In this document: one piece after another, positions 1 to 56,186 of the stretch
Numbering within the stretch: the first letter of the stretch is position 1
Layout of the letters: every line of letters begins with the position of its first letter
Source: Bacillota bacterium
GTDB taxonomy: Bacteria > Bacillota > JADQBR01
Length of the DNA: 56,186 nucleotides
Reading direction: 5' to 3'
NCBI GenBank assembly: GCA_016278515.1
Contig: JADQBR010000007.1
Location: 1 to 56,186, forward strand
Made by a program: the position numbers and the translations under genes
Notes under the pieces: model-generated
What the model was told of the DNA's origin: nothing
The model's input: the letters and a program-made list of their open reading frames with translations, nothing else
The model's database searches: none

Positions 1-461
1 GCAGTACGGCATAAGTACCAGCTGCGTCCAGCTGAATTGCTGCCGTCTGTCCGGCCGGATACTCCAGTCCCATCCAGTTCCAGCTTCAGGTCCGCCAGAG
101 TCTTTTCAGCGGCAGAAACACCGACTGCATCTCCCTGGATAGTAGCCCCGTATCTGGCGGAAGAGATTCCTAGCTCACTTCCCGGCTCGTAATAGTCCTT
201 GCCGTCAAAAATATTGCCGGGTGTGATGCCTAGGATGCTGATTTTTGTGTCAAAAGTCAGCTTGGCCTGGGCGCCGAAAACATTCTGCAGGTTTAACAGG
301 CGAATTGGAACGCAGATCTCGTGAACCAAATTTTTGCGGCCGTAGTATATAGTCGCCCCATCACTCAGCTTAAAAGCGGCAATATCGGCAGCAAAAGAAG
401 CTTGCGGCAGGGCCGCTAATAGAAAAACAAAAACCAATGTTATACAAAACAATTTTTTCAT
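1..461 (-). pseudogene. Secreted cohesin-like protein, 3' end off window, frameshifted
   Basis: The gene starts at ATG 461 with a clear signal peptide (MKKLFC, hydrophobic core, cleavage near ASFA-AD, about residue 22) and runs off the left edge. Residues after the signal resemble extracellular cohesin-type beta-sandwich domains (text such as AKLTFDTKISILGITPG). Around positions 50-75 the frame changes: upstream text ends in LKLELDG, while the sensible continuation (AAIQLDAAGTYAVL) is in another frame. This suggests a frameshift, as in the neighbouring decayed genes. The cohesin assignment is by pattern only. A sequencing error cannot be excluded. Confidence 0.45.
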
Positions 462-533
462 ACTGTTTCCCCCCAACTATTTTTTATGGTAATTTCAGCC
501 TCCATAAAAGCACCAACGAAATATCCGAATTGC

Positions 534-1418
534 TTACAATCCCCCCTCCGGCAAATCAGTGGTGATAGCTACCGGTACAGGTACTGTGGCAAACAGTCCG
601 AAAAAAAGAGGACGGACGGGAACCCGGATCTGGGAATACACCGACACCTCAACCATGATCATGATATAGGCCGCCATCATCTCGCTCACCAGTGGAAGAA
701 AGTTGGCCCTGTTCCTGGAAGCTTTTTCCTCGTCCGCCCGGCGTCGTTCCTTAAGCAGTTCGGACTGCCCGGCCAGAATGGTTTTCAGCCGACCGGTCAC
801 CTCGCTCTGCTTTAAGGCCACCACCATATTATCCACCTCCTCCATGCCGATTCTTAGGGCGAAAATATCCAGAGAACGGGGCAAGTCTAGGGTGAGTGCC
901 TAACGGGCGGCCAAAAGCATCACCTCCTTTCCCAATGGTCCGGGAATGCGGCCAACGTCTCCCGCATTCCCGATCCGCCCGCCAGCGCCCGGCGCAGGAA
1001 GTCCAGCATCTCCGGCAGAGAACGCCTGATTTCCTCTTTCTGTCCGCCAAATAGAGAAGGCCGTCGGGCAGCATGAATCCCACCAGGCTGAATACCGGCG
1101 AAGATAATAATCCTCTGAAACGCAGCCCCAGGAACAGCGCCAGGATCAGTTTGGCGGCATAAAAATGGGCCGGGCTTTCCCCAATGAGCCTTGGGGTATC
1201 CGGCCTGGGCCAGCCGGTCCGGGAGAGAAGATCCTCCATACCAGCCCAACAGTTTTTCGGACGCAGTAAGCAGCGGGGTTTCCTTCTTCAAACCTTTGAT
1301 TATCATGCTGTCGGCCAAACGGCGAATCTTCCTTTTCTCATTCGCTATCTCCCACCCGTTATCAATTAGCCATGGCCGCCGCTGCCGCCAGAATCAATAG
1401 ATACCAAATACTGTGCAT
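534..1418 (-). pseudogene. Type II secretion F (TadB/GspF-like) membrane protein, multiply frameshifted
   Basis: The start is probably ATG 1418, giving a hydrophobic leader (MHSIWYLLILAAAAAMA), but stops and frame changes follow. Recognisable pieces lie in different frames: ERLL-type cytoplasmic text near 1230-1318 (KKETPLLTASEKLLGWYG), a membrane segment near 1060-1180 (LILALFLGLRFRGLL), SLPEMLDFLRRALAGGSGM near 970-1020, and a C-terminal GspF-like piece at 534-884 (VALKQSEVTGRLKTIL, then ANFLPLVSEMMAAYIMIM). These are typical of Tad pilus inner-membrane platform proteins. At least three frame changes make it a dead gene. It lies downstream of the broken parA, as in plasmid or ICE-borne Tad-like clusters. 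Confidence 0.6.
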
Positions 1419-1533
1419 CATTCATCCTCCTCCCGGGCTAGCATCAGCTTGATGAAAAAGCCGGCGGCTATAAAAATGCCGGTCATGAGGCTGACCGCCA
1501 TCCTGCCGCGCCGGTCTACCACCAGAAAATTTA

Positions 1534-2181
1534 TCAGTTCCGTCCGGCTGGGTGCGGGTCATGCACATAGATGCTTTTTCCCTCGGCGCTCGTTTCAGCC
1601 GCCCGGATGGACAGGGGGATTTCCGTTTGAAAAACCCGCAGCTTATCGCCGTAATCCCGCCGCAGGACAAAGGAAATATCTTTTGCAAAGTTGGTGCGGT
1701 TGTCCACCATTGTCAGCAGAACGCTGGCAATGGTCTGCAAAAGCTATGTCATCCCTTTGGCGGGCAGGTAATGGGCCTGAACGGGGATATTACACTGTCC
1801 GCGGCGACGACAAGGGCGTTGATGGTCATCATGCCCAGGGAGGGCATACAGTCGATCAGCACATAACCATATTTGTCTGTGTTGATATATGTGCGTAGTA
1901 CCGTTGCCCGGCATCAGGTCAACACCTTCCGCATGGTGAAGAATACCTTCGTCCGTTTCATATGGTTCCTCCATCATGGTTTTGGTCAGGATGGTAGCCA
2001 ACGAAACAGGCAGATTGTCCGGCTCCTGATAACCTAATGAGTCCGTCAGGTTGCCTTGCGCGTCCGCGTCTACCAGCAGCACCTTTTCTCCTTGTGCCGC
2101 AAGGCCGATACCCAGGTTGACCGCCGTCGTTGTTTTGCCCACGCCGCCTTTCTGATTGGCTAGGGCGATTACTTTTGACAC
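1534..2181 (-). pseudogene. parA: ParA/Soj-type partition ATPase, broken
   Basis: The start is ATG 2181 after a good ribosome-binding site (GGAGG). The N-terminus is intact with the deviant Walker A of ParA ([14 protein letters not shown], residues about 11-24) and the DADAQGNLT motif. After about residue 95 the frame shifts twice: [16 protein letters not shown] is in another frame before [12 protein letters not shown] returns. An in-frame TAG (near 1744) then replaces the usual Gln after KGMT. The remaining text (TMVDNRTNFAKDI, QTEIPLSIRAAE) is the ParA C-terminal region but lacks about 15 residues normally found before VDNRT. This partition gene, probably from a plasmid or ICE, is no longer functional. 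Confidence 0.8.
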
Positions 2182-2202
2182 TTTAATTTCCTCCTTTCAC
2201 GC

Positions 2203-2246
2203 AAAAAAGCCGCCTGCTTTATATTGGAAATAAAGCAAACGGCTTC
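2203..2246 (-). terminator. Rho-independent terminator
   Basis: A long inverted repeat (AAGCCGCCTGCTTTAT paired with AATAAAGCAAACGGCTT, one mismatch) ends in a T-run on the minus strand. It lies between the end of the SMC-like gene and the parA remnant and would end transcription of the defence operon. Confidence 0.75.
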
Positions 2247-2264
2247 TTTTATTAACTTTATATA

Positions 2265-2301
2265 TGAAAAGAGAATGCCGTATAAAAGACGACATTCTCT
2301 T
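2265..2301 (-). terminator. Terminator-like hairpin, member of a repeated family
   Basis: The stem AGAGAATG/CATTCTCT has a loop of about 15 nt and is followed on the minus strand by TTTT. Its sequence and flanks resemble the hairpin at 12870-12905 (about three quarters of positions match over some 65 bp) and more loosely the one at 14260-14287. The interval from 2302 to 2455 is AT-rich with no gene seen. Confidence 0.6.
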
Positions 2302-2455
2302 AATAATTGCTCAGTATTAAAATATCAAGATATTTTTTATTTTTAATTCTGAAGAAATTTTGGCATTATTCAGATTGAGTTATTCGCATTCAGTAATAGT
2401 AAACAACAATATTCAGCAATATTTCTCAAGGAATATTTAAGTGGTTTTTAATTGT

Positions 2456-5413
2456 TTAGATAATGCGTTCCGCAGCCACGCCGCCACTACGATCAACCAA
2501 TTGATAAATTTTAGACGGGACCCCTTCATTTTCGAGTTTTCTCTGAAAGAATTTTGCCTGTATCGAATCGTGGGTACTCATCATCACTTGATAATCAAAA
2601 TCAATGATATAATCTCTTAACACATCGAAAACCGATGAGGCATGAACAAGATCATGGTGTTGAGTCGGATCATCCAAAAGTAAAGCTTTCCATGGCGTCC
2701 ATTGAAATCTATTGGCCATCGATAGCATAAGAGTTAATTGCAGGTCTGTAAGTTGAGCTTCACTGGCTATATAAGCAATATCAGTATTTTCCTTGTGAAT
2801 AAATGCCGAGGTTTTGGCTGTAAGCTTATTTCTTGAGATTTTATTACTTAATAACGGAGCATTCGCTATTAAAGGGTTAAGAACAATTCTTTTAAGCAAT
2901 CCTTTCCAAGGTTCATTAATGGCTTCGAGTTCCTTAGAAATTCTTTCAGACTCTGACCTTACGTTATCCAAAAATAGCCTCACAGCGTTCCTTTTTTCCG
3001 TGATGTTTTGCAAAATGGAACTTTTTTGGGAAACTGAGGTTTTTAAAATCTCAATATATGACTTTTCGCTTACATCACCTATTTGCTTTTTCACTTCATT
3101 GTTTATTTCTTCAAACCTTTCAGCGGCTCGCCAACTTGCCAGTTCTTGCTCAATTTTATCCAAACTATCATTTGCTTTCTCTAATTCATCAATAGATTTT
3201 TTAAGAACTTCAAATTTTAATTGCAAGGTTTCTTGGTTTGGATTTTCTTCTAACCCTGCTTGTTCCCATTCAGTAAGAATACCGTCTTGACTGCCTTTAA
3301 TCTTAGAAACCGCTTCATTCTCAAGTAAGTAGGAATCCTGATATTCCTTAAGTGCTGCTTCGATTCTTGATAATACAGCCTTTAAATCATCGATTTTATT
3401 AATCATTTCTTCTTCTTGAATTGATTTGCTGGAAAGATTATTTAAGATTGTGTCTCTCTGCTCACTGCCCAAAGACTCGGCGATGTTTTCCATTTTTAAA
3501 TTAACAGCGTTTATCTCACTTTGCAACTGTCTTGTTTTAATAATCAAATCGGCTATGGATCTTTCGTCTTCGCTTTTTTTCAGCTTGGCATTGTCTATTT
3601 TATCACTATCTTCATACGGCTCAAGTTGACTTTTCTTGCTCTCTAAATCTTTAATCTCTGATGTAATTTGCAGAATCTGGTCTTCAATATATAACTGTGC
3701 TTCCGCTGGGGTCTTCAAACCAGGAAACTGTGGCTGAATACTTTCCAAGATTATCTTTTGGTTCGCTTCATGTTTGTTTTTTTCGGCGTTAAATTCGGAT
3801 ATCGTATCTTGTAGCTTTTTATTCTCTTTGCTTTGTTTTTCCTCTGCTTCTTCAAGAACAGCTAAAGCCTTTTTCTCTTCCTCAATAGCATGGGGTATGG
3901 CAGGATTTAAGGTGTTTAATGAGTTCTCTATTCGTTTAACTAAGTCTTCCGGTTCATAAACAGCTTGACAGACTGGGCAGGATTTTTGATTTTCATCCAA
4001 GGTTTTTCTAATAGTACTAACGGCATCTTGAATAGCACTAGAAGCCTTATTGAGTGATTCGAGATTACTCTTTTTCATTAAGTATTCTTTTTCCGCCTCA
4101 GAAACTTCATGATCCAAGCGTGATTTTGACTCTTGATAGTCATTATTCTTCTTTTCCAATATTGGTAACTTTATTTCAAGAATCTCTTTATTGCTTTCCG
4201 AAAGGTTATGCCATTGGTCTTGAAATTTTTTTTTGATTTCAATCTGATTGAGCAAGTTTTTCTTCTCGTTTATGGAATTTTCAATAAGTCTATGTTGATC
4301 TCGAATACGTTCATTTTTTTTAAGGTATTCAACTGTCGCTTCAAATGATTTTTGTAATTCGCTTAACTCTTTTTCCTTCTGCTCGAGCTCCGATTTTTTA
4401 ATTTTACGATGGCTCTGTTGTTGATCAATTTCTTCAAACATAGATTTAAAGGAATTCAATTCTTTTATTTCACTTTTTAAATTAGCTAAAATTCCATTCT
4501 TAGATTGAAGATCATTTTTAGCCTGTTCAATAATTGGAGTTAACTCAGTAATTTTTATTGAATGTTCAGAAACAATGGCTTGTTTTTGTGTTAACTTTTC
4601 TAGATTTAAAGAATATAGCTGTATCCGCTCTTTTAGGGCGTTTAACTTTATATTTACGTCAATCTTTTTTTCTTTTTCCTGCTTAAGAGAAACTCTAGTT
4701 TTTTCAAAATATGATTTTAATTGTGTTAAATTGGGCTCACCCTTATACTCTTCACAACCGATTAACTTACTTATAAGGCGAAGTTTTGCAACGATTTCAT
4801 TCAATGGGGTTAGTGTGGCTTCAGTTGCAAGACCATCTCTTCTGGCAATTAATTCCTCAAATTCAGAAAGCTTCTTTTGGGCATCACTTAAATTTTCTGA
4901 TGTAATTGTCTCGGCTTTTCCAATTGCCGTTAAAAGCCCTTGTTTTTTGGATAGAATATTTTGCAGTTCTTTTCCCAGTGGTAGTTGACTAAGAAAATTA
5001 CCGGCATCTTTGTCGTCCTTATCAATAAACCATTCATTGCTGCGCTGTTCAAGAAAATGCGTTAGCCTAAATAAATAAGGCAAAGATGATTCTTTTTCTG
5101 TTTGAAACAGTTCACTATAATTTCCACTCCGCTTACAGATTCCGCCTTTTCTGTAGCTTGCCTGGCAGTATTTGCCTTCAGAAAAATCCAAGCATACATC
5201 CGTTTCTGCCAATCCGTCTCGAATAATCGCGTCAAGGGAATTTTCAAGACGTTTAATGTGTCCGGTCAAAGCTAATTCAATGGCTTCGAAAATAGTAGTT
5301 TTCCCGATTCCATTTGAAGCTAAGATTATTGTAGCTCCAGTACCGAAGTCAATTTCAACATTTTCCCCCAATCTACGGGCATTATTAATAATTATTTTTT
5401 CGATATGTTTCAT
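2456..5413 (-). CDS. lmuB: Lamassu/ABC-3C SMC-like ATPase with zinc hook (LmuB/DdmC-like)
   Basis: A 985-residue SMC/RecF-type ATPase. The N-terminal Walker A is ASNGIGKTT (residues 32-40, Lys38). Long heptad-rich coiled coils occupy roughly residues 160-860 and are broken near residues 478-481 by a zinc-hook motif CPVC. A C-terminal Walker B, ALLLDDPTQH, lies near residue 913. In Lamassu/DdmABC systems this subunit senses foreign DNA (for example ends or plasmid structures) and restrains the nuclease subunit. That role is family knowledge and is not visible here. It is last of three genes joined by 4-bp ATGA overlaps (5410-5413). The start is fixed by that overlap. Rad50 or SbcC is a less likely alternative because no MRE11/SbcD partner is present. 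Confidence 0.85.
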   Translation of the reverse strand: MKHIEKIIINNARRLGENVEIDFGTGATIILASNGIGKTTIFEAIELALTGHIKRLENSLDAIIRDGLAETDVCLDFSEGKYCQASYRKGGICKRSGNYSELFQTEKESSLPYLFRLTHFLEQRSNEWFIDKDDKDAGNFLSQLPLGKELQNILSKKQGLLTAIGKAETITSENLSDAQKKLSEFEELIARRDGLATEATLTPLNEIVAKLRLISKLIGCEEYKGEPNLTQLKSYFEKTRVSLKQEKEKKIDVNIKLNALKERIQLYSLNLEKLTQKQAIVSEHSIKITELTPIIEQAKNDLQSKNGILANLKSEIKELNSFKSMFEEIDQQQSHRKIKKSELEQKEKELSELQKSFEATVEYLKKNERIRDQHRLIENSINEKKNLLNQIEIKKKFQDQWHNLSESNKEILEIKLPILEKKNNDYQESKSRLDHEVSEAEKEYLMKKSNLESLNKASSAIQDAVSTIRKTLDENQKSCPVCQAVYEPEDLVKRIENSLNTLNPAIPHAIEEEKKALAVLEEAEEKQSKENKKLQDTISEFNAEKNKHEANQKIILESIQPQFPGLKTPAEAQLYIEDQILQITSEIKDLESKKSQLEPYEDSDKIDNAKLKKSEDERSIADLIIKTRQLQSEINAVNLKMENIAESLGSEQRDTILNNLSSKSIQEEEMINKIDDLKAVLSRIEAALKEYQDSYLLENEAVSKIKGSQDGILTEWEQAGLEENPNQETLQLKFEVLKKSIDELEKANDSLDKIEQELASWRAAERFEEINNEVKKQIGDVSEKSYIEILKTSVSQKSSILQNITEKRNAVRLFLDNVRSESERISKELEAINEPWKGLLKRIVLNPLIANAPLLSNKISRNKLTAKTSAFIHKENTDIAYIASEAQLTDLQLTLMLSMANRFQWTPWKALLLDDPTQHHDLVHASSVFDVLRDYIIDFDYQVMMSTHDSIQAKFFQRKLENEGVPSKIYQLVDRSGGVAAERII

Positions 5414-6024
5414 AAATTAACCCCGCCCTTCAGAAGCTCGTCAAAAAGCTCACTCCCTGACAATTCAGAAAAGGATTTTTTCCATCTTTTTTGCAATTCA
5501 GGAGTAAACCAACTAAATTGCGCAAGCGTATTAGAAAAAGCCCTTTCCAGCGGGTCTGTACCTTGAGCGGTATCTTCGCTGCTTAGCAATTTTTGTAGAA
5601 AAGTTCGGTTAACAAAATCAGATATCTCTTCATTTTGTAAAAGAACATATTTGCGGCAAAATTGTTCGGTTGATTCAATACGCAGACATTCTTCCACGCC
5701 TATGTCGTAGTTAAATGCTAAAAAGAGATACAGATCCGTGCTCTCCGGTCCCAATAGGTTTTCTTTTACAGCCGCAACCCAGCTTAAAGCATTTTTCAGT
5801 TCAGTTTTTATTTCACTTTCACTATCAGCTGCTATTTCTATGAATATCAGTGTTTTCCAGCTGTTAACTTCCGTACTCAACCGCTTAATGCGAATAATTT
5901 CCTTATGCTTAAGATTTTCAGCAGAGAAACTTAGTAATTCTTCTATAAATTCGACATTATCATCAAACATATAGCGATCATCAATCATATCGCAAATTTT
6001 AATCTTTATCCCATCAAATTTCAT
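5410..6024 (-). CDS. lmuC: Lamassu/ABC-3C middle component (LmuC/DdmB-like)
   Basis: A 204-residue acidic, Leu/Glu-rich protein without membrane segments or a recognisable catalytic motif. It is assigned by position and size: the small middle gene between a nuclease-type effector and a zinc-hook ATPase, overlapping both by 4 bp (ATGA at 5410-5413 and 6021-6024). This translationally coupled arrangement is characteristic of ABC three-component systems. In characterised Lamassu complexes this subunit bridges the SMC ATPase and the effector. A remote-homology search against ABC-3C middle components would decide it. From sequence alone I cannot see a domain signature. Confidence 0.7.
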   Translation of the reverse strand: MKFDGIKIKICDMIDDRYMFDDNVEFIEELLSFSAENLKHKEIIRIKRLSTEVNSWKTLIFIEIAADSESEIKTELKNALSWVAAVKENLLGPESTDLYLFLAFNYDIGVEECLRIESTEQFCRKYVLLQNEEISDFVNRTFLQKLLSSEDTAQGTDPLERAFSNTLAQFSWFTPELQKRWKKSFSELSGSELFDELLKGGVNL

Positions 6025-7928
6025 ACCATCACCCCATCGGCTATTTTTATAGCTTCAAGCTGAGTATTATTGTCGTATTTATCTAGACTTCCTTGGAAAT
6101 ATTCCCTTAGCTCTGATATGCTGCCACTTTTTAATTTCCTTTTAAATTCCCAATCTTGAGTAATTAATAATTTTGGGTACCGAGGGTGTGATAATAAGCA
6201 GCCTTTTGTAAATCCACTAAAAATGTCATCATTAAAAACATAAGTCTCTGGAAGTTCTGACTGTGGAATTATTAAAATTTGCCCTGCTTCTCCTTCTAGT
6301 AATTTTCCAATACCTTCATCAGCGTCGATTTCCATAATTTTTTTAAACCCTCCAGCAGGACCACTCCAAAAAGCAAGTCCAATTGCACTCACTTTTAACT
6401 GATCTTGTACTGCTTTCCAACTTCTATTTTTATCATCGCCTAGACATACGGATACGACCAATAAAAGAAAAATCGTCTCGGCCAATAAATCTGCTGTTTT
6501 TGGTCCGACTCTTAACTCACCAGAAATCAATTGTCCTTCAGCCTGGGGATGAAGCATTTTGGCAAAGAGTTTTTTTTGCTCGTCTATATTATTTTCAAGT
6601 AAAGGTTTCCAGGTATTCCATCGTTGTTCGACTTCCGTTCTGAGATCACTACTTGTCATACCTCGAATATTCTGTGTTATTCCAATCTTCACGCGTTCGA
6701 AGCTGCACTTATACATTTCATTATGTAGTTCACTTGCAAACTGTTCCTGTTCATCTATTGTCGCAAGCTCTTTTTTTTCGCTATGAGTTAATGGAGCTAA
6801 CACACCCAAGATCTGTAAATTATCGAGATCATTTTTCGTTACTCCCATCGTTCCACCGATTTTGTTCTTAATAGTGGCTTCCCAGCTAGATTTATCAGAA
6901 CAAATAATATTAAATGAACCATGCGGATGCAGAGAAAGGCGCATGAGGCTATCCGATACACAACAACTTTCTATACAAGCTCCCTCAATTTTCAATTTAC
7001 GCGCATTGGGGTTGCCTGCGGACCATAATGCAGGGACCATAACTGAGGGTCTTTCTATTTCAGAATTATCCTCTAAATCACTAATACCTGATATATTCCA
7101 AGATACGCCGTCTGTTTGAAACGAAGTCCATCTTTCTATATCAGGTAGTAAATATTCTCTTAATTGATGTAGCAATTGCCGTGGCCTTATTGCACCGGCA
7201 AAGGTTTCGTTTTCTTCTATATATGAGAAAATTAATGAACATACTTTATCAACCATTGTTGGTTGAAATATGTCTTTAAGTTCTTTTTTCACATCGTCTT
7301 TAATTTCCGATTCCAATCTTGTTGATTTTATCTTCAATATCTTCATAAGTTTAAAAATATGATCCCAATCGTTAAATCCACACCAAGTATTTAACCAAAT
7401 GTAGATATTATTGACATTTTTATCATTAACAGCAAGGTTTTTGAGATCTTTAGCAATAGTAACGCTTTTAAAATGTTCTTCAAAAAGAATTCTCAAATGT
7501 CGAATCTCAAGTCCTTTTTTTATTTTTATTGAATTTCCCGGAAGTACTAGCCGAAATTCATGTTTAAAATAAGCTGAATTAACGTCATTTGAATTTATCC
7601 ATTTCCCAAGGCTTTCAAGAGACTCATCTAAAGTTGACAATTTTTTAAGTTGACCTACTTTTGACTTTGACTTTTTTCCATATGTATCTCGTTCAATCGC
7701 ATCATTAGAGAAATCCTTCGTTTGCCTCTTGGCTTGTATATAAATATTGCCGCCATCATTTTTTTCGATGACAAAATCATCCCATTTGTCAATATTGCCT
7801 TGCTCAGAGCCAATGGCTAAATGATGAGGAATTCCTTTGACGAAAAATACCAACATTTTTGATATTTCTTTTAAGGCTAGATGTTTCTCATATTTCTTTG
7901 TTTGATCAAGTCTAAGTTTATTTAACAT
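6021..7928 (-). CDS. lmuA: Lamassu effector with Cap4-like nuclease domain (LmuA/DdmA-like)
   Basis: A 635-residue protein. ATG 7928 was chosen because TGGAGG lies 5 nt upstream; an ORF extension upstream of it lacks a comparable site. The N-terminus carries a PD-(D/E)XK/DUF4297 (Cap4-type) signature: an acidic patch (WDDFVIE, Asp50/Asp51) followed by YIQAKR (Gln65, Lys67). The rest is helical, with a C-terminal part (about 400-635) of the kind that docks on the SMC partner in ABC-3C systems. By family analogy it degrades DNA nonspecifically once released by the ATPase, aborting phage or plasmid infection. It is first gene of the lmuA-lmuC-lmuB operon. The exact effector class rests on the short nuclease motif. 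Confidence 0.75.
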   Translation of the reverse strand: MLNKLRLDQTKKYEKHLALKEISKMLVFFVKGIPHHLAIGSEQGNIDKWDDFVIEKNDGGNIYIQAKRQTKDFSNDAIERDTYGKKSKSKVGQLKKLSTLDESLESLGKWINSNDVNSAYFKHEFRLVLPGNSIKIKKGLEIRHLRILFEEHFKSVTIAKDLKNLAVNDKNVNNIYIWLNTWCGFNDWDHIFKLMKILKIKSTRLESEIKDDVKKELKDIFQPTMVDKVCSLIFSYIEENETFAGAIRPRQLLHQLREYLLPDIERWTSFQTDGVSWNISGISDLEDNSEIERPSVMVPALWSAGNPNARKLKIEGACIESCCVSDSLMRLSLHPHGSFNIICSDKSSWEATIKNKIGGTMGVTKNDLDNLQILGVLAPLTHSEKKELATIDEQEQFASELHNEMYKCSFERVKIGITQNIRGMTSSDLRTEVEQRWNTWKPLLENNIDEQKKLFAKMLHPQAEGQLISGELRVGPKTADLLAETIFLLLVVSVCLGDDKNRSWKAVQDQLKVSAIGLAFWSGPAGGFKKIMEIDADEGIGKLLEGEAGQILIIPQSELPETYVFNDDIFSGFTKGCLLSHPRYPKLLITQDWEFKRKLKSGSISELREYFQGSLDKYDNNTQLEAIKIADGVMV

Positions 7929-8310
7929 AAATGCCTCCAGGTTACGCCTTAACTTACTGGTTAGTAGCCTGTACTCCCTCACTACAACCCTTCTCCCAAA
8001 AAACGGTCGCTTTATTCTGATATTTCGAGAAATTCCGCTATTTTCCTTCTCAATTAATGCATCAAGTTGAAAATTATTGTATTAATAACAAATACCTTTC
8101 TGTTTCTTTAGCCAATATTTGGATTAGGGTTCAACGATGGACACTTACAGCCCACACCACGGAGAAACTGGAAGAGCAATCAATTTATATCTTTGAAAAC
8201 TTACATAAACAAAACCGAAAAAGTACATCCGGACCATTCATACATGGAATGTGGAAACTATCTGCATGTTATGGCTGTAAAATAAAGAATTCAAGGCATA
8301 AAAAAAACTA

Positions 8311-8480
8311 ATAGGTTATAGTAGGTAGTCGGTTAGTTAAACTTGTGGAGCGTGGATCACTGAAAACGCGACTACAGCTACCGAAAGTGGGAGATTGAGC
8401 CTGTTTCGACCGCAATAATTGCCGTAAGAGTGGGAAAGTTGCTCGTGAGGTGGAGCTAACCGACTACCCCCATAGGTTAT
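8311..8480. mobile_element. MITE-like or structured-RNA element with inverted ends and 9-bp flanking repeat
   Basis: Perfect inverted ends GGTAGTCGGTTAG (8324-8336) and CTAACCGACTACC (8456-8468) enclose about 120 bp. That interior is more GC-rich than its surroundings and has internal short stems such as CTACCGAAAGTGG. The whole is flanked by the direct repeat ATAGGTTAT (8311-8319 and 8472-8480), consistent with a target-site duplication. No ORF is inside. It sits upstream of the Lamassu operon and downstream of the KilA-N remnant. It could instead be a noncoding RNA closed by a 13-bp stem. The rest of 7929-8310 shows no convincing gene; a plus-strand ORF at 8057-8311 is AT-rich and without a ribosome-binding site. 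Confidence 0.55.
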
Positions 8481-8524
8481 TTTGCCTACGCTTTGCCCGC
8501 GGTATTTTTACTCGGGTAGGCAAA
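8481..8524. other. Inverted repeat/hairpin next to the MITE-like element
   Basis: TTTGCCTAC (8481-8489) pairs with GTAGGCAAA (8516-8524), with an internal possible CCCG/CGGG pairing and a T-rich loop. It directly abuts the 9-bp repeat at 8472-8480. It is not followed by a strong T-run on either strand, so a terminator role is uncertain. Confidence 0.45.
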
Positions 8525-8593
8525 CTTATATAGCGGTAAAAATTGACATCCTAAAAAGCTGACATCTTGATTGTGTTTATAGGAAAAGCGTGG

Positions 8594-9439
8594 TTAATTA
8601 CCTTCTAACTTCTTAATAGTATTAACATTAATTTCTTGAATAGCCTCTAACTGACGAATAGCTAATTTATTTAAAAGCTGAATCCGCTCGGGTTGAGGTT
8701 TTCTTTGTTCGATTAAAATAGCATTATAACTTTCCATATTCGCTAAAACCAGTAGCTGATTTAAGGTGGCATGATCTCTGATATTACCATTTTTATCTGG
8801 ATTCCCTTCACGCCATTGTTTGGCGGTGGTTCCAAACAGAGCGACATTTAACACGTCAGCTTCGCTGGCTTAGGTTATAGAAATCTGATACGGAGTCAAT
8901 TCCGGTGGAATCAAGTTTTCCTTAATAGCATCTGTATGAATTTTGTAATTCAGTTTTGAAATTTCACGATTTAAATTCCAGCCTAAAGAAAGTCTGCTGC
9001 TCTCATCATTTTTCAGCCTTTTATAGTCTTTGATTATGTAGAGCTTAAATTCGGCAGATATCCAAGAAGCGAATTCAAAAGCAATATCAGAATGAGCAAA
9101 TGTGCCGCCGTAACGGCCTGCTTTTGAAACTATTCCGACAGCGTCTGTCTTATTGATCCATTTTTGTGGTGACAGTGTAAAAGCATTATACCCAGCTTGT
9201 GCTCTAAACCTATCGAATTCGATAGGTTTAAAATTGGGATTGTGCAATTGCTCCCATAGCCCCAAAAACTCAATGGTATCTTTGCCACGCATCCAATTGT
9301 TGATAACAATAAAAGGTTCGTCGCTTTTATACTTTGCAATATCCGTAAGCGAAATGAATTCGTTTTGAAAATCTTCAGTATAAATAGCAATATCTATACC
9401 TTTAGCGTGAATCTTTTCTTTGACCTATTTCTTGGACAT
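8594..9439 (-). pseudogene. KilA-N domain protein with two in-frame stops
   Basis: Reading from ATG 9439, the frame is continuous apart from TAG at codon 5 and TAA near 8870 (where TYASEADV would be expected). Between the stops is a typical KilA-N DNA-binding domain: ISLTDIAKYK, NWMRGKDTIEFLGLWEQL, and KAGRYGGTFAHSDIAFEFASWIS. The C-terminal piece (VALFGTTAKQWRE to the Asn-Lys-Leu-Glu-Gly end) is also family-typical. KilA-N proteins come from phages and plasmids and are often used as regulators or antirepressors. Two nonsense codons in an otherwise intact frame suggest recent inactivation. Confidence 0.8.
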
Positions 9440-9502
9440 TCGCTTCCTCCAATCTCATAATATTATCATTGGTATAATAAGTCTGGACATACTCACCAGT
9501 AC

Positions 9503-9715
9503 TCAGCCGACTCGAGATTCACTATAATGATTTCTTATTTCTTTATTAAAATATTTGCCCTTTGATTCTGAATTTCTAAATTCATACCAGTTTGATTCAG
9601 GAAAATCAAAATACTGCCAAACAGCACCATTATTAAATTCTACTTCCAATGTAGATGTGTTTGCATCAAAACCTATACTTCTTATCATCTCAGAGTCGAC
9701 ATATTCTCTATCCAT
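9503..9715 (-). CDS. KTSC domain protein
   Basis: A 70-residue protein matching the KTSC family: a leading SEMIRSIGFDANTSTLEVEF, then a NGAVWQYFDFPES core and a C-terminal SKGKYFNKEIRNHY. The start is ATG 9715 after GGAGGGAG. It begins 19 bp after the herA-like stop and so is probably the third gene of the SIR2-HerA operon. KTSC domains occur alone or attached to nucleic-acid enzymes. Their biochemical role is not established, so no function is proposed beyond the association. Confidence 0.75.
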   Translation of the reverse strand: MDREYVDSEMIRSIGFDANTSTLEVEFNNGAVWQYFDFPESNWYEFRNSESKGKYFNKEIRNHYSESRVG

Positions 9716-9734
9716 ACCTTCTCCCTCCTGTATT

Positions 9735-11498
9735 CTAAAATTTCTGTTCTCTTATTTTTGTTACAACGGTTTTATAGTTTTCTTTGTCAACACTATGTGT
9801 TTTACTCCAAGATTCAACTAATTTGGGGTCGTCGCTTGTTGGTCTTGGAGAGTTCAGCTTCATTCTCACTCTTGATGGTATTTTTATTGATTCTCCGACA
9901 ATTACAGCTTCGCCTATCCTGAGTGAAGGCAGTAAGTTTATTAGGCTATTTAAATTATCTGGTGCGGATGATTTGACAATGGATTGATCGCCTGAGTTCG
10001 TTAACCTTAACGCTATCAATGTCCCTATCTGGGCTAAAATGGTCTCGGATATTTCCGAAGGGCGCTGTGAGATTATTAGTGCGCCGATACCGAATTTTCG
10101 GCCTTCTTTAAATATTTTCTCAACAGAGCTTTTGGAATAACTATTATTTTCGTCTTTATTTAGGTATGTATGAGCTTCTTCAAAAGCGAGCAGAAGAGGT
10201 CTGCTCTTACCTGTGTATGGTTCATTCCTGCCCCAGAACATACTGTCATAAACAAAACGTGTTATAAGGCCAATGGTAATATCCAATACTTCAAAAGGTA
10301 CTCCGCTTAGGTCAAGTATGGCTAGTTTCTTGTCACTACCTATCCAGTCATTTAGTAGATCATGTAAGTCTTTTGGAGATTTTTCATCTTTATAGTCACC
10401 AGGATTAAACAGAAAATCATATCTGGAATCTTTCAATCTTGCGAGTATCTTTTTTTCGTAGGCATAGTATTCTTGATGTTTTGATTTATATGGTTCCGTC
10501 GATCCCATGGTATAAGGTTCAAACGTTGCAGGTATTAATTTATCATAATCTCCTGCCGAGGTTTCTTTTGCAGTAGCTTTTGTTTGGTCATCCTTGCCGG
10601 GCTTGCTAAAGGTTGCATTGAGCCACCAGTTCATGTCATGCCAAACTTTCCTTACGTTAAATGGGATAGGTGAATCAGCAGTAATGAAATTCGGATTCAC
10701 ATCACCAGATTTTAATTTAAAATTTTCCTTCTTATAAGTGGTGATTAGTTCTCGAAAATTCCTATATTCAATCTTCTGATCGTCAGTCGGCTTGGCTCCT
10801 AACAGGAAAAAGGCCAATTCATCAAAGTTCATTAGCCAGAAAGGAATATATAGAGAATTACTTGCGTCATTGATTTTGAATACTTTAGCCTCTGGGAACG
10901 CAGAAGCGTATTCGCCATGGGGATCAACCAATATGGCTCTGGAGCCTGCATAGTCATTTAAGATAGCTTTAAGGATACTCACAGTCGTGTTGGATTTACC
11001 ACTTCCGGTAGAGCCCAAAATGGCACAGTGTCTTAGAATCAATTTATGTATATCGATGTATACGCTCAAGTTCTCAGAGGAAGAGTGCTTGCCAATTTCA
11101 ATCTTTTCTTCATTTTTTTGCCCATATATATCAAACAGATCTTCTTCGGTAACTAAATGGACTTCATCATTTATAGTAGGATATGTGCCTATCCCTTTCT
11201 CAAATTCACTATCCCCTATTTTCTCCCCTACTAACTGAATGGTAAGGAATCTTGAACCAATAATTTGCTTGATTCCGCTTTCATCGTTTTTACTTGGTGT
11301 GTTGCTCACGGCAGAAACTAATCCATAAATAGTTATATTGCCTATAGGAATCTTTATAAAAGTTCCTATCTGACCGATTTTATATAATCTTCCGTTTATA
11401 ATAGGAGCAGCCGAAGGTATATTATCTGACACCTCGGCTTCTACTGTATTAGAGTCAACCCTGATTATTTTCCCTAAATAAGTAACATCATTTTCCAT
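9735..11498 (-). CDS. herA: HerA-like DNA translocase ATPase of SIR2-HerA defence system
   Basis: A 587-residue HerA/FtsK-superfamily ATPase. An N-terminal beta-rich HAS-barrel-like part (residues 1-140) is followed by Walker A GSTGSGKSNTT (about 162-172), a DPHGEYA motif near 193, Walker B LLLAFEEAHTYL near 435-445, and an arginine-rich segment with SQRPSEI. It overlaps the upstream SIR2 gene by 11 bp, with GAGG 9 nt before ATG 11498. In characterised SIR2-HerA systems HerA hexamers assemble with SIR2 to form a complex with NAD-consuming and nuclease activities against phage. The partner gene makes this reading far more likely than the archaeal-type HerA-NurA repair function. Confidence 0.88.
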   Translation of the reverse strand: MENDVTYLGKIIRVDSNTVEAEVSDNIPSAAPIINGRLYKIGQIGTFIKIPIGNITIYGLVSAVSNTPSKNDESGIKQIIGSRFLTIQLVGEKIGDSEFEKGIGTYPTINDEVHLVTEEDLFDIYGQKNEEKIEIGKHSSSENLSVYIDIHKLILRHCAILGSTGSGKSNTTVSILKAILNDYAGSRAILVDPHGEYASAFPEAKVFKINDASNSLYIPFWLMNFDELAFFLLGAKPTDDQKIEYRNFRELITTYKKENFKLKSGDVNPNFITADSPIPFNVRKVWHDMNWWLNATFSKPGKDDQTKATAKETSAGDYDKLIPATFEPYTMGSTEPYKSKHQEYYAYEKKILARLKDSRYDFLFNPGDYKDEKSPKDLHDLLNDWIGSDKKLAILDLSGVPFEVLDITIGLITRFVYDSMFWGRNEPYTGKSRPLLLAFEEAHTYLNKDENNSYSKSSVEKIFKEGRKFGIGALIISQRPSEISETILAQIGTLIALRLTNSGDQSIVKSSAPDNLNSLINLLPSLRIGEAVIVGESIKIPSRVRMKLNSPRPTSDDPKLVESWSKTHSVDKENYKTVVTKIREQKF

Positions 11499-12684
11499 TA
11501 GCGATTACCTCAATCGTATCTTTTTTACCTGAGCTTAATATAAGAAAATTAACTAATTTTTTGAAATCTCCGAGCAATAAGCTATTAGTAGCTTCATCCC
11601 AAAAGCTATCACTTGATTCCCCGGGTTTTAGGTCATCTTTGTTAAATTCCCATTCTCCTAATTGTCCGTTGATAATGGCTTTGGTTGGCCCAAAGACACT
11701 TAAGTTTAAATAGGAAGAAGATAATTTGTATAAGTTTTCAACTTCCTCGTCTTTGAAAAAGAGTACAATTGCATAGAGCCTATTATTTGTTCGCAGACAA
11801 TTGAAAATTAAATCATTTATGTGTTGGTCTGAAAATGAATAACCGGTAAATATAAAAAGCAGTTCACCACTAATAAGGTAATTTTTTAATCTATCAAAAT
11901 AAGCTATAAATGGCTGTTTTCTGGAGCTGTCATATTTATCTTTTGAAGGATATATAACCAGTTCATTATTATCTTTTTTCAAGTCACCAATTTTACCGGA
12001 TCTCACAATACTATAGGCTCCAGTAGCCTTATTTTTTTTCCAGAACCAGCTTAATGAGCCGTGAATCTTCCATAACCTTATCCAGTTTTTCGTAATATCA
12101 TTTTTATCTACAAATCTATCAATGCTATCTTGCCAGAAAAAAGGCTCATATGAACCTACAAAACCATCAAAGTACGGTATTGTTGTTTCCTCAAGAGATT
12201 TTTCTATAATAAGATCATAATTAGTTGTAAAAATTTCTTTTGAATAATCACGATTTTGTAAATCGAGCCATGCAAAAAATCTTTTTGTATCATCAAGAGT
12301 TGCCATTAATTCCTTATCATTTATGATTTTATAGATTTTATTGCATATTTCAACGTCTAAATCCTTAGCATCTTTTCCACATACATTTAAATAATTTTTA
12401 TCTTCGCGATTATTTGTTATATCACGTATTCTTCTAACCTGATTTAAAATATCTTCTATATTTACAGGTTTTGAGCTTGCAGATTTTAGGTCTTCCTTTA
12501 TTATAGTAAAGCATTTTAAGAAATCTCCTGTAAGAGATTTTTCCACATCCTCAGTTATTTGTGTGATATTTGGTATACCTAATGCACATGATGTTCCAGC
12601 ACCAAATAAAAATCCAATATTTTTTGAATAAGAGAGTTGGGTTTTTATTTCCCGTATTTCTCTCATTAGATTTATTTTATTCAT
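11488..12684 (-). CDS. SIR2-family NADase of SIR2-HerA defence system
   Basis: A 398-residue SIR2 protein. The NAD-binding motif GFLFGAGTSCALGIP spans residues about 24-38, TTNYDLIIE holds the conserved Asn-Tyr-Asp region, IHGSLSWFW supplies the catalytic-type His, and GYSFSDQHINDLI is the distal Rossmann motif. This is the defence-type SIR2 domain that hydrolyses NAD rather than deacetylating proteins (family knowledge). It is first gene of the operon with herA (11-bp overlap) and probably the KTSC gene. ATG 12684 follows AAGGAGAGGT. An extended -10 promoter lies about 65 bp upstream. Confidence 0.88.
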   Translation of the reverse strand: MNKINLMREIREIKTQLSYSKNIGFLFGAGTSCALGIPNITQITEDVEKSLTGDFLKCFTIIKEDLKSASSKPVNIEDILNQVRRIRDITNNREDKNYLNVCGKDAKDLDVEICNKIYKIINDKELMATLDDTKRFFAWLDLQNRDYSKEIFTTNYDLIIEKSLEETTIPYFDGFVGSYEPFFWQDSIDRFVDKNDITKNWIRLWKIHGSLSWFWKKNKATGAYSIVRSGKIGDLKKDNNELVIYPSKDKYDSSRKQPFIAYFDRLKNYLISGELLFIFTGYSFSDQHINDLIFNCLRTNNRLYAIVLFFKDEEVENLYKLSSSYLNLSVFGPTKAIINGQLGEWEFNKDDLKPGESSDSFWDEATNSLLLGDFKKLVNFLILSSGKKDTIEVIANGK

Positions 12685-12745
12685 GTGACCTCTCCTTCAA
12701 TTTTATAAACTTTATGATATTTCGAAGAATCAGATTTTCAGGAAT

Positions 12746-12754
12746 ATTATACCA
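12746..12754 (-). promoter_or_regulatory. Extended -10 promoter of the SIR2-HerA operon
   Basis: On the minus strand TGGTATAAT matches the extended -10 consensus exactly, about 65 bp before the SIR2 start. No good -35 is visible, which is usual for extended -10 promoters. Confidence 0.5.
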
Positions 12755-12869
12755 TATCATAAATAATTTTTAAATAGAACCTGCGTATAATATCAATGAA
12801 GATAATGTGATTTAATGACTTTACCACTTACATGAATTTTTTTCCATTAATTTTGCACAACTCTATATG

Positions 12870-12905
12870 TAAAAAGAGAACACCGGATAAAACCGACATT
12901 CTCTC
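12870..12905 (-). terminator. Terminator-like hairpin, member of a repeated family
   Basis: The minus-strand stem AGAGAA/TTCTCT with an inner CGG/CCG is followed by TTTTT. It resembles the hairpin at 2265-2301 in stem, loop and flanks. It would insulate the SIR2-HerA promoter from upstream transcription. The rest of 12760-13430 is AT-rich and holds only a doubtful small ORF and a short repeat. Confidence 0.6.
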
Positions 12906-12963
12906 ATCATTGTCCAGTCTTAAATTCACTTCACACTGCGTAATATAGACATGCCTGAACTCT

Positions 12964-13191
12964 CTAATTAAAGCACTGCTTAAACATGTCTACACACTCC
13001 ATATCCAACACAACTGAAACATCAATTTTATCTCTCAACACCTTATTCCTAAAATCGTCGCCCTTTGTTGTGAAAGTAGTATATCGCGCAAAGTGCTGAA
13101 AACTAAGGATTTCTAAGTATCTTTCCTTTGCATTCCTATTACGCACTCCACATGCGTCGTATATGTAAACAACTAGCTGATGAAATAGCAA
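12964..13191 (-). CDS. Small hypothetical ORF or gene remnant
   Basis: This encodes 75 residues ending in KIDVSVVLDMECVDMFKQCFN. The composition is protein-like but no family is recognised, and no convincing ribosome-binding site precedes the start. It lies in a gene-poor stretch of the island and may be the tail of a lost gene. Confidence 0.25.
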   Translation of the reverse strand: MLFHQLVVYIYDACGVRNRNAKERYLEILSFQHFARYTTFTTKGDDFRNKVLRDKIDVSVVLDMECVDMFKQCFN

Positions 13192-13240
13192 TTCGTCAAA
13201 AATCTATGTAAATAGCAGCTTTAGGCTATGTTATTAGTTG

Positions 13241-13270
13241 TCTACTATGATGAAACTGGCACCAGTGACA
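13241..13270. repeat. Imperfect 30-bp repeat, copy 1
   Basis: TCTACTATGATGAAACTGGC and the following 10 bases match 14175-14204 with four mismatches. Bases further out match only loosely. Both copies are in gene-free DNA either side of the PIN toxin-antitoxin pair and may be remains of a duplicated element. Confidence 0.5.
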
Positions 13271-13430
13271 ACAGGAACTTTTCATTAAGAATACCCAATA
13301 GATAGGAAGATAGGCTTATCTTCCGCTCAGAAAATAAATGTATAACGATCAAGCTTTACCTCATGCTCAAATCTTCTGGGACAAACAATAGCCACGTAGA
13401 ATTTAGACTGATGTCCTTATTTGAAATATT

Positions 13431-13853
13431 CTATTCAATTTCGTAGAACTGCTTGATAAATACGACAGGACTCAATATTTTAATCCAACGGTATGGGTTC
13501 AAAGTTAGCAAATCTTCATCACCTGTAATAATAAAATCAGCATTGCCATAAACGGCAGCTTCAAGTATCATATTGTCCTTTTCATCACGACAGTCATTTA
13601 TTTTTCCGTAGTTTGAAGGCACGATTGTTTTTAGGCTCAAAAGGCTTATAAATTCGTCAAGCTCATGTGGATGGATATACTTGCTGAACTTTGGACGCTG
13701 TAAAACGGTTTTTATTTCCTGTAGCTGTTCATGAGACATGATAAGTGAATATTGTCCCGTAAATATATCCCTTACAATCAGCTTGGCATTTTTGCTTCCG
13801 AGGAACGCACTTACAAAGATATTGGTATCAACTACGACTTTATGTTTTTTCAT
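13431..13853 (-). CDS. PIN-domain toxin (COG1569 type)
   Basis: A 140-residue PIN-fold ribonuclease. The first acidic residue is in VVVDTNIFVSAFLG (Asp9), with later acidic residues in CRDEKDNMILEAA and ITGDEDLL. This is the layout of the 'putative toxin-antitoxin system toxin component, PIN family'. It overlaps the upstream antitoxin gene by 14 bp, typical of toxin-antitoxin operons. It would cleave RNA when unneutralised, and presumably helps stabilise the island. Confidence 0.85.
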   Translation of the reverse strand: MKKHKVVVDTNIFVSAFLGSKNAKLIVRDIFTGQYSLIMSHEQLQEIKTVLQRPKFSKYIHPHELDEFISLLSLKTIVPSNYGKINDCRDEKDNMILEAAVYGNADFIITGDEDLLTLNPYRWIKILSPVVFIKQFYEIE

Positions 13854-14055
13854 AGTTGCTGCTCCTGACTTCTTCGACCTCTTTTGTTATTTCATCAACT
13901 GAAATCGGAAACTTTTCAGCCCTTTCATTCATGGTATCAAGAAAATCAAGCAGCTTGCCGTTGATTTCATCATTCATTTTCTTATATATTAACTTTTTTT
14001 CATCCGGGGTCAGCGTGTCAATAAGTTCCATAACCTTCTGAACATTGCTCGCCAT
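13840..14055 (-). CDS. Antitoxin partner of PIN toxin
   Basis: A 71-residue, acidic helical protein starting at ATG 14055 behind AAAGGTGG. It begins with a helical LIDTLTPDEKKLIYKKM segment and ends in VEEVRSSNYEKT. It has no clear DNA-binding motif. It is assigned as antitoxin by its size, charge and 14-bp overlap with the PIN gene. Confidence 0.7.
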   Translation of the reverse strand: MASNVQKVMELIDTLTPDEKKLIYKKMNDEINGKLLDFLDTMNERAEKFPISVDEITKEVEEVRSSNYEKT

Positions 14056-14174
14056 TTGTCAGCACCACCTTTCGCAATCTTATTATATAGTATACCACAA
14101 ATTAGGGGATTTAGCGAAAGAGAACGCCAATTGGAAACCCAGATAGGTAGTGTATTTAAGCGATATTATTGCCG

Positions 14175-14204
14175 TCTACTATTACGAAACTGGCACCAAT
14201 GGCA
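14175..14204. repeat. Imperfect 30-bp repeat, copy 2
   Basis: This is the second copy of the repeat described at 13241-13270. On the plus strand it could encode VYYYETGTNG, but no ORF of useful length surrounds it. Confidence 0.5.
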
Positions 14205-14256
14205 TGTAGTAAGCAGCAATACATCCTATTTGCAGTCTACACATCTTGATTTATAT

Positions 14257-14288
14257 AAAAAGAGGACATAAGCTACCTATGTCCCCTT
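14257..14288 (-). terminator. Terminator after the excisionase-like gene
   Basis: The minus-strand stem GGGGACATA/TATGTCCTCT with a short loop is followed by TTTTTATAT, 23 bp after the stop of the gene at 14311. Its 3' flank (TATAT, then A-run and AGAG on the plus strand) resembles the two other hairpins of the island. Confidence 0.7.
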
Positions 14289-14310
14289 CGTTTATTCATT
14301 TTAATAACTT

Positions 14311-14559
14311 TTAAACTTGTACTTTTAGTTCTTGTCGGTATTTTGCATAGTGCTCGCTTAATACATATTCGATCACCCATACTTTAGGTATCATATAGGT
14401 ATTACGGATAAAGAAATGTTTTACACGGTTCTCCCGCATAAGTTTCCGTCCTGTACTAATTGCAATGCCGCCTAACATAGACCTGAATTCATCCAGGGTG
14501 ACAACATCAGGATATGGCTCAAAAAGCTGTTCGTAATATTCTCGGTTTCTCACAGTCAT
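14311..14559 (-). CDS. Excisionase-like winged-helix DNA-binding protein
   Basis: An 82-residue protein, basic at the C-terminus, of the kind found in Firmicute integrative elements. Recognition text is VVTLDEFRSMLGGIAIST, GRKLMRENRVKHFFIRN and a YMIPKVWVIEYVLSEH tail, that is a MerR-like helix-turn-helix followed by a short wing. ATG 14559 (family-typical MTVRNREYY) has AGGAG just upstream. It lies about 300 bp from the tRNA-derived attachment site, as expected for a directionality factor. No integrase is seen in the island part of this window. Confidence 0.65.
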   Translation of the reverse strand: MTVRNREYYEQLFEPYPDVVTLDEFRSMLGGIAISTGRKLMRENRVKHFFIRNTYMIPKVWVIEYVLSEHYAKYRQELKVQV

Positions 14560-14650
14560 CAACTCCTAAAAAAGTTGTCAATGGTAGGGATGACTGTTAC
14601 AATATTGGGTGTTGATTAATACTCGTTCCATGTTCTGTACTGATGGTAGA

Positions 14651-14851
14651 CTACCTGTCCCTCGTCCACATCCCTCCAATATCCCTCCAATATCCAAAAT
14701 TTGTTCCAAAATGGGTTTTTTCAGAGATCTTGAAGCGGTGGGATTTTAGAGGTTGAAGTGCCGCAAACGCCCATTTCACAAGGCTTTTTGGGGTCTGTAG
14801 CTTCCGGTAGAGTGCATCAAATTCCTGATGCTTCCGGATATGCTCTAACAT
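14651..14851 (-). pseudogene. Unrecognised gene fragment at island edge
   Basis: A 66-residue reading frame with protein-like text (HIRKHQEFDALYRKLQ, PKSLVKWAFAALQPLK) begins exactly at the tRNA fragment. It then degenerates into a tandem repeat (TATTGGAGGGA twice). I do not recognise the family. It may be the tail of a gene truncated at the attachment site. Confidence 0.25.
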
Positions 14852-14905
14852 TCAAAATCCAGTGGGGGCAACTCCGTGAGGGTTCGAGTCCCTCCTTCGG
14901 CACCA
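14851..14905 (+). other. tRNA-Leu (CAA) 3' fragment: island attachment site
   Basis: This matches a bacterial tRNA-Leu from the anticodon loop to the encoded CCA: CAAAATCCAG (loop and 3' anticodon stem), the long variable arm TGGGGGCAACTCCGT, the T-arm GAGGGTTCGAGTCCCTC, and the acceptor end CTTCGGCACCA. The 5' half is absent: upstream bases neither pair with the anticodon stem nor contain GCCGAAG. Integrases that target tRNA 3' ends leave such duplications, so this marks the right boundary of the island. The intact tRNA-Leu is predicted to lie off the left edge, on the plus strand. Confidence 0.85.
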
Positions 14906-14966
14906 AGCTTTAATCAGTTATACCAAGGTGTTGCAGCACTTTGGTATTTTTTTGTTCTTCTTTTTG

Positions 14967-15182
14967 TTATCCCAATTTTTGAGCATCTGCTAAAAATATG
15001 TTAACATATTCTTCTTTGTCTGATTTAAAATAATGGAAGAGACTCAAAAAAGTGATGTCTTCCATTAAAATTAACCCTTTGTTCATAGCTTTTATTTTAA
15101 ACTTGGGGCTAGAAATGTCAATGAAACAGTTACCGAACCTAACTGTTGAAAAAGCATTAAAAACAGGAGTCGCTAATAGCAA
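14967..15182 (-). pseudogene. Doubtful ORF downstream of the PIN-like remnant
   Basis: A 71-residue frame ending KSDKEEYVNIFLADAQKLG. It is not recognised, and it has no ribosome-binding site. It may be a displaced tail of the frameshifted PIN-like gene or chance coding. It is the only reading frame between the tRNA fragment and 15207. Confidence 0.2.
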
Positions 15183-15206
15183 CCCCCTAGATTTCCCTCA
15201 TTCCAA

Positions 15207-15802
15207 CTACCATATTTCATTAAAAATTTGTTTGCGTTTCTCAATATTTTCTCCCGGGCTCTTAGTTAAAACCCATATATTCCTGGCATCACTTCTCCGA
15301 AGACCAGCTTCTTTCATCCAAATAATGAAGTTACTTATTCTTATTACTGTAATATCATGTAGACCACCGGGTATTAAGGTTATCATCGACAAGCTGTTGT
15401 AAATCACTTTCATCTGATAAAAAATAAGGAATTCCCATAGCTTTAGCAAATGCGAGAGATACTATCTCTCCCCAGTTCTTACGTGGGTTATTCTGAATCT
15501 TTAAGTAACTTTTCCAATAACGTGATGGTACCTTCGTACACTACTTCTTTCGTAGGGTTAATCCCATAAATATACTCCCGGTCTACAACAACCGCCTTTT
15601 TTATTTTTATCAAGTTATTGATTTGTTGTTTCGCTGCCGGAGGTATGTAAACTTCATTCTCATAAACATACCGATGAATATAAAGAGTCTCTATAAACTC
15701 TGAAATGATTTCTTCGATTACATTATATTTTTTAATCCAAGCTGCCTTTATCGCGAAATCGGCATCAATTATTGCTACGTCTGTCCTAATATGGTCCCCC
15801 AT
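15207..15802 (-). pseudogene. PIN-like nuclease gene, frameshifted; third gene of XRE-ImmA module
   Basis: The start is ATG 15802. The first 104 residues contain VAIIDADFAIKAAWIK, a PIN-type first strand with Asp residues. After LLEKLLKDSE the sensible continuation (NWGEIVSLAFAKAMGIPYFLSDESDLQQLVDD) is in a second frame, and the end (ISNFIIWMKEAGLRRSDARNIW) is in a third. Joined, these give a complete PIN-like domain (final Asp in LSDE). Two frameshifts make it non-functional unless they are sequencing errors. It begins 27 bp after the ImmA/IrrE-like gene, so the three genes form an operon. Confidence 0.65.
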
Positions 15803-15829
15803 AGTATCGCCTCAAAATTATCTAATAAC

Positions 15830-16684
15830 TTACTCATTCTCCAAACATGATATTATTTCCTCTTCCGACATTTGATCTTTTTCCTGTTGCGGCATGAACT
15901 CCTCTACGGTTTTTCTAACTAACGAGAGCAAATATTGAAGTTTTTCTTCATTAATCATTTCCTGTTCGAAAGCATATAAAGCATCATCGACAAGCCCATC
16001 AAACTTAATAATTTTAGTCCTTCTTTGTTGTTGGGCACCTATTTGCCATCTTTTCTGAACCAATCGCACTCCAGACTTTTCGTCACGGTCAGGTATTTGT
16101 AATAATTCTATACATTTTTCTCGTTGTATAAATTCAACTTCATACAATCGCCTAACTATGGTTTTATATGGTACATGAAAAATCTCCATCAATTTAACAA
16201 GATGTTTAAGTTCCAAATTGTTTTCATTTAAGCCCATATGATTTAATTGGTTTCTCAGTACATCTTTAGGGACTAAAAACATGGCTGCAAATCGATTAGC
16301 TAATGCCTCTTTATCTTGGTTCCCGGTAATCTCAAATAAATCTAAATTCTTACTCTTTAATATCTCTCCAGTAATTGATATTTCATTGTCAAACCAAATA
16401 TGATATAGTTCATGGGCTGCTGCAAAAATTTGTTTTTCGTAAGGTAAATACGAATTAATATAAGAGAACAACCTTTTATCCTTACTACAAACAAAACCAC
16501 AAAGTTCATCATCAGCTATTGGATACTGTAAAAAATTTGAATTGTCTGCAATGATCTTAAATACCTCATCCCTTACTATTTGAGAAGATTTCCCAATATT
16601 TGCGAGTTTTCCATATGCTTTCTCTTCTAAATCTGATACATATGTTGAAGCAAGGTCTAAGTTAAGTATTTCTTGTGAAGACAT
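15830..16684 (-). CDS. ImmA/IrrE-family metallopeptidase
   Basis: A 284-residue protein with the zinc-peptidase motif in FAAAHELYHIWFD (HExxH, near residue 88) and a distal KEALANRFAAMFLVP helix supplying the third ligand, as in COG2856/IrrE proteins. The C-terminal third (about 190-284) is helical and charged. ATG 16684 is preferred over two closer in-frame starts because of GGAG spacing. It follows an XRE repressor gene by 17 bp. In phages and ICEs such peptidases cleave the partner XRE repressor to derepress transcription. Here the target genes would be this operon and the PIN-like gene. Confidence 0.85.
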   Translation of the reverse strand: MSSQEILNLDLASTYVSDLEEKAYGKLANIGKSSQIVRDEVFKIIADNSNFLQYPIADDELCGFVCSKDKRLFSYINSYLPYEKQIFAAAHELYHIWFDNEISITGEILKSKNLDLFEITGNQDKEALANRFAAMFLVPKDVLRNQLNHMGLNENNLELKHLVKLMEIFHVPYKTIVRRLYEVEFIQREKCIELLQIPDRDEKSGVRLVQKRWQIGAQQQRRTKIIKFDGLVDDALYAFEQEMINEEKLQYLLSLVRKTVEEFMPQQEKDQMSEEEIISCLENE

Positions 16685-16701
16685 AAATATCATCACTCCA
16701 T

Positions 16702-17052
16702 TTATCTTTGAGCCATTTCTTTTAAGGCGACCATTTCGTCCATCACATGATTGAGAAACCGTAAATCATCTTTTGTATTTGCTTTTGTAACTGTTCCCAT
16801 TAAGGTTAACATGGGGTTAGTGTTAGTCTGCATCTCCGCTTGAACTGGGCTAATTAGCTCATCTATGGTAATATTTAACACACTTGCTATTTTAGATATC
16901 TCCTCAACATTTATTGCCTTTTTACCTCTAACAATTTTACTAACAACCTGTTTTGACATTCCTATTTCTCGCGCTAAATCTGTTTGAGTCATTTCGGTTT
17001 CTCCGAGAAGCTCTAGTATCTTTTTACCGATGCGCTCAAATACATCAACCAT
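16702..17052 (-). CDS. XRE-family transcriptional regulator
   Basis: A 116-residue protein with an N-terminal helix-turn-helix (MTQTDLAREIGMSKQVVSKI, residues about 20-39, continuing to GKKAINVEEISKIASVL) and a C-terminal helical tail. ATG 17052 follows GAGGGGAGGA. It is first gene of the XRE-ImmA-PIN operon and probably binds the TGTAAAC palindrome 59 bp upstream. It is the likely substrate of the adjacent ImmA/IrrE peptidase. Confidence 0.88.
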   Translation of the reverse strand: MVDVFERIGKKILELLGETEMTQTDLAREIGMSKQVVSKIVRGKKAINVEEISKIASVLNITIDELISPVQAEMQTNTNPMLTLMGTVTKANTKDDLRFLNHVMDEMVALKEMAQR

Positions 17053-17110
17053 GATAGAATTCCTCCCCTCTAACCTAGATTAACATGAAATAGAAATTAA
17101 AACAACACAT

Positions 17111-17129
17111 TGTAAACATTTTGTTTACA
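17111..17129. promoter_or_regulatory. Operator palindrome upstream of XRE gene
   Basis: TGTAAACATTTTGTTTACA is a perfect 7-bp inverted repeat with a 5-bp spacer, 59-77 bp before the XRE start. Partial copies (GCAAACATA near 17158, TGTTTACAAG near 17202) follow. This is consistent with autorepression. No operator data for this regulator are known to me. Confidence 0.6.
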
Positions 17130-17389
17130 TATCTCTCGTTGTTATTGACTATTATTAGCAAACATATTGGTTTATATACTAATATTATTAATATGTATCC
17201 GTTATGTTTACAAGTTATCATTTCAGTTAGTTAATAGATGTCGGGCAATGTACAAAAAAGGCTTTTTATTAGCCATAAGTCCAACATACTCAAAAATGAG
17301 CGCTGCATTTTAACTATACCTGAAGATAACTCTGTATGTGACATTGGAATTTCAAACATGCATTAAAATACTATCCGAACCGGTCAATT

Positions 17390-17442
17390 GAAAGTAGGAG
17401 ACTTTCACTCCATTAGATTCTCAGCCTTGACGGCTGTTTTTA
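17390..17442 (+). terminator. Orphan plus-strand double hairpin with T-run
   Basis: The hairpin GAAAGT-AGGAG-ACTTTC (17390-17406) is followed by CAGCC-TTGAC-GGCTG and TTTTTA (17422-17442), a good intrinsic terminator for plus-strand transcription. No plus-strand gene is nearby, so it may end a small RNA. The rest of 17053-17548 has no gene. Confidence 0.45.
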
Positions 17443-17548
17443 GTAGAAAAGCATACTCAAATTATACCTTTTACTTCAGATAACTAAAAAGGTAGTTATT
17501 ACAATTCTCATTTGTAATTAAATAACGATTCTAAGTTTAGACAGATTA

Positions 17549-18265
17549 TTAATCATCTTCTACTTTCTGATTATATTTAGGCTCATCTTTTTTTAGATCC
17601 ACATATAATGTTCCCTCAGTGGAAAGCGTAGCAAGAAAAACATCATCAATGTTTTCAATATCGTTATTCTGTAATTGATTATACAGCCATTCATAAGACA
17701 AATTGTTTTGCTCTATGTTTTGATGAACTATTTCCCCATCTCTAATCATTTCTGAGGAAATCCCTTTGTATTTAGTGCTAATATTTAGGTCTTTAGCAGA
17801 AACAGGAAGGTATTGGCTCTTTTTTTGTACGCTGAGCTTACCATTGGGTTCCAGTATTGCAAACTCTACCTCATCCATATTAAAAACTTTCTTTTCTCGC
17901 AACAGCATCATTAAATCATCAATATTATAGCGAACATTTTTAAGGTTATCTTCAAGTATCTTTCCATTTTGAATAAGAACCAAGGGTTCACCCTCAAGTA
18001 TTTTTCTTGCAGGTACACTCTTTAATGTAAGATAGCCGGTTGCAATAACCAATAAACTTAAGATTACTGGACTAAGCAAAATAATAAATCCTTTGACCTC
18101 TACAGTGATAAAAGTTGCACCAATGGTTCCAATTGTTATTCCCGTGACAAAATCAAAATAGGTCATTTGAGATAATAACTTTCTACCCATTAATCTAGTA
18201 AGTATCAACAAAAGAAAATAAATTATTAAAGAATAAAGTATTACTATATACAAATCATGCAGCAA
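17549..18265 (-). CDS. DUF421 membrane protein (YetF/YdfR-like)
   Basis: A 238-residue protein with three N-terminal transmembrane helices (about residues 5-22, 38-55, 60-80), including the family text LTRLMGRKLLSQMTYFDFV. A cytoplasmic DUF421 domain follows (EGEPLVLIQNGKILEDNL, then the NIDDLMMLLREKKVF segment). The start is TTG 18265 with GGTGGTGA upstream. Family members in Bacillus spores and vegetative cells are integral membrane proteins of uncertain function. It stands alone between the XRE module and the frnE-like gene. Confidence 0.85.
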   Translation of the reverse strand: MLHDLYIVILYSLIIYFLLLILTRLMGRKLLSQMTYFDFVTGITIGTIGATFITVEVKGFIILLSPVILSLLVIATGYLTLKSVPARKILEGEPLVLIQNGKILEDNLKNVRYNIDDLMMLLREKKVFNMDEVEFAILEPNGKLSVQKKSQYLPVSAKDLNISTKYKGISSEMIRDGEIVHQNIEQNNLSYEWLYNQLQNNDIENIDDVFLATLSTEGTLYVDLKKDEPKYNQKVEDD

Positions 18266-18349
18266 ATTACATCACCACCAAAATAGGGATAGCTTCATTT
18301 CAAAGATACCCGGCCTGGCCAAATTGTATACTGCTAGATTTTTTTGGGC

Positions 18350-18928
18350 CTAGTATTCCTCTTTAATAAGTTTCACCAATGACTCATAAGACTGTGCACC
18401 CATAACACCCTGGTTTTTGAAAATAAAACATGGTATACCCGTGATGCCTTTATTCTGTGCCTCTGCGTGGTCTTGTAGGACTAAGCTTTGATAATGTTCA
18501 CTTGTGACCGCTTCCCGGAATTCGTCTTTGTTAAATCCGAGATGGTCAGCAATTTCTACCAAGTTACTTAAGTCGTTAATATTAATTTCCTGCTGATACT
18601 GCGCCCTAAATACTGCCTCATGATAATCATTCGCCATTCCGTGTTCTGCTGCGTACTTACCACCGGCCAGAGCCATTCTAGAGTGTTTACTTTTCCTATT
18701 CCATTTCATTTCCAGCCCGTATTGTTTTGAAAGAGCCTCCACTCCGGCTTTAGCCCGGGCAAGATATTCCGGCGATTTTTCAGGAAGTTCAGCCTCTTCC
18801 GGGCGCAGTTCGAAGGCCTTCCACTCTACTTCCACATTATATTCCTTGACCAACTGGTCAAGCGGGATTTTCCCAATAAAACAAAACGGTCATAGAAAGT
18901 CAGAATAAACAATAATTTTTTTAACCAA
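18350..18928 (-). CDS. FrnE/DsbA-family oxidoreductase, putative selenoprotein (UxxC)
   Basis: A thioredoxin-fold FrnE-like protein. The perfect ribosome-binding site AGGAGG is followed by TTG 18928, giving LVKKIIVYSDFL-TGA-PFCFIGK. The TGA (18890-18892, codon 13) falls exactly where the family has the first Cys of the CPxC active site; the resolving Cys16 is present. The frame then continues for 179 codons with the conserved family text (WKAFELRPE, SRMALAGGKYAAEHG, GITGIPCFIF). This is best read as selenocysteine, with a stem-loop at 18845-18862 as SECIS candidate. A caller using ordinary stops would wrongly begin at 18853. The alternative is a nonsense mutation. It is last of a likely glpK-C69-frnE run. 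Confidence 0.8.
18845..18889 (-). promoter_or_regulatory. Candidate SECIS element
   Basis: Directly after the TGA, the minus-strand mRNA has the perfect palindrome CTTGACCAGTTGGTCAAG (18845-18862). It gives a 6-8 bp stem with GU at the tip, about 35 nt from the TGA, within the range for bacterial SECIS loops. A smaller GGGA/TCCC stem (18864-18874) lies between. This is inferred from position and pairing only. Confidence 0.5.
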
Positions 18929-18995
18929 CTTAATTCCTCCTCATAAAATTAATACTAGATCTCCATCCAAGTATGTCTTTTACACAATGTAATAT

Positions 18996-20339
18996 TCATT
19001 CTACGGGTGGAAATAGCATCTGTTTTTTGCTTGCCAACCGCTTATTCTGCCTGTGCCAGTAGTATTTATAGTAGATGTTTCCTGTTATAACTGGTCTTTT
19101 ACCGGTACTGTCTGCAATAGTTTTTTTGATCAACCGTTCTTCAGCCTCTAAGGCATATTTCATAATCTCCAATAAGTCTTCCCGGCAAACATTAATTAGG
19201 TCCAACTTCGCAACCTTCTGATATAGCTCCGTCTCCAACTTATCCCGGGCAATTAAAAATGCTGCCGGATCGATGACAGTATTCTCTAAGAACATGCGAT
19301 GCAACCGTTCGCGCATTTGCCAATAGTCTACTGCGCCAGCTTGGTCAGATTCTGAGAATGTAATCGGTTCCTCATCCACTAACCATAAGGGTTTGAATAC
19401 CGCTATGCAAGGGGTGGAACTTCCGGTGACCCAATAAGTGTTCTTATTATTGTTTAAGGAAGCGACATAACTACAGGTAGTGTGATCACCAAATATAAAT
19501 CCTCCGTGCATACAAACGCTTTTTAATGAATGCTTAGTAAACTGCCGCCCTTCAGTTTTAGTGTCATGACTGCGCAGTAAGCTGATTGTGTTTGCTACAG
19601 AGATACTTCCCCGATGCTCCTGTAGAAATGTTGTGGTAGTATCACACCTATGCCGGGAGCCGCTAAAGCGGGTCACAATTACATCGCTGTAGCATCTGGA
19701 AAAACTAAAGTCGTTTTCGTCCTTACACCAACCTTTTACTACGGCATGTTTAACTAGATCCGGATGGCACAAATCAAAGTCTCTTTCAATGGTCAGACAA
19801 TTAGAGATACTTCTAACATCTTTTACCTTCTGAGCGGCCCAATAATCCCCGGCAGTTTCCAGCACCCATGCCGAGCTTTGATCTGCAATTAAAAAGGAGT
19901 TGTGATAGGTAAATGGTTTCTCGTAGCCACAGTTACCTCCTTGGCCATATTCAGAAAGTAAATCAATAATTACATTGAGGGCTTCTTCACTGTTTTTTGC
20001 CCGTTCCAACGCCAACCGCACCAAGTCCATACCTATCAGGCCGGACTTGGCATACTTCTCTTTAGTAAAAACAGCTTCGTTCCCAATATTCACGCCAAAT
20101 TCATTAGCCCCCATTTCACAGCCCCAAATCCATGAGGGTTTAAGCAAGAATACTTCATAGGTTTCCGTTAATTGATCAATTTCTATATAGGTACACTTTA
20201 GTTTAGTTCCCTGCTGGTATGTTTTTCTCGGGATTCTCACCATTATTTGAGGTTCGTTAGGCTGCCGATCACTATTCTTAGCAAATATCACCGAACCGTC
20301 AACAGTGCTATTAGCCAATGCTACTAAGGTGTCACACAT
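18996..20339 (-). CDS. C69-family peptidase/secernin-like Ntn hydrolase
   Basis: A 447-residue protein beginning MCDTLVALANSTVDG. Cys2 would become the N-terminal nucleophile after Met removal, as in secernin and C69 dipeptidases. Further typical text includes VIFAKNSDRQPNE, WIWGCEMGANEFGVNIGNEAV and YVLETAGDYWA-like AWVLETAGDYWAA. The length fits secernins better than lactobacillal PepD. It starts 3 bp after the glycerol kinase stop and precedes the selenoprotein gene by 67 bp. The substrate is unknown (peptide or amide bond). Confidence 0.82.
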   Translation of the reverse strand: MCDTLVALANSTVDGSVIFAKNSDRQPNEPQIMVRIPRKTYQQGTKLKCTYIEIDQLTETYEVFLLKPSWIWGCEMGANEFGVNIGNEAVFTKEKYAKSGLIGMDLVRLALERAKNSEEALNVIIDLLSEYGQGGNCGYEKPFTYHNSFLIADQSSAWVLETAGDYWAAQKVKDVRSISNCLTIERDFDLCHPDLVKHAVVKGWCKDENDFSFSRCYSDVIVTRFSGSRHRCDTTTTFLQEHRGSISVANTISLLRSHDTKTEGRQFTKHSLKSVCMHGGFIFGDHTTCSYVASLNNNKNTYWVTGSSTPCIAVFKPLWLVDEEPITFSESDQAGAVDYWQMRERLHRMFLENTVIDPAAFLIARDKLETELYQKVAKLDLINVCREDLLEIMKYALEAEERLIKKTIADSTGKRPVITGNIYYKYYWHRQNKRLASKKQMLFPPVE

Positions 20340-20342
20340 CGC

Positions 20343-21857
<1,515 letters not shown>

Positions 21858-21927
21858 CTAACCTCCTACAATAGGTCCGTTTCCTTTTAGTAGGTACTAT
21901 GGTACCCTTAGTCTAATCAATATAGGA

Positions 21928-21936
21928 ATTATAACA
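21928..21936 (-). promoter_or_regulatory. Extended -10 promoter upstream of glpK
   Basis: The minus-strand TGTTATAAT fits the extended -10 consensus, about 75 bp before the glpK start. No strong -35 is visible. The interval 21940-22156 shows no gene. Confidence 0.4.
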
Positions 21937-22156
21937 TCTGCTTTTTATGCAACAGTTCGGCCCTATTTGGAATTATTTTACCTTTCTTCTACAATAATAA
22001 TTAAATCCCCTTTAGTGTTTCACATCATAAGGGTTCGAAAGAAATAGGAAGGTTCCAGTCTCATCGTCTGCAATGATAAATAAAAAGGGTGGGTCGGTAG
22101 CTGACCATTGCCAGAATCTTTCCTAGTAACTAAAATTATTTAAGACTATCTGAATT

Positions 22157-22192
22157 AAAACAAGGCCGGAATAAAATCTCGGCCTTGTTTTA
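22157..22192 (-). terminator. Terminator of the BenE-type transporter gene
   Basis: The minus-strand stem AAAACAAGGCCG/CGGCCTTGTTTT with an 11-nt loop is followed by T-rich sequence. It overlaps the stop codon of the transporter gene. It also separates that gene from glpK. Confidence 0.85.
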
Positions 22193-23383
22193 ATTCTTTG
22201 TTTGAATGCTATCAATTCCTGAAGTATTCTCATCCTTATTGCTAGGCCCTTCACCCAGTACCCATACAGCAAAAACCCCTATTAGGAGAGACCATATCGG
22301 GGCGGAAATCCCCATGAAGGTTATATTAGACGCGGCAATAACAAATGCAAATGCGGTGGAAAAACGGTAGGTGGATTCCGAAAAGGCTGCCTGGATGCTG
22401 GCTATAAAGACACCAAGTAGTGAAAAACCGGCAACTAGTGAGATAAATGCCGCGGGCAGCATCTGAATGACCCCGGTGGTAAACCAGGCAAAGATACCAA
22501 ATAGGCCAAAAGCTATGCCTGCTACAAGGGCAGCCCAATAGCGTTGCTCTTTAGGTCCGGATTCATCGCTGCTGGTAAGTGCTGTGGCCATACCGCCTAC
22601 AGCGAGTGCGTGCCCCCCGAATAATCCGGCCAGAGCAGTGCCTAATCCGGAAATAACCAATGTTAGTGTCACCGGCGGTTTAAATCCGTTCTGTTTCAGC
22701 GCAGCCAGCGCCACAGCCAGATCGTTGCTTAAAATCAGTATCCCCAGAGGGATGGCGATGGAAATCAACCCTAACAACGAAAATTCCGGATTCACCATCT
22801 GCGGTGCTACGAAACTGATATTACCCAAGCTGCCTACAGGAGCCCAGATAAGTAAACCAATCAGTCCGAAAGCCATGGCCCCTATTGCCGGAGGTAGTTT
22901 TTTAGATATTTTAGGCACAATAAAGAAACCGATTAGAGCTAGCAGGCCCACAAAAGGCATCTCCTTAACTGCAGGGACAATTTTGCCTACGTAATTAAGT
23001 ACCAAGCCTGCTAACATGGCGGAAACAATGGTCTTCGGGAGCAGTTTCATAAATTTAGCAAAGATACCGGTTACACCAATAAAAAGTATAAACAGACCAG
23101 CCATGATGAAACTTCCCGACAGTTGAGGCAGTGTAAAACCTGCCGCCGCAGTACCCAGAAAAGCCGCACCGGAAATGGAATGCGCACCAATCAAAGGTGT
23201 TTTATACATTAGTGTCAGAGTTATGCTCATTATCCCACCTAGCAGATAAACGGCGAAAACCCAGGATATGAGTTCCGGCCTTGACACTCCCGCAGTCTTT
23301 GCTGCGTCTATCAGCAGCACCGCAGCGCCGGTACAGCCTAACATCGCCGTGATAATACCAGTAAAGATATTTTTACTGTTCAT
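22190..23383 (-). CDS. BenE-family (benzoate/H+ symporter-like) membrane transporter
   Basis: A 397-residue, highly hydrophobic protein with about 12 predicted membrane segments. BenE/YdcO hallmarks are an N-terminal GIITAMLGCTGAAVLL, a central AHSISGAAFLGTAAAGF, and GGHALAVGGMATAL near residue 270. The family couples uptake of aromatic or related carboxylates to protons. The true substrate here is not deducible, as no benzoate genes are adjacent. ATG 23383 follows GGGGGGCTATCT. It is monocistronic with its own terminator. Confidence 0.8.
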   Translation of the reverse strand: MNSKNIFTGIITAMLGCTGAAVLLIDAAKTAGVSRPELISWVFAVYLLGGIMSITLTLMYKTPLIGAHSISGAAFLGTAAAGFTLPQLSGSFIMAGLFILFIGVTGIFAKFMKLLPKTIVSAMLAGLVLNYVGKIVPAVKEMPFVGLLALIGFFIVPKISKKLPPAIGAMAFGLIGLLIWAPVGSLGNISFVAPQMVNPEFSLLGLISIAIPLGILILSNDLAVALAALKQNGFKPPVTLTLVISGLGTALAGLFGGHALAVGGMATALTSSDESGPKEQRYWAALVAGIAFGLFGIFAWFTTGVIQMLPAAFISLVAGFSLLGVFIASIQAAFSESTYRFSTAFAFVIAASNITFMGISAPIWSLLIGVFAVWVLGEGPSNKDENTSGIDSIQTKN

Positions 23384-23651
23384 AGATAGCCCCCCAAGCT
23401 AAAAACTTACGTCATTTATAGTACCACTTGGTAGAGTTATCTGTCCATATAAACCTTTTTCTAACCAAAATGATCTCACGTAGAGCTCCCCTGATACAAC
23501 GTCAACGTAAATCCCTGAAATTCCTGGTATTGACAATTCATTTACATAAGAGATATAATTTTTGTGAGCATATGTGCAAAATGAGGGTGGTAATGTATTA
23601 TCTATACATGATCACTATCTGCAATAAAAAAAGGCTTGCAGCAGCAAACCC

Positions 23652-24605
23652 TTAGTAACTAAATATTTTTTCGTATTCTCCATAGCCTTCTTTATCTAAG
23701 TGCTCTTTTGGGATAAACCTTAAGGCTGCAGAATTTATGCAGTATCTTAGGCCAGTTGGTTCCGGCCCGTCCTTAAAAACGTGTCCCAAGTGAGCATCAG
23801 CCTCTTTACTTCTTACTTCGAGACGAACCATATTATGGCTTGCGTCCTTCTTCTCCTTAACGTTTTCCTTTTTGATTGACTTTGTAAAGCTAGGCCAGCC
23901 GCATCCGGAATCAAATTTGTCCAGGGAACTGAACAATGGCTCACCGGATACAATGTCAACGTATAGCCCATCTTCCTTATGGTCCCAAAATTCGTTATTA
24001 AATGCCGGTTCCGTTCCGTTTTCTTGTGTTACTTGATACTGCATTGGAGTAAGCTTTTCTAATCTTGCATCCTGTTTGTTTTTCCATGTTTCTTCAATGA
24101 AATTATCCCGTCCAGAACTATACCTATAGAGATTATAATGACTAGTATTTTTTCTATAATAGTCCTGATGGTAGTCTTCAGCAGGATAAAACGGGCGTGC
24201 AGGAAGTATTTCGGTAACGATTGGCTCCGAAAAACGCTCGCTCTCCTCTATAGCTTGTTTTGATTCCTCTGCCAGACGTTTCTGTTCATCGGTATGATAA
24301 AAGATTACTGTCCGGTAAGATTCTCCCCGGTCGTTAAACTGGCCGCCCGGGTCTGTGGGGTCAATTTGCTGCCAGAAGGTCTCCAAAAGACGCTCATATG
24401 AAAAGACTTGAGGGTCGTAGGTTATCTGTACTGCTTCATAATGTCCTGTTGTATTGGAGCAGACTTCTTTATAGGTAGGGTTTTCTTTATGGCCCCCAGT
24501 ATATCCTGAAACAACTTTGATGATACCGGGCTGTTCATCAAACGGCTTGACCATACACCAAAAACAACCACCTGCAAAGGTTGCCAATTCATAGTTTTTG
24601 TCCAT
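23652..24605 (-). CDS. msrAB: MsrA-MsrB fusion methionine sulfoxide reductase
   Basis: A 317-residue two-domain repair enzyme. The MsrA part (about residues 1-165) reduces Met-S-sulfoxide and has the active-site motif GGCFWCM near the N-terminus. The MsrB part (about 185-317) reduces Met-R-sulfoxide and has [16 protein letters not shown] and the catalytic Cys in [11 protein letters not shown]. The usual zinc CxxC pairs of MsrB are absent (VSGEPLF instead), so this is the zinc-free type. ATG 24605 has AAGGAGG 7 nt upstream; an in-frame TTG further up would swallow the ribosome-binding site. It is cytoplasmic (no signal) and serves oxidative-stress repair in an anaerobe. Confidence 0.95.
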
Positions 24606-24687
24606 AAAGCGCCTCCTTGTCAATTGACTCCGCTTTCTCTGTCTGCTTTAAATATATTTTACCCTTGTCATCTATCCGTATTCAAAG

Positions 24688-25167
24688 TTAATACCCCATC
24701 TCCTTCAATATCCTTGATAAAGTACTAAGACGTTCACCTAACAGTTCATCATCATCACTGAGAGCTTGGTTAAATAGTTTAATGTCTTCATCAATTTTCT
24801 CGTTGTCAGTAGCAACAGCCACTGTCATAGCGTCACCTTGTAAGCCCACCCTGTCAATAATGGGATTTTCAGCATCATATAGTTTCTCGTACCGATAAGC
24901 TTCCTGAAAATGAAGTTTCGCTCTACAAACAAGAATTGCCAGGTCAAGCACACGGTGAAACGGCAGCTCTTCGGACTGTCTGGACCACTTTTCCCCTGTG
25001 TGTCGCCATACTTTGGCTGAAATATCTACCTTACCTCGATCATTCCACTGAGCTAGCCCTAGTGAGAGACCCTTTGCATCAGTATTATAGGCATATCTAC
25101 CGTCAACATTCTCATAGTTTTCAGATACAATAACCGGCTTGTGCTTTAAAGTAGTTGGTATTTTCAT
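24688..25167 (-). CDS. DUF6530-like protein behind a regulated strong promoter
   Basis: A 159-residue soluble protein, MKIPTTLKHKPVIVSENYEN at the start, with a WNDRGKVDISAKVWRHTGEKW core and a helical acidic C-terminus. It resembles the uncharacterised DUF6530 family; this name is from memory of the pattern and should be confirmed. ATG 25167 is 7 nt after GGAGGG. Expression is probably high and tightly controlled: a perfect consensus promoter is followed by two tandem palindromic operators. It is co-directional with msrAB (82-bp gap), which hints at a redox or electrophile stress role. That is inference only. Confidence 0.6.
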   Translation of the reverse strand: MKIPTTLKHKPVIVSENYENVDGRYAYNTDAKGLSLGLAQWNDRGKVDISAKVWRHTGEKWSRQSEELPFHRVLDLAILVCRAKLHFQEAYRYEKLYDAENPIIDRVGLQGDAMTVAVATDNEKIDEDIKLFNQALSDDDELLGERLSTLSRILKEMGY

Positions 25168-25189
25168 TCGTTTACCCTCCAATATTATT

Positions 25190-25220
25190 TTACTAAATTA
25201 GTAATTTACTAAGTTAGTAA
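25190..25220. promoter_or_regulatory. Two tandem 15-bp palindromic operators
   Basis: TTACTAAATTAGTAA (25190-25204) and TTACTAAGTTAGTAA (25206-25220) are perfect 7-bp inverted repeats around one base, with centres 16 bp apart. They lie just downstream of the -10 and would block transcription start. The shape suits a MarR/HxlR-type repressor. No regulator gene is adjacent. Confidence 0.75.
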
Positions 25221-25221
25221 A

Positions 25222-25250
25222 ATTATACCTCCCTTAACTAGTCTTGTCAA
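25222..25250 (-). promoter_or_regulatory. Perfect consensus sigma-70/A promoter
   Basis: On the minus strand, TTGACA (25245-25250), a 17-bp spacer and TATAAT (25222-25227) match the consensus with no mismatch. It drives the DUF6530-like gene. Confidence 0.85.
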
Positions 25251-25375
25251 CGTGCCATGCTAAATATTTATATTTAACAGAAATAAACCCCCACCTTTAC
25301 TCATAAGGGGTTCAATTTTCGAGTTGAAATTGTTTTTTCCAAAACAGTCACAAAAGTCACTTGCTCCATCACAAA

Positions 25376-25408
25376 AAAGCCTTAATCAAAAATTATGATT
25401 GAGGCTTT
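25376..25408 (-). terminator. Terminator of the acyl-CoA/AOR cluster
   Basis: The minus-strand stem AAAGCCTCAATCA/TGATTAAGGCTTT (one G-U) with a 7-nt loop is followed by TTTTT. It lies 69 bp past the alcohol dehydrogenase stop. Confidence 0.85.
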
Positions 25409-25476
25409 ACACAGACAATCTTTTGTCTTGTTAAGTACATGGATAATTATATTAGATAATGTTTAGCAATTTGCCA

Positions 25477-26634
25477 CTAAAATGCTTTTTCATACAAGGC
25501 AATAATATCTTCTATTCTTGTTTTTCTGGGGTTAACAAGAATATTACCACTTTTCATTGCATCTTTAGCCATTGTGTTAATGTATTCGCGTTTGGCACCT
25601 ACCATATCCAAGTTCTGGGGAATGGCAACATCCTCGTTCAATTGCCGGACCGCGCTAACTGCTTTTGAAGCTGCCTGCCACAAAGTATTACCACTGATAT
25701 CCTCACCCATATGCTCAGCGATGACAGCAAACCGGTCGGGCACTGCCATGACATTGAATTCCATAATATGAGGAATAAGAATGGCGTTTGTCACCCCATG
25801 CGGTGTGTTAAAAAACGCACTTAACGGGTGACTCATGGCGTGACAATTCCCCAATCTTGTGTTATTAAAAGCTAAACCTGCTAAATAACTTCCCATCAAC
25901 ATGTTATTCCGCGCTTCCAAATTGCTGCCGTTATAAACTGCTTGCCGTAAGTTACTGCTAATCAAGCTGATTGCTTTTAACGCTAAAGCTTCACTTACGG
26001 GAAAAGACATTAACGAAGTGTAAGATTCTATGGCATGTACCAATGCGTCCAAACCGGTTGATGCCGTAAGGCTCGTTGGCAATGTTAAAGTTAGTTCCGG
26101 ATCTAGTATAGCGACCTTAGCTGCACAGCGCTGACTAACCACAGTCAACTTATAGTTACGAGAAGGATCGTTAATAACGATGTTTATGGTGATTTCACTA
26201 GCGGTTCCGGCCGTAGTAGGCACCGCTATCATGGGCAGAGAATCTTTTGAAACTTTATCCACGCCTTCATAATCACTAATGCTTCCTCCGTTTGTTGCGA
26301 GAGTACCAATTGCTTTACCGACATCAAGCGGGCTGCCACCTCCCACAGCAAGGATACCGTCACAATTACATTCCTGAAGAACTTTTAGCCCCTTGTCTAC
26401 TGTAGCAACTGACGGGTTGGCTTCTACATCGGAAAACACATGACAACTAATGCCGCCTTTCTTCAATTGTTCGGTCATATTTTCCAACAAGCCAGCGGCT
26501 TCAATACCAGGGTCTGTCACAACCAGAAAGCTATTGATATTCATTGATGATGCTAAATCCACATTCTGAGTTATGGCTCCTATTCCGTAAATGACTTTTG
26601 TCGGTACATGATAACGTGATACTTGACTGTTCAT
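25477..26634 (-). CDS. Iron-containing alcohol dehydrogenase
   Basis: A 385-residue group III alcohol dehydrogenase interconverting aldehydes and alcohols with NAD(P)H. The nucleotide-binding GGGSPLDVGKAIG is near residue 95, with PTTAGTASEIT after it. The metal ligands lie in LDALVHAIESY and in HAMSHPLSAFFNTPHGVTNA. ATG 26634 follows GGAAGGG; the longer reading frame upstream lacks one. It is last gene of the cluster, 103 bp after the aldehyde oxidoreductase, so the two can convert acid to aldehyde to alcohol or the reverse. Confidence 0.93.
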   Translation of the reverse strand: MNSQVSRYHVPTKVIYGIGAITQNVDLASSMNINSFLVVTDPGIEAAGLLENMTEQLKKGGISCHVFSDVEANPSVATVDKGLKVLQECNCDGILAVGGGSPLDVGKAIGTLATNGGSISDYEGVDKVSKDSLPMIAVPTTAGTASEITINIVINDPSRNYKLTVVSQRCAAKVAILDPELTLTLPTSLTASTGLDALVHAIESYTSLMSFPVSEALALKAISLISSNLRQAVYNGSNLEARNNMLMGSYLAGLAFNNTRLGNCHAMSHPLSAFFNTPHGVTNAILIPHIMEFNVMAVPDRFAVIAEHMGEDISGNTLWQAASKAVSAVRQLNEDVAIPQNLDMVGAKREYINTMAKDAMKSGNILVNPRKTRIEDIIALYEKAF

Positions 26635-26737
26635 AAGACCACCCTTCCTTATTCCTAAATTATTTCCCAAAAATTCTTACTTGGTTACTAGCGTTACATA
26701 AACCAAAACTAAATTTGTCAAAGGTTTCAATGCAATG

Positions 26738-28603
26738 CTAATCTATACCCAAACTTGTAGCAACATCCTCCAGCCCCAGGGCAGAAATTTTGGCCGAAGA
26801 CGGTAGCCCTTCCTTTGTCCAGCCTCTAACCGCATAGTATTCGTTTAGCATTTCTTCCAAAGGCGGCAGGTTATCAGGAGTGCCCCCTTCGCCACGACGC
26901 TGGAATCGGATACGCTGTGGAAGAACATCGTCCCTGCAGGATACCCCACAGGCAACGTTGAACAGTCGTTTGAGGTTAAAAAGTCTTTCCCCAGTCTCCA
27001 ACAATTCCTCCGAACTGCAGTCCCAACCGGTAACCGCTTCCACCCATGCTGTGATGATAGAAAGATCTATCCCACCAAAGCAAAGAAATTTACATAATTT
27101 AAGGGCGTCAAACATGGCCATCAAGTTTTGTGTTTTGGCCACTAGCTCTCCTTTGCCCTGAGGGGCAAAGCGGTCAAGTGCCTGGGGATAACCCAAATCC
27201 TTCATGGTCACAGTCTTTTCAAATCCATGAGAAAAGGCTTGTAAATGGCAAGCGCCGCGATTGGAAGTGGCATAACCAACGCCTAGGCTTACCCAAGCTC
27301 TGGGATCATGCGCAGGTAGTTCTAGCCCCTTGACATGAATAGCAAATTCCTCGGAACCTTTGCCTATTCTTGAGGCAGCCGCACGTGACCCTTCCGCTAG
27401 AAGATCTCCTACACCTTCTCGAGCAGCAATCCGGTGAATTAATTCTATGGCTGCATCGGCATTTCCCCAACTTAATTCCAAACCATCACTGTTATCCATG
27501 GTAATTATTCCTTTTTCAAAAGCCTCCATAGCAAACGCAATTACCGAGCCCGTGGTAATTGTATCCATGCCATAAAGGTTACAGAGATAATTAGCATAGT
27601 TAATTGCCTTTAAATCGTCAATCATGCACAAAGACCCTAGCATTGCCAATGTTTCGTATTCAGGGCCAGCAGTTATGCCGGTGGTGTATTTGCCTTCATC
27701 CACCTTTGTAACGCGCCCGCAGCCAATGATACAAGATTTACAGTGAAAGGTTTTATGCAGTATGCTGTTAGTCATTGCGACGCCGGATATTTTTTCAGCA
27801 CCCGTCTCCCATACGCCCTTGCTCCAATTTTTGATAGGTAAGCCTCCGGCATGCTCAATAGCAGCAAGCGCTCCCCCGGTACCGAAGTTATTCATGCCTT
27901 TTGTCCGCTCACTAATTGTCGGGGCAATACTCTTATTGATATCTAGTAATTTCTTCGGGTCAACCGTAGTTCCCTTTAATGTACCTTTAACCGCGACAGC
28001 TTTTAGGTTTTTGGAGCCCATCACTGCACCCATACCTGATCTGCCAGCAGCCCTGGCATCTCTGCCGTCACTCATGATTGATGCAAATTTTACCATCTTT
28101 TCCCCGGCGATACCGATGCATGCTACCTGAGCAGTGTCTGATGTAGCAGCCTGAATGCTTTCTGTGGCGCTAAAACAGTCCTTTCCCCATAGGTCGGACG
28201 CATCCCGAATTTCAATATTTTTTTCATCTACCCACAAATATACAGGGCTGCTGGCTGCTCCATAAATTACAATTCCATCATGCCCGGTTTTTTTTAATTC
28301 CGCCCCCCAATAGCCGCCTACATCTGATTCTCCCCAAATACCGGTCAAAGGGGATTTGGCTACTACCGCATGCCTTCCGGATGTAATCACATTAGTGCCG
28401 GTGAACGGCCCAGTCATAAATATAAGCACATTTTCTGCACCTAAAGGATTAGTTTCTTGCGAACACTCTTCAGTTAAAATTTTGGCAGCCAGACCACTTC
28501 CACCGATGTACTTGCGTAAATCTTCCTCCAGTATAGTTTCCGTCCATACTTTGTTACTGGTCAAGTCAATTTTTAGTAACTTTTGCCAGTAGCCCCCCAA
28601 CAT
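26738..28603 (-). CDS. Aldehyde:ferredoxin oxidoreductase (AOR family)
   Basis: A 621-residue tungsto- or molybdopterin enzyme oxidising aldehydes to carboxylates with ferredoxin, or running in reverse. The N-terminal domain has GGYWQKLLKIDLT and YIGGSGLAAKIL. Cofactor-binding text includes SGRHAVVAKSPLTGIWGESD and GRSGMGAVMGSKNLKAVAVKG. The 4Fe-4S ligands are CKSCIIGC near residue 300 plus a distal LCKFLC. The length is standard. It is immediately preceded by a MoaD-like gene (12-bp gap), a pairing common for AORs and probably linked to pterin cofactor supply. Confidence 0.95.
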   Translation of the reverse strand: MLGGYWQKLLKIDLTSNKVWTETILEEDLRKYIGGSGLAAKILTEECSQETNPLGAENVLIFMTGPFTGTNVITSGRHAVVAKSPLTGIWGESDVGGYWGAELKKTGHDGIVIYGAASSPVYLWVDEKNIEIRDASDLWGKDCFSATESIQAATSDTAQVACIGIAGEKMVKFASIMSDGRDARAAGRSGMGAVMGSKNLKAVAVKGTLKGTTVDPKKLLDINKSIAPTISERTKGMNNFGTGGALAAIEHAGGLPIKNWSKGVWETGAEKISGVAMTNSILHKTFHCKSCIIGCGRVTKVDEGKYTTGITAGPEYETLAMLGSLCMIDDLKAINYANYLCNLYGMDTITTGSVIAFAMEAFEKGIITMDNSDGLELSWGNADAAIELIHRIAAREGVGDLLAEGSRAAASRIGKGSEEFAIHVKGLELPAHDPRAWVSLGVGYATSNRGACHLQAFSHGFEKTVTMKDLGYPQALDRFAPQGKGELVAKTQNLMAMFDALKLCKFLCFGGIDLSIITAWVEAVTGWDCSSEELLETGERLFNLKRLFNVACGVSCRDDVLPQRIRFQRRGEGGTPDNLPPLEEMLNEYYAVRGWTKEGLPSSAKISALGLEDVATSLGID

Positions 28604-28615
28604 AGTACTCCCTCC

Positions 28616-28879
28616 TCAACCGCCCATCATAGGCGGAAATAAGTATATCTCTGACTGGTCAGAAATGACGTCATCTAGTGCTAGCAATTTCCGTTTAGAA
28701 AAACACGAAAAATTACATTTATCCATTCCACTGTCCATAAACTGTACGTCCGGGTAACGGATGGATAGTTCTTGCAAAACTTCCCGCAAGGTTCCGTTGG
28801 CAGTTATTACGGTTACCCCTTCATCAATTTTCTTTCCCCAGGCATCACCTATCTTTAAATATATCTTCAATTTAAGCAA
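28616..28879 (-). CDS. MoaD/ThiS-family sulfur carrier
   Basis: An 87-residue beta-grasp protein with a C-terminal Gly-Gly (PPMMGG), which is the adenylation and thiocarboxylation site in MoaD/ThiS proteins. The TLREVLQELSIRYPDV segment is typical of MoaD. It lies 12 bp upstream of the AOR gene and likely supports synthesis of its pterin dithiolene cofactor. An AOR-specific accessory role, rather than the housekeeping MoaD, is inferred from context. Confidence 0.85.
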   Translation of the reverse strand: MLKLKIYLKIGDAWGKKIDEGVTVITANGTLREVLQELSIRYPDVQFMDSGMDKCNFSCFSKRKLLALDDVISDQSEIYLFPPMMGG

Positions 28880-28900
28880 GCAATTCCCCCCGGAGTTTTT

Positions 28901-30484
28901 TTATTTTGAACAATAAAACTCGTCAAGGATGTTCATCGGTTGAGTTTTAAAAATTTTGATATCCATTTGGCGTACGTCATCAGCGATTATGGGTGCAAAT
29001 TCCATATTATCAATAATATCCTTTTGGATATCAATGCCAGGTGCATATTCTATCAAGGTAAGACCCTCTTGTCTTAGTTCAAATACAGCGCGTTCCGTAA
29101 CATACAATACCTTTTGCCCGACGTTTCTTGCATATTCGCCGCTGAAAGTAATCTGATTTACTGTATTAACGAACTTTTTTATCTGCCCCTCTTGAACAAT
29201 GATAAGCTTCCCATTACTTACTTTGGCTTCCAAACCTTTTGATGTAAATGTCCCCACAAATACCACTTTACGGGCCGGTTGGGTGATGTCGATAAATCCC
29301 CCACAGCCAACTGCCTTACCGCCAAACCGGCTGACGTTTACATTACCCTTAATATCCACTTCGGCAGTACCCATATAGGTGATGTCGACTCCTCGGCCGT
29401 TATAGTAATCAAACTGGTATCCGTGTTCAATAACTGCCTCGGCATTTTTTGCAATACCAAAGTCAATTCCCCCATCAGGAATACCACCGATTACGCCGGA
29501 TTCCACTGTAAGCACTATATCGTTTAGGATGTGCTCCTCGTTCGCGATAGACCCCACAGTATCACCGGGAATACCTGTACCTAGATTCACAATCGCCCCT
29601 GGAAACAATTCGGTGATTCCCCTGCGACCAATTATTTTTCTAATGTTCATTTCCATCGGTGCAATAGAAGCTTCTGGTACTTTGATATCTCCTGTATAAG
29701 CTGGATCATGATAAAAACTCGAGGTTAAACGATGGTTTTGTTCCGGGTTTTCACTGATTACTAGTGCATCAACATAAATACCCGGGACAACAACCTGTTT
29801 AGCATGTAACGTGCCTGCACGAGCATAGTTCTTTATTTGGGCTATAACCTTGCCTCCAAAACGTTTAGTCGCCTGCGCCACAGAAATTGCTTCCAGTTTA
29901 AGTGCCTCATCCTCCATTGTTATATTGCCGTTTTCATCGGCTGTAGTGCCGCGAATAATCGCAATGTCAATGGGAATCGACTTGTAAAAAAGATATTCTT
30001 CATCATATATATGGATGATATCTACCAAATTATCAGGCGACATTTTGGCCTTATCATTTATTTTTCCACCTTCAATTCTCGGGTCAATAAACGTCCCCAA
30101 ACCTATTTTGGTGAAGTTACCGGGTTTGCCTGAAGCCATAGCACGGAAAAGATGCACTATTTGCCCTTGCGGCAAGCAATATGCTTCAACCCCGTTCTTG
30201 TGTATCAGTTCTCCCCAAAGCGGTGCTAAACCCCAATGGCTGCCAATGATTTTCGTTACCAAACCAGGGTGAGCCAAATGCTGAATGCCATTCTGTCTAT
30301 CACACTGTCCTGCAGCGTGAAACAAGGTTAAATTTTTAGGATGATCTGTTTGATGGAAGCGTTCTTCTATTTCTTGTAGAATATCCTCCGATGCTCCCAT
30401 TAAGGTGAACCCAACGGTGGTAATGGTATTACCATCGCAAATTAAATCAACAGCTTCTTGTGCTGACACCAATTTATTTTTCAC
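28901..30484 (-). CDS. Family I CoA-transferase (propionate/acetoacetate type), copy 2
   Basis: A 527-residue fused alpha-beta CoA-transferase. The alpha half has GNTITTVGFTLMGASED and the beta half has the catalytic Glu in VESGVIGGIPDGG. GTGIPGD and GRGVDITYMGTAEVD are further family motifs. It moves CoA between acyl-CoA and a free acid without ATP. GTG 30484 is placed 8 nt after GAGG. It is about half identical by eye to the copy at 36695-38263. The two flank the transporter genes and may differ in acid specificity. Confidence 0.9.
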   Translation of the reverse strand: MKNKLVSAQEAVDLICDGNTITTVGFTLMGASEDILQEIEERFHQTDHPKNLTLFHAAGQCDRQNGIQHLAHPGLVTKIIGSHWGLAPLWGELIHKNGVEAYCLPQGQIVHLFRAMASGKPGNFTKIGLGTFIDPRIEGGKINDKAKMSPDNLVDIIHIYDEEYLFYKSIPIDIAIIRGTTADENGNITMEDEALKLEAISVAQATKRFGGKVIAQIKNYARAGTLHAKQVVVPGIYVDALVISENPEQNHRLTSSFYHDPAYTGDIKVPEASIAPMEMNIRKIIGRRGITELFPGAIVNLGTGIPGDTVGSIANEEHILNDIVLTVESGVIGGIPDGGIDFGIAKNAEAVIEHGYQFDYYNGRGVDITYMGTAEVDIKGNVNVSRFGGKAVGCGGFIDITQPARKVVFVGTFTSKGLEAKVSNGKLIIVQEGQIKKFVNTVNQITFSGEYARNVGQKVLYVTERAVFELRQEGLTLIEYAPGIDIQKDIIDNMEFAPIIADDVRQMDIKIFKTQPMNILDEFYCSK

Positions 30485-30525
30485 AATCCACACCTCTATC
30501 TGCGTTAGAAAATTCGTAAAGACTT

Positions 30526-31386
30526 TTAGTTCCCATTAGTATCGTACTGATAGAAGCCTTGCCCGGACTTTCGACCCAAGTGACCGGCTTCAACTTTTTT
30601 GACAAGGAGAGGGCAGGGCCGATATTTCGGGTCCTTAAAGCCTGTATAAAGCCCTTCCATAGTTGCCAATAACGTATCCAAACCTACATAATCAGCCAGT
30701 GCGATGGGCCCCATGGGATGATTTGCGCCCAAGCGCATTGCCGCGTCTACAGTCTCTGGGGCATTACCTTCCATCACCATAAAAATAGCTTCATTTACTA
30801 ACGGGATAAGCAGTCTGTTTACAATGAAACCTGGATAATCATAACAGTGGACCGGTGTTTTTCCAATATCCTTAATAAACTGCCCGATTTCCTCAACAGT
30901 CTCCTTACTAGTTGCCAAACCGGGTATGATCTCTACCAGCCCCATCAAGGGAGCCGGGTAAAAAAAGTGAGCACCAATGACCTTTTGTGGACACGTGGTA
31001 ACAGCAGCAATAGCAGTGATAGACAAACCAGAAGTATTGGTCACCAATATGCAGTTCGGCTGAACCAATTTGCTGACCTGAGAAAAAATGGTTTGTTTTA
31101 AATTGATGTCTTCCGGAATAGCCTCTATCAGCAGGTCCACATCAGAAACTGCTTTCAGTTCTTGAGTGATGCTAATATTACTTAGGGTTTTGACCTTATG
31201 ATTATTATCAATTTTCTGTTTTGAAACCTGTTTGGATAAAACTTTTTCGATTCTATCCATCCCATTCTCTAACTGTTGGACCGAAACATCTTGCCAAATA
31301 ACCGGGAACCCAGCCCCGGCAATAACCTGAGTAATTCCGGTACCCATTAAACCGGCACCAATTACTGCTACTTTTTTTATCGCCAT
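30526..31386 (-). CDS. 3-Hydroxyacyl-CoA dehydrogenase
   Basis: A 286-residue enzyme of the short bacterial Hbd type, oxidising (S)-3-hydroxyacyl-CoA to 3-oxoacyl-CoA with NAD(P). It has a Rossmann GAGLMGTGITQVIAG at the N-terminus, AIPEDINLKQTIF, the catalytic His in GAHFFYPAPLMGLVEI, PGFIVNRLLIPLVNEA, and a C-terminal dimerisation domain ending LGRKSGQGFYQYD. ATG 31386 is preferred over GTG 31395 because of GGAGTG spacing. It forms a beta-oxidation set with the neighbouring MaoC hydratase, SDR and thiolase. Confidence 0.93.
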   Translation of the reverse strand: MAIKKVAVIGAGLMGTGITQVIAGAGFPVIWQDVSVQQLENGMDRIEKVLSKQVSKQKIDNNHKVKTLSNISITQELKAVSDVDLLIEAIPEDINLKQTIFSQVSKLVQPNCILVTNTSGLSITAIAAVTTCPQKVIGAHFFYPAPLMGLVEIIPGLATSKETVEEIGQFIKDIGKTPVHCYDYPGFIVNRLLIPLVNEAIFMVMEGNAPETVDAAMRLGANHPMGPIALADYVGLDTLLATMEGLYTGFKDPKYRPCPLLVKKVEAGHLGRKSGQGFYQYDTNGN

Positions 31387-31423
31387 CGAAAACACACTCC
31401 TACAAGAAATAATTCGATTATTT

Positions 31424-31870
31424 CTACTTATTGCGTACCATTATCTTCTGAAAACCTCTTTGCACTACTGTTCCCTGCTGGTTGATAACCTGGACATCAA
31501 AAGTCACAATTCCTCGATCGGGCTTGCTCTTACTTTGAATTTTTTCTGCAACAGCTAAACTTACGTGAATAGTATCACCGAAATATACAGGCGCAGTAAA
31601 TTTCCATTCATCCACTTCTAAAAAAGCAATTCCCGTCCCGTCAAATAGTCCCAGGCGGAACATAAGTCCGTGACTGATACCCAGTACGAGCAGGCCATGA
31701 GCAATCCTTTGTTTGAAGGGTGTTTCCTGCCCAAAGGTTTCACTTGTATGCAATTCATTATAATCTCCCGACGTCGCTGCAAACATCACCACATCAGTTT
31801 CTGTAATGGTTCGGGTCGGCGAAGTAAATTTACTGCCTATGTCAAACTCATTAAAAAATATACCTGGCAT
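31424..31870 (-). CDS. MaoC-like (R)-enoyl-CoA hydratase
   Basis: A 148-residue single hot-dog protein. The hydratase motif is DYNELHTSETF (Asp and His catalytic pair) with GLLVLGISHGLMF after it. MaoC/PhaJ enzymes hydrate trans-2-enoyl-CoA to (R)-3-hydroxyacyl-CoA. The second ATG (31870) sits 6 nt after GGAGGG and is the better start. Together with the (S)-specific dehydrogenase and the SDR it could interconvert 3-hydroxyacyl-CoA stereoisomers. Confidence 0.88.
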   Translation of the reverse strand: MPGIFFNEFDIGSKFTSPTRTITETDVVMFAATSGDYNELHTSETFGQETPFKQRIAHGLLVLGISHGLMFRLGLFDGTGIAFLEVDEWKFTAPVYFGDTIHVSLAVAEKIQSKSKPDRGIVTFDVQVINQQGTVVQRGFQKIMVRNK

Positions 31871-31904
31871 TGCCATCCCTCCGACAAGATCCCGCGCGTA
31901 GCTA

Positions 31905-32615
31905 TTAGAAGCCTAAGTATGCTTCCTTGACGCCCGGATTATTTAATAAGTCATTACTATTACCCGACAGCATTACGCTGCCGTTTTCCAATACATAACC
32001 CCTATCTGCCAATGAAAGGGCAACGGGAACGTTTTGTTCAACAACTATCATGGTCATGGACGATTGAGCATGAACCTCCGCAAGTTTTTCATACATTTGT
32101 TCCACAATGATCGGTGCCAACCCCGAAGACGGTTCGTCAAGCATCAATAGTTTAGGCTTCAGCATCAAGCCTCGTGCGACCGCCAGCATCTGCTGCTCAC
32201 CCCCACTGAGAGTTCCTGCCAATTGATGTTGCCTCTCCTCCAATTTGGGGAATAGACTGAACATATACTCCAAACTTTGACTGCGGTCTTTTTTGGCACT
32301 GGGAAGATATGAACCCATAATTAAGTTGTCCAGCACAGATAGCGCCGAAAAAACCCTCCGCCCCTCGGGAACATGAGCGATGCCTTCGGCAGCCACATTG
32401 TAAGGTTCCATTCCTACAATGTTTTTGTTATTGAATGTAATTGACCCCTCACTTGGTTTGAGAAGTCCTGAAATGATCTTTAACAAAGTGGTTTTTCCTG
32501 CCCCGTTGCCGCCTACTATGGCAATACAGTCCCCGCCTTTAACAGATATCGATATGCCTTGAAGCGCCTTAATAGCTCCATATGAAACGTGCATGTTATT
32601 AACAGTTAGCAACAT
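31905..32615 (-). CDS. livF: Branched-chain amino acid-type ABC transporter ATPase LivF
   Basis: A 236-residue ATPase with Walker A GGNGAGKTTL, signature LSGGEQQMLAVARGL and Walker B LLMLDEPSSGL. Its length and VEQNVPVALSLADRGYVLENG end are typical of LivF. ATG 32615 lies inside the end of livG (17-bp overlap). It is one of five Liv genes in the CoA cluster. The transported compound is likely a carboxylate used by the adjacent enzymes rather than leucine. Confidence 0.93.
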   Translation of the reverse strand: MLLTVNNMHVSYGAIKALQGISISVKGGDCIAIVGGNGAGKTTLLKIISGLLKPSEGSITFNNKNIVGMEPYNVAAEGIAHVPEGRRVFSALSVLDNLIMGSYLPSAKKDRSQSLEYMFSLFPKLEERQHQLAGTLSGGEQQMLAVARGLMLKPKLLMLDEPSSGLAPIIVEQMYEKLAEVHAQSSMTMIVVEQNVPVALSLADRGYVLENGSVMLSGNSNDLLNNPGVKEAYLGF

Positions 32616-33342
32616 AATCACCAAACCCCTTTCCTAGATAAGCCTCAATAACGGATGGGGTACTCATGACATCTGCAGGTTTACCCTCGGTGAGCTTAGC
32701 ACCAAAGTTTAATACCAATACTCGGTTGGAAATGCTGGTTATTACTTTCATTACGTGTTCTACCACCACTAATGTTATCCCCATGGCGCTTACACGATGG
32801 ACAAGCTTTAAAGCTTCATCAACTTCTTGTGCATTCAAACCCGCCATTACTTCATCCAACAGCAATAACTTAGGTTTTGTGGCTAATGCCCTGGCAAATT
32901 CCAAACGACGCTGGTCGATGATGGAAAGTGACCTTGCAACGACATTTATTTTATCCGCCAAACCAACAAACTCTACTTCTTGCTCGGCGATCTTCTTAGC
33001 TTCCATTAAATGCATGGTGCGTAAAAAGGCACCGGTGGTCACGTTTTCCCAAACAGTCATATCTCCGAACGGCCTGGTAACCTGAAAAGTACGTCCGATT
33101 CCCTGTTGGGCTACAAAATCCGGTGTTCGGCCGGTTATCGACTTACCATCAAACAGCACTTCGCCTGCAGTGGATTTATAGTAACCGGTAATACAATTGA
33201 ACGTTGTTGTTTTTCCGGAGCCATTAGGACCTATGACTCCTAATATTTCACCCTTGAAAACATCAAAGCTCAGGTTATCCACAGCTTTTAGACCATCAAA
33301 ATGTTTACTTAATCCCTTAACAGATAAGATTGGCGTACTCAA
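32599..33342 (-). CDS. livG: ABC transporter ATPase LivG
   Basis: A 247-residue ATPase with Walker A GPNGSGKTTTFNCITG, a QGIGRTFQVTRPFGDMT segment characteristic of LivG, signature region RSLSIIDQRRLEFARAL (degenerate, as usual in LivG) and Walker B LLLLDEVMAGL. It starts at TTG 33342, overlapping the livM stop by 4 bp. It forms the ATPase heterodimer with LivF. Confidence 0.93.
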   Translation of the reverse strand: MSTPILSVKGLSKHFDGLKAVDNLSFDVFKGEILGVIGPNGSGKTTTFNCITGYYKSTAGEVLFDGKSITGRTPDFVAQQGIGRTFQVTRPFGDMTVWENVTTGAFLRTMHLMEAKKIAEQEVEFVGLADKINVVARSLSIIDQRRLEFARALATKPKLLLLDEVMAGLNAQEVDEALKLVHRVSAMGITLVVVEHVMKVITSISNRVLVLNFGAKLTEGKPADVMSTPSVIEAYLGKGFGDYVANC

Positions 33343-34382
33343 TTTCGATCACTGCTCCTTTCCAGGCGATTAATCAGTTTTTGGTATAACCGGTTAATCG
33401 GAACAATTAGCCCATTAGGGATTACAATTATTGCAACAATCAAAATTAATCCATACAATGCATAATTCGCACCTGGCAGAACGTTTCCTAAAAACATGTT
33501 GGTTAATTCGGCTATTGGCTTGACAACGATTGCCCCTACAACCGGTCCCATCACAGTTCCCAAACCACCTACGATTGCAACTAAAGCTATTTCTACCGAC
33601 ATATGGGTGCTAAACATGGAGAACGGTTCAATAAAGTAAACGTATTGGGCATAGAAACTTCCTAAGATAGCCGTTAGAAAAGCGCTGATGCCCAAAGCAA
33701 GGTGTTTTGCCATTGCAATATTTATCCCAATGGCCATCGCAGCTTGTTCATCCTGACCTATAGCAGTCCAATAATATCCGATCCTTGACTTACCTAATCG
33801 TTGGACAAGGAGAATTATCAGAACCAACGCCAGCAGAAAAATGTAATAGTAAGGCACCTTACTTGAAAACTGAAACATGGCCAACGAACCGTCATTAAAG
33901 GGTACCGAAAGTCCTTCCGCTCCTCCGGTAAGACCACGAAATTTTTGGAAAAGTAACATCATTACATATGAATAAGCAATAGTAAATACTGCAAAGTAAT
34001 GCCCCTTCATACGAAATACACTCATGCCCATAAGAATTCCAATTAACACCGCAAACACTCCACCAAAAAACATGCCTATCCATGGTGAAATATTAAACTT
34101 GATCTGCAGTAAAGTAGTTGTGTATGCGCCAATACCAAAAAATATTGAATGCCCTAGCGAAACCTGCCTAGCATAACCACCGACGATATTCCAGGCAATA
34201 CCAGCAGCCCCAAATAAAATCACTAAATTAATCAGGCCTAAATAGTAAGAGTTTGTTACAATCAACGGAACCAAAAGCGCCAAAGCCAGGCCTAATATTG
34301 GCAAATAATTCCGGGGATTCAAAATCATTGCATTACCTGCAGTGTTTTTAATCTCCTGCCGTGATGTTTTGACGTTCTTCAT
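33339..34382 (-). CDS. livM: ABC transporter permease LivM
   Basis: A 347-residue permease with about 9-10 membrane helices and the LivM hallmarks GGYARQVSLGHSIFFGIGAY and IALVAIVGGLGTVMGPVVGA. ATG 34382 directly follows the livH stop, with GGGGG 8 nt upstream. It has an N-terminal cytoplasmic extension of about 25 residues. Confidence 0.93.
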   Translation of the reverse strand: MKNVKTSRQEIKNTAGNAMILNPRNYLPILGLALALLVPLIVTNSYYLGLINLVILFGAAGIAWNIVGGYARQVSLGHSIFFGIGAYTTTLLQIKFNISPWIGMFFGGVFAVLIGILMGMSVFRMKGHYFAVFTIAYSYVMMLLFQKFRGLTGGAEGLSVPFNDGSLAMFQFSSKVPYYYIFLLALVLIILLVQRLGKSRIGYYWTAIGQDEQAAMAIGINIAMAKHLALGISAFLTAILGSFYAQYVYFIEPFSMFSTHMSVEIALVAIVGGLGTVMGPVVGAIVVKPIAELTNMFLGNVLPGANYALYGLILIVAIIVIPNGLIVPINRLYQKLINRLERSSDRN

Positions 34383-35252
34383 CTAAGCTACCCCCTTTGA
34401 GAACAGACCCTGGGGTTTGATAGTAAGCAGAACAATGAAAATGATAAATGCGAGCAAAAGCCCTGAATCCGCACCGACATACTGCACCCCAAAAGCCTCG
34501 GCAACTCCTATTAACAAACCGCCGACAAAGGCTCCTTTAAGATTACCCAGGCCTCCCAAAATTACAGTAATATAAGCCATCAAGCCAAAACTCACGCCCA
34601 CTGTAGGAAAAACGTAAAAAAAGGTGCTGATGGCAGTACCCGCAGCGCCCGTAATGGCCGCCGAAATGCCTGCTGCGATCATAAAAATCTTATCGGTGTT
34701 AATGCCCATCAATTTAGCGGTTTCTCTATCCAATTGAGACGCTTTCATGGCTTTACCCATATCTGTTCTCGTAAGAAAAAGCCAAAGAATTATTGACAAT
34801 AAAATGGCAATAAAAAAAGCAATTAGTCGTGAAATCTGGATAGTCACGCCGCCAATATTCCATACAATCTCATTGTAAACAACTTGGATAGTACGGTAAT
34901 TAGCTGAAAAGGCCATTAGTGCAACGTTTTGTAACAATATCTGAAGTCCTACCGTCAAAAATATTTGAGTCAATGGTGAAGCATCGATTACTCTTTTAAA
35001 TAAATATTTCATCAGTAAGGCCCCGGTCAAAAACATTACCGGAATACTAATAATTAAAGTTATCAGGGGGTCGACACCCGAGAAGACCCAGATCCAATAA
35101 GTGGTATACATGCCCAGCATCAAAAATTCACCATGCGCAAAGTTCACAATATCCACTACCCCGAAAAGCAAAGAAAGGCCCACGCTAACAAGAGCATATA
35201 CACCGCCTATCAATAACCCACTGACAATAATTTGTGGAACTATTTCCGCCAT
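34383..35252 (-). CDS. livH: ABC transporter permease LivH
   Basis: A 289-residue permease with about 8 membrane helices. Its hallmarks are LIGGVYALVSVGLSLLFGV, DIVNFAHGEFLMLGMY and VILGGLGNLKGAFVGGLLIG. It pairs with LivM. It lies between livK (70-bp gap) and livM (no gap). Confidence 0.94.
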   Translation of the reverse strand: MAEIVPQIIVSGLLIGGVYALVSVGLSLLFGVVDIVNFAHGEFLMLGMYTTYWIWVFSGVDPLITLIISIPVMFLTGALLMKYLFKRVIDASPLTQIFLTVGLQILLQNVALMAFSANYRTIQVVYNEIVWNIGGVTIQISRLIAFFIAILLSIILWLFLTRTDMGKAMKASQLDRETAKLMGINTDKIFMIAAGISAAITGAAGTAISTFFYVFPTVGVSFGLMAYITVILGGLGNLKGAFVGGLLIGVAEAFGVQYVGADSGLLLAFIIFIVLLTIKPQGLFSKGVA

Positions 35253-35322
35253 AAATGCACCACCCTAGAAGATGTTTTAGTGATTAGGAGGGAAACAAGT
35301 TCCCTCCTTGTCATTTGCAATC

Positions 35323-36585
35323 TTACTTCCTGAATTCTGACGTAGCATCCTGAGCAGGGTAAATAGTCTTGGGTTCGCCATCCTGCCACTGAATTATTAC
35401 CGGGTGTACATTCTTATTCCAACCTGTTTCATCAAACTCAATGTTACCGCCCGGCATAATTCCACCGGCCATTCCATCTTCAACAATCAATTCGGCAATA
35501 GCATCACGAATCGCAGTAGGGTCTGTCGAAGCTGCCTTTTCAATACCGTGGGCGATAACCCAGGTAGCAGCATAAGCTTCGCCGGAATGTTCCGTTAAAA
35601 ATTCGCCATACTTTTCTTTATACCTGGTGGCAACATCCTCAATTCCTGGCTTATTAACATCCTTGTTCCAGGAAGCAACAGAAACAACACCATCAGCATC
35701 GGCACCTAAGGCATCGCGAAATTCCGGCATTAGGTAGCCAGCCCCGCCGCCAACGGTTATTATATCCACACCCATTAGCTTAGTCGTCTTTTGGATGAGA
35801 ATGGCATCAGTCAAATATGAGACGGGGAACAAGATTGTAGCCCCAGATCCTTTGATCTTGTTGATCAACGGGGTCGCATCGGTAAAGCCGGCTTGATAGG
35901 GTTCATTAAGAACGATGTCAAAGCCCAATTCTTCAGCAGTTTTCTTTAAGCCTTCTGCCGTGGACGAACCGTAGGTAGTGTCTTCAAAAATAATAGCCGC
36001 TTTAGGCTGGACACCCATGTCGTCTACCAGACTTTCTTTTGCAAACCTTACTTGTGTTTCCCCAAACATTGATCCCTTGGGAGAAACCTGGAAGAAATAT
36101 TTAAATCCACGGCTGGACAGTTTATCGGAAATTGACGCCGTAACAAAAGGAATTTTGGCTCTTTCAGCAATTTCAGAAGTTACCATGGACAAGGAACTGG
36201 AGTAGTCACCAGTTAAAGCTGATACTTTTTTCGTTTGAATTAAACGTTCAGAAGCCGACTTGGTGCTCTCAGGAGTGCTTCCCGGGTCGGTTATTTCCAA
36301 CTTGATTTTAGCTCCTCCTAAAGATTTAATTCCGCCGGCAGCGTTGATATCTTCCGCAGCCAACTTCACTGCGTCTTGTGCGGCCCCACCCAAACGTGCT
36401 AAATTACCTGAAGTGGGATATAAAACGCCAACAACAACTTCATCCACCTTGTTCTCGCTACCCTGCTGTTTTTCGCCTGAGGACTTATCCTCCGATTTAC
36501 CTTGGTCAGAACTGCCACATCCTGTTAATGACAGCATCACTACCAAAAGTACTAGTGACAAAATTACTAACAGTTTTTTATTCAT
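35323..36585 (-). CDS. livK: Liv-type substrate-binding lipoprotein
   Basis: A 420-residue periplasmic-binding-fold lipoprotein. The signal peptide ends in the lipobox LTGC (Cys23), followed by a charged Gly/Ser/Lys linker and a peripla_BP_6 domain from VVVGVLYPTSGNLARLGG onward. In a Firmicute it is anchored to the outer face of the membrane and feeds LivHM. Such receptors bind branched amino acids, but related ones bind aromatic and short acids. The surrounding CoA-transferases suggest an organic acid. Confidence 0.92.
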   Translation of the reverse strand: MNKKLLVILSLVLLVVMLSLTGCGSSDQGKSEDKSSGEKQQGSENKVDEVVVGVLYPTSGNLARLGGAAQDAVKLAAEDINAAGGIKSLGGAKIKLEITDPGSTPESTKSASERLIQTKKVSALTGDYSSSLSMVTSEIAERAKIPFVTASISDKLSSRGFKYFFQVSPKGSMFGETQVRFAKESLVDDMGVQPKAAIIFEDTTYGSSTAEGLKKTAEELGFDIVLNEPYQAGFTDATPLINKIKGSGATILFPVSYLTDAILIQKTTKLMGVDIITVGGGAGYLMPEFRDALGADADGVVSVASWNKDVNKPGIEDVATRYKEKYGEFLTEHSGEAYAATWVIAHGIEKAASTDPTAIRDAIAELIVEDGMAGGIMPGGNIEFDETGWNKNVHPVIIQWQDGEPKTIYPAQDATSEFRK

Positions 36586-36694
36586 TTATTAACCTCCCGT
36601 ATGATACTTACTAGATGTTTCCTTCCTCAACCCACAACCTGCTGCATTGATAGAGACTTGGGCATCACCCCTTTTCTTAAATTTTAGACATTTT

Positions 36695-38263
36695 CTAATT
36701 TTCAAATATTTTCAAAGACATAACTTTTAGGTCTTCACTAATAATTGGCATGAAATCCATCTTATCTAAAATATCTTTTTTAACGTCAACTCCCGGTGCA
36801 ACTTCCGTCAAGGTCAGGCCACTTTTTGTTAGACTAAATACCGCCCGTTCGGTAATAAACAAAACAGTCTGTCCTGAAGCCGCTGCGTTATATCCGTTGA
36901 ATGTTATTTGGTTAACTTTATCAACAAATTTTCGGTGTTTGCCTTCTTTTTTCACTGCTAGCTTCCCACCGGCAAAGGCTATCTCCAGCCCCCCTGACGT
37001 GAAGGTGAAACAAAACACTACCTTTTTGGCTGGCTGAGTAATATCAATAAAACCGCCGCAACCTACGGAACGACTGCCAAACTTGCTAACATTCACATTA
37101 CCGTTATTATCGACCTCCGCCACACCCATGAATGTAGCATCAACACCCCAACCGTTGTAATAATCAAATTGAGACGGCTTGTCAATGATTGCTTCCGGAT
37201 TCTTAGCAACACCAAAATCCCAGCCCCCTAAGGTGACACCGCCTATAATGCCATTTTCTATTGTCAAATAGATTTGGTCAGCAAGCCCTTCTTTTTCAAT
37301 TACAGGACCAATGGCGTTCCCGGGAATACCTACTCCCAGATTCACCACATTACCCTGTTTTATCTCTTTCACTGCCCGGCGGCCGATATACTTCAAAGCA
37401 AGGTCCTTATGATCCGCTTCAGAATTATCGGGCGGATTAAGCGGAGTCTTTACACGCCCAGAAAAAACAGCACTTTCAAATACGGAATGAGTAACACGGT
37501 GGTGCTTTTCCTTGTTTTGGGAAACCACCACGGCGTCAACAAATATCCCCGGAAGTACCACCCTGGCAGGATCCAATGTTCCGGCTTTGGCGATGTTTTT
37601 TACTTGAATAATGACTTTACCCCCGCATTTCTTGGCAGCCATTGCAGCAGGAAGCATAGAAAGCTTTGCAGCTTCGTCTTCAATAGTAATATTTCCGTTT
37701 TCGTCCGCAGTTGTACCACGGCCGATATATAGGTCTATAGGAAATGCTTTGTAAAAAAGATGCCGTTCTCCATCAATTTCCATTTCAGAAATCAGTTTAT
37801 ACTGAGAATTTGCAGCCGCTTCATTTAACGCACCGCCATCCTGTTGAGGGTCAATAAAGGTCCCAATGCCTATTTTGCTAAGTATCCCGGGTCGGTTTGC
37901 CGCTATTGCACGGTATAGGTTAACAATCTGCCCCATTGGCAAACAAATCCCTTCAACTAACTCTGCTTGTATCAGGTGGTACAGCCCAGGACACATACCC
38001 CAATGAGACCCTATTATCCTTTTGATTAATGGGGTAGCAGCTAAATAATCTATACCTTCCCCCATTTTACTTTGACCCGCAGCATGAACTAATGTTAAAT
38101 CTCTGGGATGCCCAGTCTTATCAAAACTTTCCCGTAAAGCCAAATATATTTCCTCGGCGACCCCTAAGAGGGTAAAGCCCGTTGTGACAACCGTACTGCC
38201 ATCCTTAATCCATTTAACTGCTGCCGCAGGAGTAATAATGGCTGGGCCTTTTTTATAGGTCAA
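36695..38263 (-). CDS. Family I CoA-transferase (propionate/acetoacetate type), copy 1
   Basis: A 522-residue fused CoA-transferase with DGSTVVTTGFTLLGVAEE at the N-terminus, GVGIPGNAIGPV, catalytic Glu in IENGIIGGVTLGG and GWGVDATFMGVAEVDNNG. It starts at TTG 38263, overlapping the SDR stop by 4 bp (TTGA). It activates an imported acid using acetyl-CoA or another acyl-CoA as donor. It precedes livK by 109 bp; the gap has no obvious terminator. Confidence 0.9.
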   Translation of the reverse strand: MTYKKGPAIITPAAAVKWIKDGSTVVTTGFTLLGVAEEIYLALRESFDKTGHPRDLTLVHAAGQSKMGEGIDYLAATPLIKRIIGSHWGMCPGLYHLIQAELVEGICLPMGQIVNLYRAIAANRPGILSKIGIGTFIDPQQDGGALNEAAANSQYKLISEMEIDGERHLFYKAFPIDLYIGRGTTADENGNITIEDEAAKLSMLPAAMAAKKCGGKVIIQVKNIAKAGTLDPARVVLPGIFVDAVVVSQNKEKHHRVTHSVFESAVFSGRVKTPLNPPDNSEADHKDLALKYIGRRAVKEIKQGNVVNLGVGIPGNAIGPVIEKEGLADQIYLTIENGIIGGVTLGGWDFGVAKNPEAIIDKPSQFDYYNGWGVDATFMGVAEVDNNGNVNVSKFGSRSVGCGGFIDITQPAKKVVFCFTFTSGGLEIAFAGGKLAVKKEGKHRKFVDKVNQITFNGYNAAASGQTVLFITERAVFSLTKSGLTLTEVAPGVDVKKDILDKMDFMPIISEDLKVMSLKIFEN

Positions 38264-39000
38264 AGAACCATTCCCCCTCCAACATTAATCACTTCTCCAG
38301 TAATGTAGGAAGCCTGTTCGGAAGCCAGAAATGCAATACAGTTTGCCACATCTTCCGGTTGACCCGCTCTGCCCATAGGGATCTTTGAAACCATTAAATC
38401 CCATACTTTTTCAGGAACCCCACGGGTCATGTCGGTGTCAATGAACCCTGGGCAAATTGCGTTAACAGTAATATTTTTTCTACCAAGTTCCCTGGCTGCA
38501 GTTTTAGTCAGACCAACAACCCCGGCTTTCGATGCTGCGTAATTGGCCTGTCCGATATTACCCAACCAACTTGCTGACGAAATGTTTATTATCCTTCCGC
38601 TCTCTCTGTCTCGCATATGTTGGACAGCGGGCCGCATGCAATTGAAAGTTCCAGTCAAATTCACTGAAATAACCTCATCCCACTTTTGGTCAGACATCTT
38701 ATGCATCATAGCATCCCTGTTAATACCGGCGTTATTAACTAAAATATCCAGTCGACCGTGCTTTTCGATTATTTGTTCAATAGCACTTTGTGCAGCAACA
38801 GCATCCGCAACATTCACTACCATTGCCTCAGCATTTAGGCTGCTTCCAACAAATTCCTGAACCGCAGCATCTAAAATTTCTTTATTTACGTCAAACAAAA
38901 CTACTGTGGCACCTAAAGTCCCTAGTTTTTTCGCTATTCCTTTTCCCAACCCCCGGGCAGCACCTGTAACAATAGCAACTTTTCCTGTTAAATCGATCAC
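38260..39000 (-). CDS. SDR-family 3-oxoacyl/acetoacetyl-CoA reductase
   Basis: A 246-residue short-chain dehydrogenase of the FabG/PhaB type. It has VTGAARGLGKGIAKKLG for cofactor binding, NNAGINRD, the catalytic Ser in NISSASWLG and YxxxK in NYAASKAG, and a GGGMVL C-terminus. GTG 39000 is 9 nt after AAAGGAGG; the longer frame upstream overlaps the thiolase and is rejected. Between thiolase and CoA-transferase it most likely interconverts 3-oxoacyl-CoA and (R)-3-hydroxyacyl-CoA. Confidence 0.9.
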   Translation of the reverse strand: MIDLTGKVAIVTGAARGLGKGIAKKLGTLGATVVLFDVNKEILDAAVQEFVGSSLNAEAMVVNVADAVAAQSAIEQIIEKHGRLDILVNNAGINRDAMMHKMSDQKWDEVISVNLTGTFNCMRPAVQHMRDRESGRIINISSASWLGNIGQANYAASKAGVVGLTKTAARELGRKNITVNAICPGFIDTDMTRGVPEKVWDLMVSKIPMGRAGQPEDVANCIAFLASEQASYITGEVINVGGGMVL

Positions 39001-39022
39001 AGTTAAATTCCTCCTTTGGGCA

Positions 39023-40198
39023 TCATACCGCTTCAAAAATCGTTGTAATTCCCTGACCGCCGCCAATACACATGGTAACTAATCCGCGCTTAGCTTGTCG
39101 TCTCTGCATTTCATGCATTAATTTCACAGTTAAGATAACACCGGTGGCACCAACCGGGTGTCCCAGGGCGATTGCACCGCCATTAACATTTACCTTCTCT
39201 AAAGGAATGTCTAAATCGCGAATTACTGCAACAGATTGCGATGCAAAAGCCTCATTTAGTTCAATCAAATCTATTTCATCAATAGTAAGACCAGTCAACT
39301 CCAATGCTTTTTTAGTAGCGGGCGCAGGAGCAAAACCCATAATATCAGGATGAATACCGGCCGTAGCGTATCCAACCACTTTTAAAATTGGTTTTAATCC
39401 TAGTTCTTCAGCTTTTTCCCGGCTCATCATAACTACTGCTGCCGCCCCGTCGTTTACACCTGACGAGTTTGCTGCCGTTACCGAGCCGCCTTCCTTAAAT
39501 GCAGGACGCAGCTTAGCTAATTTGTCTAGGGACAAACCGGAGCGAGGATGCTCATCAGTATTAAATAACTTAGTCGACTTTCGTTCTTTTACTTCTACAG
39601 GAATAATTTCGTCTATAAATCTACCGGCTTCGATCGCTGCCAATGCTCTTTCCTGGCTCATCAACGCATACTTATCCTGGTCCTCGCGGGAAATATTGAA
39701 CTGCTCGGCAACATTTTCCGCAGTGATACCATTGGGATACGGCCCCATTGGCCAAGTTAAAATGGTGAGCAAACCGTCTTCAAATTGATCGTGACCAAAC
39801 CGATAGCCAAAACGTGCTTTTCTTACGTAGTACGGTAAACCATTCATGTTTTCAGTTCCGGCCGCCACAACCACCTCTGCAGCCCCACACTGAATTTGCT
39901 GTACTGCATTATTGATGGCCTGTAAACCTGAACCGCATTGTCGATTCACGGAATAGGCGGTCGTTTCCAGGGGCAGGCCGCCCTTTAATGAACACATCCT
40001 ACCCAAAAAACCGCTTTCAGCAACTTGACCAACACAGCCGACTATAGCCTCATCTACTTGTTCCGGAGCGATGCCAGCCCGTTTTACAGCCTCTTTAATA
40101 ACAAGACCACCGAGATCCGACTCATGTACATCTTTTAGACTCCCACCCATAGTTCCCACAGCTGTTCTTGCTCCACTTACAATCACTACTTCTTTCAA
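39023..40198 (-). CDS. Acetyl-CoA C-acetyltransferase (thiolase)
   Basis: A 391-residue thiolase cleaving 3-oxoacyl-CoA to acetyl-CoA, or condensing two acetyl-CoA. It carries Cys88 in NRQCGSGLQAI, NEAFASQSVAV, His in ALGHPVGATG and the second catalytic Cys in MCIGGGQG. The start is TTG 40198 behind AAGGGGG. It is the first gene of the cluster, directly downstream of three AAACGTTTAGAT operators. Confidence 0.95.
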   Translation of the reverse strand: MKEVVIVSGARTAVGTMGGSLKDVHESDLGGLVIKEAVKRAGIAPEQVDEAIVGCVGQVAESGFLGRMCSLKGGLPLETTAYSVNRQCGSGLQAINNAVQQIQCGAAEVVVAAGTENMNGLPYYVRKARFGYRFGHDQFEDGLLTILTWPMGPYPNGITAENVAEQFNISREDQDKYALMSQERALAAIEAGRFIDEIIPVEVKERKSTKLFNTDEHPRSGLSLDKLAKLRPAFKEGGSVTAANSSGVNDGAAAVVMMSREKAEELGLKPILKVVGYATAGIHPDIMGFAPAPATKKALELTGLTIDEIDLIELNEAFASQSVAVIRDLDIPLEKVNVNGGAIALGHPVGATGVILTVKLMHEMQRRQAKRGLVTMCIGGGQGITTIFEAV

Positions 40199-40292
40199 AT
40201 TGAGTCCCCCTTAAAATAATTATTATTGCACTTTATTACCGCCACCAATTGAATCAATCCAAATATATATACGCTACCACCTCCTATTAGCG

Positions 40293-40304
40293 AAACGTTT
40301 AGAT
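40293..40304. promoter_or_regulatory. LacI-type operator copy (AAACGTTTAGAT)
   Basis: The 8-bp palindrome AAACGTTT is followed by AGAT, 95 bp before the thiolase start. It is one of four identical 12-mers around the LacI-family gene. It lies just upstream of an orphan AGGAGGTGG sequence (40278-40286, minus strand). Confidence 0.75.
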
Positions 40305-40354
40305 ATCAGTTGCAAAATAATGCATTTTTATGGCACGGTTCTTTAGATGAATTG

Positions 40355-40366
40355 AAACGTTTAGAT
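40355..40366. promoter_or_regulatory. LacI-type operator copy
   Basis: This is the second AAACGTTTAGAT, preceded by TTG, with its start 62 bp from the start of the first copy (about six helical turns). Copies at this spacing could be bound on one face of the DNA. Confidence 0.75.
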
Positions 40367-40414
40367 GGCTTTTAAAAATAAATACCGAATTTTGTCATAA
40401 GGCCTTTTCAAACA

Positions 40415-40426
40415 AAACGTTTAGAT
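40415..40426. promoter_or_regulatory. LacI-type operator copy
   Basis: This is the third AAACGTTTAGAT, with its start 60 bp from the start of the second copy. The remaining part of 40199-40509 contains no gene. Confidence 0.75.
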
Positions 40427-40509
40427 ATTGAGATATTCAACACCTTTTTATTTTCTCCTGCTTTAGTTTAGCCAATTTAATGAATTATTTGAATTATTTT
40501 TGTTTAGTA

Positions 40510-41535
40510 CTAAATCTTTTGCAAATTGGCTCCACAACTATCTCGAATTATTAATCTTGGTTTTGACAAAACGTCATACGATTTAATGTCCTTACTATCT
40601 GTTTTACCGGATATACGATCAATTAACATTTCGGCTCCAATATATCCTATCTGATATTTGGGCATATGCATTGTAGTCAAAGGAACTTTAAAGTGAGCAC
40701 TAAATTCAATGTCATCGCATCCAACTACCGCAATATCTTCCGGTACCCTGTAACCAGAATGGAGAAGAGCGTTTATTACACCAAATGCCATCAAGTCATT
40801 AGCACAGAAAATAGCTTCAGGCAACGGTTGGGCGGAAATATTCTCCTTAAAAATTTTATAAGCCCGTTTTTGAGAATATGCAGCATAAAACTGATACTCC
40901 TTTTTTATTTCTAAACCTTTAGACTGCATTGCCTCTTTGAAACCTATTTCCCGTTCGTAACTTGTATATTTACCGGGCGAATGCCCCATAAAAGCAATTT
41001 TTTTATACCCTTGTTTAATTAAATGATTTGTAACCACCAAACCGGCCAGGCGCCAGTCACCACCAACAAAAGGCCCATAATAATCCCTAGGCTTACGGTT
41101 TATTAGTACAAATGGGATTTTTTCCTTTTGCAACTGCTCCAGGACCTCTTTATTTTCATCCTCCACAAAACCGGCTAGAACTCCACCAACTCTGTTTTCC
41201 ATTAATGAATTTAATACAGACCTCTCGATATGTGGATCTTCCATGGTGGTACTTAAGAATATGTTGAACCCCGCTTCCCTGGCAGATTCTTCGGCGCCGT
41301 AAACCATTGCGGGATAAAATGGATTTGTAATGTCAGGTACAAGTACACCTATTACTTTAATTTTTTTTGTTTTAAGTCCGCGAGCAACAAGGTTAGGATG
41401 GTAATCTAGCTTTTTAATTGATTCTAACACCCGTTTTTTTAATTCTTCGCTAACAAAAGTAGTCCCGTTAATTACTGCAGAAACTGTAGCAATAGAAACT
41501 TCTGCTTCCTCCGCGACATCTTTGATTGTCGTCAC
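40510..41535 (-). CDS. LacI-family transcriptional regulator of the CoA/AOR cluster
   Basis: A 341-residue repressor. The N-terminal LacI helix-turn-helix is TIKDVAEEAEVSIATVSAVI, followed by the hinge YHPNLVARGLKTKK and a periplasmic-binding-like sensor domain (IGVLVPDITNPFYPAMVYGA onward). GTG 41535 is 8 nt after AGGGG; GTG 41544 is too close to it. It is encoded between the thiolase-led cluster and pxpC. Four copies of AAACGTTTAGAT (three between it and the thiolase, one upstream of it) indicate control of both itself and the cluster. The effector is unknown, presumably the imported acid or its CoA ester. Confidence 0.9.
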   Translation of the reverse strand: MTTIKDVAEEAEVSIATVSAVINGTTFVSEELKKRVLESIKKLDYHPNLVARGLKTKKIKVIGVLVPDITNPFYPAMVYGAEESAREAGFNIFLSTTMEDPHIERSVLNSLMENRVGGVLAGFVEDENKEVLEQLQKEKIPFVLINRKPRDYYGPFVGGDWRLAGLVVTNHLIKQGYKKIAFMGHSPGKYTSYEREIGFKEAMQSKGLEIKKEYQFYAAYSQKRAYKIFKENISAQPLPEAIFCANDLMAFGVINALLHSGYRVPEDIAVVGCDDIEFSAHFKVPLTTMHMPKYQIGYIGAEMLIDRISGKTDSKDIKSYDVLSKPRLIIRDSCGANLQKI

Positions 41536-41635
41536 GCCAATCACCCCTAAATATATTTCCTTGTTCCAAACATTCAGCTACACCTGTTGAACTCGCAAGG
41601 AATCTGTTACTGTCACAACAGTCTTTAAAACAATT

Positions 41636-41647
41636 AAACGTTTAGAT
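41636..41647. promoter_or_regulatory. LacI-type operator copy upstream of the regulator gene
   Basis: This is the fourth AAACGTTTAGAT, about 100 bp before the LacI-type start. It is consistent with autoregulation. Confidence 0.7.
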
Positions 41648-41727
41648 ACTTAGTTGGTATCATTCTTCATCTTTCCTAGAAATCCTACTGGTATGTTACA
41701 AAAATTTCAAAACATTAAAGAAAAATA

Positions 41728-41757
41728 AAACTACGCACCTTTTGACAAGCGTAGTTT
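41728..41757 (-). terminator. Terminator after pxpC
   Basis: AAACTACGC and GCGTAGTTT form a 9-bp stem around a 12-nt loop, followed on the minus strand by TTTATTTTTC. It ends the TRAP-pxpABC operon. Confidence 0.85.
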
Positions 41758-41790
41758 CTTTTAGAGCATTTGCAATGTGTTTTATTTATT

Positions 41791-42819
41791 TTAACCTATT
41801 TCTTCTACAGTTACAAAATAATCCTCATTTGCAATTCGAAACTTTAACTGTCTAACCTTCCTCTGGCGGCTTTCATTGAACAAGGCTTTTATATTATTGA
41901 TTACTTTTTCCTGCCGGTCCAGTGCTTTATGGGCTTCTTCCAGAGTGACGCTCCTGAAACGTATGTTATCTCCCGGTTTAAGCTGGGCAACCTTATTGAG
42001 ATCTGTCGAAATAACTGTAGCAACTTTGGCATAGCCCCCTGTGGCTTGTTTATCCGACAACATAATAATGGGCTGTCCTTCACCCGGAACCTGAATGGCG
42101 CCGAGAGGGATGCCGTCAGTAATAATATCTGCACCGTTCTTATGCTTAATAATCGGCCCTTTTAGCCGATAACCCATTCTATCGGATTGGGGAGTAATTT
42201 CATAAATTGAGTTAAGAAATACCTCAATACTGCTCTGAAAAAACAAATCATCCTGGGGACCAAGTATAACCCGCAGCTCTTGTTCCGTATCAAATGAAGG
42301 GATTAATTCCTTTGGCAACAAGCATCCTGCTAAATTATCCAAATTATGGGGGCTGTTCACTTTAAGTTCGTCAGCTACAGCCAATTTGCGGCCCTTGAAC
42401 CCCCCTACTGCTGCCTTTAAATATGTGGACCTACTACCAAGGACTTTAGGAACATCTAATCCCCCGGCAAAAGCAATATAGCCTCTAAAACCTTCTCCTA
42501 CTATACCGCAGTTGATTATACTGCCCTTTTTTGCAAAAACAGATTGCCACATGGGAATGGGAAAGCTATCTAAACAGGGATTGCATCTCCCACCTGTAAC
42601 TGCAATTACCGTATCCGCTTCCAGCTCTATCTCAGGTCCTTGAAAAGTAAACTCTATTGCTGCATCACCCTCAAGGTTTCCCACAAGAATATTGGCAGTT
42701 CGAAAGGAAAAAAGGTCCATGGCCCCTGCACTGGGCATGCCGTATTTTAGATATCCCTTGATACCCAAATCCTGAACCGTACTCAGCGGTCCCGCATTAA
42801 TTATCCTAAACATGGTCAT
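41791..42819 (-). CDS. pxpC: 5-Oxoprolinase subunit C
   Basis: A 342-residue biotin-dependent carboxyltransferase-like protein (KipA/PxpC family). Typical text includes INAGPLSTVQDLG, GMPSAGAMDLFSFRTAN, TPQSDRMGYRLKGP and LSDKQATGGYAKVATVI. With PxpA and PxpB it hydrolyses 5-oxoproline to glutamate using ATP. It overlaps pxpB by 14 bp and is the last gene of the operon. A C-terminal tail of about 40 charged residues follows the core. Confidence 0.93.
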   Translation of the reverse strand: MTMFRIINAGPLSTVQDLGIKGYLKYGMPSAGAMDLFSFRTANILVGNLEGDAAIEFTFQGPEIELEADTVIAVTGGRCNPCLDSFPIPMWQSVFAKKGSIINCGIVGEGFRGYIAFAGGLDVPKVLGSRSTYLKAAVGGFKGRKLAVADELKVNSPHNLDNLAGCLLPKELIPSFDTEQELRVILGPQDDLFFQSSIEVFLNSIYEITPQSDRMGYRLKGPIIKHKNGADIITDGIPLGAIQVPGEGQPIIMLSDKQATGGYAKVATVISTDLNKVAQLKPGDNIRFRSVTLEEAHKALDRQEKVINNIKALFNESRQRKVRQLKFRIANEDYFVTVEEIG

Positions 42820-43549
42820 TCTTATCCGCCCCTATTATTTCTTTACGCATTACTTCAAATTTACCTGCCGCAACCAGATGTTCTATCTCTTCATATTCTT
42901 TTTGGTCTATGGGTATAAATTTCAAGTATTCTCCGGCCTTTAATAAAAACGGTTGACTGCGGTTGGGGTCGAATAACTTAAGGGGTGTTTTACCGATAAT
43001 TCTCCACCCGCCGGGACTTTGAATAGGGTAAATACCTGTTTGGGACCCGGCAATGCCGACACTGCCTGCGGGCGTTTTGGTTCTGGGCACTTCCAGCCGC
43101 GGGGTAGCAATTTCTTCTGCCAAACCGCCTAGATAGGGAAATCCCGGTGTAAAGCCCAACATATAAATTAAGTACTCTCTTTCAGAATGTACTTTTATGA
43201 CCGTTTCTCGCGATAACCCATTATATTGGGCGACATATTCCAAATCCGGGCCGAAATCACCACCATATAATGTAGGTATCTCTACAACCACAGTCCGATG
43301 TACCACTGAACTCTCAATATTACCTGCAAGATCTATCAAGGTCTGCTTCAGGTGAGATCCTGAAATGATCAAAGGGTTATAAAAAATGAGAAGAGAGCGG
43401 TACGCCGGCACTACCTCTTCAATCCCCTTTACAGAACAACTTTCTACGGCAGCAGCCATATCTTGAACCTTTTGATTTACTTTCTCGGAAATTTCATTTT
43501 CAAACTCAACGACAAGAGCTCGGTCACCGGCATTTTTATACTGTATCAC
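42806..43549 (-). CDS. pxpB: 5-Oxoprolinase subunit B
   Basis: A 247-residue protein of the KipI/PxpB family, with GDRALVVEFENEISEKVN at the N-terminus, YMLGFTPGFPYLGGL, RTKTPAGSVGIAGSQTGIYP and SPGGWRIIGKTPL. GTG 43549 is 8 nt after GGAGG; more distal in-frame starts overlap that site. It lies 36 bp after pxpA. Confidence 0.93.
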   Translation of the reverse strand: MIQYKNAGDRALVVEFENEISEKVNQKVQDMAAAVESCSVKGIEEVVPAYRSLLIFYNPLIISGSHLKQTLIDLAGNIESSVVHRTVVVEIPTLYGGDFGPDLEYVAQYNGLSRETVIKVHSEREYLIYMLGFTPGFPYLGGLAEEIATPRLEVPRTKTPAGSVGIAGSQTGIYPIQSPGGWRIIGKTPLKLFDPNRSQPFLLKAGEYLKFIPIDQKEYEEIEHLVAAGKFEVMRKEIIGADKNDHV

Positions 43550-43585
43550 ATAACCAACCTCCATCACCTTTTCCAAAAACCCAGG

Positions 43586-44344
43586 TTACTTCAATGATTT
43601 AACTAAAACATCAGCCTCTTTTAGGGCTTTTCTTATATATTTTACTAATTCTACCGCTTCCTGGTTATCTCCATGTACACAAATACTATCAGCCTTTAAG
43701 CTGATCTCATCACCGTCCAAGGTTGTCACCTTTCCTCGCAGAACCATATCCAGTACTCTTGATGCCGCTTGTTCTTTATCATGAATCAACGACCCGGGGA
43801 TTGATCGCGAAACTAGGGTTCCTTCGGTTGTATAGGCGCGGTCTCCAAACACTTCACTTGCTGTACGAAGGCCCACCTCTTCTCCAGCACGTATAAGCTG
43901 GGAACCGGCTAGTCCCATGAGAATAAGTTCATCATCAACAGCATGAACCCCTTCCGCTATGGCCCTAGCCAGTTGGTAATCCTTAGCTGCCATATTATAC
44001 AAAGCACCATGGGGCTTAACATGCTGCATCCTACCGCCCTCAGCCTTAATAAAACCGTTCAAAGCACTAACCTGATATATTATATAGGCTTTGGCTTCAT
44101 CGGCTGTTATTATCATATTACGCCTTCCAAACCCCATTAGGTCAGGAAATCCGGGGTGGGCACCTACAGCCACCTTATTTTCCATAGCTTGTCTGACTGT
44201 TTTTTCCATAACCAGAGGATCACCGGCATGGAAACCGCAGGCAATATTGACTGAAGTTACAAACTTGAGAACAAAATCGTCATTGCCAATTTTATAACTA
44301 CCAAAACTTTCACCTAAATCACTGTTTAAGTCTACTTGAAGCAA
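43586..44344 (-). CDS. pxpA: 5-Oxoprolinase subunit A (LamB/YcsF family)
   Basis: A 252-residue protein with [11 protein letters not shown] at the N-terminus, [39 protein letters not shown] and [13 protein letters not shown], all typical of PxpA. It lies 40 bp after dctM, so the TRAP transporter and the oxoprolinase are co-transcribed. This implicates 5-oxoproline, or a related lactam or amide, as the imported compound. Confidence 0.94.
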
Positions 44345-44384
44345 TGTTACTTCCCCCTCACTAAGAAGTTTCTTCTCTTTTTAC

Positions 44385-45683
44385 TTATCTTATCATCAAA
44401 TTAGGCAGTTTAAGTACCAATTCGGGGTAGATGGTAATGACTACTACAACGAGCAATATAATCAAGAAAGATGGTAATGCGTACAAAGCAATCCTAAATA
44501 CATCTTCATCAACCAACCCGTTAATTACAAAAAGGTTAAATCCTACCGGAGGCGTAATCTGGGCAACTTCAATCATAATAACCAGATATATCCCGAACCA
44601 AAGCGGGTCGAAACCTGCAGCAGTAATCAAAGGTAACGCCAACGGGAGGCTCATTACTATCATAGAAAAGCCATCAAGCATGCAGCCTAATATTATATAC
44701 ATAATTGATAAGATCACAATTAATTGATACTTCGAAAGCGCCAGCGTACCAATAAATTCTGTCAATTTTGACGGAATACCCAAATATCCTACGGATACGG
44801 ATAAGAATGATGCGCCAACCACAATTAACATAATCATAGAGCTGGTTTTAATAGCACCTGAAACAGCTTCCCAAAAAGCATCCTTATCCAGACTACGAGA
44901 AATTATGGCAAAGAACAGTGACCCAAGCACCCCAACGGAAGCTGCCTCAGTCGGGGTGGCCCACCCGGCATAAATGCTTCCTAATACCATCACGATTAAC
45001 AATATTACCGGCAGTAACAGCGGTATTGATTTAATACGCTCATTCCAAGTATAACTTTCACCCGGTGGTGCAAGTTGAGGATTTATAATACAGCGCACCA
45101 TCGTATAACCACTGAAAGCTGCCGCAAGAATCATTCCCGGAATAATTCCGGCAATAAACAATTTACCGATGCTGACTTCCGCCACAATTCCGTAAACAAG
45201 CATCATCATACTTGGCGGTATTAAAAAGCCCAAGGTCCCGGCTCCTGCTAAGGATCCGAGGCAAAGAGATTTGTCGTATTTCCGTTTAAACAATTCCGGC
45301 AGTGTGATTTTGCCTACGGTAGCCGTAGTTGCGGCAGATGACCCGCTAACCGCTGCAAACAAACTACATGCTACAATGTTTACATGGATTAAACGGCCGG
45401 GTAAATAACTCATCCAAGGAGAAAGTCCTTTAAATAGGTTTTCAGAGATTTTACTGCGAAATAGGATTTCCCCCATGAATATAAACAATGGAAGTGCCAT
45501 CATAGTTGAACTGGCTGTGTTGTTCCATAAAATGTTGGATAAAATCGCAAAAGGCGGGCTGCCCGTAAAAAATACGAACCCCGCAATACCAACCAGGAAC
45601 AGAGAAATGCCAACCCATACGGTGCTTCCTAGAAAAAAAATTAGAAAACCTAATAACGTTAAAGAAATAATGGAAAAACTCAA
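44385..45683 (-). CDS. dctM: TRAP transporter large permease DctM
   Basis: A 432-residue membrane protein with about 12 helices. TRAP-large hallmarks are FMGEILFRSKISENLF, AVSGSSAATTATVGKITLPE, GTLGFLIPPSMMMLVYG, and VAQITPPVGFNLFVING. It starts at TTG 45683 behind GGGGGG. It is the sodium-coupled transport subunit working with DctQ and DctP. Confidence 0.95.
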   Translation of the reverse strand: MSFSIISLTLLGFLIFFLGSTVWVGISLFLVGIAGFVFFTGSPPFAILSNILWNNTASSTMMALPLFIFMGEILFRSKISENLFKGLSPWMSYLPGRLIHVNIVACSLFAAVSGSSAATTATVGKITLPELFKRKYDKSLCLGSLAGAGTLGFLIPPSMMMLVYGIVAEVSIGKLFIAGIIPGMILAAAFSGYTMVRCIINPQLAPPGESYTWNERIKSIPLLLPVILLIVMVLGSIYAGWATPTEAASVGVLGSLFFAIISRSLDKDAFWEAVSGAIKTSSMIMLIVVGASFLSVSVGYLGIPSKLTEFIGTLALSKYQLIVILSIMYIILGCMLDGFSMIVMSLPLALPLITAAGFDPLWFGIYLVIMIEVAQITPPVGFNLFVINGLVDEDVFRIALYALPSFLIILLVVVVITIYPELVLKLPNLMIR

Positions 45684-45731
45684 GGCTAGTATCCCCCCTC
45701 GTAAAATAATTTTCCTTAGTTTGTTCTCTAA

Positions 45732-46265
45732 CTAACGTCCTAGAGCCTCAGACTCAATTTCCTCATCCTCAATAACGCCCGAGCGAAGCTTAACTATCGA
45801 ACGAAGCAATTCTGCAACAAATTGGAGTGTAACGAGAAAGGATCCCAGGGGCATTACGAATTGAGGAATGGCAAGGTATGTTTCTGAAATCTGCATAGAA
45901 CGACTTTGAGAAATTACGGAGTCCCAGAAAAAACTGCCCGTGGTTCTTGTAATAATAGCAAAAATTACTAAACCGATAGTAAATGCATACATATCAAGAA
46001 AAATACGAGCCTTTCCTTTAAGTGCTTTTTGTAGAAAGACCATACGAATATGGCCTTTTTCTTTTAAAGTATAAGCTAGCCCCAGAAAAGTAATGGCTAC
46101 CATGAGGTACCCAGTATACTCTTCAGTAATATAAAGTGTTTTATCGAAAAAGGCACGAATAATAACCTCTGTTAGTACTAAGGTCACACCAATAAGCATC
46201 AAATAACCTGCAATCCTGCCAAAGATTTCGGAAATACGATCCAGGTTTTCAACAATTTTCTCCAT
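45732..46265 (-). CDS. dctQ: TRAP transporter small permease DctQ
   Basis: A 177-residue protein with four membrane helices and the family segments YLMVAITFLGLAYTLKEKGHIRM and PQFVMPLGSFLVTLQF. ATG 46265 lies after AAAGGGGG; an extended frame to 46331 has no ribosome-binding site. It sits between dctP and dctM. Confidence 0.92.
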   Translation of the reverse strand: MEKIVENLDRISEIFGRIAGYLMLIGVTLVLTEVIIRAFFDKTLYITEEYTGYLMVAITFLGLAYTLKEKGHIRMVFLQKALKGKARIFLDMYAFTIGLVIFAIITRTTGSFFWDSVISQSRSMQISETYLAIPQFVMPLGSFLVTLQFVAELLRSIVKLRSGVIEDEEIESEALGR

Positions 46266-46342
46266 GCTTTTCCCCCTTTCTAGATGCAAATAGGCAACCG
46301 ACAATAAACTTCTGCCGGTTGCCGTTTTCACCTATTAATATA

Positions 46343-47374
46343 TTAACGACCAACCTCTTGTTTAAATTTATCAACGATTTCTTGTGCTTCTGCAGGTGCG
46401 TCTTTCAACCATTCTTGGCGAATTTCTTCCGTTACTGCAGACAATTCATTCAGGAAGTCTTGATTGGGCTGAAGCGTTACAATTCCGTTTTCGTTAACTA
46501 TACCTTCTTTTTCTTGGTCCAACTTAGCAACGTCTTCCCACATTTTAGCTTCCATGTCTTGTCCGGCCTTAACCAGAGCGTCCTGAGTCTCTTTATCCAA
46601 TTTATTGAATTCATCAAGGTTAACAGTTACCATGTCTGTTGCCATGGTAACGCTAGCAGGCACATAATATTCCAATACTTCCCAGAATTTTGCATCTACC
46701 GCTGTAGGAGTAGAAGTTAAAACTGAGTCAATAACACCAGTAGCCAATGAAGAGTATACTTCACTAAATGGAAGCGGGTAAGGTGTACCGCCGGCAGCTT
46801 CTACAACAAGCGCACCATTTTTATCATAAGTACGCATCTTTAAACCTTCCATATCAGCCAATGATTTCACTTCGTCTTTTGTCCAAAATCCTGCGGCAGG
46901 CCAAGGGGCGATGTATAAAATCTTTTGTCCCCATTTCTCTTCTGCAACTTTATCAAAATAAGGACGAGCGATATCATTCAATATCTTACCTTCTTCAAAA
47001 TTTTGAACAAGGAATGGCAGTGTAACTACTCCAAAAATAGGTTCGTCTCCGGCTACGCCGCTGGTAAGCATATCAGATACCGGTACCAACCCGTCGCGAA
47101 CCACCTTCAACAGTTCCGGACCCTCATAACCAAGTGCCCCACCGGTTTGAACAGACAATTCAACCATTCCATCGGTAGCCTCATTAACCTTGTCCGCAAA
47201 TTCCTGCAACCCAACACTATGGTGATTGTTTGGCGGCCAAACGGAGTTGGCTACCCACTGAACCGGTTCTGAAGACTTATTTTCTTCCGCTGGCTGATTG
47301 CTGCTGTTGCACCCTGTTGCTGCTAAAACCAAAGCAAATAGCAATATGGCAATAAAGCTTAATTTTTTAATCAA
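46343..47374 (-). CDS. dctP: TRAP transporter substrate-binding lipoprotein DctP
   Basis: A 343-residue lipoprotein. The signal peptide ends in ATGC, with acylated Cys about residue 22. The DctP fold includes FADKVNEATDGMVELSVQ, LEGLKMRTYDKNG with the conserved Arg that salt-bridges a substrate carboxylate, and TPTAVDAKFWEVLEYYVP. TTG 47374 lies after GGGAGG; the longer frame to 47428 passes through that site. It is the first gene after the sigma-54 promoter. The ligand is probably a carboxylate such as 5-oxoproline, judged from pxpABC downstream. Confidence 0.93.
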   Translation of the reverse strand: MIKKLSFIAILLFALVLAATGCNSSNQPAEENKSSEPVQWVANSVWPPNNHHSVGLQEFADKVNEATDGMVELSVQTGGALGYEGPELLKVVRDGLVPVSDMLTSGVAGDEPIFGVVTLPFLVQNFEEGKILNDIARPYFDKVAEEKWGQKILYIAPWPAAGFWTKDEVKSLADMEGLKMRTYDKNGALVVEAAGGTPYPLPFSEVYSSLATGVIDSVLTSTPTAVDAKFWEVLEYYVPASVTMATDMVTVNLDEFNKLDKETQDALVKAGQDMEAKMWEDVAKLDQEKEGIVNENGIVTLQPNQDFLNELSAVTEEIRQEWLKDAPAEAQEIVDKFKQEVGR

Positions 47375-47483
47375 AATATTTAACCTCCCTAGAATATGCT
47401 TACATTTTTTATTGGGTTGCCATCCCATATTTTGAGCATTTGTCCCCTCCTCGTATAATCATTTGGAACAGTCATTTATAAAA

Positions 47484-47498
47484 GCAACTTTTATGCCA
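47484..47498 (-). promoter_or_regulatory. Sigma-54 promoter of the dctPQM-pxpABC operon
   Basis: The minus-strand TGGCATAAAAGTTGC has the GG and GC elements at exact -24/-12 spacing and differs from the TGGCAC-N5-TTGC consensus at one base. It lies about 110 bp before dctP and next to an NtrC-family activator gene. Confidence 0.8.
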
Positions 47499-47547
47499 AA
47501 GTAGGTCTAACCCTATAATACTATCTGGCTAAGCGCCGGAACGCGAT

Positions 47548-47584
47548 AAAAACACCCTTTCAATTACTTTTTTAGGGTGTTTTT
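47548..47584 (-). terminator. Terminator after the NtrC-family regulator gene
   Basis: AAAAACACCCT pairs with AGGGTGTTTTT around a 15-nt loop, with T-runs on both strands. It separates the regulator transcript from the sigma-54 promoter. Confidence 0.85.
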
Positions 47585-47628
47585 ATTAATTAAATTAATT
47601 TAATTAATTGTTCGTAATCAAACGGTTC

Positions 47629-47655
47629 GTGCGTAATCGCACAGCTATATCGCAC
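47629..47655. promoter_or_regulatory. Putative activator-binding site (UAS)
   Basis: The palindrome GTGCGTAATCGCAC (47629-47642) is followed by a partial copy ATCGCAC (47649-47655), about 140 bp upstream of the sigma-54 promoter. That is a usual distance for NtrC-type enhancer sites. Confidence 0.5.
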
Positions 47656-47659
47656 AAAC

Positions 47660-49066
47660 TCAACTTGTCAATTTATATTTTTCCAGTCTTCTCAACAAGG
47701 CATATCTGCTGATGCCCAAAATTGCAGCTGCTTCACTCTTGTTTCCCTTACTTGATTGCAAGGCTTTCTCTATATAAAGCTTCTCTAAATTACCAACTTC
47801 TGTTTCCAAACAAAAACCCTCTTTACGTAGATCATTTGTCACTTTGTCCCCAACTGCAAAGCTTTGGTTACCCAGTTCATTTAGTTTTTCCATTAGCTCC
47901 ACCGGAAGGTGCTCTATTTTCACTATCTCTTTATCGTTTTCTATGAAAATGGCAATCCTCTCAATTATATTCTTTAACTCTCTGACATTTCCCGGCCACG
48001 TATGTTTCTTCAATAATGTCCCTGCAGGGGCGGAAATACCTGTCACGTGTTTCCCCAAGGTTTTTGCATAGTGGTTGAGAAAAAACTCGGCTAATAATAT
48101 TATATCATCATTGCGTTCTCTTAAAGGCGGTACAAAGACCGGTACGACATTCAAACGGTAGAAAAGGTCCTCTCGAAAGTTTCCCTTTTTCACCTCATCT
48201 TCAAGATTTTTGTTTGTTGCCGCAATAATTCTCACGTCTACCTTTCTATTAATTAAACCGCCAACACGCTTAAATTCTCTTTGCTCTAGGAATTTTAACA
48301 GTTTCACCTGAGTATTTAAGGGCAACTCCCCTATTTCATCCAAAAATACAGTACCGCTATCGGCAATCTCAAATAACCCTTTTTTGGAGCTGGACGCGCC
48401 TGTAAATGCGTTCTTTTCGAAGCCAAAAAGTTCACTTTCTATTAAGTTATGGGGTATTGACCCACAGTTTATATCTACAAATGAGCTTTTCATCCGCCCG
48501 CTTTTATCGTGTATTTGCTTGGCAATTAATCCTTTTCCCACCCCCGTTTCACCTAAAACAAGAATGGTAGCATCGCTGTTTTCCTCTAATACATTTAGTT
48601 CTTGCACTAACTTTTGCATCTTAGGACTTTCACCAATTATTTTATTATCGCCGAAATGTTCCTGCTGCTGTTTCTTAAGCAATTTTACTTCGTTTTTTAA
48701 GTCTTGAGTTTCAAAGGCTTTCTTGATAGAGATATTAAATTCGTCCAGATCAAAAGGCTTTTCAATATAATCATAGGCACCTTTTTTGATGGCAGTAACT
48801 GCTGACTGAGTATCCCCGTATGCTGTTATCATAATTACCACAACTTCAGAATCATAAGACTTAATTGTTTCAAGGAGGGAAATCCCATTAATATCAGGTA
48901 GCCTAACATCTAAAACAACCAAGTGAGGGTTTTGTTTTTCAATTTCATCCAAAACCGTCGACCCATGTGAGTAGGTATATACTGCATGTCCCTGATCCGT
49001 TAAAGCTTCTCTAAGGGATAATCTGATAGTTTCCTCGTCATCAACAACAAAAATCCGTTTTCGCAT
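47660..49066 (-). CDS. NtrC-family sigma-54 response regulator (DctD-like)
   Basis: A 468-residue activator. The receiver domain has the phosphoacceptor Asp in VVLDVRLPD (about residue 52). The AAA+ domain has Walker A GETGVGKG and Walker B VFLDEIGEL. A Fis-type helix-turn-helix ends the protein (GNKSEAAAILGISRYALLRR). The sigma-54 contact loop reads NAFTGA instead of GAFTGA. ATG 49066 follows GAGGAGG at the end of the kinase gene. It would activate the TRAP-pxp operon downstream when phosphorylated by the kinase encoded just upstream. Confidence 0.94.
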   Translation of the reverse strand: MRKRIFVVDDEETIRLSLREALTDQGHAVYTYSHGSTVLDEIEKQNPHLVVLDVRLPDINGISLLETIKSYDSEVVVIMITAYGDTQSAVTAIKKGAYDYIEKPFDLDEFNISIKKAFETQDLKNEVKLLKKQQQEHFGDNKIIGESPKMQKLVQELNVLEENSDATILVLGETGVGKGLIAKQIHDKSGRMKSSFVDINCGSIPHNLIESELFGFEKNAFTGASSSKKGLFEIADSGTVFLDEIGELPLNTQVKLLKFLEQREFKRVGGLINRKVDVRIIAATNKNLEDEVKKGNFREDLFYRLNVVPVFVPPLRERNDDIILLAEFFLNHYAKTLGKHVTGISAPAGTLLKKHTWPGNVRELKNIIERIAIFIENDKEIVKIEHLPVELMEKLNELGNQSFAVGDKVTNDLRKEGFCLETEVGNLEKLYIEKALQSSKGNKSEAAAILGISRYALLRRLEKYKLTS

Positions 49067-49067
49067 T

Positions 49068-50519
49068 TTACATAGCCTCCTCAACGAGAGGGAGTTTGAT
49101 AGTAAACTTCGTCCCTTCTCTTAATTGGCTGGTTACTTTGATATCACCATTATTCTGAACAACGAGTCTTTTAACAACCGATAAACCTAAACCCGTGCCC
49201 TCGGAATCCGTTGTGAAGAACGGATCAAAAATTCTATCAATAATTTCCGGGGAAATGCCCCTGCCCGTATCGGCAATTACCAATGTAAAATATGGTTCTT
49301 CTTCCTGTCTTCCGCCTTCTATTGTCAGCTGCCCACCTTGATCCATAGCTTTTAAGGAATTAATGATTAGATTAACTAATATCTGCTTAAACTGATCTTT
49401 ATCAATTCTAGCATAATAATTTGTTTTGGTTATACGTTCTCTGAGTAACACATTAGAATTCTTAATGTGTTCTCCCATCAGTTCTGCGGCTTCTTTTGTT
49501 AAGGAAGTTATTTCTATTATTTCCAACCTAGGTTCTTTGGGTTTAGCAAAGTTCAATATGTCTGAAACAAGTTTATTTACCCTATCTATTTCAGACACAA
49601 TTTTGTCCAAAAACATTACTGACGATTGATTATCCTTTAACCTGCTCATTAACACTTGGGCACTTGTTTTCATGCCTGCCAGCGGATTGCGAATTTCATG
49701 CGCCAACCCTGCTGCAAGCTGTCCCAGGGACGTTAATTTGTCTATTTGTTCCATCTTTTCCTCAAATTCTTTTCTTTTTGTAATGTCGTTAAAGCTGCAT
49801 AGTGCGCCGTTAATACTTCCTTTTTCGTTTGTCAGTAATGAAGTATTAATTTCAATTACTTTTTCTCCGCCACCGCTAAAGTTAAACTTATGCAAATCAT
49901 TTATTTGTTCACCCGTATTTAAGGCTCTTTGAGACAACTGGAGGATATAGTCGTGAATGTCTTGGTTAAACTGCTCTCCATCCCTCATAATATTTTCCGC
50001 CGCTCTGTTAATGGAGCTGACCTGGCCGGCGTTATCGATGGTTATGATACCAGTAGTTGTGCTTCTCAAAATATCTTCGTTTACTTCTTTTAATTCTTTA
50101 AGTTGTTCGGTGTTTTGTTCAATTTTACTGAGCATATTGTTAAATGCATCGGCCAATATCCCGATCTCGTCTGTCCTTTTTAAGTTTAACTGTTTGTTAA
50201 AGTGCCCAGTGGAGGTGCTGTTACAGGCCTCCACAAGTTTTTTAATGGGCTTTGATAAGTTATGGGCAATACCGATAGTCAATTCTACAGCAATAATTGC
50301 AAATATAATGGCAACAAAAATGGTATACTTTTGAATTTCTAGCAATGATGAACTAACTGAATTTATCACAATGCCCGTCCCTACATACCAGCCTCTAGGA
50401 TAAACTTGCTTAAAAATAAATAAAAATCTATCATCGCCAGAATCCACCCTTACCTGGTAAAAGCCGTTATCCTCCTTAGTTTCTTTAAGCTTATCAAGAA
50501 GAACTAAGTTATCCTTCAT
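49068..50519 (-). pseudogene. Sensor histidine kinase, N-terminus lost to IS66 insertion
   Basis: 483 residues remain. They comprise the tail of an extracellular Cache sensor (QVYPRGWYVGTGIVI), one membrane helix (about 75-95), HAMP (LSKPIKKLVEACNS), PAS (TTTGIITIDNAGQVSSINRAAE), HisKA with His in GLAHEIRNPLAGM, and an HATPase with DTGRGISPEI and GTGLGLSVV. The first membrane helix and most of the sensor are missing. The apparent ATG 50519 has TAA CAA just upstream and no ribosome-binding site. IS66 DNA begins within about 150 bp. The catalytic core is intact, but signal input and probably expression are lost. Its remaining part still ends just before the regulator gene. Confidence 0.8.
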
Positions 50520-50692
50520 TTGTTACTATTCAGAGGTAAGAATAAAGATAAACAAAGGGGAAGCACCAGTAAGGTTATGAAAAAGAAATGAATACAAAAA
50601 AACGGCACGCCAAAATAGAACCCAATCTGTCTACAGGCTTTGAAGGGTTCTGTTTTTTATGATTGCCGCAGAAAATTTTACAGATGTTCCGA

Positions 50693-50905
50693 TCACCCAC
50701 TGTCGTTGTGGTGTTGGAAATCAAATGTGGGAAGGATTCCATTGAAAATATCATTAATCGACACATATACATTGGCACCCTGTTTTTTGAGCGTTGAGAT
50801 AAGGCTGGCAATTTTCGCGTAATTTTTGGCACCTTCCTCGGAGCGAAAACAACCTGCAACCTTCAACTTGCCTTTGAAGAAGCGAGCACTGCGTTCAGAA
50901 CCGTT
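50693..50905 (-). pseudogene. tnpC: IS66 transposase, C-terminal part (separated by RIT insertion)
   Basis: 70 codons encode NGSERSARFFKGKLKVAG, CFRSEEGAKNYAKIASLIST and a C-terminal YVSINDIFNGILP. This is the usual end of IS66 transposases, including the final catalytic Glu in the NNGSER position. It is joined in frame to the N-terminal part at 54464 if the RIT element and one copy of a 7-bp repeat are removed. Confidence 0.88.
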
Positions 50906-50936
50906 ATTGTCATTATCCTGCATCTCGGATAATACG

Positions 50937-51024
50937 AATTATCCGAGTAGTTTTGTTATCCGAGAAGATTTAGCGAAACGTCAATATTGTCTTATATCCA
51001 GCTAAAAACTTCTCGGATAACTAT
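50937..51024. repeat. RIT terminal inverted repeat, left
   Basis: 88 bp identical in inverse orientation to 54379-54466. It holds three copies of the TTATCCGAG/CTCGGATAA motif (50938-50947, 50955-50964, 51012-51021). A fourth copy is just outside at 50924-50933 and forms a 10-bp palindrome with the first. These are probable recombinase-binding sites. Confidence 0.92.
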
Positions 51025-51032
51025 TGGCTTAT

Positions 51033-52079
51033 TTAACCTTTTGTCTTCCGTAAAAATGACAAAAGCTCCGGCTGACCTTTTTTGAGCGGGGTATCCTTTG
51101 AAATATCAATACTGATGTCCCGATCCTTCAAATATCTGTTGGCAATCTCCGGTGTCACCGAGGTATATATCATTGTAGTTGCGATTGAAGCATGCCCAAG
51201 GAACGCTTTAACAACCGCGATCGATTCTCCGCACTCTAACATGTGGACTGCGATCGAGTGTCTGAAGCTATGCGGCGAATACCTGTCCTGACGAAACATG
51301 GACGGATAAGCTTTTTTAGCAATCAAAACGTATTTTTTGACCACCTCCTCGACACAGGATATACTCATCTTTTCATGCGTTTGGGTTGGGAAGACATGGC
51401 GTAGCCTATCACGCTCGCCATAGATGTCAAACCCCCTGCAGTCGACAATATAGTTGTGCAGAATCTTAGCGCAGTTGCCGGGGAGCGTCACGGTCCTAGC
51501 TTTTCGGCCCTTGCCGACAAGCCGCAGCTTGGTAGTCTTGCCGAACATTATGTCGTTTACTGTCAGGTCACAAATCTCTTGAGCCCTCGCGCCGCTGGAA
51601 TAGAGGACGCTCATCAGCGCGATATTCCTTTGGCCGATTCGCCTGGCTGTATTCGGAAGTTTTAACAGGATGCTAACCTCGTCCCTGGTAAAATACTTGA
51701 TCTCGCTTGTCTTTGGCACCCTTTTCGGGGGGATCCCAGCGATATCGGAATAAAACGAAATGGTTTCGCCCGAGAATCTCCTGGCTGCATATTTAGCGAA
51801 AGACATGATGGCCGCTCGGCGCTGGTTACGCGTCTTTATGCCGCAGGTTCTCGTCTCCTCCAGCCACTGCAGGAACCCAAGTATCGAGTCCCCGTCCAAA
51901 TCGCCGAACGATACCTTGTCAGCCGTCAAGCCTTTCTCCGACTCCATGAACTCAAACAGGAGGGCGAAAGCGTATTGGTAGGATGTTATGGTGTTTCTGC
52001 TTGCACCTTTTACGGTCGGCAAGTACGACTCGAAATACTCCGCCAGTAGCCCCAAGAGGCTTACGACTCTCTTTCTCAT
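51033..52079 (-). CDS. ritC: RIT tyrosine recombinase C
   Basis: A 348-residue phage-type integrase. It has a SAM-like N-terminal domain (NTITSYQYAFALLFEFME) and a catalytic domain with Arg in SSGARAQEICDL, His-x-x-Arg in SPHSFRHSIAVHML, His in FLGHASIATTMIY and the nucleophile Tyr in that last motif. ATG 52079 overlaps the ritB stop (ATGA). The long frame to 52304 overlaps ritB and is not used. It is third of the trio. Confidence 0.92.
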   Translation of the reverse strand: MRKRVVSLLGLLAEYFESYLPTVKGASRNTITSYQYAFALLFEFMESEKGLTADKVSFGDLDGDSILGFLQWLEETRTCGIKTRNQRRAAIMSFAKYAARRFSGETISFYSDIAGIPPKRVPKTSEIKYFTRDEVSILLKLPNTARRIGQRNIALMSVLYSSGARAQEICDLTVNDIMFGKTTKLRLVGKGRKARTVTLPGNCAKILHNYIVDCRGFDIYGERDRLRHVFPTQTHEKMSISCVEEVVKKYVLIAKKAYPSMFRQDRYSPHSFRHSIAVHMLECGESIAVVKAFLGHASIATTMIYTSVTPEIANRYLKDRDISIDISKDTPLKKGQPELLSFLRKTKG

Positions 52080-53065
52080 ACGAATGTCACCCCCGGGAAC
52101 AGGTGGTCTATATAGCGCTCGACCCTTTGGTGTGATCTCGTATAATACGTATAGTCGGTTTTGAGGTATTTCTCGGTCTCCGTTATCCCGGCATGCCCTA
52201 GGTAGGTGGACACGAAAGGCACGCTTTCCTCGAACGGCCTCCCCTCGGACTCCGATTTCAAGAAAGATTGGACCGTGAACAAATGCCTGAAGCAGTGCAG
52301 GCATGGCCCGCGCTCATAAGGCGTTTTGCGGGTATAATAGATACCCGCAGCCTGCAAGATCAGGCCAAACCATGAGCGGAAAAATGTCTTGCTATGTGGC
52401 AAACCTGGACTGTTCGAGCTTTCGAAGACATACTCGCGGCAACGTCCTTTTGACTGCGCCATCATTTTATAGGATTTCAGCAGCTCGCAAAGGGATGCGT
52501 CGATAGGTATGGCGCGGCTCTTTGAGTTTTTCGCCTTTAGGGCATGGATGACGCCGTTTTCTAGGTCTATATTGCTCCAAGCCAGGGAGAACGCTTCCCC
52601 GGAACGCATCCCGGTGCAATAGAGGACGCGTATCAATAGAGGGATTTGGTACCCTGCATCGAGCGAGGCGACCGGTATGAGGACCCCGATGTTATCGGCG
52701 ACCTCTATTATTCTGGAAAATTCCTCGTCAGAGAAAATATAGGGAACATAATCCCGCGCCGGGAAGGGCGGATCCGGTATAGCCGCTTGGTACCCAAGCA
52801 AGACCAGGTATTTTGAAAAGCCCTTAATGTGTGCCAGAAGGTTTTTCTTGGACTGCGGCTTGATACTCTTGTCGGCTAGCCATCGTACAAGGGTATCATC
52901 CTGAAGGCATTTTTCGGATACCTCGTGACTCGCCAGATAGTCGTCCAGATCGTAAAGGGTATACCGCACATCACTGAAGTGTTTTTCCGACGCGCATTCG
53001 GAAAGCACGCATAGGTAGCCTTTTATCTCGTTAGCGAACACGCTGCGTAAGGTTTTGACCATCAT
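52076..53065 (-). CDS. ritB: RIT tyrosine recombinase B
   Basis: A 329-residue integrase-family protein with Arg in CTGMRSGEAFSLAW, His-x-x-Arg in CLHCFRHLFTVQSF, and the YLGHAGITETEKYLKTDY motif carrying the last His and the Tyr nucleophile. ATG 53065 overlaps the ritA stop by 4 bp (ATGA). A longer frame to 53077 exists without a better ribosome-binding site. Confidence 0.92.
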   Translation of the reverse strand: MMVKTLRSVFANEIKGYLCVLSECASEKHFSDVRYTLYDLDDYLASHEVSEKCLQDDTLVRWLADKSIKPQSKKNLLAHIKGFSKYLVLLGYQAAIPDPPFPARDYVPYIFSDEEFSRIIEVADNIGVLIPVASLDAGYQIPLLIRVLYCTGMRSGEAFSLAWSNIDLENGVIHALKAKNSKSRAIPIDASLCELLKSYKMMAQSKGRCREYVFESSNSPGLPHSKTFFRSWFGLILQAAGIYYTRKTPYERGPCLHCFRHLFTVQSFLKSESEGRPFEESVPFVSTYLGHAGITETEKYLKTDYTYYTRSHQRVERYIDHLFPGVTFV

Positions 53066-54303
53066 CGCCCACCCCACATATAAGGCGCCAGCATTCCCGC
53101 GAACAGTCCTGTAGGCGTGGGCACCGTAAGGGAGCAGGACCGCAGTGCCTCGACATCGAGCCGCACATAGTTTTTTAGCGCGCCGTCCGAATCGTGGCCG
53201 AGGATTTTCCCCACCACGGTATAGGGCACTTTTTCTAATATAAGTTCACTTGCAAGGGTCATGCGCAGGGAGTGGGGCCCATGCTTTTTCCCCGCGGTAG
53301 GTATTCCAGCCTTTTTGAATTGCCGTCCCACTAAAGTCTTGACAGCGGAAGCCTTGATGCCCGTAAAAGGTGCTATATCCCTTAAAAACAGGAACGGTTC
53401 GCTGCTTTCGGAACGGGCATTGATTAGATAGCATTGGAGCGCACTCTCTATCTCTGGCAACAACTCGAACTTCTGCGGGACGGAAGTCTTTTTTTGCACG
53501 AAGCTTAGCGTCTTGGTTTGGAAGTTCACGTCCGCTAGCTTGAGGTTGGCTATATCGCTTGACCTCATCCCAAATCTGGCAGCCAGCAAAACGATGGCGT
53601 AATTGCGTTGCCCTAAACCAGTCGATCTATCGATGCTTGATAACAGCTTTTCTATCTCAGGCTTTGAGTATGTCGACGGTAACGGTTGCGGTCGTCTTGT
53701 GGTTGGGATCGCTACGGATAGGTCTGTTCCATGAATCCCTGATTTATGCAAAAAATTTAGAAAACTTCGGCAAAATGTCGCCCAGCATGATTTATTGTTA
53801 TTGCTGTCGATAAACGCCCCATAGATATGGGCAGCCGTCACGTCCGACAGGTTTTTGACGCCCTGCAAATTTAGGTAATTGAGTAATTGGGTGCAATAAT
53901 GGACGCTTTGCTTTATCGTGGACTCGCTCCGTTCGAGTTTCCCCAAGTGCCCTATGTACCCATGGAGTTTTTCGGCGAACTGTTTAGGGCATTGCGCTTT
54001 CTTTGTCTCCATATGCAATATTTCGAATTTCCCTAAAGAATAGTCGTTCAACCTACATACGACAGTCCTCATCAAACGTTGGTTCCCTTTGCGATATTTG
54101 GCTTTGGTTTCGGCTAAAACCCTATCGCCAATCTCGCCGGAGTAGCCGGTTAAGCCGTGGTCGACGATAAACCTCTCGATCTTGTTCAATGCCCAAGAGT
54201 AATCGATCAATGTCCTCTTGCTGTAGCCTAACGACTTCAAGTTTTGACTAAAGCCTTCGCGAAGCTTGAGCCAGCAGGCCACATTGTCACTCTTTTGTTC
54301 CAT
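53062..54303 (-). CDS. ritA: RIT tyrosine recombinase A
   Basis: A 413-residue integrase-family protein, the longest and first of the trio. Its catalytic motifs are RFGMRSSDIANLKL, HGPHSLRMTLASELI (His-x-x-Arg) and ILGHDSDGALKNYVRLD (His and Tyr). ATG 54303 is 9 nt after GAGGAG; ATG 54312 directly abuts it. About 70 bp separates it from the right inverted repeat, where its promoter should be. Confidence 0.92.
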   Translation of the reverse strand: MEQKSDNVACWLKLREGFSQNLKSLGYSKRTLIDYSWALNKIERFIVDHGLTGYSGEIGDRVLAETKAKYRKGNQRLMRTVVCRLNDYSLGKFEILHMETKKAQCPKQFAEKLHGYIGHLGKLERSESTIKQSVHYCTQLLNYLNLQGVKNLSDVTAAHIYGAFIDSNNNKSCWATFCRSFLNFLHKSGIHGTDLSVAIPTTRRPQPLPSTYSKPEIEKLLSSIDRSTGLGQRNYAIVLLAARFGMRSSDIANLKLADVNFQTKTLSFVQKKTSVPQKFELLPEIESALQCYLINARSESSEPFLFLRDIAPFTGIKASAVKTLVGRQFKKAGIPTAGKKHGPHSLRMTLASELILEKVPYTVVGKILGHDSDGALKNYVRLDVEALRSCSLTVPTPTGLFAGMLAPYMWGGR

Positions 54304-54378
54304 ACATAGCATCTCCTCGTATAATTGCTAGCCAAGAAGGCCGCATATATAAGGATAACTATTCTATTCATAGATACA

Positions 54379-54466
54379 ATAGTTATCCGAGAAGTTTTTA
54401 GCTGGATATAAGACAATATTGACGTTTCGCTAAATCTTCTCGGATAACAAAACTACTCGGATAATT
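54379..54466. repeat. RIT terminal inverted repeat, right
   Basis: Perfect inverse of 50937-51024. Motif copies lie at 54382-54391, 54439-54448 and 54456-54465. The last bases overlap the 7-bp direct repeat ATTGTCA (54464-54470). Confidence 0.92.
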
Positions 54467-55861
54467 GTCAAAAGGCACCTCAAAATTGGTGAGAAAGCGC
54501 AGATGCTCCTCTTTGTATTCCTCGAGCCGGGCTAAGAGAAGGCGTTCGTCATTGAAATACGAGATGTTTTTCTTGTTTTCCGTCGCAGCTTTGTATTGAG
54601 CCTTCCCAGCCTCAAGGATTTCATCATAACGAGCTAAGATGGCGTTCAGTTCATTTTCATCCATAGAGCTCCGACCCAGATCCAGATAATGCTTTTTCAG
54701 TTTATTTGCATCCCGTAAAAGCGTCGCCAGATCCGTTGCCCACTGATGTTTCATGATTTCAATGACGGCCTTTAGGTAGCGCAGGATATGGGCATTGCAT
54801 TCAGCATGGGTCATCAATTTGTAGCCGTAGTAAGATTTGAAGTGGTCGTGCACAAGGATGCCGGTGAACAAATCCAGAATATCCATATCGTCACTACAAA
54901 GGTCGCCGCGCCTTTTATTGAACCCGAACAACGTGTACTGGCTATTGGAAAACACCTGTATCCAGTTCAGCTTCCCATTGACACGACAGCCGGTCTCGTC
55001 AGCCCCCAGGACATTGCATTGGATGAGCCGCTGTTTAATGATTTCAAGAGGCTGCTCTATTTTTTCAGCAAGGTTTTTCTGAAAATTCACCACTGTACCT
55101 TCCGATAAATGCAAAACACCGCCGCTTATTCCATTTAAGATATCGACCGTCTTGTTGATTGTTACGTTCCCGTAGTTACCCAGAAGTGCGATAAGCGTTT
55201 TCACATTGCTGCCGTATTGCACAGGATTGACAAACCCCTCGGAAAACTCGCCAAGATGGATCTTCCCGCAATGTTCGCACCGGCCGCTGTACACCCTTTC
55301 TTCAACAACGTCCACCACAACTCTGACGTCCGCCACCTGTTTAGGAGTGTATTCGTCTCCGCATTGAATTACACCGCCGCACGAGCATTTGGCTTTCGGT
55401 TTCTTTTCAATAATTTTAGTAGGGTTCTGGAAAAACTCAATGGTACGACCGGGATGTCCAAATTGCCCGCCCGGCTTTTTGCCGCTTTGCTGGCGAAGGC
55501 TTTTTGCCTTCGCTTTTCGGAACCCGTCTGTTGATGGCGGCTTGCTGGAATTGCCGCTGTCTTTTTTGAGCATGGCCTTGAATTTATCTCTCTGGTCACG
55601 CAGTGCCGCGACTTCATCCGTGAGTTTTTCGATCTTCTTGTCTTTGGCAAATACTATCCCCATCAACTCATCAACCTTTTTCTCGCGCTCCGCTATGTAC
55701 TGCTGCAGCATCTTGATCTGGCCGTCTTTGGTACGAAATTCTTTTGAAAGGGAGTTGATCTTTTCTTGTAGCAATTCTTCGGCCATTTCCTTTTTAACCG
55801 ATAAATTTGCCAGTCTACTTCTCAAATCTTTGACCTGTCTTTTTAACATCTCTATTGTCAT
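54464..55861 (-). pseudogene. tnpC: IS66 transposase, N-terminal part (interrupted)
   Basis: 466 codons from ATG 55861. An N-terminal coiled coil (about residues 1-105) leads into the IS66 KDSGNSSKPPSTDGFRK motif. A zinc-finger domain with CSCGG and CEHCG follows, and then the DDE core with Asp in VLGADETGCRVNG, the second Asp in LVHDHFKSYY and an AECNAHILRYL segment. The frame runs into the RIT element and stops at 54398, losing the last about 70 residues. Rejoined length would be about 536, normal for the family. Confidence 0.93.
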
Positions 55862-56157
55862 TTTGCACCCCAGTATCCGCCTTTTTCATAGCGGTCAAAA
55901 AATTCGCTTCTTTTTTCCCGTTCGCTGATACAGCGTACCGGGCACATCTCGCAGGCCGACAGCAGGTTGTCCCATGCCTCCCCGGCTACATCAATAAAAA
56001 CCTTGTTTTGACGCTGTGTGTTTTTGGGGTAATAACCTGCAATATATTCTTCGTCTATGATAACTCTAAATTCCCGCGAATTTTGTATCTATGATTCCAA
56101 AGAGACCGAGAATGCTTCTAAGATTTCTCTTTGTGCTTTGGTTACCTCGGAATTCAT
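55858..56157 (-). pseudogene. Small IS66-associated ORF with in-frame TAG
   Basis: From ATG 56157 a 99-codon frame ends in ATGA overlap with the transposase start. TAG occurs at codon 23. After it come VIIDEEYIAGYYPKN and a Cys-rich CEMCPVRCISEREKR. Such a small gene directly coupled to the transposase fits an IS66 accessory ORF. I do not recognise it further. The nonsense codon suggests decay of the IS element. Confidence 0.5.
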
Positions 56158-56186
56158 ATGACCATATTTACCAGAAAACCTGATTT

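Follow-up and report, generated by a model that had tools for sequence, protein, structure and literature searches.

An in-frame TGA at the catalytic cysteine of a FrnE/DsbA-like gene from a Bacillota bacterium very probably encodes selenocysteine

Does the single in-frame TGA of a FrnE/DsbA-like gene end the protein, betray an error, or specify selenocysteine (Sec)? We addressed this question for a locus on the minus strand of a 56,186-nucleotide stretch of DNA, hereafter the window. A sequence-only reading had proposed a putative selenoprotein here, an interpretation now supported by a conserved TGA/Cys column, the Sec machinery and a SECIS-like hairpin. The gene very probably encodes a FrnE/DsbA-like thiol-disulfide oxidoreductase, presumably cytoplasmic, with an attacking Sec (U13-P-F-C16), produced by SelB-dependent recoding of UGA. 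The frame, the exchange of TGA and Cys, the machinery genes and the conservation of the RNA element can all be read from the sequences themselves. The gene is laid out as follows.

18350..18928, minus strand: coding sequence of the putative FrnE/DsbA-like selenoprotein, 192 codons when TGA is read as U, Sec at codon 13 (U-P-F-C), TAG stop
18936..18941, minus strand: Shine-Dalgarno sequence AGGAGG, separated from the TTG by a 7-nt spacer, read from the sequence
18890..18892, minus strand: TGA codon, proposed Sec13, replacing the N-terminal Cys of CPxC in a column that holds TGA or Cys in homologues

The start codon is TTG 18928-18926 (minus strand), preceded by a perfect AGGAGG at 18941-18936, and the coordinates given in the sequence-only reading were correct. 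The frame ends at TAG 18352-18350. Codon 13 is the sole in-frame stop within the 192 codons, and 179 codons follow it. With TGA as Sec, the product begins LVKKIIVYSDFL-U-PFCFIGKIPLDQL, and the context SDFL-U-PFCFIGK places the TGA where the CPFC motif of FrnE/DsbA proteins has its first Cys, as had been described. The only Cys residues of the 192-residue product are at positions 16 and 167. Pfam DSBA (PF01323) matched the product over its whole length (residues 5-188, 5.1e-38). The earlier assignment to FrnE was borne out, as Deinococcus FrnE (5cp1/5cnw, E = 2.5e-20) is the closest match of known structure, with U13 at the first Cys of its CPWC motif. Furthermore, the protein alignment of homologues revealed C13, P14, C16 and P166, the Pro of the later T-x-x-P loop, as invariant columns.

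Mechanical ORF calling returned only a 167-residue ORF that begins at TTG 18853 and misses the redox motif, in agreement with the earlier remark that ordinary gene calling drops the active site. None of the NCBIfam models reached its cut-off with the product; therefore, the active site is likely missed by automatic annotation. The Rcas_1661 family thioredoxin-like (seleno)lipoprotein model (NF041057) scored 52.5 bits over the C-terminal part only, below its curated cut-off of 190 bits, and was rejected as the identity of the protein.

The homologues came from genome contigs, samples drawn among relatives and across the phylum, the class to which one Bacillus-group relative belongs, and two focused groups. 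At the 101 homologous loci with a readable Sec column, the codon was TGA at 61, TGT at 30 and TGC at 10, and nothing else. In relatives the frame is intact and conserved, its codon here being TGA or one for Cys; with TGA in exactly this column at 61 loci and Cys at all others, the placement of the TGA is beyond chance. TGA forms were found in Terrihalobacillus, Paenisporosarcina, Aneurinibacillus, Evansella, Aquibacillus, Sediminibacillus, Paludifilum, Dehalococcoidia and 27 genomes of one genus; in the order of genome G005, 27/27 matches carried one TGA. The near-clade proteins, which are TGA-bearing and come from other genera, share about 50-65% identity with the window protein, indicating that protein-level selection acts on the frame before and after the TGA. 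In a tree of 97 proteins, the window protein falls inside an all-Sec clade of 37 (support 100/100), and the distribution of Sec and Cys states requires at least 8-9 changes.

Sec and Cys members are closely mixed in a second Bacilli subgroup (L078, L081, L084, L088-L090, L093-L095). In Terrihalobacillus insolitus, a FrnE-like gene with Cys (CPFC) has a Sec (UPFC) paralogue immediately after it (L018:5335-6570). In Paludifilum halophilum (L033:6001-6262), the homologue has both the TGA and a hairpin, and the match splits in two near codon 29, possibly through a frameshift or a sequencing error. An unannotated homologue on a Caballeronia plasmid was rejected as a TGA form, its codon being an ordinary TGT.

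The search for selA, selB, selC and selD that had been proposed as a check found selB and selC in the genome of the window, with selA beside them and selD elsewhere. selB scored 394 bits and is followed after about 80 bp by the tRNA-Sec gene (selC), which scored 71 bits and was called by ARAGORN as tRNA-SeC with anticodon TCA. The ORF immediately before selB was identified as selA by its position and sequence, with no profile search. Two selD genes exceeded the cut-off (L042 and L043, contigs C93 and C162), each with one in-frame TGA; one of them reads ...SAAGUAAKIGPG..., and we take the U of GUAAKI to be the usual Sec position of SelD.

Among the 43 genomes tested, all 23 TGA-bearing genomes had a tRNA-Sec of at least 61 bits. 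For the Bacillota genomes drawn from whole-genome searches, a tRNA-Sec of at least 60 bits was present in 13/13 TGA-bearing versus 3/13 Cys-only genomes (one-sided Fisher p of about 5e-5, computed by hand and uncorrected for relatedness). A tRNA-Sec was also found in five actinobacterial Cys genomes, showing that a genome can have Sec and still use the Cys form.

Downstream of the TGA, two adjacent hairpins were identified.

18864..18874, minus strand: hairpin 1, GGGA-AAA-UCCC, directly before hairpin 2; pairs kept in relatives, from the RNAalifold consensus
18845..18862, minus strand: hairpin 2, SECIS-like, CUUGACC-AGUU-GGUCAAG; from fold energy, synonymous invariance and paired double changes

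Hairpin 2 is the stem-loop that had been placed about 35 nt downstream of the TGA, and its position at 18862-18845 agrees with that description; hairpin 1 (18874-18864) had gone unmentioned. Hairpin 2 has a 7-bp stem and an AGUU loop that lies 34 nt after the UGA, and its energy ranges from -8.9 (bare stem) to -10.3 kcal/mol (22 nt, z -3.5). Published rules for bacterial SECIS elements call for a loop of 3-9 nt, a stem of 4-16 bp, a G in the first two loop positions, a spacing of 16-37 nt from the UGA and an MFE of at most -7.5 kcal/mol (PMC13188914). Hairpin 2 of the window passes these rules, and the SECIS check suggested earlier thus came out in favor of the element, with strong synonymous constraint besides. 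Folded as a whole, the 62-nt stretch does not stand out (z -1.46), and an Rfam scan of the region returned no matching model, only a chance snoRNA match.

Synonymous invariance is the strongest sign of an RNA element. In the stretch of codons 18-28, a single synonym is used throughout the 37 relatives at 7 of the 10 scorable codons, as exemplified by Gly GGG (37/37), Leu CTT (37/37) and Leu TTG (35/35); further downstream, this holds for 0 of 69 codons (Mann-Whitney p = 8e-4). Both hairpins are nearly frozen: the GGG/CCC pairs of hairpin 1 are kept in 38/38 members and its A-U pair in 36/38, while the three C-G pairs of hairpin 2 are kept in 38/38. Paired cells make up 91% with the structure in register, and a shift of 1-3 columns leaves roughly 50% at most. 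The element varies so little that covariation is weak; among the 38 clade members, hairpin 2 shows a paired change from U-A to C-G once and from G-C to A-U once, and pairs with double changes number 3 versus 1.1 expected in shuffles. An A.C mismatch occupies the fifth pair of hairpin 2 in 30/38 members, so that most of the clade fails a strict scan for uninterrupted SECIS stems; the hairpin of the window passes it.

Other Sec groups carry different hairpins closer to the TGA. Sec members of the second Bacilli group have a GCGGA-GGU-UCCGC-like hairpin (GCGGAGGTTCCGC-like) about 20 nt after the TGA, and its Cys members mostly lack anything comparable. In a third Sec group, a UCGGCAA-AGGUA-UUGUCGA-like hairpin occupies the usual place, about 20 nt after the TGA. 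A simple hairpin scan reached -5 kcal/mol at 30/61 TGA loci versus 6/40 Cys loci, and -7.5 kcal/mol at 14 TGA loci versus 1 Cys locus.

The two-hairpin arrangement, with its loop 34 nt from the UGA, is the least ordinary part of the finding. It might be that the two hairpins together form the recoding signal of the clade that includes the window, and that a single protein family gained three or more distinct recoding elements, a tentative proposal to which we give slightly less than an even chance. Hairpin 1 (GGGA-AAR-UCCC), which has no fixed apical G, would then sit where other Sec clades carry their SECIS and would bring the nearly frozen hairpin 2, with its A-G-U-U loop, to SelB from 34 nt away. 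No description of such an arrangement was found in a shallow search of the literature.

The TGA could still be a true stop codon or stem from an error in sequencing, leaving either a pseudogene or a codon 13 that is really TGC or TGT. TGA differs from these by a single base, and an apparently decayed copy does exist in another genome from the family of the window. This copy, in genome G002 (L037:1212-1800; L004/L037), has a TGA at the Sec column and an in-frame TAG at codon 35, its C-terminus is disturbed and a recognisable hairpin is absent; it is probably a decaying copy or the product of assembly errors. We rejected pyrrolysine insertion at the extra TAG, as no PylS exceeded the cut-off in the four genomes G000 (that of the window), G001, G002 and G582. 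Against a stop or an error, dozens of genomes sequenced independently of one another share this TGA, and every one tested encodes tRNA-Sec. The frame is conserved on either side of the TGA, with synonymous sites of codons 19-28 frozen. We therefore rejected a pseudogene on the evidence of conservation, machinery and hairpin, and we regard a stop or an error as highly improbable.

Another explanation without selenium is that the UGA is read by a near-cognate tRNA, such as that for Trp or Cys, or has been generally reassigned. Some readthrough does occur at many UGA codons. The residue replaced, however, is always the catalytic Cys and never Trp, the carriers have tRNA-Sec, and three types of downstream RNA element accompany the TGA and are mostly missing in Cys homologues. 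Plain readthrough was rejected on the same three lines of evidence, and we give it only a very slight chance. Least probable of all, to the point of being negligible, is an internal start at TTG 18853 yielding a 167-residue protein with a non-redox role, which would match the mechanical ORF call but would leave unexplained the conservation of the 12 upstream codons and the P-F-C motif as well as the perfect Shine-Dalgarno sequence of TTG 18928, and would produce a truncated thioredoxin fold devoid of its first strand and catalytic turn.

Under Sec insertion, ribosomes would start at TTG 18928, SelB would deliver Sec-tRNA(Sec) at UGA 18892-18890, presumably while bound to the hairpin at 18862-18845, and translation would proceed past the UGA to TAG 18352-18350. 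By analogy with related enzymes, the selenol of Sec13 would attack disulfides or reduce oxidised thiols, and C16 would resolve the intermediate. No signal peptide was seen by eye in the product, which is predicted to be soluble and probably cytoplasmic.

Deinococcus radiodurans FrnE (DR_0659; PDB 5cnw, 5cp1 and others) is homologous to the window protein over the whole length of the latter (residues 5-188), its CPWC aligning with U13-C16, and differs in using Cys instead of Sec. FrnE has been described as a disulfide reductase of the cytoplasm, without which cells become more sensitive to oxidative treatments, and its C-terminal CXXXXC has been proposed to regenerate the active site (PMC8945050). 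This second motif is absent from the window protein, implying that its regeneration must use another partner. Lmo1059 of Listeria monocytogenes, a Cys enzyme of the DsbA family, has a CPFC motif where the window protein has UPFC, a likeness taken from the description in the paper; it has GSSG reductase activity and a role in oxidative-stress tolerance (PMC10715225).

The sequence-only reading had expected a FrnE-like UxxC protein to be a notable member, which overstated its novelty, since Sec-containing DsbA-like COG2761 proteins have been a known family since 2005. In that year, a "DsbA-like protein" (COG2761, UxxC) was reported from nine marine sequences in the selenoproteome of the Sargasso Sea (PMC1088965). 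A genome set of 2006 counted four members, including Firmicutes, with Desulfotomaculum reducens and Desulfovibrio desulfuricans among the carriers (PMC1794560), and "DsbA-like protein form 1" was listed in 2026 (PMC13188914). Form 1 shares with the window protein the PF01323 domain, the UxxC motif with Sec at the first Cys position, widespread Cys homologues and a putative SECIS directly after the UGA, and COG2761 is the FrnE/DsbA-like group. Compared with the published members, as they are described, the clade of the window differs by its two-hairpin element at a greater distance. Our search of the literature for FrnE as a selenoprotein, or for selenoproteins of Desulfosporosinus, found nothing relevant. 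Sec is thus already known in the COG2761 DsbA-like family, of which the window protein is a new, well-supported member.

We found no gene neighbourhood common to the window and its relatives (seven loci plus the window), and context therefore gives no functional hint. About 5 kb upstream of the FrnE-like gene, the window encodes a fused methionine sulfoxide reductase MsrA-MsrB with PMSR and SelR domains (23652-24623, minus strand). A gene for an HTH regulator adjoins one for an IrrE/ImmA-like M78 peptidase at 15830-17052 (minus strand).

The DsbA-like selenoprotein family was previously known from few sequences, and our analysis adds a widespread lineage in Bacillota that includes, among others, several genera of Bacilli and 27 genomes of one order outside Bacilli. 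Closely related Sec and Cys forms coexist, in one genome even as tandem genes, and are a handy setting for asking what Sec buys a FrnE-type enzyme. Furthermore, the FrnE-like family is useful for following recoding elements as they emerge and shift position within coding sequences.
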